From Candidatus Woesearchaeota archaeon (lineage in GTDB: Archaea > Nanobdellota > Nanobdellia > SCGC-AAA011-G17 > ARS1403), in contig JACOZQ010000025.1 of the NCBI GenBank assembly GCA_016181275.1, positions 1 through 42,638 of the forward strand: a stretch of 42,638 nucleotides of DNA. Reading direction: 5' to 3'. Positions 1 through 42,638 of the stretch are shown piece by piece. Both the position numbers and the translations under genes were made by a program. The notes below the pieces were generated by a model. That model saw nothing but the letters and a program-made list of their open reading frames with translations. It was not told the origin of the DNA and ran no database searches. Each line of letters starts with the position of its first letter. Position 1 is the first letter of the stretch.

Positions 1-46
1 AGTAAAATTTATAAAGCTTTTAAAGATTATTATATTAACATGATCC

Positions 47-70
47 CCAGTGATCCAAATGGGTCGCTGG
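47..70 (+). other. Hairpin: CCAGTGATCC-AAAT-GGGTCGCTGG (10-bp stem with two G-U pairs, 4-nt loop) upstream of the NYN gene
   Basis: Read directly: 47-56 pairs with 61-70. It lies downstream of a TATA-like stretch (tttataaag, about 8-16). Confidence 0.5.
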
Positions 71-113
71 ATGAGTCCTTTTTCTTGTTGAACCTTAATT
101 GGAGCGATACATA

Positions 114-725
114 ATGGAAGATACATTAGTTTTTCTTGATGCAGGATTTTTATCCAAGCTTTCAAAGCATTTTGGAAAAGGAAAATATTTAGTTTATGAT
201 ATTGTTAGATTTTCAGAGCATATTTCGAAAAAACAAAATCTATCCTGTAAAAACATTTTTTATTATACTGCTCCTCCTTTTATGCCGGGGAGGCCTTCAA
301 AAAAAGAAACAAAAAGAAAAAAATTGTATGATGACTTTATTTCAAAGCTTTCAAAAAACAAAAATCTTACTGTACGTGAAGGAAGATGCCAAAGATTAAA
401 AATAAATAATAAATTTGAATATATCCAAAAGGGAGTAGATTCATTAGTTGTAATAGATTTAATGAATGTTTGTATAGATTATCCTGAAATTAAAAAGATA
501 ATCATTATTGCTTGTGATTCGGATTTTGTTCCAGTAATTGATGATTTAAAAAGGAAGGGGATAAAAACTACCCTCTATACTTATTATGAAAGAGGAAGAA
601 AGGCAAAGTTTTCAACATCAAATGAATTAATAAAATCTGTTGATAAATATGTTTTGCTATTAAAAGAAAACTTTACTTCCTTTCAATTAACTAAAATTCA
701 AAATGCCAACCATAACATTAAATAA
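114..725 (+). CDS. NYN/LabA-like (DUF88) PIN-fold putative RNase
   Basis: ORF with LVFLDAGFL near the N-terminus, GVDSLVVIDLMN and IIIACDSDFVPVI motifs typical of NYN domains. Start taken at ATG 114 (MEDTLVFLDAGF); the track starts at TTG 99. The 3' end overlaps a pheT-like start at 703. Confidence 0.8.
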   Translation: MEDTLVFLDAGFLSKLSKHFGKGKYLVYDIVRFSEHISKKQNLSCKNIFYYTAPPFMPGRPSKKETKRKKLYDDFISKLSKNKNLTVREGRCQRLKINNKFEYIQKGVDSLVVIDLMNVCIDYPEIKKIIIIACDSDFVPVIDDLKRKGIKTTLYTYYERGRKAKFSTSNELIKSVDKYVLLLKENFTSFQLTKIQNANHNIK

Positions 726-745
726 AAAACAATTTGAAGAATTGG
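692..745 (+). repeat. Left copy of 54-nt direct repeat (pheT 5' end)
   Basis: taaaattcaaaatgccaaccataacattaaataaaaaacaatttgaagaattgg; one mismatch to 1861-1914. Confidence 0.95.
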
Positions 746-774
746 AGTTAAGACTTTCAGAAGATTATATCTGA
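703..774 (+). pseudogene. Truncated duplicate of the pheT 5' end (MPTITLNKKQFEELELRLSEDYI*)
   Basis: The first 14 codons match PheT MPTIILNKKQFEEL; nucleotides 692-745 match 1861-1914 at 53 of 54 positions, then diverge to a stop. Confidence 0.8.
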
Positions 775-777
775 TTA

Positions 778-1839
778 ATGAACATTAAAATGGTTTCAGA
801 AAGAAATAAAATATTGAAAGAGAATCATTATGGTAGTTTGATTACTAATATCGGCAGTATTCTTGAAAAAAGGAGACAACAAGCATACAAAGTTATTAAT
901 GAAATCCTTGTTAAAACATATTGGGAGATAGGAAGACAGATTGTAGAGTTTGAGCAAGAAGGGAAGGAAAAAGCAGAATATGGTTCGTCACTTCTTAATA
1001 ATTTATCAAGAGATTTAAGATTAAAATATGGAAAGGGATTTAGTAAAAGCAATGTCTATCTTATGAGATTATTATATACTAAATACCAAAAATTCCAGAC
1101 ACCGTCTGGAAAATTGAATTGGAGTCATTATGTGGAACTACTTGGCATTGAAGAAGATTTAGAAAGAAAATTTTATGAGAAACAATGCATTTCAGATGGA
1201 TGGAGTGTAAGAGAATTAAAACGACAAATAAATTCTGTTTTATTTCATAGAATAGCATTAAGTAAGAATAAAAAAGAGATTTTAGAATTATCAAAAAATG
1301 GGCAGATTATTAATAAAGATGAAGATATCCTCAAAGATCCTTATGTATTAGAATTTTTAAAAATACCTGAAAATTATAAATATACGGAAAAACAATTAGA
1401 ACAGAAGATAATTGATAATCTTCAGATGTTTTTATTAGAATTAGGAAAGGGATTTACTTTTGTAGCAAGACAATATAGAATATCTTTGGACAATAATCAT
1501 TTTTATGTAGACTTAGTTTTTTACCATAGAATTCTAAAATGCTTTGTTCTTATTGACCTAAAGGTTGGACAAGTTACTCATCAAAACATTGGTCAGATGA
1601 ATTTATATCTTAACTATTTTAAAGAAGAAGAAAATAGTGAAAGTGATAATCCCCAAATTGGAATCGTTCTTGGAACTGAGAAAGATCATTTAACAGCAAG
1701 ATATGCCCTTGGTGGCATCTCAAATAAACTTTTTGTATCAAAATATAAGCTATATTTACCTAATAAGGAGGAATTAGAAAGGAAATTGGATGAGTCTTTA
1801 GCAAGAACCAAAAAAGTCAAAAGGCCAGGCACTGTCTGA
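778..1839 (+). CDS. DUF1016 (YhcG-like) PDDEXK nuclease family protein
   Basis: N-terminal IEILxxRRQQAYKVINEILVKTYWEIGRQIVEFEQ-type region and C-terminal FYVDLVFYHRILKCFVLIDLKVGQ (PDDEXK-like core); full length for the family. Confidence 0.88.
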   Translation: MNIKMVSERNKILKENHYGSLITNIGSILEKRRQQAYKVINEILVKTYWEIGRQIVEFEQEGKEKAEYGSSLLNNLSRDLRLKYGKGFSKSNVYLMRLLYTKYQKFQTPSGKLNWSHYVELLGIEEDLERKFYEKQCISDGWSVRELKRQINSVLFHRIALSKNKKEILELSKNGQIINKDEDILKDPYVLEFLKIPENYKYTEKQLEQKIIDNLQMFLLELGKGFTFVARQYRISLDNNHFYVDLVFYHRILKCFVLIDLKVGQVTHQNIGQMNLYLNYFKEEENSESDNPQIGIVLGTEKDHLTARYALGGISNKLFVSKYKLYLPNKEELERKLDESLARTKKVKRPGTV

Positions 1840-1860
1840 TTAATTAAGACTCCATTGTAT

Positions 1861-1914
1861 TAAAATTCAAAATGCCAACCATAATATTAAATAAAAAACA
1901 ATTTGAAGAATTGG
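1861..1914 (+). repeat. Right copy of 54-nt direct repeat (start of intact pheT)
   Basis: taaaattcaaaatgccaaccataatattaaataaaaaacaatttgaagaattgg. Confidence 0.95.
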
Positions 1915-3494
1915 CAGGAAAGAAACTGCCATTAGAAGAGTTAAAAGACAGGATTTCCATGCTAGGAACTGATCTTGAAAAAATAGAAGGCAATGAAATT
2001 ATTGTAGAAGTTTTTCCAAACAGGCCGGATATGCTGAGTGAGCAGGGATTTGCAAGAGCCTTTAGCTCTTTTATTGGTGTTAAGAAAGGATTGAGAAAAT
2101 ATCATGCTAGAAAATCTAATTATAAAGTTGAGGTTGATGCAAGCGTTAAGAAAGTAAGACCTGAGACTGTTTGTGCTGTTGTTAAAAATTTAATATTGGA
2201 TGATGAGAAAATTAAAAGCATTATCCAGATTCAGGAAAAATTACATATCGGATATGGAAGAAATAGAAAGAAAGCTGCTATCGGAATTTATCCATTAAAT
2301 AAAATTAAATTTCCTGTAAGATATTTAGCTAAAAAACCAGAGGAAATTAAGTTTAAACCATTAGAAATGAGCCAGGTTTTAAATGGAAAACAAATATTAG
2401 AACTGCATCCTACTGGGAGGGAATATAAGAATTTATTAGAGAATGAGAAAACCTATCCAATATTTATTGATGCTAATGATAATATTTTATCAATGCCCCC
2501 GATAATTAATTCTGATGATGTTGGCAAAGTGACTGAAGACACGAAAGATGTTTTTGTTGAATGCTCAGGATTTGATTATAATATTTTGAGCAAATGCTTG
2601 AATATAATTGTGGCTGCTTTAGCTGACATTAATGGAAGGATATATGAAGTTAAGATAAATAATAAAATAAGTCCAAATTTAGAACCTAAAGAAGAAAAAT
2701 TAGACATAAAATATGTTAATAAGATGTTAGGTCTTGAGCTTAAAGAAAAAGATGTTAATGAACTGCTTGAAAGAATGGGATATGATTATAATAACGGAAA
2801 AGTTTTAGTTCCTTGTTATAGGACGGATATTTTGCATCAGATTGACTTTGTTGAAGACATTGCAATTGCTTATGGCTATGAGAACTTTGTTGAGGAAATA
2901 CCTAATGTAAGCACAATTGGAAAAGAAAGCGGGAAAGGCAAGTTTAATAAAAAAATTTCTGAGATATTGATTGGATTGGGATTATTGGAATGCAGCTCTG
3001 TAAGTTTAAGCAATGAAGAAATTCTAAATAGAAAAATGAATGTTAAGAATAAACTAGTGAAAGTTGAATCTCCGGTTAACCAGGATTATGATACTTTAAG
3101 GAATTTTATGCTGCCTGGATTGCTAAAGATTCTATCTGAGAATAAAAGATATGAATATCCGCAGAATATTTTTGAGATTGGAAAAATTTTTGATGATATT
3201 ACAGATAAAGATTCTTTAGGAATTGTTGTTACTGGAAATTTTACTATGATTAAGCAGAAGTTAGATGTTTTATTTTCTTTATTAGATATAAAATATGAAA
3301 TAAAGGAAGATGAAAATGGAAGTTTTATTATTGGAAGATGCGGGAAGATAATTGTTAATGAAAAAGAATTGGGTGTTATTGGTGAAATGAGTCCCATTGT
3401 TTTGGATAGTTTTGGAATTGATGTGCCTTGCAGCGGATTGGAAATTAATTTAGAAAGGTTAGATCTGTTTACTAGAGTTATTGAGGAACTCTAA
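1872..3494 (+). CDS. pheT: Phenylalanyl-tRNA synthetase beta subunit (archaeal type)
   Basis: 540 aa; NRPDMLSEQGFARAFSSFIG, YGRNRKKAAIGIYPL, PIINSDDVGKVTEDTKDVFVECSG, PCYRTDILHQIDFVEDIAIAYGY motifs. Confidence 0.96.
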   Translation: MPTIILNKKQFEELAGKKLPLEELKDRISMLGTDLEKIEGNEIIVEVFPNRPDMLSEQGFARAFSSFIGVKKGLRKYHARKSNYKVEVDASVKKVRPETVCAVVKNLILDDEKIKSIIQIQEKLHIGYGRNRKKAAIGIYPLNKIKFPVRYLAKKPEEIKFKPLEMSQVLNGKQILELHPTGREYKNLLENEKTYPIFIDANDNILSMPPIINSDDVGKVTEDTKDVFVECSGFDYNILSKCLNIIVAALADINGRIYEVKINNKISPNLEPKEEKLDIKYVNKMLGLELKEKDVNELLERMGYDYNNGKVLVPCYRTDILHQIDFVEDIAIAYGYENFVEEIPNVSTIGKESGKGKFNKKISEILIGLGLLECSSVSLSNEEILNRKMNVKNKLVKVESPVNQDYDTLRNFMLPGLLKILSENKRYEYPQNIFEIGKIFDDITDKDSLGIVVTGNFTMIKQKLDVLFSLLDIKYEIKEDENGSFIIGRCGKIIVNEKELGVIGEMSPIVLDSFGIDVPCSGLEINLERLDLFTRVIEEL

Positions 3495-3802
3495 AATTTA
3501 AATAAAACCTTTTCAAAATCTACAATCTTTTCACCTTGAAATTTGATGCCTTCTTTTTCTAACATTTTAATTTTTTTCTGAATTTCTTTTCCAGAGGTTT
3601 TTCCTTTAAAACCACAAATATCTCCAGAGGAAGAAACAACACGATGACAGGGTGTTGAAGGTGCATTTGGATTATTTTTCAAACATTGTCCTATTGCTCT
3701 GTAAGCTTTTGTATCTAATGCTTTACCTAATTCCAAATATGTAGAAATCTTTCCTTCAGGAATTTGTTTACATAATTCATATATTTTTTCAGCTAATTTC
3801 AT
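3491..3802 (-). CDS. MGMT-family DNA-binding/alkyltransferase domain protein (PCHR active site)
   Basis: GKISTYLELGKAL...AIGQCLKNNP...TPCHRVVSSSGDICGF; only the C-terminal Ogt domain (103 aa). Confidence 0.9.
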   Translation of the reverse strand: MKLAEKIYELCKQIPEGKISTYLELGKALDTKAYRAIGQCLKNNPNAPSTPCHRVVSSSGDICGFKGKTSGKEIQKKIKMLEKEGIKFQGEKIVDFEKVLFKF

Positions 3803-4146
3803 TCTAATCCTAAACTGACTTTTATGGCTGAATCAATTCTTTTCATTATATAACTTTCAAGTGCACTTATTTTTTTAATGATTCTTGATTTGTCAATTGT
3901 TCTTATTTGATTAAGAAGAATTTTTGATTCTTTTTCTAATTTAGAATCTTTAGGTAAAACCTTTACATCTGTAGGAAACTCTTCTTCAATGCCTTTTGAT
4001 GTTATTGGTGCAATAATTGTTGTTGGGCTATAATTGTTTCCTATATCATTTTGGATTACCAAAACAGGCCTTACACTTCCTTGCTCACTTCCCTTGACTG
4101 GCTCAAGGTTTACCATAAGAATATCTCCTCTTTTTATATTTACCAT
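3799..4146 (-). CDS. MazF/PemK-like endoribonuclease toxin
   Basis: KRGDILMVNLEPVKGSEQGSVRPVLVIQND...TTIIAPIT...LLNQIRTIDKSRI. Confidence 0.93.
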   Translation of the reverse strand: MVNIKRGDILMVNLEPVKGSEQGSVRPVLVIQNDIGNNYSPTTIIAPITSKGIEEEFPTDVKVLPKDSKLEKESKILLNQIRTIDKSRIIKKISALESYIMKRIDSAIKVSLGLE

Positions 4147-4370
4147 TCCCAGTCCAACTCTTTATCTGTTGCTTCCCAATCTCTTGTTATCCTCAGACTT
4201 TCTTTAGCCATTTTTTTATAACCTTTAATCATTAATTTTTCATTTAGTATTTTTTGTTTGTTCTCTAAATCTAAAAGTCTACTTATCACACTTTCATAAC
4301 TTTCCCTCTCATTTTTAATTAAATCTAATCCTTTCTTTATGTCTTTATGTATTTGAATGGTTGTAATCAT
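4140..4370 (-). CDS. Putative RHH-type antitoxin of the MazF-like pair
   Basis: Overlaps the toxin start; 76 aa; ITTIQIHKDIKKGLDLIKNERESYESVISRLLDLE. Confidence 0.8.
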   Translation of the reverse strand: MITTIQIHKDIKKGLDLIKNERESYESVISRLLDLENKQKILNEKLMIKGYKKMAKESLRITRDWEATDKELDWEW

Positions 4371-4441
4371 AAGAATCTATAGAATTTCTATAGTATTTAA
4401 AGTTTTCTAAAATAAAAAGAGATAATCCCCTAATTAGAGGA

Positions 4442-4849
4442 TTACGTAACTGTAAAGTAAGCTCTTCCCAGCTCTTTATTTGTCTGGTATTCTTTCAACA
4501 GCGCATAATAGCCGCCATTCCATCCTGGGCTTGTTACACAATTGGCTATCAATGTCTTTCCTGCTTCTCCAAATCTTGGCTTGCTGCACCAGTTTCCATC
4601 ACAATTGTCAAAGCTGCAGGTTCTTACTTCCGAGCCGCCGACTTTTCTCAGCTCGACTGCATTCTTGATTCTGTTTCCATTTGCATTTACCATGACTGTA
4701 ACTTGATCGCCTGATGTTACTGATGGGGTGACAGAAACATCAACATTAGAAACAGCTGCACCGGTTATCTTGTCGAAATTAACTGCAACTAATGCAACAG
4801 CAACTACGACTGCAGCAACTAAAAGCACTGTCCTGTTTTTCTGATCCAT
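4442..4849 (-). CDS. Signal-anchored secreted small protein (tandem paralog A)
   Basis: N-terminal TM helix then KITGAAV; C-terminal GYYALLKEYQTNKELGRAYFTV; Cys pair CSFDNC. Confidence 0.75.
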   Translation of the reverse strand: MDQKNRTVLLVAAVVVAVALVAVNFDKITGAAVSNVDVSVTPSVTSGDQVTVMVNANGNRIKNAVELRKVGGSEVRTCSFDNCDGNWCSKPRFGEAGKTLIANCVTSPGWNGGYYALLKEYQTNKELGRAYFTVT

Positions 4850-4891
4850 ATTTCATCCTCCTTTTTTGATTATAATTTTTTATTTTTATTT

Positions 4892-5293
4892 TCAAGCTAC
4901 TGTGAATAATGCTTTATTGCCAACCATCTCTCCTCTTCTATTCTTTGCTTGAATATAATAACTTCCTGAGCTCATTGTTGTTGGAATTTTGTATTCCAAA
5001 TCACAATCATAAGTTCCTGAAACTTTTCTGCTGCTGCATTTTGATGCCCTTGCAAAAAATCTCTTTGCTGTATATTCACCATCAACCTCGTATATTTTGA
5101 ACTCTTGTGAAGTAGTCTCTGCATCTCTTACACTTACCAAAACACTAAAGCCCTGCATAACCGGGGAATTTGTAACTGTAACTACTGGATCAATTTTCGC
5201 TTTTGCTACGTTTCCCGTTAATCCGTCGATATTAAACAAAAATGCTGCAGCTACAATGATTCCAACTGCCCAAAGCAAAACATTTCTTTCCAT
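4892..5293 (-). CDS. Signal-anchored secreted small protein (tandem paralog B)
   Basis: TM helix then GLTGNVAK; C-terminal GSYYIQAKNRRGEMVGNKALFTV; Cys pair. Confidence 0.75.
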   Translation of the reverse strand: MERNVLLWAVGIIVAAAFLFNIDGLTGNVAKAKIDPVVTVTNSPVMQGFSVLVSVRDAETTSQEFKIYEVDGEYTAKRFFARASKCSSRKVSGTYDCDLEYKIPTTMSSGSYYIQAKNRRGEMVGNKALFTVA

Positions 5294-5296
5294 TTT

Positions 5297-5749
5297 TTAC
5301 CTTCCTGTTTCCTGATATTTTGAATCTGAAACTGTGAAAAATGCTTTATTGCCAATTAATTCCCCTGATGCATCGTCTTTTACCTGGATAAAATACTTTC
5401 CATTTGGCAATTCTGAAATTGGAATATTGAAGCCTGCTTCGCATCCATAATAACCGGCTGTTGCGAACTTGCAATCACCTATTCCGAACTCAAAACTTAT
5501 TCCGGTATAACTTTCATATTCAGAATAAACATATAACTTTGATGAGCTCGATGATTTAATATTATCTGCTGAAACAACAAGATCACTTCCTGCTGAAACA
5601 GCTGCATCTGAGTTTAAAACTTTTAAAACAGGAACTTTAACTGCTGGTGTTCCTGATTTTGCAACATTGGCCGTAAAATTACTTAAATTAAAAATCACAA
5701 CCGCAACAACAACCACTCCTAGAATCCAAAATATTGTCTTTTTTTCCAT
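5297..5749 (-). CDS. Signal-anchored secreted small protein (tandem paralog C)
   Basis: TM helix then NFTANVAK; C-terminal GKYFIQVKDDASGELIGNKAFFTV; Cys pair. Confidence 0.75.
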   Translation of the reverse strand: MEKKTIFWILGVVVVAVVIFNLSNFTANVAKSGTPAVKVPVLKVLNSDAAVSAGSDLVVSADNIKSSSSSKLYVYSEYESYTGISFEFGIGDCKFATAGYYGCEAGFNIPISELPNGKYFIQVKDDASGELIGNKAFFTVSDSKYQETGR

Positions 5750-5755
5750 TTTAAT

Positions 5756-6178
5756 TTATCTTCCTCCATATAAAGAATCTTGAAATAAAAATTCTGCTTT
5801 TCCTGAAACCCCTGCAACCTTAATTGTATAGATTCCATCCTTCCATTGGTCTACCGGGGTTTTGTATATTGCCAATGAAGAAATGCATCTGCTTCCTGAT
5901 TTTTCAAAGCAGCTCATTTTTAAAGATCCTGATTTTGATGAGTAACGAGGATCATAAATAAAAACTCTCTTATTAGCTTCTGATGGGGTTATTTTAATAT
6001 AAACAGCATCGCCTGCCGAGATAGCAACCGAGCTTCCAGATGGGTTATCAAAGAAATTTTCTCCATCTGCTGATAAAGATATAACATGGTTTTCTGAAAC
6101 AACTGCCGATCCTGTAATTCTTTCAACATTGAATAATAATGCTATGAATACTATAACAGCGACTGCAGAAATAATCAC
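5756..6178 (-). CDS. Signal-anchored secreted small protein (tandem paralog D)
   Basis: TM helix then RITGSAV; Cys pair CFEKSGSRC; GTG start used by the track. Upstream in-frame codons read LVEKK, so the true start may be further upstream at a non-ATG codon. Confidence 0.68.
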   Translation of the reverse strand: MIISAVAVIVFIALLFNVERITGSAVVSENHVISLSADGENFFDNPSGSSVAISAGDAVYIKITPSEANKRVFIYDPRYSSKSGSLKMSCFEKSGSRCISSLAIYKTPVDQWKDGIYTIKVAGVSGKAEFLFQDSLYGGR

Positions 6179-6284
6179 CTTTTTTTCAACCAGATTTATT
6201 TAAATCACCTTTAACTACTATAAACAACCTCATTTATAAATTTTTCCTAAAATTTTTTTAAAAATTAGCTATGCTTAAATATTT

Positions 6285-6938
6285 TTGGATGCTCAATTTA
6301 GCATGAAATTTAAAATCTTTATTTTTATATTCTTGATTTTTCTTAATGGATGCATTGCAAATACTGGGAATGCGGTATTGGAAATTGAAAAACTTGAAGG
6401 CCCTTTTCTTGTTGTCAACGTAGTGGATGGAGACACCTTGGATCTTGCAAATGGAGACAGATTAAGATTTTCCGGAATAAACACACCTGAAACCGGCGAG
6501 TGCTATTATCAAGAAGCGAAAGATAAACTGGGAGAGTTGACTTTGAGGAGAAATGTTCTTCTGGAAAAGGATAGAACGGATATTGACAAATATGAAAGGA
6601 AATTAAGATATGTTTACATTAATGAAAGCTCTGAATTAATTTTGATAAATGGAATTTTAGTTGAGAAAGGATATGCCAGAGTTTATGACAAGTATAAAAG
6701 CGACACAAAAAGATACGAACAGCTGAAAAAATTGGAGAGGAATGCAATCGAAAATAAACTCGGGGTTTGGAGCTGCATTGACAATAAAGAAAATTGCTTG
6801 TTTGTTGGAAGCGCTAATTCTGAAAAATATCACACGCCCGACTGCAAGTTTGCCAAGAAAATAAAACCTGAAAACTTGGTTTGCTTTGAAACCTTTGAAG
6901 AAGCTGAATCAGAAGGAAGGGAATTCAGCGGATGCTAA
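6285..6938 (+). CDS. Thermonuclease (SNase-like) with signal anchor/lipobox and C-terminal Ada-like Cys-containing domain
   Basis: VVDGDTLDLANGDRLRFSGINTPETGE; N-terminal IFLIFLNGC then NTGNAV; C-terminal VGSANSEKYHTPDCKFAKKIKPENLVCF...FSGC. Confidence 0.85.
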   Translation: MDAQFSMKFKIFIFIFLIFLNGCIANTGNAVLEIEKLEGPFLVVNVVDGDTLDLANGDRLRFSGINTPETGECYYQEAKDKLGELTLRRNVLLEKDRTDIDKYERKLRYVYINESSELILINGILVEKGYARVYDKYKSDTKRYEQLKKLERNAIENKLGVWSCIDNKENCLFVGSANSEKYHTPDCKFAKKIKPENLVCFETFEEAESEGREFSGC

Positions 6939-7642
6939 GCAATAGTCCAGATCCAAAAGATAAGCAGTGAATATATTAAAACCCCGATAATAAAAAATAA
7001 AGGATTTCCTTCTTTGTCTCTTGGAATAGTTTCTCGAATTACAACATATAATAAAATTCCTGCAACCAATCCTGTTAATGAGTGAGATAATTTTGAACTA
7101 ACTGAATAGAAGTTTGCTAATATAACACCATATACGCTTGCTCCGGCCAGCAAGATTCTTGTTAATTTACTTTCTATAATTATTTTTTTGTGATGATGCA
7201 AACCATGAATTTTTGTTATAGACAAATTGCTTAATGCTGTATGCGGGAGAATTACTATGAAGAAAAGAATTGCTTCTATAAATCCTCGACCTGCAAATCC
7301 TGCCAGCACCATTCCAACTGAAAAATCATACAAAAACAATCCCAATGAGTGACTTAAGTTCAAGTCTTCCGATATTTTTCCTTTTCCTACATGCTGATAA
7401 ATAAATTTTTCAACTAAATGGAAGCTTGCAAACCCAATTAAAACAAAAATAAATAAAGATCTGCTAATCAGGCCTACTGATTCGTATAATTCCGGCAGCA
7501 AACTTAAAAATATATAAGCAACCGAAATTCCTGAAACAAGTGAAATTATTTCTGCTTTATATTTTGAGCAATGATAAGAAATCCTATCACTTAGATAATT
7601 CGACGCTCCTAAAATAAATGCTAAAATAAATGCCAGCACCAT
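6935..7642 (-). CDS. ZIP-like multi-TM membrane protein
   Basis: 235 aa, multiple TMs, LPEL and LPHTALSN motifs, GLHHHKK; general ZIP-like pattern. Confidence 0.55.
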   Translation of the reverse strand: MVLAFILAFILGASNYLSDRISYHCSKYKAEIISLVSGISVAYIFLSLLPELYESVGLISRSLFIFVLIGFASFHLVEKFIYQHVGKGKISEDLNLSHSLGLFLYDFSVGMVLAGFAGRGFIEAILFFIVILPHTALSNLSITKIHGLHHHKKIIIESKLTRILLAGASVYGVILANFYSVSSKLSHSLTGLVAGILLYVVIRETIPRDKEGNPLFFIIGVLIYSLLIFWIWTIA

Positions 7643-7710
7643 CTTTATTTACAATACTACCTGATATAAATATTTTTTGTAAAATTATTTTAGTAAAATT
7701 ATTTTTGGCA

Positions 7711-8736
7711 TTATTTCTGATAAAGTTCTGTTTCAGGATGGAAAGCGTACCAAGCAAACCACATATCCTCTTCTTTTATTATTTCTTGATTTGTATCTTC
7801 ATTAATAATTACAATTCTATCGTCTTCTAATTTTTCCATTTTTATATTTGTTCCTGCCAAATTATCTTTAATCACTTTTCCTTTTTTCAGCTCATCCCTA
7901 ATATATGCCTTGTACTTTCCATTAATTTCTATTCCAACAATTTGTGTCTTTGGATGTATCTTGTTATCTTCATCTTCATTTTCTACTGGAAAGATTAAAA
8001 AACTATCTTCGTAATAATTTCCATAAGGATCTCTTCCATAATTCCTCTTCATCCCAGTATCTTGAGAAAGAACTTCTGAATCCTGATGCGCTGCTTTCCA
8101 GGTTCCCCATGAAACAGTATCTATAGAAATCTCTTTTAGCTCCTGTCCTGTTAATTCTCCAACTATTGCTTTTCCATCTATTTGCTGCCAATATGTATCT
8201 GTCTCTTCATCGTACATAACTAAATTAGAATTGTATAATTTTCCTGAAGTGCCAAACCTTGTTTCTGCTTTTTTTCCATCAATCTTAACTTGTCTTTCAT
8301 ACGCAATTCCAGACCCGCATAAAGGGCAGTATGTAATTAATAATGAATCTCCAGCTACAACATCATTTGCAATCTCATGCCATACTAGGATTTGCAGAGG
8401 ATAGACACGCTTTTCATTTTTATAAACTAATGCCAAAACTAATTCATTGTCTTCTATCCATTCATCCGCCTCTTCTACAGAAACAAATTTTATATTTTTT
8501 TCAGCCAATGCAGGAATTCCCCTATCAACTCCAATGCCTCCTTTTCCTGGACCGCCGCCCTGGATTTTATTTGGATCAATAATGTATTTTGTTCCATCGC
8601 TTGTTACTTGCACTCCTTGCTCTTGCTGCTGAGGTGTTAATCCAATCTCTGTTTTTGTTACATTGATATGACTGCATCCCGTTATAAAAACTACAGCCAA
8701 TAATGCAAAGATTCCAAGAATATTTTTGAAAATCAT
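7711..8736 (-). CDS. DUF3179 domain lipoprotein
   Basis: Lipobox VFITGC; YPLQILVWHEIANDVV, VTYCPLCGSGIAYER-type motif, FGTSGKLYNSNLVMYDEETDTYWQQ. Confidence 0.9.
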   Translation of the reverse strand: MIFKNILGIFALLAVVFITGCSHINVTKTEIGLTPQQQEQGVQVTSDGTKYIIDPNKIQGGGPGKGGIGVDRGIPALAEKNIKFVSVEEADEWIEDNELVLALVYKNEKRVYPLQILVWHEIANDVVAGDSLLITYCPLCGSGIAYERQVKIDGKKAETRFGTSGKLYNSNLVMYDEETDTYWQQIDGKAIVGELTGQELKEISIDTVSWGTWKAAHQDSEVLSQDTGMKRNYGRDPYGNYYEDSFLIFPVENEDEDNKIHPKTQIVGIEINGKYKAYIRDELKKGKVIKDNLAGTNIKMEKLEDDRIVIINEDTNQEIIKEEDMWFAWYAFHPETELYQK

Positions 8737-8793
8737 GATATTTATTTGATATGATTATATTTTAATGTTTTGTTTTGATGATAAAAATTAATT

Positions 8794-8952
8794 TTATATT
8801 TCAACTGCATGCCTTGTTATTTCCAATGAGCAGGAGTTGTGTTTTTTGCAAAAATTTTCGCATTTTTCTGCCCACTTTTTTTCTTTGTAATAAAACTTGC
8901 AGATTTCACATTGATAATATTTCTTGTTTTCTTTTTTTATTTCTTTCACCAT
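8794..8952 (-). CDS. Short Cys-rich protein, 52 aa (MVKEIKKENKKYYQCEICKFYYKEKKWAEKCENFCKKHNSCSLEITRHAVEI)
   Basis: Six-Cys pattern (CxxC, C, C, C) with ATG start; below the ORF-track cutoff. Confidence 0.7.
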   Translation of the reverse strand: MVKEIKKENKKYYQCEICKFYYKEKKWAEKCENFCKKHNSCSLEITRHAVEI

Positions 8953-9073
8953 CTTCTTCTAAAATTAAAGCTCCAACGTAGCCGCATTTTTTGCAATAAT
9001 ATTTTCCAAACTGAGCTCCCATGTAAGTTGTGATGTTTTTTTATTTGCAGATGGGGCATTTATTGATTTTCAT
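8906..9073 (-). pseudogene. Zinc-ribbon small protein interrupted by in-frame TAA at 9041-9043 (MKINKCPICK*KNITTYMGAQFGKYYCKKCGYVGALILEEDGERNKKRKQEILSM)
   Basis: Single frame encodes CPIC...CKKCG zinc ribbon; ATG overlaps the stop of the upstream gene (ATGA). Confidence 0.7.
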
Positions 9074-9624
9074 AATCTGTTATTGATAAAAGCCTCGATT
9101 TTGTTTTCATCAAAAGTTTCTAAAATCTCTATTTTATTTAGTCTTGTTAAAACAATCTTAGCATCCATATTTTTAAATGGAGCAACATATAAATTAGCAG
9201 GATATTTTTCTGCAAATGCTTCTATTTTTTCAATTAAATCTGGTTCGCAAGCATAGTCTTCACAATTGTAGTTAATTATTATTCCTGGTGGACCTTTCCC
9301 ATCTGCATGCTCCAGCATATGTTTTTGCACTTCTAATCGCATTGGTTCTTTTAAAATATGTGAAGGAGGAGAGACCTCTATATGTCCTTGATCTGATATT
9401 GGAGGAAGTGTTTTTGAGGAAGCTATTAAATAAGTTATTCCAACAACCAATACCAAAATAATAATTGTAAAAATAGACCAGTTTTTTATTTTTCTTTTTT
9501 GCCTTTCTGTAAATTTACTTCTATTTTTCGGCTCATTGTATAACTCTAAATGTTTGGATTTATTATGCTGATTTAAAGATTCTTCTGATGCAAATTCCTT
9601 ATTACATTTTTCACACTTTGGCAT
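9070..9624 (-). CDS. C2H2 zinc finger – TM – extracytoplasmic domain protein (DUF3105-like)
   Basis: CEKCNKEFASEESLNQHNKSKH zinc finger, then TM helix, then HMLEHADGKGPPGIIINYNC...LYVAPFKNMDAKIVLT. Confidence 0.65.
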   Translation of the reverse strand: MPKCEKCNKEFASEESLNQHNKSKHLELYNEPKNRSKFTERQKRKIKNWSIFTIIILVLVVGITYLIASSKTLPPISDQGHIEVSPPSHILKEPMRLEVQKHMLEHADGKGPPGIIINYNCEDYACEPDLIEKIEAFAEKYPANLYVAPFKNMDAKIVLTRLNKIEILETFDENKIEAFINNRL

Positions 9625-9635
9625 TGAAAATTATT

Positions 9636-10121
9636 TTAGTCAAGATTTATTTTGCATATATTATCCCTTGTTAAAAAATATATTGATATTAATAATAAAA
9701 CTGCTGATCCAAACAAAATTTCCAAACCAAAAAACGGCAGGCTTGACAATGATGCAGTAACACCGAATAATCCCAGGAAAGCAGGGAATAATCCGACGAA
9801 GCAGCTCGGGCATCCTCCTCCAAGTAATCCTCCAAAGATTCCCAAAAATCCTACACTACCGGATTTTTTTATTCCCCTTACCTCTTTGAACTTAAAAATA
9901 ATCAGATTGATGTTTACTGCTACAAGAAAAGCAATTAGAACTGTTAAAAATAGAAAGGGTATGATGATTTTCAAATTGTATGAAAATAACAAAGGTGTGC
10001 TGACATATATCTTGTTTACAAAAAAGTTTACAAGAAGATAAATGAAAAATATTGCCAAAAAATAATATACATATGGCTTCCTGAAATTTGTTTCCTTGAT
10101 TTTCTCTAATCTTTTTTTCAT
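9636..10121 (-). CDS. Multi-TM membrane protein with GGGCPSC motif
   Basis: 161 aa; GGLLGGGCPSCFVGLFPAFLGLFG in a predicted membrane segment. Confidence 0.6.
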   Translation of the reverse strand: MKKRLEKIKETNFRKPYVYYFLAIFFIYLLVNFFVNKIYVSTPLLFSYNLKIIIPFLFLTVLIAFLVAVNINLIIFKFKEVRGIKKSGSVGFLGIFGGLLGGGCPSCFVGLFPAFLGLFGVTASLSSLPFFGLEILFGSAVLLLISIYFLTRDNICKINLD

Positions 10122-10184
10122 GCCAATTTTCCTCTCTTGATTAGGCTATTTAATTATTCGTTCTTATTATCAAAACAAAATTTT

Positions 10185-10772
10185 TTATGTTTCATGTTCA
10201 CCAGCATGGCCTGAACCCCCACAACCATCTTCTAAATCCCAAATGTCTGCAATCTGCTCTACATTGAAATCATATTCTGTAATTAGATATTTTGCCAATC
10301 CTTCAAATGCATACCATCTCCAGCATTTACAACAGCAAGGACCACCTTCATGAGATAATTTCATTGCTTCATCATAAATTTTCTGCTGTTCTTGAGATAA
10401 TACAATTGTTTTTTGAAAATTTAATAACTCATCTACTAATGAACGTGAAATGTCATAGGGATCTGTTGGAATTTTATCGATGTGAGAATATTTCTTTAAT
10501 CCTTCAACTTGTTCTTTATACCTGTGGAAATCCATTTTAGAGCAACATGAGCCTTGCAACCTGTCAGTGTCAACTTTTTTTAGAATATCAGGGCCTGCGC
10601 AGAAATTTGTGTTTGCATTATTAAGCTGATTAAATTTAGCTTCCAGAGCTGAAACCTCTTTAATGGTATTACCTGTTTGAAATGGAGAGAAAAATAAAAG
10701 AGAAAAAATAACAACAAGCAGTCCAGCTATAACAAACAATTTTTTCTTTGATATACTAATAGTTCTTTCCAT
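10185..10772 (-). CDS. Membrane-anchored Cys-rich protein (CCCKCWRW)
   Basis: True start probably MERTISISKKK at 10772 (the track extends to 10841 into the DsbA gene). TM then FQTGNTI; SCCSK and GGPCCCKCWRWYAFEGLAKYL. Confidence 0.7.
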   Translation of the reverse strand: MERTISISKKKLFVIAGLLVVIFSLLFFSPFQTGNTIKEVSALEAKFNQLNNANTNFCAGPDILKKVDTDRLQGSCCSKMDFHRYKEQVEGLKKYSHIDKIPTDPYDISRSLVDELLNFQKTIVLSQEQQKIYDEAMKLSHEGGPCCCKCWRWYAFEGLAKYLITEYDFNVEQIADIWDLEDGCGGSGHAGEHET

Positions 10773-10788
10773 CTTGTCTTTTTTTAGT

Positions 10789-11532
10789 TTAAAGCTGCGA
10801 TTCAATTGCTTGCTGGAATGCAACAAATGGTTGAGCTCCACTTATCTGCTGGTTTCCGACGAGGAAATAAGGTGTTCCTTGACCTCCAGATCTTGTTGCA
10901 TCATTCAAGTCTTTTTCCACTTCATCCTTATATTTTCCAGAATCTAAGCAATTATCAAACTCGTTCGAATTTAGATTGAGCTCTTGAGCATATTGCTTAA
11001 ATATCGAAACTCCTGAGCTTGCCCATACCGACTGGCCTTCAAAGATTTTGTCATGCATTTCCCAGAATTTTCCTTGGTCGTCTGCGCACTCTCCTGCCTC
11101 AGCTGCTTTTTGTGCCATTGGATGTATACTACTCAAAGGAAAATCTCTATAAACAAACTTTACTTTTCCTGCATCAATGTATTGCGATTTTAATTGGTCG
11201 AATGCTTGATCCCTAAATCGTTTGCAGAAAGGACATTGGAAATCTGAAAATTCTATCATTGTAATTGGTGCATTTTCATCTCCTATAAATGGGTCATCGT
11301 CTACAAAGTCTTCTGCATTTACACTAGCAATGCCTGTCGGGATACTTGGAGATGGAGCACTTGGAGCTGATGGATCGATTGCACTACCTGTCGCATTTCC
11401 TATACCAAAACCTCCTGTAAATAAAGATATTACAAATAAAGCTGCAAAGATAAAAACTCCAACTTTCCATAAAGTTGATTTCCTTAAAGTTACAGAACCA
11501 GAATCTTTTTTTGATATCAAATCATTTTCCAT
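10789..11532 (-). CDS. DsbA-family thiol oxidoreductase (signal-anchored)
   Basis: EFSDFQCPFCKRFRDQAF, VKFVYRDFPL, GTPYFLVGNQQISGAQPF; N-terminal TM then NATGSAI. Confidence 0.92.
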   Translation of the reverse strand: MENDLISKKDSGSVTLRKSTLWKVGVFIFAALFVISLFTGGFGIGNATGSAIDPSAPSAPSPSIPTGIASVNAEDFVDDDPFIGDENAPITMIEFSDFQCPFCKRFRDQAFDQLKSQYIDAGKVKFVYRDFPLSSIHPMAQKAAEAGECADDQGKFWEMHDKIFEGQSVWASSGVSIFKQYAQELNLNSNEFDNCLDSGKYKDEVEKDLNDATRSGGQGTPYFLVGNQQISGAQPFVAFQQAIESQL

Positions 11533-11690
11533 TTTTCCACCACCACATATTATTTTAATTTAATCTTGCTTATGTTATATAGGGATTAAATATATATAAT
11601 TAATCTTGTGAACGATACATTAAAAAAACCTTAAAACTGTAAAATTATCGATTATTATCGTTCATAACGGCAAAATAGATTATATCTCAA

Positions 11691-12194
11691 CTAAAAATTC
11701 TCTTTTAAATGAACAGCTAATGTTTTTCCTTTTTTGATTCTTTTTATTAATCCTTTTTTTTCCAAGTCTTGAAGAACGTAACTTAACTTTGCTTTAGACA
11801 TGTCTGTTCTTATTCTTAATGTGTTCTGGGTTATACCATCTTGCCCCTTAACTATATTCATAACTTTCTTTTCATAATTATTGAGTCCCTTCATTACAAA
11901 ACCAAATTTCTCTTCTTTTAAGCTAGCATTTTTGTTCTCTTTCAATTGCCTTAATATTTCTTCTTCTGTTTTTGAAAAAAATATTAGATAAAAACCAAGA
12001 GATAACATAAATCCAAGAAATCCGAATGCAACATGAACAATTGATAAACCAGATTCAACTTTAATACAATTCTTATTTTCAAAGCATCCAAATTCCTCTG
12101 CTTGATTGCTTAAATTATTTACAAGAATAATTATTATGATTGTAAGCACAATACTACATACCAAAAACAAACCCCCAAGATTTTTGTTGTTCAT
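11691..12194 (-). CDS. Membrane protein with C-terminal winged-HTH domain
   Basis: Two TM segments then MNIVKGQDGITQNTLRIRTDMSKAKLSYVLQDLEKKGLIKRIKKGKT. Confidence 0.75.
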   Translation of the reverse strand: MNNKNLGGLFLVCSIVLTIIIIILVNNLSNQAEEFGCFENKNCIKVESGLSIVHVAFGFLGFMLSLGFYLIFFSKTEEEILRQLKENKNASLKEEKFGFVMKGLNNYEKKVMNIVKGQDGITQNTLRIRTDMSKAKLSYVLQDLEKKGLIKRIKKGKTLAVHLKENF

Positions 12195-12236
12195 CAGTAA
12201 ATTATATATTGGAAGAGTATATAAATTTTTAGTAGA

Positions 12237-12917
12237 TTATCCTCCAAAGATTCTGAAAACAAAAATCAAGTAGTACAGGGAAATTCCAAGCATTATAATT
12301 CCAGCTAGCTTATTGATTGCTGACTTACGCTTGATTGTAAATTCTATAATCTTATCACTCCACTTTGCAGATAGAAGAGAAAATAAGAGCAGTGGGAATC
12401 CTAACCCTAATCCAAATAAAAAAAAGTTAATCATGCTTGAGAAAAAACTTTCAAATATTAGAGCTCGAGCAAAGAAAATAGCTATGAATGCCGGATTACA
12501 TGGAATTACAATAGCTCCAAAGAAAAACCCGTAAAGAAATGCATTTAATTTTGGATTTTTACTAGTCGGGGTTTTGGATTTTGGAATAAATTCTGAAAAG
12601 TCTAAATCGAAAATTAACAACAGGCTGATTATCCCCAATATAGAAAATGCTATCGGCGAAATTATTCCAATTACGTCTGTAAGAGACACTTGAAATATTG
12701 TAGTGAATATTAGTCCTAACAAGAGCATGAAAATAATTACTCCAAGGGTTATGATTAATCCAAATAAAGCATAAGTTTTTTTATCTTCTTTCTGAGAAAA
12801 CTGATTTGCTATATAAGCCAAAAATGCAGGGTAGAGTGGGAGAACACAAACTGCTGTTAATGGAGTTAATAAACCTAAAATAAAAGATGAAAGATCCAAT
12901 AATGCCATCTTAACCAC
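12237..12917 (-). CDS. CcdA/DsbD-like transmembrane protein, conventional order
   Basis: N-terminal LLTPLTAVCVLPLYPAFLAYI, later GFFFGAIVIPCNPAFIAIFF and FGLGLGFPLLLFSL. Confidence 0.85.
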   Translation of the reverse strand: MVKMALLDLSSFILGLLTPLTAVCVLPLYPAFLAYIANQFSQKEDKKTYALFGLIITLGVIIFMLLLGLIFTTIFQVSLTDVIGIISPIAFSILGIISLLLIFDLDFSEFIPKSKTPTSKNPKLNAFLYGFFFGAIVIPCNPAFIAIFFARALIFESFFSSMINFFLFGLGLGFPLLLFSLLSAKWSDKIIEFTIKRKSAINKLAGIIMLGISLYYLIFVFRIFGG

Positions 12918-13512
12918 ACGAGCTTATTGCTTCCTTTAATTCTGAAGCAGATTTTACACCTCTCCTTAATATTTCTGCTGATTGATCCGGACAGATTAGC
13001 ATTACGGGAGCTTGAGGTGCATTAATTATTGCTGTGCTGAATTGCTCTATTAATTCTTTTGTCAAATCAGAGGGAGAGACCGCATAATACCAATTGAAAC
13101 CATTTGCTTTTAAATGTTCTTTCACTTTTTCTTCATCCTCATTTGGATCTGTGTCTAATGATACTGAAATAACTTCGCCTCCAACATCATCATGCAGTTT
13201 TTTTATTTCCTGCTGCTGTTTTGTGCATACTGGACACCATACTGCAAAGCTTTCAACTAAAACAGGTTTGCCTTTGAAATCATTTAAAGAAAAAAATTTT
13301 TGAGAGTTAACATCCTTAAGTTGCGCGCTTAGAATTGTTTCGGGAAGTTTTTCTCTCATTGTCTTTGTTTCTGGATTGAACCCAATCGGCTCAGTGTCTA
13401 CAATAGATGAATCTATTGAGGTCTTTGAAATTTCTGTATGAGAACATCCAGATAATAAAAACAGAGTGGCAGCAATAATCCCCATCAAACCAAATACAAT
13501 TTTGTAATTCAT
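12910..13512 (-). CDS. TlpA-like thioredoxin-fold lipoprotein (CPVC)
   Basis: LLSGC lipobox; VLVESFAVWCPVCTKQQQEIKKLH; overlaps the downstream CcdA-like gene. Start probably at MNYKIV (13512). Confidence 0.85.
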   Translation of the reverse strand: MNYKIVFGLMGIIAATLFLLSGCSHTEISKTSIDSSIVDTEPIGFNPETKTMREKLPETILSAQLKDVNSQKFFSLNDFKGKPVLVESFAVWCPVCTKQQQEIKKLHDDVGGEVISVSLDTDPNEDEEKVKEHLKANGFNWYYAVSPSDLTKELIEQFSTAIINAPQAPVMLICPDQSAEILRRGVKSASELKEAISSCG

Positions 13513-13551
13513 ATTACTGTTAAAGCAGACTAGCATAGTATAAAAAAGTTT

Positions 13552-13668
13552 TTATATTTCCATTATCTCATATTCTTCCAACAATGTTAAATAATCATCT
13601 AAATCTTTTCTGCTTAGACTTGTAATGTCTACACAAACACCATCATGGCAAAGAATTTTTTGCTGCAT
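13552..13668 (-). CDS. 38-aa microprotein (MQQKILCHDGVCVDITSLSRKDLDDYLTLLEEYEIMEI)
   Basis: ATG preceded by GGAGGTGATAAA (strong SD) in the correct spacing; CHDGVC motif; too short for the ORF track. Confidence 0.65.
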   Translation of the reverse strand: MQQKILCHDGVCVDITSLSRKDLDDYLTLLEEYEIMEI

Positions 13669-13787
13669 TTTATCACCTCCTTTATTTTTCTGTTAATTTT
13701 TGTTTATATATATTTGATGTGTGGGGGTTAAAAGAAAATTTTTTTATTTGAAACAACTTTTAAAAACTAGTAAAATAAAAACCAATT

Positions 13788-14453
13788 ATGATCTCTGTTA
13801 TTATCCCTGCGTACAATGAAGAAAAATATATTGAAAAAATATTATTGGAGCTGAAGAAGCAAGAAGGTGATTTTGAAATCATTGTAGTTGATGGAGGAAG
13901 CAAGGATAAAACTGCAGAAATTGCAGCCAAATATGCAAAAGTTTATATGAGTGAGAAAGGGAGGGCTGTACAGATGAATTATGGTGCGGGTAAATCTACT
14001 GGTGAAGTTTTGCTGTTTCTGCATGCCGATACTATCTTGCCTGAGAATGGAATTAAGGAAATAACACAATCCATAGAAAAAGGATTTGACGGCGGCAGGT
14101 TTAAGCACAGTTTTGATCATCATAGTAAGATCCTAAAATTCAGCAGTTTTTTAGTAAATCTTGGAATTATCCCATTTACCTTTGGCGATATGGGGTGGTT
14201 TATCACAAAAGAAAAATTTAACAAGCTTGGCGGATATAAAAAAATGGGTTTTCTCGAGGATGTTGATTTTGTCAAGAGATTTTATTTTAATAGCAACATA
14301 ACACAACTAAATTCCAGAGTTATAACCTCTGCAAGAAGATTTTTGAGAAGAGGAATTGTCAAACAACTTTTGACGGATTTTTATATCTTGATTCTGTACC
14401 TTTTTGGGGTCTCAGAAAAAAAATTAAGCAGTATGTACAAGGATGTGAGATAA
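13788..14453 (+). CDS. Glycosyltransferase family 2 protein
   Basis: ISVIIPAYNEEKYIEKIL, EIIVVDGGSKDKTAEIA, LLFLHADTILP. Confidence 0.92.
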   Translation: MISVIIPAYNEEKYIEKILLELKKQEGDFEIIVVDGGSKDKTAEIAAKYAKVYMSEKGRAVQMNYGAGKSTGEVLLFLHADTILPENGIKEITQSIEKGFDGGRFKHSFDHHSKILKFSSFLVNLGIIPFTFGDMGWFITKEKFNKLGGYKKMGFLEDVDFVKRFYFNSNITQLNSRVITSARRFLRRGIVKQLLTDFYILILYLFGVSEKKLSSMYKDVR

Positions 14454-14457
14454 CAAC

Positions 14458-14778
14458 ATGGTTGTAAAAATTGTTGTAATAACAGAATACTATTGGGGTG
14501 GAAAGAGATTCGGATTTAAAATAAAGAGCCACTGTGAAGAATGTACTTTAATCAGATCTATGATTGAAGATATGTTAAAGAAAGAATTCAAAGGAAAAGA
14601 TATCAAATTTGTTGAAAAACCTTGGCTTACTTATTTGTTTGAGGCATTATCCAAAGGGATATATCATCCTCCTGGATTAACTCTCAATGGGAAAAAAATT
14701 TTTCAGTATTCCCCTAAGCAACCCATTCTGGATAAAAAAAACATAGAAAGAAAAGTCAATGTCTTATTATCAAAGTAA
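14458..14778 (+). CDS. Hypothetical thioredoxin-like protein with CEEC motif
   Basis: 106 aa; KSHCEECTLIRSMIEDML; HPPGLTLNGKKIFQYSPKQPILD; immediately follows the GT2 gene. Confidence 0.5.
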   Translation: MVVKIVVITEYYWGGKRFGFKIKSHCEECTLIRSMIEDMLKKEFKGKDIKFVEKPWLTYLFEALSKGIYHPPGLTLNGKKIFQYSPKQPILDKKNIERKVNVLLSK

Positions 14779-14830
14779 AATTTGAAAATTAAAAGAAATT
14801 TTTAAAAAGCATAGTTTTCTTAATATTAAT

Positions 14831-15466
14831 ATGGGATACAAGGTCATTGCTCCTGTCGGGGACAATTTGAAAGCTTTGTTTATTGGAATGAAAGAATTTC
14901 CTACTGAAAGTGTTTTCTTAATCACTCCCCAAAATAAATTAAAAGAAGCTGATGAGCTGAGCAAAAAATTAGAAGAATTTACTATTGGAAGCAATATTAT
15001 AAAAATAAATGGAAATATAATGGAAGAAATGTTCCGCTCTTTTGGTAAAATATGTGCTACTCATGATGAAGACGAGCTCATAGTTAATGTTGCTACCGGC
15101 GACAGAATGAGCACTTGTGCTGCTTTATCCGCTGCTTTTGCCAACGGCTTGAAAGCTTTTGGAATCATTGATAATAAACCAATTCTGTTGCCCATAATGA
15201 AGTTATCTTATTATAGAGAATTGAGTGATAATAAATTAAAGATTTTAAATGAACTTGATTCGGAGAAATACATTTCTTTAAAGGAATTAAGTGATAAAAC
15301 AAAAATGTCTGTATCTCTTGCCTCTTATCACATTAATGGCAATTATAAGCATAAGGGCTTGAAAGAATTTAGATTGGTCGACATAAAAGATGAAAATAAA
15401 AACTTGTGCATAAAGCTAAGCGATATGGGCAGGTTGCTATTAAAAGGATATATAAAAACAAAATAA
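14831..15466 (+). CDS. CARF-like domain plus HTH regulator (Csa3/DUF6293-like)
   Basis: N-terminal Rossmann-like half with ELIVNVATGDRMSTCAALSAAFANGLKAFGI; C-terminal HTH LKELSDKTKMSVSLASYHIN. Confidence 0.75.
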   Translation: MGYKVIAPVGDNLKALFIGMKEFPTESVFLITPQNKLKEADELSKKLEEFTIGSNIIKINGNIMEEMFRSFGKICATHDEDELIVNVATGDRMSTCAALSAAFANGLKAFGIIDNKPILLPIMKLSYYRELSDNKLKILNELDSEKYISLKELSDKTKMSVSLASYHINGNYKHKGLKEFRLVDIKDENKNLCIKLSDMGRLLLKGYIKTK

Positions 15467-15491
15467 AGCTAAATAATATTAATATAAATTT

Positions 15492-16586
15492 TTATCCAAA
15501 TGTAAATGCACTAAATTTAAACCCTTTTTCTGCTGTTAACTCTAAAACCCCATTAATATAATCTCCTTTGTAAACATTATACAATCTCGGCTCTTTTATT
15601 TCTATATAAGAGATTTGATCTTTTATTATAACATCTTGCCCTGCTTGCTCTTTTGTCAGATAATTATCATTTACTTTCACTTCTAATTTCAATTCTTGAG
15701 ATTCGGCTGAAACAATATTAACTTCTGATGCTGTGAAATCCAAAATTATTTCTGCATTTTCAGCTGCCTCTAAATTATCTGGATTTGATTTCCATTTTCC
15801 ATTTAAATAAATTATATTTGAATTAATTTTCCCGGGCGAAGCATAATCGGCAATCTGCTCTGGCTGCAATCCCACATCGTTTCCAATGTTTTGATTTCTC
15901 GGAAGAGCAAAATCATAACCAGCATAAAGCTCAGGTGTTATTGTTAATTGCTTTAAATTAGATAAATCTGGAATTTCTATTCTTGGCTTTTCATCTGGAT
16001 TCATTCCTGCTTCCAGCAATAATTCCTGAATTTTATTTTCTGTTTCTGCATATGCACCTTCTCCAATATGATCATAGCGAATGAAGCCGTCTTTGTCGAT
16101 GAGATATTTTCTCGGCCAATATCTGTTCCTAAAAGCATTCCATGTTGCATAATCATTGTCCTGGACTATTGGATACATTATTCCATATTTTTCAGCTGCC
16201 ATCTTGACATTTTCATATTTTTTTTCAAATTCAAATTCTGGAGTATGGACTCCGATTATGACTAATCCTTTATCAGAATATTTTTCATGCCAATCAATTA
16301 AGTAAGGCAAAGTTCTTATGCAGTTAATACAAGTATATGTCCAAAAATCAATTAAAACAATTTTTCCCTTCAGCTCGGAAATTTTTAGATCTGAAGCTGT
16401 GTTGAGATAACCAGAAATTCCTGCCAGCTCCGGGGCTTTTGGATATTTTCCATCTTTTAATTCTGCTGTTTCCTGAGCTGATTTTATTTCTGGAGCTACT
16501 TTCTGCTTTTCCAAATATATTATTGAAATTAAAACTAACAAAATTACTATAAGAAGAATTGTTTTCCTGTTTGCTTTTAGAAACAT
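15492..16586 (-). CDS. TlpA-like thioredoxin domain with DipZ-type C-terminal domain
   Basis: LIDFWTYTCINCIRTLPYLIDWHEKY; KYLIDKDGFIRYDHIGEGAYAETE; C-terminal beta domain with VNIVSAESQELKLEVKVN. Confidence 0.9.
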   Translation of the reverse strand: MFLKANRKTILLIVILLVLISIIYLEKQKVAPEIKSAQETAELKDGKYPKAPELAGISGYLNTASDLKISELKGKIVLIDFWTYTCINCIRTLPYLIDWHEKYSDKGLVIIGVHTPEFEFEKKYENVKMAAEKYGIMYPIVQDNDYATWNAFRNRYWPRKYLIDKDGFIRYDHIGEGAYAETENKIQELLLEAGMNPDEKPRIEIPDLSNLKQLTITPELYAGYDFALPRNQNIGNDVGLQPEQIADYASPGKINSNIIYLNGKWKSNPDNLEAAENAEIILDFTASEVNIVSAESQELKLEVKVNDNYLTKEQAGQDVIIKDQISYIEIKEPRLYNVYKGDYINGVLELTAEKGFKFSAFTFG

Positions 16587-16680
16587 AATTTTCGATAAAG
16601 ATTAATTCTTTAAATATTATTCGCTTTTATTTTACATTACCAAAAGTTTTATAAGCAAATATTGGTCTAGAAATATTAAT

Positions 16681-16887
16681 ATGATAAAGAAAGAAGATAT
16701 ACTGAAGATTGATATGTCTCCTGAAAAGATGAAGAAAGTGAAGGAGATGTTTAAGGATATTGAGCACATCAAAGTTCCTTATAGTGGTGCTGAAATTCTA
16801 AAGATGGTTAGGACTGATACAAAACTTTTCCCAATTATGCGGAAGACTAAAAATAATAAATCTAATGGTAATGGCAAGATTGTTTAA
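16681..16887 (+). CDS. Hypothetical small protein (68 aa)
   Basis: ATG ORF, promoter-like ttttataagc upstream, lysine-rich; no recognised family. Confidence 0.45.
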   Translation: MIKKEDILKIDMSPEKMKKVKEMFKDIEHIKVPYSGAEILKMVRTDTKLFPIMRKTKNNKSNGNGKIV

Positions 16888-16889
16888 TA

Positions 16890-17338
16890 TTAAAATACTT
16901 CAATTTTTAATCCTTTTTCCTTGCAGAAGTTTTTAAAAGCCTCATTTTCAGCTAACTCCTTTCTCCTAATGTTGAAAATATTTTTGCTCCTTTATTTATT
17001 GCCATAGCTAAATGTAGCGCATCTGCTGGTTCAAGTTTGTAATATATTTTCCTTAATTCCAGTGCAAGCTCAAAATCATCAAATTGTGGTGAGGTTATCT
17101 CTATATTTTCTAAAATATCATTAATCTTGTGGAAGGCCATAGCTCTTTCTGTCTCTTTTGGAATTATTTTGACAAGCCCTCTTGATATTTCTCCATAAGT
17201 GAGATTTGATATTATTGCTTTATATTTTCTATTGATGTCATAAAGATATGCTTGGGCCTGTTGTTTTTTATTTTCTTTTTCCTTAGAAAACAATTCAAGA
17301 AAAATGCATGAGTCGGGATAGTGCAATAGCAGCATCAA
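16890..17338 (-). pseudogene. PIN-domain protein (VapC-like), apparently frameshifted near the 3' end
   Basis: SCIFLELF...YGEISRGL...EPADALHLAMAINKGAKIFST typical of PIN. The ORF stops at 16952, but another frame continues RRKELAENEAFKNFCKEKGLKIEVF* to 16890, as expected for a PIN C-terminus. Confidence 0.65.
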
Positions 17339-17365
17339 TCTATATTTCTGCTTGTTCTTTAAATA

Positions 17366-18097
17366 TCATTCGCTTTTATTTATTGCTGCTGATGCCAAAT
17401 ACATCAAGAAAGCCGGGATTAACGGAAGAACACATGGACTTAAAAATGAGACTATACCTGCAATGAAAGCTATTCCCAAATTCAAGCTTCCAAAACTTGC
17501 TATTCCTGCATCAAGATTTATCAAAAAATCTACTGCAAATGGAAAGCTTGCTATTCTTGACAGCTGGCTTGTGAAAACAAACATACCTATTACAATCAAA
17601 ACAGCTCCAAACAAATATCTCAAATAAACAAATATATTCTGGAATTTTGCTATAAAATTCTGGGCTTGATTTGTGAATAATCCAACCAGCATGAAGGGAA
17701 TTCCCAAACCCAAAGAGTAAGATAATAAAAATAAAAACGCCATCGAAGGTTGAGAAATTGCCAATGTTAATATCGCTCCCAAAATTGCTCCGATGCATGG
17801 AGTCCAACCAACTGCAAATGCTGCTCCGAAAATAAACGAAGTTAAATATGATGAGCTGAATCTTCTTTTTATTTTGAACTTGTATTCTTTTTCCAGAAAA
17901 TTAATTTTAATTAACCCCGTGATATACAATCCAAAGATTATTACTAATATTCCGCCGACCCTTCCAAGCCATTTCTGCACTTCATATGAAGAGCCTGAAA
18001 AAATACTCTGCAAAACAACTCCAAGCAATGAAAATATAACTGAGAAACCTAAAACAAAGAATACACTGCTAAAAAAAATATTCCAGTTCTTTTTCAT
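17366..18097 (-). CDS. CcdA-like transmembrane protein with apparently permuted order
   Basis: Begins FFVLGFSVIFSLLGV; middle AFAVGWTPCIGAILGAIL and YSLGLGIPF; ends GIAFIAGIVSFLSPCVLPLIPAFLMYLASAAINKSE. Confidence 0.85.
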   Translation of the reverse strand: MKKNWNIFFSSVFFVLGFSVIFSLLGVVLQSIFSGSSYEVQKWLGRVGGILVIIFGLYITGLIKINFLEKEYKFKIKRRFSSSYLTSFIFGAAFAVGWTPCIGAILGAILTLAISQPSMAFLFLLSYSLGLGIPFMLVGLFTNQAQNFIAKFQNIFVYLRYLFGAVLIVIGMFVFTSQLSRIASFPFAVDFLINLDAGIASFGSLNLGIAFIAGIVSFLSPCVLPLIPAFLMYLASAAINKSE

Positions 18098-18098
18098 T

Positions 18099-18653
18099 TT
18101 ACATACACATGACAATCTCTTTTTTTAAATCTTCTGATGATTTTACTCCTTTTTCCAGCATCCTTACTTGGCCATTGCATATCAATATCATAGGAGCTTG
18201 AGGAGCATTTACAATATCAACTCCAAACTGGGAGATTAATGATCTTGTTAAATCTGCTGGTGAGTTTGCAAATTTCCAGGCATATCCATTTCTTTCAATA
18301 TGTTTTTTTACTTTTTCTTCGTTTTCATTTGGATCTGTGTCTAGAGATATTGAAACAAAACTCTCACCGAGCTCGTCATGAAGCTCTTTTGTTGCTCTCT
18401 GCTGCCTTATTGATGAAGGGCACCACACTGCAAAACTTTCTAATAAAACCGGCTTGTCCTTGAAATCATTTATCCTAAAATATTTCCCTGTGTTTATATC
18501 TTTTAATTCAAAATCTTTCCAGTCTGTTCTTTCAACCTGCTTTTGAGCTGAATTATTTGATTGTATTCTTGGATCTTTTGACAAGTCAATTGTAGCAGAG
18601 CACGCAGTAACAAAGAAAATAAAAATTAAAAATAAAATCAACGAATATCTCAT
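18099..18653 (-). CDS. TlpA-like thioredoxin-fold lipoprotein (degenerate CPSS)
   Basis: Lipobox FVTAC; VLLESFAVWCPSSIRQQRATKELH; close paralog of 12910..13512. Confidence 0.85.
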   Translation of the reverse strand: MRYSLILFLIFIFFVTACSATIDLSKDPRIQSNNSAQKQVERTDWKDFELKDINTGKYFRINDFKDKPVLLESFAVWCPSSIRQQRATKELHDELGESFVSISLDTDPNENEEKVKKHIERNGYAWKFANSPADLTRSLISQFGVDIVNAPQAPMILICNGQVRMLEKGVKSSEDLKKEIVMCM

Positions 18654-18695
18654 TACAATTTGATATAGACTATTTTATATAAATTTTTTTATTAA

Positions 18696-19988
18696 TTATT
18701 TTTTCAATAAAGAATATAACAAGTAGCCAATAATGGTCAAAATAATTCCTCCGATGATGACTTTTGGCTCCAAATTAAACAACATGAAAAAAGAGGTAAC
18801 CCCGCCTAGAAAAGCAAGAACTGGAAAATTTCCTATATTCATTGGAGATTTGAATGGTCTTTTAAGATTCGGATATTTATATCTGGAAACTATTAGAGCC
18901 GCATTTACAGTTATGAATGTTCCATATATTGTAAAATCCGTTATAGAAGCTACTAGATTTATATCCTTGAATAAAGCGAAAGCCATTGTGAAAAGCATGA
19001 CGATAAGAACTGCTATCCACGGAGTTTTTCTTTTTTCATGAATTCTCGACAAAAATTTTAAAGATTTATATTCATGCCCCATTCCATAAGTTAATCTTGA
19101 AGTTGTTACAAGCAGCAAGAGAACTGTATTTCCTGTTGAAAATAAAGCTATGATTGACAAAATTAAAAACGCCTTGCTTCCAAAAACAGAGGCTGCTACA
19201 TCTGCCAATGGAGCTTTGCTCTCTCCTAAAACTTTGTAATCGAGTATACTAACTGCTGTTATTGCTACTAAAATATAGATTATTGTCGTGATTATTATTG
19301 AAAGGACAAGCGCTTTTGGAATAATCTTCTTTGCTGATTTTGTTTCCTCTGCTAATTTTATCACAGCTTCAAATCCAATGAAAGCAAAAAATATAAGGGC
19401 TGCAGCTGATGAAATTCCAGCAAAGCCATTCGGCATTTCCAACAAACTGACCGATCCAATTCTTGGTATTCCAATAAAGATTATAAAAAGCAATCCTAAA
19501 GTTTCTATTGCTGTAAATAAAACATTTAACCAAGAACTTTGCTCAATTCCGTAATAATTTATGAAAGATAAAACTGCAATTAAAACTAAAGCGACAAGAA
19601 AAATTGGAATTGAAAAGAAATTAGCAAATAAAGATGAAAAATAACCACCAAAACCTAAAGCTACTGCTGCTGATGAAACTACACCTTCAAAAAATATAAG
19701 CCATATAACTAAAAATCCAATTCTTTTTGAAAATGATTTTTCTGCATAAATATACTCACCTTCATCTTTCGAGTAAAGCGAGCTGAACTCAGCATAGCTC
19801 AATCCGGTGAATGCTGCTACAAGAGCTGCGAATAAAAAAGATATCCATAGAGCACTTCCAGCCATTCCAGCTGCCGAGCCAATCAAAACATAAATTCCAG
19901 CTCCTAAAATTATTCCTACTCCGGCAAATGTTGTCTGCCAGAGCGAGAGCTCTTTTTTAAGCTTTGAACCGTCTTTTGATATTGCCAT
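18696..19988 (-). CDS. APC-family amino acid permease
   Basis: LSLWQTTFAGVGIILGAGIYVLIG, multi-TM 430 aa. Confidence 0.93.
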   Translation of the reverse strand: MAISKDGSKLKKELSLWQTTFAGVGIILGAGIYVLIGSAAGMAGSALWISFLFAALVAAFTGLSYAEFSSLYSKDEGEYIYAEKSFSKRIGFLVIWLIFFEGVVSSAAVALGFGGYFSSLFANFFSIPIFLVALVLIAVLSFINYYGIEQSSWLNVLFTAIETLGLLFIIFIGIPRIGSVSLLEMPNGFAGISSAAALIFFAFIGFEAVIKLAEETKSAKKIIPKALVLSIIITTIIYILVAITAVSILDYKVLGESKAPLADVAASVFGSKAFLILSIIALFSTGNTVLLLLVTTSRLTYGMGHEYKSLKFLSRIHEKRKTPWIAVLIVMLFTMAFALFKDINLVASITDFTIYGTFITVNAALIVSRYKYPNLKRPFKSPMNIGNFPVLAFLGGVTSFFMLFNLEPKVIIGGIILTIIGYLLYSLLKK

Positions 19989-19998
19989 TGATCACCCC

Positions 19999-21216
19999 TT
20001 AACAAGTAATTTTATTTAATGAACTAATAAATATATCTATCTCTTCTTCTGTATTGTAAATATAAAATGAAATTCTTGCTACCCCTTTTTTATCCAGGCC
20101 TTCAACTAATGGCTGAGCACAAAGCATTCCTGATCTTAGCATTATGTTATTCATGCTATCCAGAACTCCTGCGAGCTCGTGAGCTGAAACATTTTTCATA
20201 TTAAAACTTATAATTCCTGTTCTCTCTTCAACATTCATAGGCCCATAAATTTCAATATTATTAACTGCTTTCATCCTCGCTAGAGCATATTCAGCCAGTT
20301 CTTTTTCATGCTTTCTTAGTTTTTCAATTCCAATTTTTTCTAGATACTTTACTGCTTCTGCAAAGCCAACACCCCCTGCAATATTTGGGGTTCCTGCCTC
20401 GAACTTCCATGGCAATTTGTTCGGCTTCCAGCTATTTTTATGAACTTCCTGAATCATATCTCCCCCTAATAAAAAGGCCGGCATCTTTTCAAGCAAATCT
20501 TTTTTTCCAGCCAGGGCTCCGATACCAGTAGGGCCTAGCATTTTGTGAGCTGAAAAAGCAATAAAATCGGCATTCAATTTTCTGAAATTTATTCTTATGT
20601 GAGGAGCTGACTGAGCTGCATCTACTATAAATAAAGAATTATTTTCATGTGCTAATTTTTCAATTTTCTCAACAGGATTTATTGTGCCAAGAACGTTTGA
20701 TGAATGGGCGACAGTTATTATTTTTGTTCTCTTTGTAATCTCTTTCTTATACTGGTTTAAATCTAAAGTCCCATCTTCATTTACATCAATGAATTTTACT
20801 TTTATACCATTTAATTTCTGCAGTTCAAGCAAGGGAACTATGTTGCTATGATGTTCCATCAATGTTGTTATTATTTCATCTCCTTTTTTCAAGTTCTTTG
20901 AAAGAGAATAATAAATTAAATTTAATGATTCTGTAGTATTTCTTGTAAAGATTATTTCTTTCTGTTTTGCATTTATAAATTTCCCAATAGTTCTATGAGC
21001 TTGCTCGTATAAATCAGATGCTTCTCTTGACAATCTATGGACTCCACGATGAATATTTGCATTGTGCTGCTTGTAAAAATCCATAATTGACTCTAAAACC
21101 TGCTTTGGCTTTTGTGTTGTTGCAGCATTATCAAAATAGATTATTTCTTTTCCATTAATTTTTCTATCAAATATCGGAAAATCTGATCTTATTTTTTCAG
21201 GATTAAGATTAAACAT
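19999..21216 (-). CDS. sufS: Cysteine desulfurase (SufS type)
   Basis: YFDNAATTQKPKQV, HRGVHRLSREASDLYE, VDAAQSAPHIRI, FSAHKMLGPTGIGAL, RSGMLCAQP. Confidence 0.94.
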   Translation of the reverse strand: MFNLNPEKIRSDFPIFDRKINGKEIIYFDNAATTQKPKQVLESIMDFYKQHNANIHRGVHRLSREASDLYEQAHRTIGKFINAKQKEIIFTRNTTESLNLIYYSLSKNLKKGDEIITTLMEHHSNIVPLLELQKLNGIKVKFIDVNEDGTLDLNQYKKEITKRTKIITVAHSSNVLGTINPVEKIEKLAHENNSLFIVDAAQSAPHIRINFRKLNADFIAFSAHKMLGPTGIGALAGKKDLLEKMPAFLLGGDMIQEVHKNSWKPNKLPWKFEAGTPNIAGGVGFAEAVKYLEKIGIEKLRKHEKELAEYALARMKAVNNIEIYGPMNVEERTGIISFNMKNVSAHELAGVLDSMNNIMLRSGMLCAQPLVEGLDKKGVARISFYIYNTEEEIDIFISSLNKITC

Positions 21217-21664
21217 TATTATCCTCCTTAGAAGAGTAATCTCCTAAATATACTGTATAATTATCTTCTTCAGTGCAGTTTTCTTCATTCGAGCCATAAC
21301 TTGTATCATTTTTGCTGAAATTGATAATACAAAACTCTTCGGAATTTACTCCATTGCAGTTTCCATGTTTTATGTAATTATATATCCCTTGAGCTGAAAA
21401 AATAAGACTTAATATTAACAAGATTATTAGAATCCATGAGATTAATTCAAAATTTTTGAAAACAAAAATTCCTAATTTCTGATTTTTATCTAAAAGTCTT
21501 CCAGAGATTTGCGACTTCAACCTTTCATCCAATCTTGACCGGCATTTTCTGAAAGTTGCTTTTCTTAAAACGCAATCTAATGCCTCAATAAACAAACGAC
21601 GATGCGTTGCACTGAAAATTGCAAGTATACCTAATATTGGAAGAGTTATCAAGCAGATTACCAT
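21209..21664 (-). CDS. Hypothetical membrane protein
   Basis: Two TM segments flanking a basic loop; acidic Asn/Ser/Thr-rich C-terminal tail. Confidence 0.55.
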   Translation of the reverse strand: MVICLITLPILGILAIFSATHRRLFIEALDCVLRKATFRKCRSRLDERLKSQISGRLLDKNQKLGIFVFKNFELISWILIILLILSLIFSAQGIYNYIKHGNCNGVNSEEFCIINFSKNDTSYGSNEENCTEEDNYTVYLGDYSSKEDNNV

Positions 21665-21735
21665 AATTGCATTATAAATATTTATAATTTAAAAGAAATA
21701 AAGTTACCAAACAGATAGTTAATAATTCTAAGGGA

Positions 21736-22446
21736 TTAATTTCTTATAACAATTTCTTCAAATCCATCGAATATATCTCTCTTTATTTCCTCGAGCTCTT
21801 CTGTGCTGAAAGATTTTATACTCTCAAACTTTTTATCAATAAGTCCATCTTTTCTTGCAACAAAATTTTGTATCGCATACTTTTTTGCTTTCTTTTCAAT
21901 CAAATTGTAAATCCATCTACTTATTTCATTAATTTTTTGTGGGTCATGATATCCTGGAACAACCGTAGTTCTGAGCTCATAATCCAATTCAGATCCTGCA
22001 ATAATTTTTATACTTTTTTCAATATTATTTAGATTTATATTAATTCCTGTAATGCTCTCGTAAAATTCTTTGCTGTGTTTTATATCAATAGCAACATAAT
22101 CAATTAATTTTTTATCAATAATTTCCTGCAATAATTTTGGATTGCTCCCATTTGTGTCGAGCTTAATTTTATAATCTAATTTTTTAATCTCCTTGAGAAA
22201 ATCGGGCAGTTCTGTGTTAATCAAAGCTTCACCACCTGTAATACAAACACCATCAAGATATTTTTTTCTCTCTTTTAAAAATAATAGAACTTCTTTTTTG
22301 TTCAAAAATTTACTCTCATGCGATATTACTAATTTTGGATTGTGGCAATATCCACACCTGAAATTACATCCATGCAAAAAAATTGTGCATGCCAATTTTC
22401 CAGGATAATCTATCAAAGTAAATTTCTGCAATCCTGCTATATTCAT
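21736..22446 (-). CDS. nrdG: Anaerobic ribonucleotide reductase activating protein (radical SAM)
   Basis: FTLIDYPGKLACTIFLHGCNFRCGYCHNPKL (CxxxCxxC), GVCITGGEALI. Confidence 0.93.
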   Translation of the reverse strand: MNIAGLQKFTLIDYPGKLACTIFLHGCNFRCGYCHNPKLVISHESKFLNKKEVLLFLKERKKYLDGVCITGGEALINTELPDFLKEIKKLDYKIKLDTNGSNPKLLQEIIDKKLIDYVAIDIKHSKEFYESITGININLNNIEKSIKIIAGSELDYELRTTVVPGYHDPQKINEISRWIYNLIEKKAKKYAIQNFVARKDGLIDKKFESIKSFSTEELEEIKRDIFDGFEEIVIRN

Positions 22447-22565
22447 CTTGCTTTCATTTCAAATGTTTTCCTTTCTTTAAATTCAGCTGCTTTTCCTTCA
22501 TTCCACTGCTCTACGGGTCTCAAATATCCCACTACTCTTGAATACACCTCGCATTTTGTTTTCAT
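22443..22565 (-). CDS. Stand-alone NrdD glycyl-radical segment, 40 aa (MKTKCEVYSRVVGYLRPVEQWNEGKAAEFKERKTFEMKAR)
   Basis: SRVVGYLRPV...WNEGKxxEFKERKTF matches the C-terminal end of class III NrdD; SD GGAGGTGAAAA before ATG; stop overlaps nrdG start (ATGA). Confidence 0.85.
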   Translation of the reverse strand: MKTKCEVYSRVVGYLRPVEQWNEGKAAEFKERKTFEMKAR

Positions 22566-22598
22566 TTTTCACCTCCATGAATATTAATATTATTAATT

Positions 22599-24578
22599 TT
22601 AATCTATTAATTCACATTTAGGACAATACTCGTGCTCTCCTGAAAGATAACCATGGATTGGGCATATTGAAAACGTTGGTGTTAAAGTGAAATACGGCAG
22701 ATTAAAATTCTGAGCTATTTTTTTAACTAATAGTGGAACAGCTTCTTTATTAATTCTCTCTCCTAAGAATGCATGAAAAACAGTCCCTCCAGTATATTTT
22801 ATTTGCAATTCGTCCTGTAATTCCAAAGCATGAAATAAATCTGTAGTGTAACTAACTGGAAGGTGAGTTGAATTTGTATAATAATCCTTGAAACCATTTT
22901 TATTAGCTGTCATTATATTGCCAAATCTTTTTTTATCGATGCTGGCAAACCTATAAGTTGTTCCTTCTCCGGGTGTTGCTTCTAAATTATATATATTCCC
23001 TGTTTCTTCCTGGTACTCGGCTATTTTATTCCTCATGAAATCTAAAACCTTTAAAGCAAATTTTCTTCCTTTTTCACTTGCTATATTTTCGTTCATGAAA
23101 TTTAAAATTGATTCATTCATTCCTAATAATCCTATTGTTGAGAAATGATTATTCCAATATCTTTCATATCCATCATAAACATCTCTCATGTAAAATTTTG
23201 AATATGGATACAATCCTTTTTGTGTGAAATTTTCAAGGACTTTTCTTTTTATTTCCAGGGAATCTTTTGCAAGATCCATCATCTCATTCAATCTTGAAAA
23301 GAAATCTTCTTCATTGGAAGAGATATATCCTATTCTTGACATATTTATGGTTACTACTCCAATCGAGCCTGTTTTTGGATTTGCTCCAAACAAGCCGCCT
23401 CCTCTTTTTCTCAGCTCTTTATTGTCGAGTCTAAGCCTGCAACACATACTCCTAGCATCTTCAGGTTTCATATCAGAATTTACAAAATTTGAAAAATAAG
23501 GTATCCCGTATTTTGCAGTCATCTCCCATATCGGATCATGATCTTCATTTTCCCAGTCAAAATCTTTTGTTATATTATAAGTTGGAATTGGAAAAGTAAA
23601 AACTCTCCCTGAAGCATCTCCTTCCATCATTGCTTCTGCAAATGCCCTGTTTATCATGCTCATCTCTTTTTCAAAATCCTTGTATGTTTCTTCTTTTTCT
23701 TCTCCACCAATTATTACATGCTCATTCTTCATATAATCCGGAACTTTCAGATCCATTGTGATATTTGTAAATGGGCTTTGAAAACCAACTCGCGTCGGGA
23801 CAGACATATTAAAACAGAATTCCTGCATGCACTGCTTAACTTCTTTATAACTTAAATTATCATATCTAATAAAAGGTGCTAATAAAGTATCAAAATTTGA
23901 AAATGCCTGGGCTCCTGCAGCTTCTCCCTGCAATGTGTAGAAAAAATTAACTACTTGGCCGAGAGCTGTCCTAAAATGCTGAGCTGGTTTTGACTGAACC
24001 TTTCCCGGAACTCCTGTAAATCCCTTTAATAATAAATCCCTTAGATCCCAACCTACACAATACGGACCAAGAACACCTAAATCATGTATATGAAAATCAG
24101 CTCGCTCATGGGCTTTTCTTATTTTTTCAGGATAGATTCTTCCGAGCCAATAATTCTTAACTATTTTTTCAGTAATAAAATTGTTCAATCCTTGAAGAGA
24201 AAAGGCCATGTTAGCATTTTCCTTGACACTCCAATCTTTTTCTCCAATATAGTCTTCGACGACTTCAATCGTATCAAATACTGCCTTTATATCTCTTAAC
24301 TCCCTGTGGCTTTGCCTGTAAAGAATATAACTTTTTGCTGTTTTTGCATGTCCTTCTTCTATCAGAACTTTTTCAACAATATCCTGGACTTCTTCAACTG
24401 AAGGAGTGATGTCCTTAAATCTTTTTTCAATCTCTTCAACAACTAGATTTCCAAGAGATTCTGATCTTTTTCTATCTTCTCCGCCTACTGATTTGGCAGC
24501 TTTCCAGATAGCTGTAATAATTTTTTCCTTGTTAAAATCTACAACCCTTCCATCTCTTTTTCTTATCTTGTTTATCAT
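22599..24578 (-). CDS. nrdD: Anaerobic ribonucleoside-triphosphate reductase, ATP-cone plus catalytic body, ends at zinc site
   Basis: N-terminal ATP-cone (IRKRDGRVVDFNKEKI); HIHDLGVLGPYCVGWDL; C-terminus SICPIHGYLSGEHEYCPKCELID*, without GY motif. Confidence 0.95.
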   Translation of the reverse strand: MINKIRKRDGRVVDFNKEKIITAIWKAAKSVGGEDRKRSESLGNLVVEEIEKRFKDITPSVEEVQDIVEKVLIEEGHAKTAKSYILYRQSHRELRDIKAVFDTIEVVEDYIGEKDWSVKENANMAFSLQGLNNFITEKIVKNYWLGRIYPEKIRKAHERADFHIHDLGVLGPYCVGWDLRDLLLKGFTGVPGKVQSKPAQHFRTALGQVVNFFYTLQGEAAGAQAFSNFDTLLAPFIRYDNLSYKEVKQCMQEFCFNMSVPTRVGFQSPFTNITMDLKVPDYMKNEHVIIGGEEKEETYKDFEKEMSMINRAFAEAMMEGDASGRVFTFPIPTYNITKDFDWENEDHDPIWEMTAKYGIPYFSNFVNSDMKPEDARSMCCRLRLDNKELRKRGGGLFGANPKTGSIGVVTINMSRIGYISSNEEDFFSRLNEMMDLAKDSLEIKRKVLENFTQKGLYPYSKFYMRDVYDGYERYWNNHFSTIGLLGMNESILNFMNENIASEKGRKFALKVLDFMRNKIAEYQEETGNIYNLEATPGEGTTYRFASIDKKRFGNIMTANKNGFKDYYTNSTHLPVSYTTDLFHALELQDELQIKYTGGTVFHAFLGERINKEAVPLLVKKIAQNFNLPYFTLTPTFSICPIHGYLSGEHEYCPKCELID

Positions 24579-24643
24579 CTCTTTAATTTTTAGGAAACTT
24601 TTAAAAGTAAATAAAGATTATAGTTACTAACAGGAAAGTTGAA

Positions 24644-24985
24644 ATGAAAAAATGCAATGTATTGAGTTTCACTGGCTTGATGGGGAAAAAATGGACCTTT
24701 GTGATTCTCGAGCAGATAGCCTTAAACAAGGATGAGGGATTTAATTTCCTAACTAAAAAAATCAAAAATATAAGCCCGAAGATCTTATCTTCCAGATTAA
24801 AGGAGCTTGAGCTGGCTGAATTCTTGGATAAAGATATTGAGCAAAACCCCTTGAGAAGCCATTATAAATTGAGCAAAAAAGGAAAAGAAATTTATCAAAT
24901 ATTTAAATCTCTTAAATTGTGGAATTCAAAATACTCTGAAAACTGCTACAAAAAAGAATGTGCTAATTGCGAGCTACTTCAATAA
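24644..24985 (+). CDS. HxlR-like winged-helix regulator with C-terminal Cys cluster
   Basis: GKKWTFVILEQI...FNFLTKKIKNISPKILSSRLKELE; C-terminal CYKKECANCELL. Confidence 0.82.
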   Translation: MKKCNVLSFTGLMGKKWTFVILEQIALNKDEGFNFLTKKIKNISPKILSSRLKELELAEFLDKDIEQNPLRSHYKLSKKGKEIYQIFKSLKLWNSKYSENCYKKECANCELLQ

Positions 24986-25834
24986 TCTCAGTAAAATGCT
25001 TTTTTCTATATGCAATCTATTTTCAGCTTGATCGTAAACTAAACTTTGCCTTGAATCCATAACTTCATCTGTTACTTCCTCATTTCTAGAAGCTGGAAGG
25101 CAGTGCATAAACTTTGCATTACCTAAAAGTTTTTTATTGACCTGAAATTTTCTCAGCAGCTTTTTTCTTTTTGCATATTGTGATTTTTCAACATGATATG
25201 AATACCAAGTATCTGTATAAATTATATCTCCTTTAGCATCAGCTGGATTATATGAAAGAGAATATTTTCCTTGGATCTTTGGCTTGAGTTGCTTTGGACA
25301 GATAATTTTTAATTTTATTCCAACTTTTGGACAAGCATAAATCAATGAGGTTGTTATATTATTGTCAGCATCTCCGATGAAAGTCAATTTTATTCCATTT
25401 AATTTTCCAAATTTTTCTTTTATCGTCAACAAATCTCCTAAGATTTGGCAAGGATGAGAAAAATTCGTCAAACCATTAATTATTGGAACTGATGAATATC
25501 TTGATAGCTCCTCTAGCTGCTCGTGCTCATACAATCTTGCCATGATAATATTTACATATCTTGAAGTCACTTTTGAAAAATCCTTGATAGATTCTTTTTC
25601 TCCTAAAACAGAATGCGACAAGTCATAAAAAATAGCATGCCCACCTAATTGATACATTGCTATATCAAAGGATAGATGCGTTCTTAATGATGGTTTTGCA
25701 AAAAGCATGAGCAAAGTTTTTCTTGATAATTTTTTTGAAAATCTTTTAGGCCGTTTTTTTATTTTTTCTGCTAGCTTTATAAAATCTAGAATCTCTTCTT
25801 CTGAATAATTTTTCAATGTTAGTAAATGTTTCAT
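24974..25834 (-). CDS. argF: Ornithine carbamoyltransferase
   Basis: FAKPSLRTHLSFD, NGLTNFSHPCQILGDLLTI, FMHCLPASRNEEVTDEV. Confidence 0.92.
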   Translation of the reverse strand: MKHLLTLKNYSEEEILDFIKLAEKIKKRPKRFSKKLSRKTLLMLFAKPSLRTHLSFDIAMYQLGGHAIFYDLSHSVLGEKESIKDFSKVTSRYVNIIMARLYEHEQLEELSRYSSVPIINGLTNFSHPCQILGDLLTIKEKFGKLNGIKLTFIGDADNNITTSLIYACPKVGIKLKIICPKQLKPKIQGKYSLSYNPADAKGDIIYTDTWYSYHVEKSQYAKRKKLLRKFQVNKKLLGNAKFMHCLPASRNEEVTDEVMDSRQSLVYDQAENRLHIEKSILLRLLK

Positions 25835-27186
25835 GTTTTTTTCTTGATCTTAAAATTTTTTAATAATTTTCTCAAATCTAAATGAGAAACTTCGTCCAAT
25901 TCGTAATCGACATTTATAATGGGCTTGTTTATTCTTAACAATTTTGATAAATTAAAAGGACTGCCATCAATTACAAGATCACATCTCGCCTTGTTTATTG
26001 TATTTTCCAGGTCTTTAATCTGTTTATGGTTATAACCCATTGCCGGCAGAAGTTTTTTTAATCTTGGATATTTCTTGTACACATCTTTTATTGAGCCTAC
26101 TGCATATTTTTCAGCATCTACTATGTTTTTTGCCTTATATCTTTTAGCTGCTACTGTTCCTGCACCATATTCCATCTCTCCATGAGTTAATGTTGGACCA
26201 TCTTCTACTACCAAAACTTGTTTATTTTTAATCATCTCAGATTTATCAACAATTATTTTTGATTTAGCCATAATTACTTTTGCTTTTGGATTATATTGTT
26301 TTATATTTTCTAATACTGTTTTAATACCTTCTTTTGGAGCCGTATCAAGTTTATTCACAACAAAAACATCTGCCATTAAAAAGTTGGCTTCACCAGGATG
26401 ATATCTTAATTCATGTCCTGCTCTAAGAGGATCCACAACGACGATCAGCAAGTTTGGTTTATAAAAAGCTAAATCATTATTTCCTCCATCCCATACCACT
26501 ACTTCTGCTTCTTTTTCAGCTCTTTTTATTATCTTCTTATAATCAACTCCTGCATAAATAGGAATTCCTAAATTTATCCAAGGCTCATACTCTTCTCTTT
26601 CTTCTATTGTAACATCTGCTTTTTTTAGATCTTCATAATTAGCAAATCGTTGGACTTCTTCTTTTAACAAATCTCCATAGGGCATTGGATGTCTTATCGC
26701 AGCTACTTTATATCCCATATCTCTTAAAATAATTCCAATCTTTCTTGATGTCTGTGATTTCCCACTTCCTGTCCTAACTGCACATACTGCAATAATAGGA
26801 ATATTATTTTTTATCATTGTCGAGCTCGGTCCTAATAGATAAAAATCAGCTCCTGCTGCCAAGCACATTGAAGCCTTGTGCATTACATATTCATGAGAAA
26901 CATCTGAATAAGCGAAAACAACTTTATCCACTTTTAATTTCTTTATTAAGTGTGTGAACTGAGACTCAGGATAGAAAGGAATATTTTTTTTATATAATCT
27001 TCCTGCTAATTTTTGAGGAAAACTTCTTTTTTCTATTCCAGGAATTTGGTTTTGTGTAAATGCTACAACTTCATAATATGGATTGTCTTTGAAATACTGC
27101 AGGAAAACATGATACACGCGGAGTTCTCATAGAGATACTCTATCGCGACCTGCAGCTCCCATAATTAACACTCTTTTTTTCTTCAT
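25831..27186 (-). pseudogene. cpgS: Cyclic 2,3-diphosphoglycerate synthetase-like GTPase with in-frame TGA (27127-27129) inside a 27-nt insertion
   Basis: The ORF from 27117 lacks the N-terminus. Upstream same-frame codons read MKKKRVLIMGAAGRD-[RVSL*ELRV]-YHVFLQYFKDNPYYEVVAFTQNQIPG, with SD GAGGTGAATA before ATG 27186. CAVRTGSGKSQTSRKI P-loop. Confidence 0.8.
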
Positions 27187-27230
27187 TATTCACCTCTTTG
27201 TTATTCTCTTTATTTTTGTTTTTTATAAAT

Positions 27231-27587
27231 TTATGGCTTTCTTTTTATCAATGACATTCCTAATATATCACATTTAACGCCAAAACAGCTTACTCTAACA
27301 TCTTTATCATTATATTTTCCAGCTAGTACTGAGAAGCCTAAAAATATGTCTGGTTGTTTTATCACCTCCTTAAATATATAGAAAGCTTCTTTTGGAACTA
27401 TGTGGATAAAATAACTATTTAGTCTGTTCTCTTCAGTTAGGATATAATGCTCTTTAAATTCTTTAACTCCTGGTTTGATTGGAACTTTATTATCTTGAAC
27501 ACGCGAAACTAATTGGGAGAATAATTTTTGGTATTTTGCTTTGTTTTTTACATCTAATTCTGAGAGTTCGTTTTTCCAAAAGTTCAT
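27231..27587 (-). CDS. Hypothetical protein (118 aa)
   Basis: ORF only; no recognised domain. Confidence 0.5.
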   Translation of the reverse strand: MNFWKNELSELDVKNKAKYQKLFSQLVSRVQDNKVPIKPGVKEFKEHYILTEENRLNSYFIHIVPKEAFYIFKEVIKQPDIFLGFSVLAGKYNDKDVRVSCFGVKCDILGMSLIKRKP

Positions 27588-27619
27588 TTTATTATTGTAC
27601 CTTTTTTTATTTAAAGCTT

Positions 27620-27892
27620 TCAGTATATTTTATCATGATGGTCAAAATCTTCAAATAAAATAAAGTTATTTTCCTTATCAACCTTAAAGATTAAGACAAA
27701 ATGCTTGTCTATATGGACCCTCTTGAAATCTTTTAATTCACGTCTTAGGTTTTTATATCTCTCTATTGAATTTATGTCATTATTTACAATCTCTTTTACC
27801 TTTTCATTTATTATTTTAACCTTTTCTTTATCTTTCTTTAGAAGTTTCCTTATTTTTATTTTTAATTCGTCACTTAGATCAAAATCAAACAA
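27620..27892 (-). CDS. RelE/ParE-like toxin
   Basis: ERYKNLRRELKDFKRVHIDKHFVLIFKVDKENNFILFEDFDHHDKIY, YafQ/RelE-type C-terminus. Confidence 0.82.
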   Translation of the reverse strand: MFDFDLSDELKIKIRKLLKKDKEKVKIINEKVKEIVNNDINSIERYKNLRRELKDFKRVHIDKHFVLIFKVDKENNFILFEDFDHHDKIY

Positions 27893-27893
27893 T

Positions 27894-28148
27894 TTAAGAG
27901 ACCTCGCATAATTTATCCAACTCTTTTAGAGTCATTTTTCTGTTACCATATCTCCTAAGATGTTTTTTATCAATTTCTATTAGTTCTTTGATATATTCAT
28001 CTTTTGCTTCTTTTTCAACAATTTCCTCTCCGAACATATTAGTAAATTTGTTTAGGGCTTCAGATTTGTCTTTTAAGTCAAATTTTACTTTTATCATATT
28101 TAGAACTTTGTTTGTATACTCAGTTATATTTAATCTTGCAGCTATCAT
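27894..28148 (-). CDS. Antitoxin (RHH, DUF2683-like)
   Basis: LNITEYTNKVLNMIKVKFDLKDKSEALNKFTNMFGEEIVEKEAKDEYIKELIEID; directly upstream of the toxin. Confidence 0.8.
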   Translation of the reverse strand: MIAARLNITEYTNKVLNMIKVKFDLKDKSEALNKFTNMFGEEIVEKEAKDEYIKELIEIDKKHLRRYGNRKMTLKELDKLCEVS

Positions 28149-28205
28149 TTTGCCTCCTGTGATTTTATGTGTATATGAAGTGCTTTTATGTGTATATAAA
28201 GATTT

Positions 28206-29120
28206 CTATCTAAGAATTATTGTCCCTTTCTTTCCTTCCAAAGCCTTCTGTAAATTTTCAGAAGAAGTAATTATAACTTTTTTTCCTTTATCTTCCAGAA
28301 AATTAATCGCCGCTTGTATTTTAGGTCCCATGCTACCTGGCGGAAAATGCCCTTGAAATTGTAATTCTTTTATTTTTTCCAAGGAAATTTCCTTTATTGG
28401 CTTTTGTTTTTTTGTTCCATAATTTAAATAAGCATATGGAACTGATGTTAACATAATCAGATAAGATGCCTTTATTGAAGAAGCTAAACAAGCTGAAGCC
28501 AGATCTTTATCAATAACTGCTTCAATTCCTTTTAATCTAGAATTTGTTTTTACAACAGGGATTCCTCCTCCACCCGCTGCTATTACTATGGTATCCTTTA
28601 TTAATTTTTTAATTGTCTTTTTTTCTATTATTTCAATAGGCTTTGGTGAAGAAACAACTCTTCTATATCCTCGATTAGAATCTTTTTTTATTTTATATTT
28701 ATTCTTTAATTTTTGAGCTTGGGATTTTGTGTAAAATGGGCCAATGAACTTAGTTGGATTTTTGAAAGCTGGATCATCTTTGGAAACTAAAACTTGAGTT
28801 AAAATGGTTGCAACATTTTTTTTATGATCTCTTAAAGAATTAATTAGCTGCTCTTCTAAAGGATAGCCGATTAAGCCCTGTGATTCAGCTCCTAAAATAT
28901 CTAAAGGCATAGGAGGAATTTTATTTTTTGCTATTTCATTTTGAAGGGCTAAATAACCGATTTCTGGACCATTTCCATGAGTTATAACAACTTGATTTTC
29001 TTTTATTATTCTAGACAAGTAATTAGAAGTTTTTTTAATATTTGAGATTAAAGTTTCATATTTTTGTTTTTCATTTTTTTGCAATAATGCATTTCCACCC
29101 AGAGCTATGACAATTTTCAT
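28206..29120 (-). CDS. arcC: Carbamate kinase
   Basis: KIVIALGGNALLQ, VVITHGNGPEIGYLALQ, RRVVSSPKP, VIAAGGGGIPV, FPPGSMGPKIQAAINFLE. Confidence 0.95.
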   Translation of the reverse strand: MKIVIALGGNALLQKNEKQKYETLISNIKKTSNYLSRIIKENQVVITHGNGPEIGYLALQNEIAKNKIPPMPLDILGAESQGLIGYPLEEQLINSLRDHKKNVATILTQVLVSKDDPAFKNPTKFIGPFYTKSQAQKLKNKYKIKKDSNRGYRRVVSSPKPIEIIEKKTIKKLIKDTIVIAAGGGGIPVVKTNSRLKGIEAVIDKDLASACLASSIKASYLIMLTSVPYAYLNYGTKKQKPIKEISLEKIKELQFQGHFPPGSMGPKIQAAINFLEDKGKKVIITSSENLQKALEGKKGTIILR

Positions 29121-30398
29121 TTAGGTATGGCTTTCTCCGCATGTCAGATAATTACAAATTTTTCCTGTATGTTTAAATCCTGGCTTGTTGATTTTTTTAT
29201 TTACTGATTCAAAAATTTCCAATGCCTGATCAACTTCTTTTTCTGAAACAATATAAGGAGGGATAACTCGAATTCCTTTTTGACCACATCCTAATAAAAC
29301 TAAACCATTTTTTAATGCTTCAATAATGAAATTATTTCTTGTATCTTTATTTTTTAAATCGAATGCAAGCATCAATCCTTTGCCGCGAACGTTTTCAAAA
29401 TTTAAATCTTCTAAATTATTTTTTAGATAATTTCCAACATTGGAAATATGATTCAGCAATTTTTTCTTTTTTATTATTTCAATTGTCTTTAATCCGAGAG
29501 CTAAATCCAGAGTATGACCTCCACCCCATGTTGATGAGATGCTTCCTGATTCTACTGAAAATTTTTTACTTGCTACCGTAGCTCCAACTTGCAATGCTTT
29601 AGCTGAGCTCATCAAATCCGGCTGGATATTAAAATGCTGATGTGCCCACCATTTTCCTGTTCTTCCCATTCCTGACTGGACCTCGTCTAGAATTAATGGA
29701 ATGCCATATTGCTTCGTTATTTTTCTAATATCTTTGACTAATTTTTCAGGAGCTACATTATAACCCCCTTCTCCCTGGATTGTTTCCATCAAAACAAATG
29801 CTATACTAGAAGTGGAATTTTGCTTTATTATTTTTTTAAATTTCTCGATAGCATCTTCTGAAAATGGAAGTGTTTTATTTGGGACTGTAAAATAATTTAA
29901 TTTTTGAATTGGTTTTGAATGAGTGTAAGACAATGCTCCTAGAGTTCTTCCATGGAAATCATTTTGAAAAGAAATTCCAAATTTTGCTTTTTTCTGCTTC
30001 CTCATTGCTAACTTAATGCAGTTTTCAACAGCTTCAGCTCCTGAATTAATTAAAAAAGCCTGATTTAGATTTTTTGGAACTATTGTCATCAATTCTTCCA
30101 ATAAATCAGCATGCTCTTTTACATTGAAATCTTGTCCTGCATATTTTACGGGATGTTTTTTATAGCTTTTAATTACTTTATTCAGCCCTTTATTATTATA
30201 GCCAAGAGGATTAGAAGCTATCTGAGAAGCAAAATCCAAAAAGATATTTCCGTCTATGTCTTGGAAATAGCAACCATTTCCTTTTTTAGAATGAACATAA
30301 GGATAGGGATCTGAATAAGCGATGTTTAATTTTCTAATTTTTTTTATAATTATTTCTGATCCAGGTCCCGGCAGGCTTGTTTTTATTCTAGGTTTCAA
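29121..30398 (-). CDS. Class III aminotransferase (acetylornithine/ornithine/4-aminobutyrate type)
   Basis: FLDFASQIASNPLGYNN, INSGAEAVENCIKLA, IPLILDEVQSGMGRTGKWWAHQH, SSAKALQVGA. Confidence 0.9.
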   Translation of the reverse strand: MKPRIKTSLPGPGSEIIIKKIRKLNIAYSDPYPYVHSKKGNGCYFQDIDGNIFLDFASQIASNPLGYNNKGLNKVIKSYKKHPVKYAGQDFNVKEHADLLEELMTIVPKNLNQAFLINSGAEAVENCIKLAMRKQKKAKFGISFQNDFHGRTLGALSYTHSKPIQKLNYFTVPNKTLPFSEDAIEKFKKIIKQNSTSSIAFVLMETIQGEGGYNVAPEKLVKDIRKITKQYGIPLILDEVQSGMGRTGKWWAHQHFNIQPDLMSSAKALQVGATVASKKFSVESGSISSTWGGGHTLDLALGLKTIEIIKKKKLLNHISNVGNYLKNNLEDLNFENVRGKGLMLAFDLKNKDTRNNFIIEALKNGLVLLGCGQKGIRVIPPYIVSEKEVDQALEIFESVNKKINKPGFKHTGKICNYLTCGESHT

Positions 30399-30596
30399 AA
30401 TAATACACCCTTTCTTCTATGTTGTTTAATATATATTTAATTTTATGTTTTTTATAATTACTGATATATTTATATATTAATAAAGTAGATGATTGAATAG
30501 AGAGGTGATAAAATAATTTTTGTGTATGCTATTATGAATTGTTTACGATAAAGATACACTTACAATTAATTATTGCCTTCTAAAATAGTGATAACG

Positions 30597-31775
30597 ATGA
30601 AAAAGATTGGAAGGATATTGACTAAAGCGATTACAAGTGCAGTTATTGCTTTAGGATGCGATAATTTTGATTCGAAAGAAAATCCAGTATCCTATAAAAA
30701 TGCCAATAGGTCTGTTGTAATAGAAAATAGATTATTCGAGGAAAATTCTCCTGATCTGGAAAGCAAAATACAAGAGTTAAGAGAAGAATATGGAATTGAA
30801 AAATCTAAATCCGATAATTTTAGAATTATAGATAAACAGAGCTCGAGGAGGTTATCAAAAACAACTGCTGGAAATGAAACACCAGAATGGATAAATTTCT
30901 TTCAAATCTCTGGAGACTTTAATGATGATGGAAAAGTCAGTTTTGAAGACTTGGTCTTGCTTGCTCAGGGATATAATTTAAAAGACTTAAAATATGATCT
31001 TAGTGGAGATGGAATCATCGATAAGCTTGATTTTGGAATTTTTGTAGGTCAGTTTGGTAGAGAATTAAAAAATAATTTAGAAATTAAAGCTTTTCCAACT
31101 TGGGCTTATGGATATAACAATATAAGTAATATGGTGGGAGCAAAATTAAATGAAGGAAATGCTTATAGTTATTTAATTGATGGAAAAATTGTAAATTCTA
31201 GAATGATACAAAGCCATATGGTCTACTCGGGAGATCTTTTAATGAGATTAAATTTAGATAATTTTGCTGGAAAAAATGTAAAAATCGGAATGGTTGAGCA
31301 TGAAATACAACAAATCGGAGATTTCTTATGGGCGGATCCGGTACAATGGGGGGAGAGGGAATATCGAGTTCCTAAGGTGATATATAGAGGAAAAGACAAA
31401 TATTTAATATTAAGATTTTTTGAAGATCAAGAGCAATATGAAAAGATTGTTCCAAAACCTGCAAGAGACTTTGATGCTAAAAATCCAAATCATTTAGTTT
31501 ATTTTGGTTATAAACCCAAAGAAGTGGAATTTAATATTTTTTCTCCTTATAATGCATTCATGACGATTGAGATTAATGGAAATCCTTTAAATTTAAATGG
31601 TGATGATATTTCTCTTACAACTTCTTATGGTCATGCTTATGTTGTTCCTTATAGCATTAATGGAAATGAGATTAGAATTGATATTTGGAATGGATTTTCT
31701 CTAAGAGAAACAATAGCTACAGATCAAAGAATAAGGTCTGGATTAAATATACTGCCAATAGCAACTGAGTTTTAA
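30597..31775 (+). CDS. Putative lipoprotein with dockerin type I-like repeats
   Basis: Lipobox-like AVIALGCDN after basic N-terminus; FNDDGKVSFEDLVLLAQGYN...YDLSGDGIIDKLDFGIFVGQFG tandem Ca-binding-like repeats. Confidence 0.7.
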   Translation: MKKIGRILTKAITSAVIALGCDNFDSKENPVSYKNANRSVVIENRLFEENSPDLESKIQELREEYGIEKSKSDNFRIIDKQSSRRLSKTTAGNETPEWINFFQISGDFNDDGKVSFEDLVLLAQGYNLKDLKYDLSGDGIIDKLDFGIFVGQFGRELKNNLEIKAFPTWAYGYNNISNMVGAKLNEGNAYSYLIDGKIVNSRMIQSHMVYSGDLLMRLNLDNFAGKNVKIGMVEHEIQQIGDFLWADPVQWGEREYRVPKVIYRGKDKYLILRFFEDQEQYEKIVPKPARDFDAKNPNHLVYFGYKPKEVEFNIFSPYNAFMTIEINGNPLNLNGDDISLTTSYGHAYVVPYSINGNEIRIDIWNGFSLRETIATDQRIRSGLNILPIATEF

Positions 31776-31789
31776 AGTGATAAAAGAAA

Positions 31790-33244
31790 TTAATCAATAC
31801 CTTGGGCTTTCTGCAGCTTTCCTGAAAAATCAATGTAAACTGCTTTCTCCTCGCTGAATTCATCTAAGCTCCAGCCAGCTTCTTTTCCCCAACCAGTATC
31901 TTTTGTCCCACCAAACGGAAGATGAACTTCAGCTCCTATTGTCGAAGAATTGACATATATAATTCCAAATTCTAATTCATTAATTGCTCTGAATGCATAC
32001 TGCATATTTTCTGTATAAATTGCCGAGGACAAGCCATACTTAACTCCATTGCAAACTTTTATTGCTTCATCTATATTTTTTATTTTTATTAAAACCGTTA
32101 TCGGCCCGAAAATTTCCTCCTGAGCTAATCTTGAATTTGGCTTAACATCTGTGAAAACTGTTGGCTTGAAAAAAAATCCTTTTCCTTTTACCCCCTCTCC
32201 TCCACACAATAATTTTGCTCCTTCCTGCTTGCCAATATCAACATACTGATAAGATTTTTGCAGAGCTGATTTGTTTATTAATGGGCCTATATCTGAATTT
32301 TTCGACATACCATTTCCACATCTTAACTTTTTAGCTTTACCAGTTAGCATCTTTTCAAACTTGCTGAAAATTTTTTCATGAACAATAACTCTAGATGCGG
32401 CCGTGCATCTTTGCCCTGTTGTTCCAAATGCGCCCCATAAAACACCTTCTAAAGCAAGCTTAAGATTAGCATCTTCCATAATTATAATTGCATTCTTACT
32501 TCCCAATTCCAAACTAACTTTTTTAAGCCCTGCATTTTCTCTTATGAATTTTCCTGTATCTCTCGAGCCTGTAAATGACAAACCGTGAATTCTTGGATTC
32601 CTTATTATTGGATTTCCAACTTTATTTCCTGAACCGGTTACTAAATTCAAAACACCCTTTGGCAATCCTGCTTTCTCTATTATCTTTATCAGCTCAACTG
32701 CGCATAAAGGCGTATCTGAAGCCGGCTTGAAAATAATTGTATTACCACAGATTAATGCCGGAGCTATTTTCCATGATGGAATTGCTATCGGAAAGTTCCA
32801 GGGAGTAATTAAACCAACAACGCCAATTGGAATCCTGATTGTCGCATCGAATTTATTTTTTAATTCGCTTGGAGTTGTCCTTCCAAATAACCTGCGACCT
32901 TCTCCTGCCATGTATTCAAAAATATCAATTGCCTCCTGGACATCTCCAGCTGCTTCCTTGTAAACTTTCCCCATTTCTTTAACTTCTAACTTAGTTAAAC
33001 GGTCTTTATCCTTCTTTAATAAATCACGAATCTTGAAAAGGATTTCAGCTCGTTTTGGAGCTGGCGTATCTCTCCATAAAGAAAAATATTTTTCAGCTGC
33101 CTGAACAGCGAGCTCAACATCATTCTCATCAGAATCCTGAAATTTTGCAATTGGCTGCTCAGTAGCCGGGTCTAAAGAAACAAATAATTTTTTAGTCTTT
33201 GAAGAGATCCATTTTCCATCTATGTAATTTTTATAAGTTTGAAT
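31790..33244 (-). CDS. NAD(P)-dependent aldehyde/succinate-semialdehyde dehydrogenase family, probable ATT start
   Basis: The track ORF starts at 32974 (MGKVYKEAAGD), but the same frame extends upstream as IQTYKNYIDGKWISSKTKKLFVSLDPATEQPIAKFQ...KLEVKEMGKVY, normal ALDH N-terminus. GGTGA at 33251-33255, then ATT at 33242-33244. Confidence 0.88.
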   Translation of the reverse strand: MQTYKNYIDGKWISSKTKKLFVSLDPATEQPIAKFQDSDENDVELAVQAAEKYFSLWRDTPAPKRAEILFKIRDLLKKDKDRLTKLEVKEMGKVYKEAAGDVQEAIDIFEYMAGEGRRLFGRTTPSELKNKFDATIRIPIGVVGLITPWNFPIAIPSWKIAPALICGNTIIFKPASDTPLCAVELIKIIEKAGLPKGVLNLVTGSGNKVGNPIIRNPRIHGLSFTGSRDTGKFIRENAGLKKVSLELGSKNAIIIMEDANLKLALEGVLWGAFGTTGQRCTAASRVIVHEKIFSKFEKMLTGKAKKLRCGNGMSKNSDIGPLINKSALQKSYQYVDIGKQEGAKLLCGGEGVKGKGFFFKPTVFTDVKPNSRLAQEEIFGPITVLIKIKNIDEAIKVCNGVKYGLSSAIYTENMQYAFRAINELEFGIIYVNSSTIGAEVHLPFGGTKDTGWGKEAGWSLDEFSEEKAVYIDFSGKLQKAQGID

Positions 33245-33302
33245 TGAACATCACCACTGAAATAATATTAATTAGAAAATATATAAAACTTATTATTATC
33301 AA

Positions 33303-34346
33303 TTATTTTTTACCAACTTTCCCCTTAAGTAATTCAAACAAAGGATTATCTGTACCAATCACCATCTTTGTTGAATCTGGCAAAGATTCTTCATAAAGAG
33401 TTAATGTTCTAACAAATCTGTAAAATTCAGGATCTTTACTAAAACCATCTGCATAGACTTTCAATGCTTCAGCATCACCTTCACCTTCTATTCCTCTTGC
33501 TTCCCTATATGCTTCAGATGTAATCTGCCTTAGATCTCTTTCTTTTTCACCCATTATTCTTTCATATTCTCCTTGTCCTTCTGAAAGATACCTTTCTGCT
33601 ATTCTACTCCTCTCGGCAATCATCCGATTCTCTACTGCCTCTTTAACGCTTTCAACATAAGTTAAACCTTTAAGCAATATTCCCATATGAGCTATTCCTA
33701 TTCCATACTCAATACAATCTCTTCTAGAATTTTCTGCTATCTCCTGCATTATCTTATCTCTTCCTTCGTAAACAGAATCAACTTTTGAGGTTTCTCTTAA
33801 CTCTGCTTCTGCAATTTGCATTTCTCTGTTATCTGTTCTTACAACCTCTATTAGATTTCTACTTGTAATTGAGTTTCTTGTTTGATTATCAATTATATCA
33901 TCCAATCTTGACTGAGCTTGATCTACATTATTAACCGTTCTCAAAAATTTTAAGGGATCAGCGATATTCCAAAGTGCTGTAAAATCTGTCCATATAAATT
34001 TTTTATCTCTAGTAGGCACTTCTTCAGGATAACCATTCCATCTTAGAAACCTTCTATCAAACTTTTGAACATCCTGAATAAATGGCATTTTAAAATATAA
34101 TCCTGCTCCTTCTGTATAAGACATTCCTTCTTGATTATAAACTTCTTTTATTCTAGAATTATCGTCTAAAGAATTTAATACAACTCTTACAGGCTTGCCA
34201 AATTGAGTAATTACAACATGCTCTGTTTAATCTACTTTATATAATGATGAATTAATTGCGATTAAACTAAATACTGCTAGTCCTAATTTTGTCAAAGACC
34301 TTCTCAAACTTCTTGGCTTATTTTTTATACTTGAGGGCTTATTCAT
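33303..34346 (-). pseudogene. hflC: SPFH/Band-7 HflC-like protein with in-frame TAA (34227-34229)
   Basis: The track ORF starts at 34124. The same frame upstream reads MNKPSSIKNKPRSLRRSLTKLGLAVFSLIAINSSLYKVD*TEHVVITQFGKPVRVV..., with ATG overlapping the stop of the hflK-like gene (ATGA). Confidence 0.8.
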
Positions 34347-35464
34347 TTTTCTTTAACTCCAGATAAATTAAACATTCTATAAAAACCAGATCCTAAACCT
34401 TTATCATCAACAATAGTTATATCCAGTCCTAGCAATACTTTTGACATAGTTTCTAAGTACAACCTCTGCTCGGTAATTCTTGGTGCTTCATTATATTCCC
34501 TCAAAACCTGCGAGAATTTATTTACATCCCCTTGAGCTTGATTTACTCTCTCTATTTTATAACCTACAGCAGTTTGAATTTGTCTTTGAGCTTCACCCCT
34601 TGCTTTTGGTATTACTTTGTTATATTCTTCCATGGCTTGATTAATTGTCTCTTCTTTTTTCTGATTAGATTGACTGACTAAATTGAAAGAAGGCCTTACT
34701 CTTAATGGTGCATTTGATGACTGCAATTTAGCAGTAACTATATTGATGCCTGTTTTATAATCATCTAATAGTTTTTGCAACTCTCTTTTTATCATAGCCT
34801 CATTTTCTATTCTGCCAATTGTTATTGCTTCATCAACACTTCCATTTCCTATTACTCTTCTTGTTACAGCCTGACTAGCATCTCTTAGTGTTTGTTTTGG
34901 ATTTTCTAAATTAAATAAATATAAAACTGGATCACTTATTTGATACTGAACAATCAACTCTACATCTGCCATATTTAAATCCCCTGTTAACATTAAGTAT
35001 TCGCTTTTTAAAACACCTTTAGCTTGTTCTCTTAGTCCTTTATCATCTTCTACAGGTTTTAATTCTGCGCTTCTAATAAGATTTTCTAAATCATTATTAC
35101 TAACTTTTCCTTGATCTATTTCTGCAACCCCCAGATATTCAGAAGTTACTCCGGGCCTTAAGGTTCTAAATCCGAACTCTTCTTTCTTGATGGTCTTAAC
35201 TGGAACTTTATCAATTCTCTCAATTCCAAACGGCCACATTAATCTTAATCCTGGTTCTGTTGTTCTAACATATTCTCCAAATCTTCGCACTACCGCCTTT
35301 GATTCTGGAGGCACAGTATATAAAGATGAAAATAAAGTCAAGGCGGCTACTGCCGGGATACCAATATTTCTAATCTTTCTTTTTAAAGACTTAAATTGTC
35401 TTATTGGTTGTTCTGGATTAGCTCCATCTTTTTCAGCAAGATATCTTATAATCTCTTCAATCAT
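34343..35464 (-). CDS. hflK: SPFH/Band-7 HflK-like protein
   Basis: YTVPPESKAVVRRFGEYVRTTEPGLRLMWPFGIERIDKVPV; LNMADVELIVQYQISDPVLYLFN. Confidence 0.88.
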   Translation of the reverse strand: MIEEIIRYLAEKDGANPEQPIRQFKSLKRKIRNIGIPAVAALTLFSSLYTVPPESKAVVRRFGEYVRTTEPGLRLMWPFGIERIDKVPVKTIKKEEFGFRTLRPGVTSEYLGVAEIDQGKVSNNDLENLIRSAELKPVEDDKGLREQAKGVLKSEYLMLTGDLNMADVELIVQYQISDPVLYLFNLENPKQTLRDASQAVTRRVIGNGSVDEAITIGRIENEAMIKRELQKLLDDYKTGINIVTAKLQSSNAPLRVRPSFNLVSQSNQKKEETINQAMEEYNKVIPKARGEAQRQIQTAVGYKIERVNQAQGDVNKFSQVLREYNEAPRITEQRLYLETMSKVLLGLDITIVDDKGLGSGFYRMFNLSGVKEK

Positions 35465-35586
35465 ACAATTATATTAAAGAATAAATCTTATAAACTTATC
35501 GTAGATTAATCACTTTATAATAGTTCTATAATTAAACTATCTGCTTTAGAGAAAATATATAAATGAAAATCTCTTATTTAATTAAC

Positions 35587-36957
35587 ATGATTTATGATTT
35601 AGTTATTATTGGAGGCGGTAGTGCTGGGTTTAGCGCTTCTGGAACTGCTGCTAATAAATTCAACAAAAAAGTCTGCATTATTGAAAAAGGTCCTTTTGGC
35701 GGTCTATGTATTCTTCGTGGATGTATGCCAAGCAAGACTTTAATTTATTCTGCCAGAATTGCAGAGCTGATTAAGAAAGCGAAAGAGTTTGGAATTCATG
35801 TCAATCAAAACATTAAAGTTGATGCTAAGCACATTGTTGAAAGAAAAAATAAAATAATTAAAGGCTTCGCTGACTATAGATTGGAAGCTGTAAAGAAAAA
35901 CAAGAATATTGATCTTGTAAATGGAATGGCTCAATTTATTTCGAAAGATAAAATAAAAGTTGGAGAAAAAATAATCGAAGGAAAAAATTTTTTGGTATCA
36001 ACTGGGAGCAGAGTTTTCATTCCTGACGTTCCAGGATTAAAAGAAATTAAATATCTAACTAGTGATGAAGCTCTTGAGCTGAAAAAACTTCCAAAAAGCT
36101 TGATTGTTCTTGGAGGGGGACCTGTTACACTTGAGCTGGCATATTATTTCCATAATCTTGAAGTTGATGTCACAATCATTCAAAGAAGCAATCATGTGAT
36201 GAGCGACAATGATGAAGACATTGCCGACGTGATTGAAAAAAGCTTTAGGAAAAACGGAATCAAACTTTATACTGGAACTTCATTGAAAAAAATTTATGAA
36301 ATAAATAAAATTAAAATAGTTGAATTTGAGCAGAATAATAAAAATATCAAAGTAAAAGCAGAAGAAATATTGGTTGGGCTTGGAAGAATTCCTGATTTTA
36401 AAAATTTAAACTTGGAGAGAACCGGGATGAAATTAAATGATAAAAGATTGCCTATACTTAATGAGTATTTGCAGACTTCTATAAAAAATATTTATGTTGC
36501 AGGAGATGCCAGCAGAATTTTAGAGGTTGTTAACGTTGCTGTTGAACAAGGCAGAGTTATAGCCAATAACATTTTTGGAAAAAAAGAGAAGATTGATTAT
36601 CATAAATTTCCTGCCGCTGTCTTCACTCATCCTGAAGCTGCATGGATTGGAGTGACTGAGAAGGAAGCTAAAGGAAAAAATATGAATGTTGAAATTGCAA
36701 AACTTCCTTACGAAGATCTTGGGAAAGCTGTTTGTTTGGGAGAAACTGATGGATTTATTAAAATGATTATAGATAAGAAGAGTAAAATAATTTTGGGTGT
36801 TGCCATTGTAGGTCACTTAGCCAGCGACATAATCCATGAAGCAGTTCCTTTGCTCTATAATAAAAATACAATTTATGACCTTACAAAAATGCAGCACATT
36901 CATCCTACATTTGGAGAAATTTACAGCTACTTGGTTGAGGATTGTTGTAATCTGTGA
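35587..36957 (+). CDS. Dihydrolipoamide dehydrogenase / mercuric reductase-like flavoprotein disulfide reductase
   Basis: LVIIGGGSAGFSASGTAA, FGGLCILRGCMPSKTL, IYVAGDASR. Start set at MIYDLVIIGG. Confidence 0.92.
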   Translation: MIYDLVIIGGGSAGFSASGTAANKFNKKVCIIEKGPFGGLCILRGCMPSKTLIYSARIAELIKKAKEFGIHVNQNIKVDAKHIVERKNKIIKGFADYRLEAVKKNKNIDLVNGMAQFISKDKIKVGEKIIEGKNFLVSTGSRVFIPDVPGLKEIKYLTSDEALELKKLPKSLIVLGGGPVTLELAYYFHNLEVDVTIIQRSNHVMSDNDEDIADVIEKSFRKNGIKLYTGTSLKKIYEINKIKIVEFEQNNKNIKVKAEEILVGLGRIPDFKNLNLERTGMKLNDKRLPILNEYLQTSIKNIYVAGDASRILEVVNVAVEQGRVIANNIFGKKEKIDYHKFPAAVFTHPEAAWIGVTEKEAKGKNMNVEIAKLPYEDLGKAVCLGETDGFIKMIIDKKSKIILGVAIVGHLASDIIHEAVPLLYNKNTIYDLTKMQHIHPTFGEIYSYLVEDCCNL

Positions 36958-36994
36958 AGATAAGTTTTTAAACTTTTATCTAATAAAAATTAAT

Positions 36995-37909
36995 ATGGTT
37001 TCGAAAGAAGATTTAAATTATATTGATAGAGAAAATGATTCTAGGAAATATGGGATAAAAAGATTTGCAAGACTAAAAACTTTATATCAAAATCCTAATT
37101 ATCGAAATTTTACTATAAAAAGCCCTGAGAAAGTAAAAAACATTTATGGTGGTGATGTGATTTGGGTTGACTCTCCTGAAAAAGACAGGGCAAGCGTTGG
37201 ATTAATTTATGTTCAGACATTGGATGGAAGAGCTGCATTTCCTGCTCCCTGGGAAGCTAAAGGCGGGCTTACTGACTGGTATCATTTTAGAGAAATTTTA
37301 AGATTTGGAATTGATGCTGTTGGAGCTGCAAGGAACATGAGAAGAGGAAACAATAATGAAAGGCCTTTGTTATTATCTTTTTATGATCCTGAATTAGTAA
37401 AATATAGAACTAATGAATTACAAAAAGGAAGGCATCCGCTCGGAGTTATTATAACTGGATCAGGAAACATTGATAATGGAATTGATCATCTTGCATTCAG
37501 GTATGAAGGAAAATCTGTAATATTTACATCAAAAGACGGCTTAAAAAATCTTGAAAGCGTTGTCAAGGGAAATTCATCAATGTCTGTTGAGGTAATAGGT
37601 AAAAGCCCTAGAGAACTTGACATGAAAGAGATGCTTAGAATATTAAAATCAAAATATAAAGTTGAAAGATTTTTAGCCCTCGGCGGACCTGGATTTTCAA
37701 CTGATCTTATTAAGCAAGATTGCGTCGATAATTATTTTATTAATATTGCTCCAACATTGTCGGGAGATAATAGAATTAAATCTTTTTTTTCAGCAGAAGA
37801 AAGCCTTCCGAGATTAGTTGACCTGGAACTTGTGAGCTTAAAAATATCAAAAGAGAACACCGGAGAAGGTGGATTTACATTATATCCTCATTATATTCCT
37901 AAAAGATAA
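36995..37909 (+). CDS. RibD C-terminal/DHFR-like reductase domain protein
   Basis: QTLDGRAA, ILRFGIDAVGAARNMRRG, HPLGVIITGSGNID, FLALGGPGFSTDLI. Start set at ATG 36995 rather than track start 36836. Confidence 0.75.
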   Translation: MVSKEDLNYIDRENDSRKYGIKRFARLKTLYQNPNYRNFTIKSPEKVKNIYGGDVIWVDSPEKDRASVGLIYVQTLDGRAAFPAPWEAKGGLTDWYHFREILRFGIDAVGAARNMRRGNNNERPLLLSFYDPELVKYRTNELQKGRHPLGVIITGSGNIDNGIDHLAFRYEGKSVIFTSKDGLKNLESVVKGNSSMSVEVIGKSPRELDMKEMLRILKSKYKVERFLALGGPGFSTDLIKQDCVDNYFINIAPTLSGDNRIKSFFSAEESLPRLVDLELVSLKISKENTGEGGFTLYPHYIPKR

Positions 37910-39019
37910 TTAGAATTTAACAGCACAAACATCGCACTTACTTAAAACGCGTTTTTGCGCTATCTCCATTGCTGCTGCTCTTGGATGTATTTTATTTTTC
38001 TTTGCTGAGCTCAAAACTAAATCTGTATTTTTTTTAATTTTTTCTTCAACAAGCTTGAACATTCTCTTTTCATCGCCACCAATATATTCGACATAACTGC
38101 TAATGACACCGCCTGCATTAGCAACAAAATCTGGCACCACTAAAATATTTTTTTTATGCAGCATGATTTCTACTTGCTCAGTCATAGGAATGTTTGAACC
38201 CTCAACAATTAATTTTGCCTTTACTTTGTCTACATCTCCAGGCCTTATTAAATCAGGTATTGCTGCCGTAATCAGGATGTCTGCTTTTACGCCGATGATA
38301 TTGTGGCAGCTCCCTGCTGTTCCAGGATAATTTATAACAGAGCCGGTTTCTTCTTTTATTTTCATTAATTTTTCATAATCCATTCCCCTTTCTAAAAAAA
38401 TACATCCTTGAGAATCTGAAACCGCCACTAATTTAGCTCCTGCTTCTGTCATGAATTTAGCTGCAAATGTTCCAACGTTTCCAAAACCTTCAACGGCAAA
38501 AGTAGCTCCTTTAACATTTTTCTTCATATGCTTTAATGCTACAAAGGTTGCATGTGTTACTCCAAAACCTGTGCTGCCGAGCTCGTGAGGAATGCCGCCC
38601 ATTTTTTTTGGCTTGCCTGTGCATGATTTTTTGTTTCCATTAGCTTTTGCAAACCATTCCATCTCCTGCTCTGCTGTATTTATATCCGGAGCTGCAACAT
38701 ACAAATTAGGACAGATAATTTTCAAAGCCTTTGCAAATGCTTCTATGATTTCTTTTTTCTTTTCTGGCGAGAATTCTTTTGGATTTGCAATTATTCCCGA
38801 TTTTCCTCCGCCAAACGGCAAACCAGCTAGTGCATTTTTCCACGTCATTGTCCTGGCTAGTTTAGCAACTTCATCCATAGAAACTGTTGGCGTCATTCTA
38901 ATCCCGCCTTTAGCAGGACCTAATGCCATATTATCAAGAATTGCATATCCTTTCATTCCAACTTTCGGATTATAGACTTCTATAATTTTTTCCGGCCCAA
39001 ATGCATCAAATTCAACCAC
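37910..39019 (-). CDS. Glu/Leu/Phe/Val dehydrogenase (glutamate dehydrogenase-like)
   Basis: GPAKGGIRMTP, MTWKNALAGLPFGGGKSGI, APDINTAEQEMEWFA, FAVEGFGNVGTFAA; GTG start with GAGGTGAACA SD. Confidence 0.93.
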   Translation of the reverse strand: MVEFDAFGPEKIIEVYNPKVGMKGYAILDNMALGPAKGGIRMTPTVSMDEVAKLARTMTWKNALAGLPFGGGKSGIIANPKEFSPEKKKEIIEAFAKALKIICPNLYVAAPDINTAEQEMEWFAKANGNKKSCTGKPKKMGGIPHELGSTGFGVTHATFVALKHMKKNVKGATFAVEGFGNVGTFAAKFMTEAGAKLVAVSDSQGCIFLERGMDYEKLMKIKEETGSVINYPGTAGSCHNIIGVKADILITAAIPDLIRPGDVDKVKAKLIVEGSNIPMTEQVEIMLHKKNILVVPDFVANAGGVISSYVEYIGGDEKRMFKLVEEKIKKNTDLVLSSAKKNKIHPRAAAMEIAQKRVLSKCDVCAVKF

Positions 39020-39423
39020 TGTTCACCTCTGTTTTCACCCGTGCTTACATTATTTTTCTTTCTTATTAAACTTTTTGTCAATATCCTATTAAGCTTTCTC
39101 CTATGTATTGCTGCTCCCTTATATCTTGATTCGTAAATATTTGAAAACAACTTATGGAAATTCTCTCCTTGCTTAATAGTGTGCGCTCCTATTATAGAAC
39201 CTAAAGCATAAAGCATAACACTAATTCCTACTATCGCATATATTGAAACAAAAATCTTTGTCGAATCCTTTGAAGGATATAGATCCCCGTAACCCACTGT
39301 TGTCAGAGTTATTGTTGAAAAATAAAAAGAATCAACATATGACCAGTTTTCGGAGTAATGAAGATAAAAAGTCCCTATCATTAGCAAGAGAACAATGATT
39401 GCAATAGTTATTTTTTCTCTCAT
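38980..39423 (-). CDS. Two-TM potassium channel-like protein
   Basis: DSFYFSTITLTTVGYGDLYP selectivity filter. Confidence 0.92.
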   Translation of the reverse strand: MREKITIAIIVLLLMIGTFYLHYSENWSYVDSFYFSTITLTTVGYGDLYPSKDSTKIFVSIYAIVGISVMLYALGSIIGAHTIKQGENFHKLFSNIYESRYKGAAIHRRKLNRILTKSLIRKKNNVSTGENRGEQWLNLMHLGRKKL

Positions 39424-39453
39424 ATAGATTTATCTTTTTTTAAAGATATAAAA

Positions 39454-39702
39454 TTATCTTTTAATTTCCAGCTTCTTTCTTAATTTTGACTCATCAAACC
39501 CCAAGATAAAATCGTCCCAATTACCATCAATTACTGTAACCGGAACTCCCTGCTGAGCTGTTTTTTCTATCATCATTTTTGCTGCTGCCCTATCTTGTAT
39601 AACATTATGCTCTATATAATTCACATTGTGTTTCTTGAAAAACTCTTTAGTGTGCTTGCAATGAATACACGTTGGCGTTGTGAAGATTTCAACTTTTGTC
39701 AT
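39454..39702 (-). CDS. Glutaredoxin/NrdH-like protein (CIHC)
   Basis: VEIFTTPTCIHCKHTKEFFKKH...QQGVPVTVIDGN. Confidence 0.92.
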   Translation of the reverse strand: MTKVEIFTTPTCIHCKHTKEFFKKHNVNYIEHNVIQDRAAAKMMIEKTAQQGVPVTVIDGNWDDFILGFDESKLRKKLEIKR

Positions 39703-39771
39703 TTTATCAACTCCTAATTTTGATTTTTGAAAATTCTCAGATTCTGGCGAGTTTATATATTTATTCTTTAG

Positions 39772-40809
39772 TTAAGCAAGATTTGTTCTCGGCGGATTTT
39801 TTAATAATTCATACAAGATTTTTATTATATCATTTATATCTCGCATATCTGCAATACCTATTGTTGAATGTATATTGCGAACTGCAACTCCAATTGCCGT
39901 CGATGGAGTGCCGCCTTTTGAGAGCATTATATTTGTTGCATCGGTTGTACCTCCAGAAGTAACCTCTTTCTGCAAGTTTATTTTTAATTTTTTGGCTATC
40001 TTTTCAATTTCATTGTTTAAATGCCTGTTTGCTATCATCTCTGCATCCTTTATAGTTATTACAGGACCAGCTCCGAGCATTCTTGTTGATCCGATTGCCC
40101 CGTCTTTTGCAGATACAACATCAACTGCTATTCCCCAATCAGGCTCGAGGTTATACACTGAAGTTTTTGCTCCATACAACCCTATTTCCTCCTGAACTGT
40201 AAAAATAAAATATATGTTTGCTTTTGATTTCTTTAATTTTCTTGCGAGCTCGACCAGCACATAACATCCAATTCGGTCATCCAAGGCTTTTCCGGAGATT
40301 ACATTATTGCTGCCTAAAATAGTAAGATGATGCAGAGGAACTATGTAATTACCAACTTCAATGCCTTTTTCCTTGCATTCTTTTTTTGTCAAACCAACAT
40401 CCACATATAATTCTGAAACAGGAGGGATCTCTTTTCTGTCCAAAGGCCTTCCGTCGTGAATTTCTTCAAAAGTAATAATCCCATGGCATATAACTTTATT
40501 CTTATTATTAAGAATATGAACTTTCTGACCTACTAATGCAATTGAGTCTATTCCTCCTATTTCGGAAATTTTCAAATAGCCATCATCGTCAACTTTATTG
40601 ACCATCAATCCGACTTCATCCATATGAGCTGCCAGTATTATTGTCTGCCCTTTTCCCTTTTTATGGCAGATTAAATTTCCAAAATTATCTATCTCAATTT
40701 TATTAATGTGACTTTTTATTGCTTTCTTTATAATGCCCCTTACATTTTCCTCATCACCACTAGGACTGACTGCATTAACTAATTTTGAAAGAAAATCTAT
40801 GCTTGACAT
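39772..40809 (-). CDS. M42-family aminopeptidase
   Basis: ILAAHMDEVGLMV, ALDDRIGCYVLVEL, FTVQEEIGLYGAKTS, SGGTTDATNI. Confidence 0.95.
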   Translation of the reverse strand: MSSIDFLSKLVNAVSPSGDEENVRGIIKKAIKSHINKIEIDNFGNLICHKKGKGQTIILAAHMDEVGLMVNKVDDDGYLKISEIGGIDSIALVGQKVHILNNKNKVICHGIITFEEIHDGRPLDRKEIPPVSELYVDVGLTKKECKEKGIEVGNYIVPLHHLTILGSNNVISGKALDDRIGCYVLVELARKLKKSKANIYFIFTVQEEIGLYGAKTSVYNLEPDWGIAVDVVSAKDGAIGSTRMLGAGPVITIKDAEMIANRHLNNEIEKIAKKLKINLQKEVTSGGTTDATNIMLSKGGTPSTAIGVAVRNIHSTIGIADMRDINDIIKILYELLKNPPRTNLA

Positions 40810-40863
40810 TCTAATTAAGTTTCACCTCTTTATTTTATATTACCCGTTTCTTTAATAATCTTT

Positions 40864-42012
40864 TTATTTTAAATATTTTTCAATCCTATCAAGAGCTTTT
40901 TTTATTAAAAATAATTTTGTTGCATATGAAAATCTAATAAATCCTTCTCCATGGTTTCCAAACTCTGTTCCAGGAACAACTGCTACTTTTGCCTTTTTCA
41001 ATAAATCCTGTGAGAAATCATAGCTGTTCTTTTTTGTAATGTGCCGGATATTGCTGAATGCATAGAAAGCCCCCTTCGGCATCTTTGTAATCAATCCAGT
41101 CTTATTCAATCTTTTTACCAGATATTTTCTTCTTCTGTCATATGCTCTAACCATTCTGTCAATATGCCTGTTAGGCAATGACAAAGCTTTGACTGCTACG
41201 AGCTGACCGAGATGAGGAGCTGAAATTGTCAAGAAGTGAGATGATTCCATCAATGGATCTGAAACCTTTTTCGGGACAACTGCATATCCAATTCTAAAAC
41301 CGCACATTGCATAGCTCTTTGAGAAAGTAAAAAGAGAGATAACATAATCCTTCATCCCATTTAATGATGCTATTGAAATATGCTTTTCATCATCATAAAT
41401 TAATCTCTCATAAGCTTCATCTGAATAAATGTAAATATTCTTGTTGCGTGCGATATCTGCTATTTCTTCTAATAATTTTTTAGAATAGACTTGGCCTGTC
41501 GGGTTTGAAGGAGAATTAATTATTATCCCTGCTGTTTTTTTATTTGCTAATTTTTTTATTTCATCAGGATCAGGCTGAAAATGATCTTTTTCTTTTAAAA
41601 AATAAGAAACTGGCTTTGCTCCCCCTAATTCAACTGCCGGATAATAAGCTAAATAACCAGGATTTGGTATGAGCACATTGTCAGCCGGATCTGTTGTAGT
41701 TATCAAAGATGCGAAAATTGCCTCCTGGCTTCCTGTTGTTACAATAATATTTTCTGTGTTTGTTGAAATTTTATTTTCTTTTTTTAACTTTTTACAAATA
41801 GCTTCTCTCAATTCTTTTAATCCTTGAGTCGGAGCATAATGCGATGTCTTATGGACAATGCTCGATGCATATCTCAGCAATGGAGATGGAGCTGAAAAGT
41901 CGGGCTCGCCCGCGCCCATTGAAATAATTGTCCTAGACTCATGCAAGATTCTCAATAATTCCGGCAAGGTATAATTAGGCAAATGCTTTTCCCTTTCAGA
42001 AACACCTCTCAT
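40864..42012 (-). CDS. Class I aminotransferase (aspartate aminotransferase family)
   Basis: ISMGAGEPDFSAP, NSPSNPTGQVYS, YSDEAYERLIYD, FSKSYAMCGFRIGYAV. Confidence 0.94.
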   Translation of the reverse strand: MRGVSEREKHLPNYTLPELLRILHESRTIISMGAGEPDFSAPSPLLRYASSIVHKTSHYAPTQGLKELREAICKKLKKENKISTNTENIIVTTGSQEAIFASLITTTDPADNVLIPNPGYLAYYPAVELGGAKPVSYFLKEKDHFQPDPDEIKKLANKKTAGIIINSPSNPTGQVYSKKLLEEIADIARNKNIYIYSDEAYERLIYDDEKHISIASLNGMKDYVISLFTFSKSYAMCGFRIGYAVVPKKVSDPLMESSHFLTISAPHLGQLVAVKALSLPNRHIDRMVRAYDRRRKYLVKRLNKTGLITKMPKGAFYAFSNIRHITKKNSYDFSQDLLKKAKVAVVPGTEFGNHGEGFIRFSYATKLFLIKKALDRIEKYLK

Positions 42013-42087
42013 AGCATTATCTTAGAAATTCTGATTTATATATCTTATTATATATAAAATTATAAACTTTGATGCAAGATAATTTTT

Positions 42088-42618
42088 ATGGCCATTGAGG
42101 TTGAAATAAGGAGCTTCATAACTGAGCAGAAATACAATGAACTGCTTAAATTCTTCAGCACAAATGGAAGATTTCAAAACGATGATTATCAAATAACATA
42201 TTATTTTGACTGCGAGCACGACTTAAGAATCCAAAAGAATAATTTTTACTCAAAGATATGGATGAAAAAAGGAAAGATACATGATGAAGCGAGAGAAGAA
42301 ATTGAGATTAAATTTGAAAAAGATGATTTTGAAAAACTTGAAAAGATATTTTCTGATCTTGGCTATAAGATAGGAGTTAAATGGTTTAGAAAAAGATATA
42401 ACTTTGAATGGCAATGGGTAAATGTTGCACTTGACTATACAAAAGGATACGGGCACATAATAGAGCTTGAAAAAATTTCTTCTGAAATTGAGAAAGATAA
42501 AACTTTGAATCTCCTGAAAGAAAGATTAAAAGAACTTGGAATTAAATTAACTTCAAGAGAGGAATTTGATGAAAAATATAAGCATTATAAAGAAAACTGG
42601 AAGGAACTGACTAAATAA
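42088..42618 (+). CDS. CYTH-domain protein (class IV adenylate cyclase/ThTPase-like)
   Basis: AIEVEIRSFI, RIQKNNFYSKIWMKKG, FEKLEKIFSDLGYKIGVKWFRKRYNFEW, VNVALDYTKGYGHIIELE. Confidence 0.88.
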   Translation: MAIEVEIRSFITEQKYNELLKFFSTNGRFQNDDYQITYYFDCEHDLRIQKNNFYSKIWMKKGKIHDEAREEIEIKFEKDDFEKLEKIFSDLGYKIGVKWFRKRYNFEWQWVNVALDYTKGYGHIIELEKISSEIEKDKTLNLLKERLKELGIKLTSREEFDEKYKHYKENWKELTK

Positions 42619-42638
42619 GTATTCTCGAGAACCTAAAA

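Follow-up and report, generated by a model that had tools for sequence, protein, structure and literature searches.

Near the start of the window, by which we mean the whole 42.6-kb stretch of Candidatus Woesearchaeota DNA that was analysed, a NYN-domain gene, a DUF1016 gene and pheT follow one another on the forward strand (Table 1). The DUF1016 gene, which encodes a DUF1016_N domain followed by a YhcG_C domain, is bracketed by two direct repeats that are identical at 53 of 54 nt, the two pheT copies thus differing by one nucleotide, and that are spaced 1169 nt apart. This is the top short-range direct repeat of the whole window, and a region test against mismatched flanks gave p = 0 of 600. 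The right copy forms the beginning of pheT, an essential tRNA-synthetase gene that is intact here. The left copy is a remnant; it translates as MPTITLNKKQFEELELRLSEDYI* (23 codons) and overlaps the NYN ORF at its end: the NYN gene, which is the left neighbour, has its stop at 725, and its 3′ end now continues into the remnant. An earlier note on this DNA had described this arrangement, with a lone DUF1016/YhcG PD-(D/E)XK gene between the repeats and no recombinase, and the repeat alignment, the ORFs and the domain E-values confirm it: only one ORF, and no recombinase gene, lies within the unit. PADLOC assigns the gene to the candidate phage-defence family PDC-S02 (E 5e-139), and it is the only DUF1016 gene in the window's own genome (G000).

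Table 1 Features of the pheT locus, in window coordinates.
Feature	Position	Strand	Basis and remarks
NYN-domain gene	99..725	+	Start probably ATG at 113; PF01936, 3.5e-12; G006 orthologue directly upstream of pheT
Left copy of pheT 5′ end, non-functional remnant (11 nt + 14 codons), stop after 23 codons	692..745	+	Repeat alignment; aligns with uninterrupted G006 NYN-pheT junction
Left inner border of insert (AGTTAAGACT...CTGATTAAT)	746..777	+	Sequence reading, border-word test
DUF1016_N + YhcG_C (PD-(D/E)XK) gene, the cargo, 353 aa	778..1839	+	Domain E 8e-44 and 3e-59; PADLOC PDC-S02
Palindrome TTCCAGACACCGTCTGGAA inside DUF1016 gene, between the two domains	1093..1111	.	Position conserved in family, arms covary
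Second, imperfect palindrome copy (CAGGCACTGTCTG) at 3′ end of DUF1016 ORF	1826..1838	.	Sole other copy in genome
Right inner border of insert (TTAATTAAGACTCCATTGTAT)	1840..1860	+	Sequence reading, border-word test
Right repeat copy, start of intact pheT	1861..1914	+	Repeat alignment; begins 11 nt before ATG, reaches codon 14
Intact pheT, PheRS beta subunit, 540 aa	1872..3494	+	ORF; Pfam PheRS beta domains

The earlier note had also placed two short words in both inner borders of the insert. Their positions are correct, and the second word, CTGATTAAT, is in fact longer, being part of a shared 10-mer, TCTGATTAAT (770-779 and 1835-1844). At least two shared 8-mers occur between random 40-nt stretches of the window with p of about 0.007, and the words shared by the inner borders at pheT are mildly unusual. 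No comparable pair was found in the other inserts described below. The possibility that the pheT remnant is longer but interrupted by a deletion was considered and rejected (p 0.26, not significant), and Rfam returned no match above the gathering score over 1-4400. Upstream of the NYN gene, window 47-92 (AACATGATCCCCAGTGATCCAAATGGGTCGCTGGATGAGTCCTT) is almost identical in the sister genome G006 and much better conserved than the sequence around it; it has no Rfam match. On the minus strand, window 4442-6178 holds a tandem series of four small ORFs; they are related, have hydrophobic N-termini and are probably secreted or membrane-anchored paralogues.

The empty site is present in G006 (77% PheT identity), where the NYN stop is followed by a single nucleotide and then the pheT ATG. 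The alignment is collinear on both sides: it covers the left neighbour, then the left repeat copy, and continues into pheT. This supports the earlier proposal that the DUF1016 unit was inserted near pheT codon 14, between NYN and pheT, with doubling of the pheT 5′ end. Among 56 pheT-bearing relatives, no readable pheT upstream region contains a DUF1016 gene, and the closest DUF1016 homologue (77%, in sister genome G001) sits at another location. The empty site and the absence of DUF1016 at pheT in the relatives together identify the DUF1016 gene as a lineage-specific insertion, and rule out an ancient DUF1016 gene upstream of pheT. A second pheT 5′ fragment in G039 proved to be merely a contig-end overlap.

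The same anatomy recurs around other cargo. A search for such scars with any cargo, covering about 90% of G000 (856 kb), returned twelve gene-end duplications, pheT and about 11 others; the same settings returned none in 400 kb of G014, a control genome from the same order (rate test p 0.01). Doubled 5′ ends belong to proS (42-nt repeat; cargo VapB-like + PIN), nth (32 nt; a 383-aa unknown), tgt (74 nt; ATPase_2/DUF234, PDC-S27), a PDDEXK gene (59 nt; nucleotidyltransferase + Fic, plus a small ORF), a SprT-like gene (31 nt; two small ORFs, one DUF2283-like by eye) and an SLFN/AlbA_2 gene (35 nt; cargo uncertain). Doubled 3′ ends belong to gatB (43 nt; Fic), lonB (32 nt; a PIN pair), a Cys-loop-like gene (82 nt; nucleotidyltransferase + HEPN) and a ferredoxin-like gene (54 nt; an AbiE-like pair by eye), and a HerA-like gene has a 71-nt repeat with uncertain cargo. 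Overall, the cargo of the scars is of VapBC, HEPN-nucleotidyltransferase, Fic, ATPase_2/DUF234, SLFN-AlbA, AbiE-like or DUF1016 type. The minimal homing-like element suggested in the earlier note, driven by the nuclease, is not supported by this comparison, since Fic, HEPN-MNT, VapBC, ATPase/DUF234 and AbiE-like cargo lie within the same kind of scar. Nor is the 5′ end special, since 3′ ends are duplicated too.

Sister genomes show related arrangements. G001 holds two more scars in about 320 kb, as well as an array (G001:C26; L061, 1-8600) that contains four pieces of the 5′ region of a single surface-protein gene. Unrelated small defence or toxin-antitoxin-like genes (AbrB-, ORF6N-, PLD-like, PIN-like and DUF1016) are interspersed between the pieces, and the intact gene closes the array. 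The proS/VapBC scar is common to G000 and G006, which were independently assembled, and is therefore older, while the Prx-nth junction is uninterrupted in G006. Cargo also abuts these ends without duplication: a PLD-like gene at pheT in G004, AbrB-RelE at proS in G002 and HEPN-MNT at the gatB 3′ end in G006. Because the same gene ends hold unduplicated cargo in sisters, the pheT, proS and gatB ends are hot spots for cargo. Repeat length ranges from 17 to 226 nt across loci, and neither terminal inverted repeats nor a recombinase accompanies the repeats. A side-by-side comparison of the inner borders of the G000 scars and the closest DUF1016 loci revealed no shared insert-end motif, so that transposon-like termini were rejected; nor do the target genes have a common core.

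DUF1016 genes elsewhere are also found at duplicated gene ends, for which the earlier note had suggested a search. A scan of 85,488 genomes yielded 55 close homologues (Woesearchaeota, Bacteroidetes, Spirochaetes and others). With flanks of about 200 nt, repeats scoring at least 13 were detected at 11 of 85 DUF1016 loci, against 0.57 expected from mismatched pairs; with 500-nt flanks and a score of at least 30, they were detected at 8 of 75 loci and at 2 of 259 control positions (Fisher 1.4e-4). The duplicated sequences include the 5′ end of murC (104 nt, Prolixibacteraceae), the 3′ ends of an oxidoreductase gene (183 nt, Ferruginibacter) and a wHTH gene (53 nt), the 5′ ends of a PDDEXK gene (57 nt) and purQ (22 nt), and the start of a further gene (17 nt), whose own start codon now serves the DUF1016 ORF. 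A repeat of about 120 nt from a GH130 5′ end brackets a distant DUF1016 gene in G047. The targets thus vary (pheT, murC, purQ, GH130, oxidoreductase and other genes), with no single site across genomes to which DUF1016 genes would be tied.

Several DUF1016 loci have other surroundings. Genomes of genus g27 (G028, G056, G073 and G040) carry 6-11 DUF1016 matches per 1.2-1.6 Mb, some of them broken; these copies have differing in-gene palindromes, and most are without a flank repeat. Loci L118, L119 and L126 place DUF1016 inside type I restriction-modification (R-M) operons, beside genes that are hsdS-like and hsdR-like by eye, with no flank repeat. Two Bacteroidetes loci (L139 and L160) have a common repeat (about CACCAAGTCAGGCACATTTGCAAGGCACACAAAGCCGACACACAAA) just before and after the DUF1016 ORF.

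The palindrome between the two DUF1016 domains is found at the equivalent place in about 65 DUF1016 genes (L001, L042, L056 and L062-L164). Over 65 DUF1016 genes, positions ±3 to ±8 are complementary in 94-100%, against 47-81% when shuffled, and as many as four kinds of base pair occur at a single position of the arms (examples are TTCCAGACACTGTCTGGAA, CGGAACGCACTGCGTTCCG and GGTGTGACAATGTCACACC). Distant DUF1016 members (30-38% identity) also have it, and tandem runs of 2-5 palindromes are present in L094, L095, L097, L139 and L143-L153. An mRNA hairpin was considered and rejected: G-T intermediates (6) are not commoner than A-C intermediates (9), which argues for a DNA symmetry rather than an RNA hairpin. 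The palindrome was also rejected as an element end, as copies of a gene's own palindrome are absent from the flanks except in the window and L063. In L063 (G103:C230), clusters of CAGACACTGTCTG-type palindromes lie on both sides of DUF1016, around 1000-1200 and 2950-3210, and match the in-gene one. The inter-domain palindrome is apparently undescribed, and one might guess that it serves as a self-recognition or autoregulatory site.

Two properties of the repeats bear on how the scars arose. The outer edge is pinned to the gene: in all 18 tabulated cases (some values read by eye from alignments), the part of the repeat external to the gene is shorter than the internal part, with a ratio sum of 1.6 where 9 is expected. 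The repeat usually extends 0-17 nt beyond the start or stop codon of the restored gene and 12-183 nt inside it; in the GH130 case it runs 47 nt outside the gene, through a diverged stretch. Symmetric target duplication does not predict such an edge, whereas a donor whose cargo already abuts the gene does. The other property is the nature of the differences between copies. All 8 differing codons in L033 (read from the ATG at 2068) and all 5 in L115 are synonymous, 13 of 13 in total, which suggests that both copies were functional while they diverged and hence that they probably originate from different genomes. Within G000 the copies are closer, and their differences, in roughly 16 to 22 codons, are a mix of synonymous and nonsynonymous changes. 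This pattern is consistent both with simple duplication and with a conspecific donor, the remnant having drifted later. Although G006 has the same proS remnant, the G000 copies remain 94% alike; gene conversion may thus even out differences between copies and obscure where they came from.

The anatomy is that of an insertion with long target duplication. Our explanation, in which we have moderate confidence, is that the pheT locus is the scar left by uptake of a lone defence gene at a housekeeping-gene end, one of about a dozen in G000, through one-sided homologous recombination combined with an illegitimate joint; the pinned edge and the synonymous-only differences are the reasons for preferring one joint of each kind. 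The incoming DNA would carry a defence gene directly beside a homologous copy of a gene G. On one side, ordinary homologous recombination would take place inside G, and on the other an illegitimate joint would form inside the recipient's own copy of the end of G, yielding a recipient G remnant, the cargo and a complete G with its end supplied by the donor. In this gene-dense genome, insertions that break G or its neighbour would be lost, so that selection would filter the survivors, and defence or addiction cargo would resist later loss, allowing survivors to accumulate. The unduplicated cargo at the same ends in G004, G002 and G006 is the kind of donor that this model needs. A donor genome with DUF1016 adjoining pheT was not found among the 56 pheT-bearing relatives, and we therefore infer the homologous side of the mechanism at this locus. 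Some DUF1016 loci, for example those in type I R-M operons, are without duplication, which counts against this explanation. About a dozen other toxin-antitoxin (TA) and defence genes are enclosed in the same way, so the scar is better read as a record of defence or TA gene acquisition than as a special homing element.

The main rival is a true long target duplication, in which distant staggered nicks or a template switch would capture foreign DNA and leave a 30-230 bp copy of target sequence at either end, with subsequent drift of the remnant; cargo would be random, and survivors would be the gene-sparing insertions with addictive cargo. It fits the anatomy, the variable repeat length, the lack of insert termini and the many G000 copies that are nearly identical with mixed changes, and accounts of R-M genes already propose it (PMC1643837, PMC3031569). 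However, it predicts neither an edge at the start or stop codon in 18 of 18 cases nor the synonymous-only differences in L033 and L115, and we regard it as possible rather than probable. Doubtful in our view is a combined reading in which a dedicated recombinase-free process in Woesearchaeota-like archaea would set single defence or TA genes precisely at gene ends, regenerating the end, and in which each DUF1016 product would use the covarying DNA palindrome of its own gene as a recognition or regulatory site.

Homing by the DUF1016 nuclease, whereby the enzyme would cut an uninterrupted gene end and repair would copy the nuclease gene in along with a restored end, appears improbable. The PD-(D/E)XK domain, the gene-end repeats at DUF1016 flanks across phyla, the multiplicity in genus g27 (as many as 11 copies in one genome) and an in-gene palindrome that could serve as recognition site are all in keeping with it, but Fic, HEPN-MNT, VapBC and ATPase genes carry the same scars, nearly every locus is a different target and most g27 copies have no flank repeat. 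The scar is thus independent of nuclease cargo, and the uninterrupted target sequence stays in the restored gene, where the enzyme would cut its own host. The earlier note's analogy to integrases that restore their target is a fair parallel insofar as the target gene is left intact, and the serial accretion of repeats in G001:C26 does resemble tandem islands. An integrase-type island that restores its attachment gene, its integrase lost or acting in trans, is nevertheless very unlikely: no integrase lies in or beside the units, the targets have no common core site, the repeats vary in length, and each cargo family occurs at unrelated targets. We give least credence to a misassembly, or a chimera of strains, at a short repeat. 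The contigs are metagenome-derived, and this one begins 99-113 nt before the NYN gene, but the repeat copies are not identical, the sequence at the left junction is unique, two independently assembled genomes have the proS scar and the isolate genome of Belliella kenyensis (L132) has similar scars.

The scars bear on the spread of transposase-less single-gene defence systems and TA pairs, notably in DPANN archaea. About a dozen scars, some with empty sites in sisters, show the entry point: housekeeping-gene ends, where a remnant and an intact copy remain. Newly acquired defence genes can be searched for in any genome by a simple signature, one or two genes enclosed by a gene-end duplication, and the mechanism is testable. 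The conserved palindrome, in turn, is the first candidate DNA ligand for the widespread, uncharacterised DUF1016 nuclease family.

The literature searched contained no description of such scars for DUF1016 or for these archaea, and the nearest known systems each share part of the anatomy. Integrases of the dusA type, among others, restore the 5′ end of a gene and so keep their target intact. The scars share the intact target with its regenerated end but have no integrase, no fixed core site and a variable repeat length. In mitochondria, homing-endonuclease elements substitute for the end of the gene that hosts them and likewise combine a nuclease gene with a replacement end, whereas most cargo here encodes no DNA nuclease and is not bound to a single target. 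Displaced-module arrays, namely T6SS immunity arrays and Rhs orphan ends (PMC5361080, PMC3240628), resemble the scars in pairing a homologous with an illegitimate joint, in leaving recipient-gene leftovers beside arriving genes and in growing into arrays by repetition, as in G001:C26; the mechanism that we prefer here, known as homology-facilitated illegitimate recombination, has already been proposed for the T6SS immunity arrays (PMC5361080). Their genes are toxin and immunity genes, whereas here the leftovers are housekeeping-gene ends and the arrivals intracellular TA and defence genes. Closest is the insertion of R-M genes with long target duplication (Nobusato et al. 2000, Gene 259:99, as presented in PMC1643837 and PMC3031569): according to these accounts, defence or addiction genes without a recombinase lie between long direct target repeats of variable length, with an empty site in a related strain. 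The cargo described there is an R-M system, where the window has DUF1016/PDC-S02 and the other scars have TA and defence genes. New relative to that class are the occurrence in DPANN archaea, the many TA and single-gene defence families, the repetition within one genome, the probable origin of some copies in different genomes and the pinning of the duplication's edge to gene ends.
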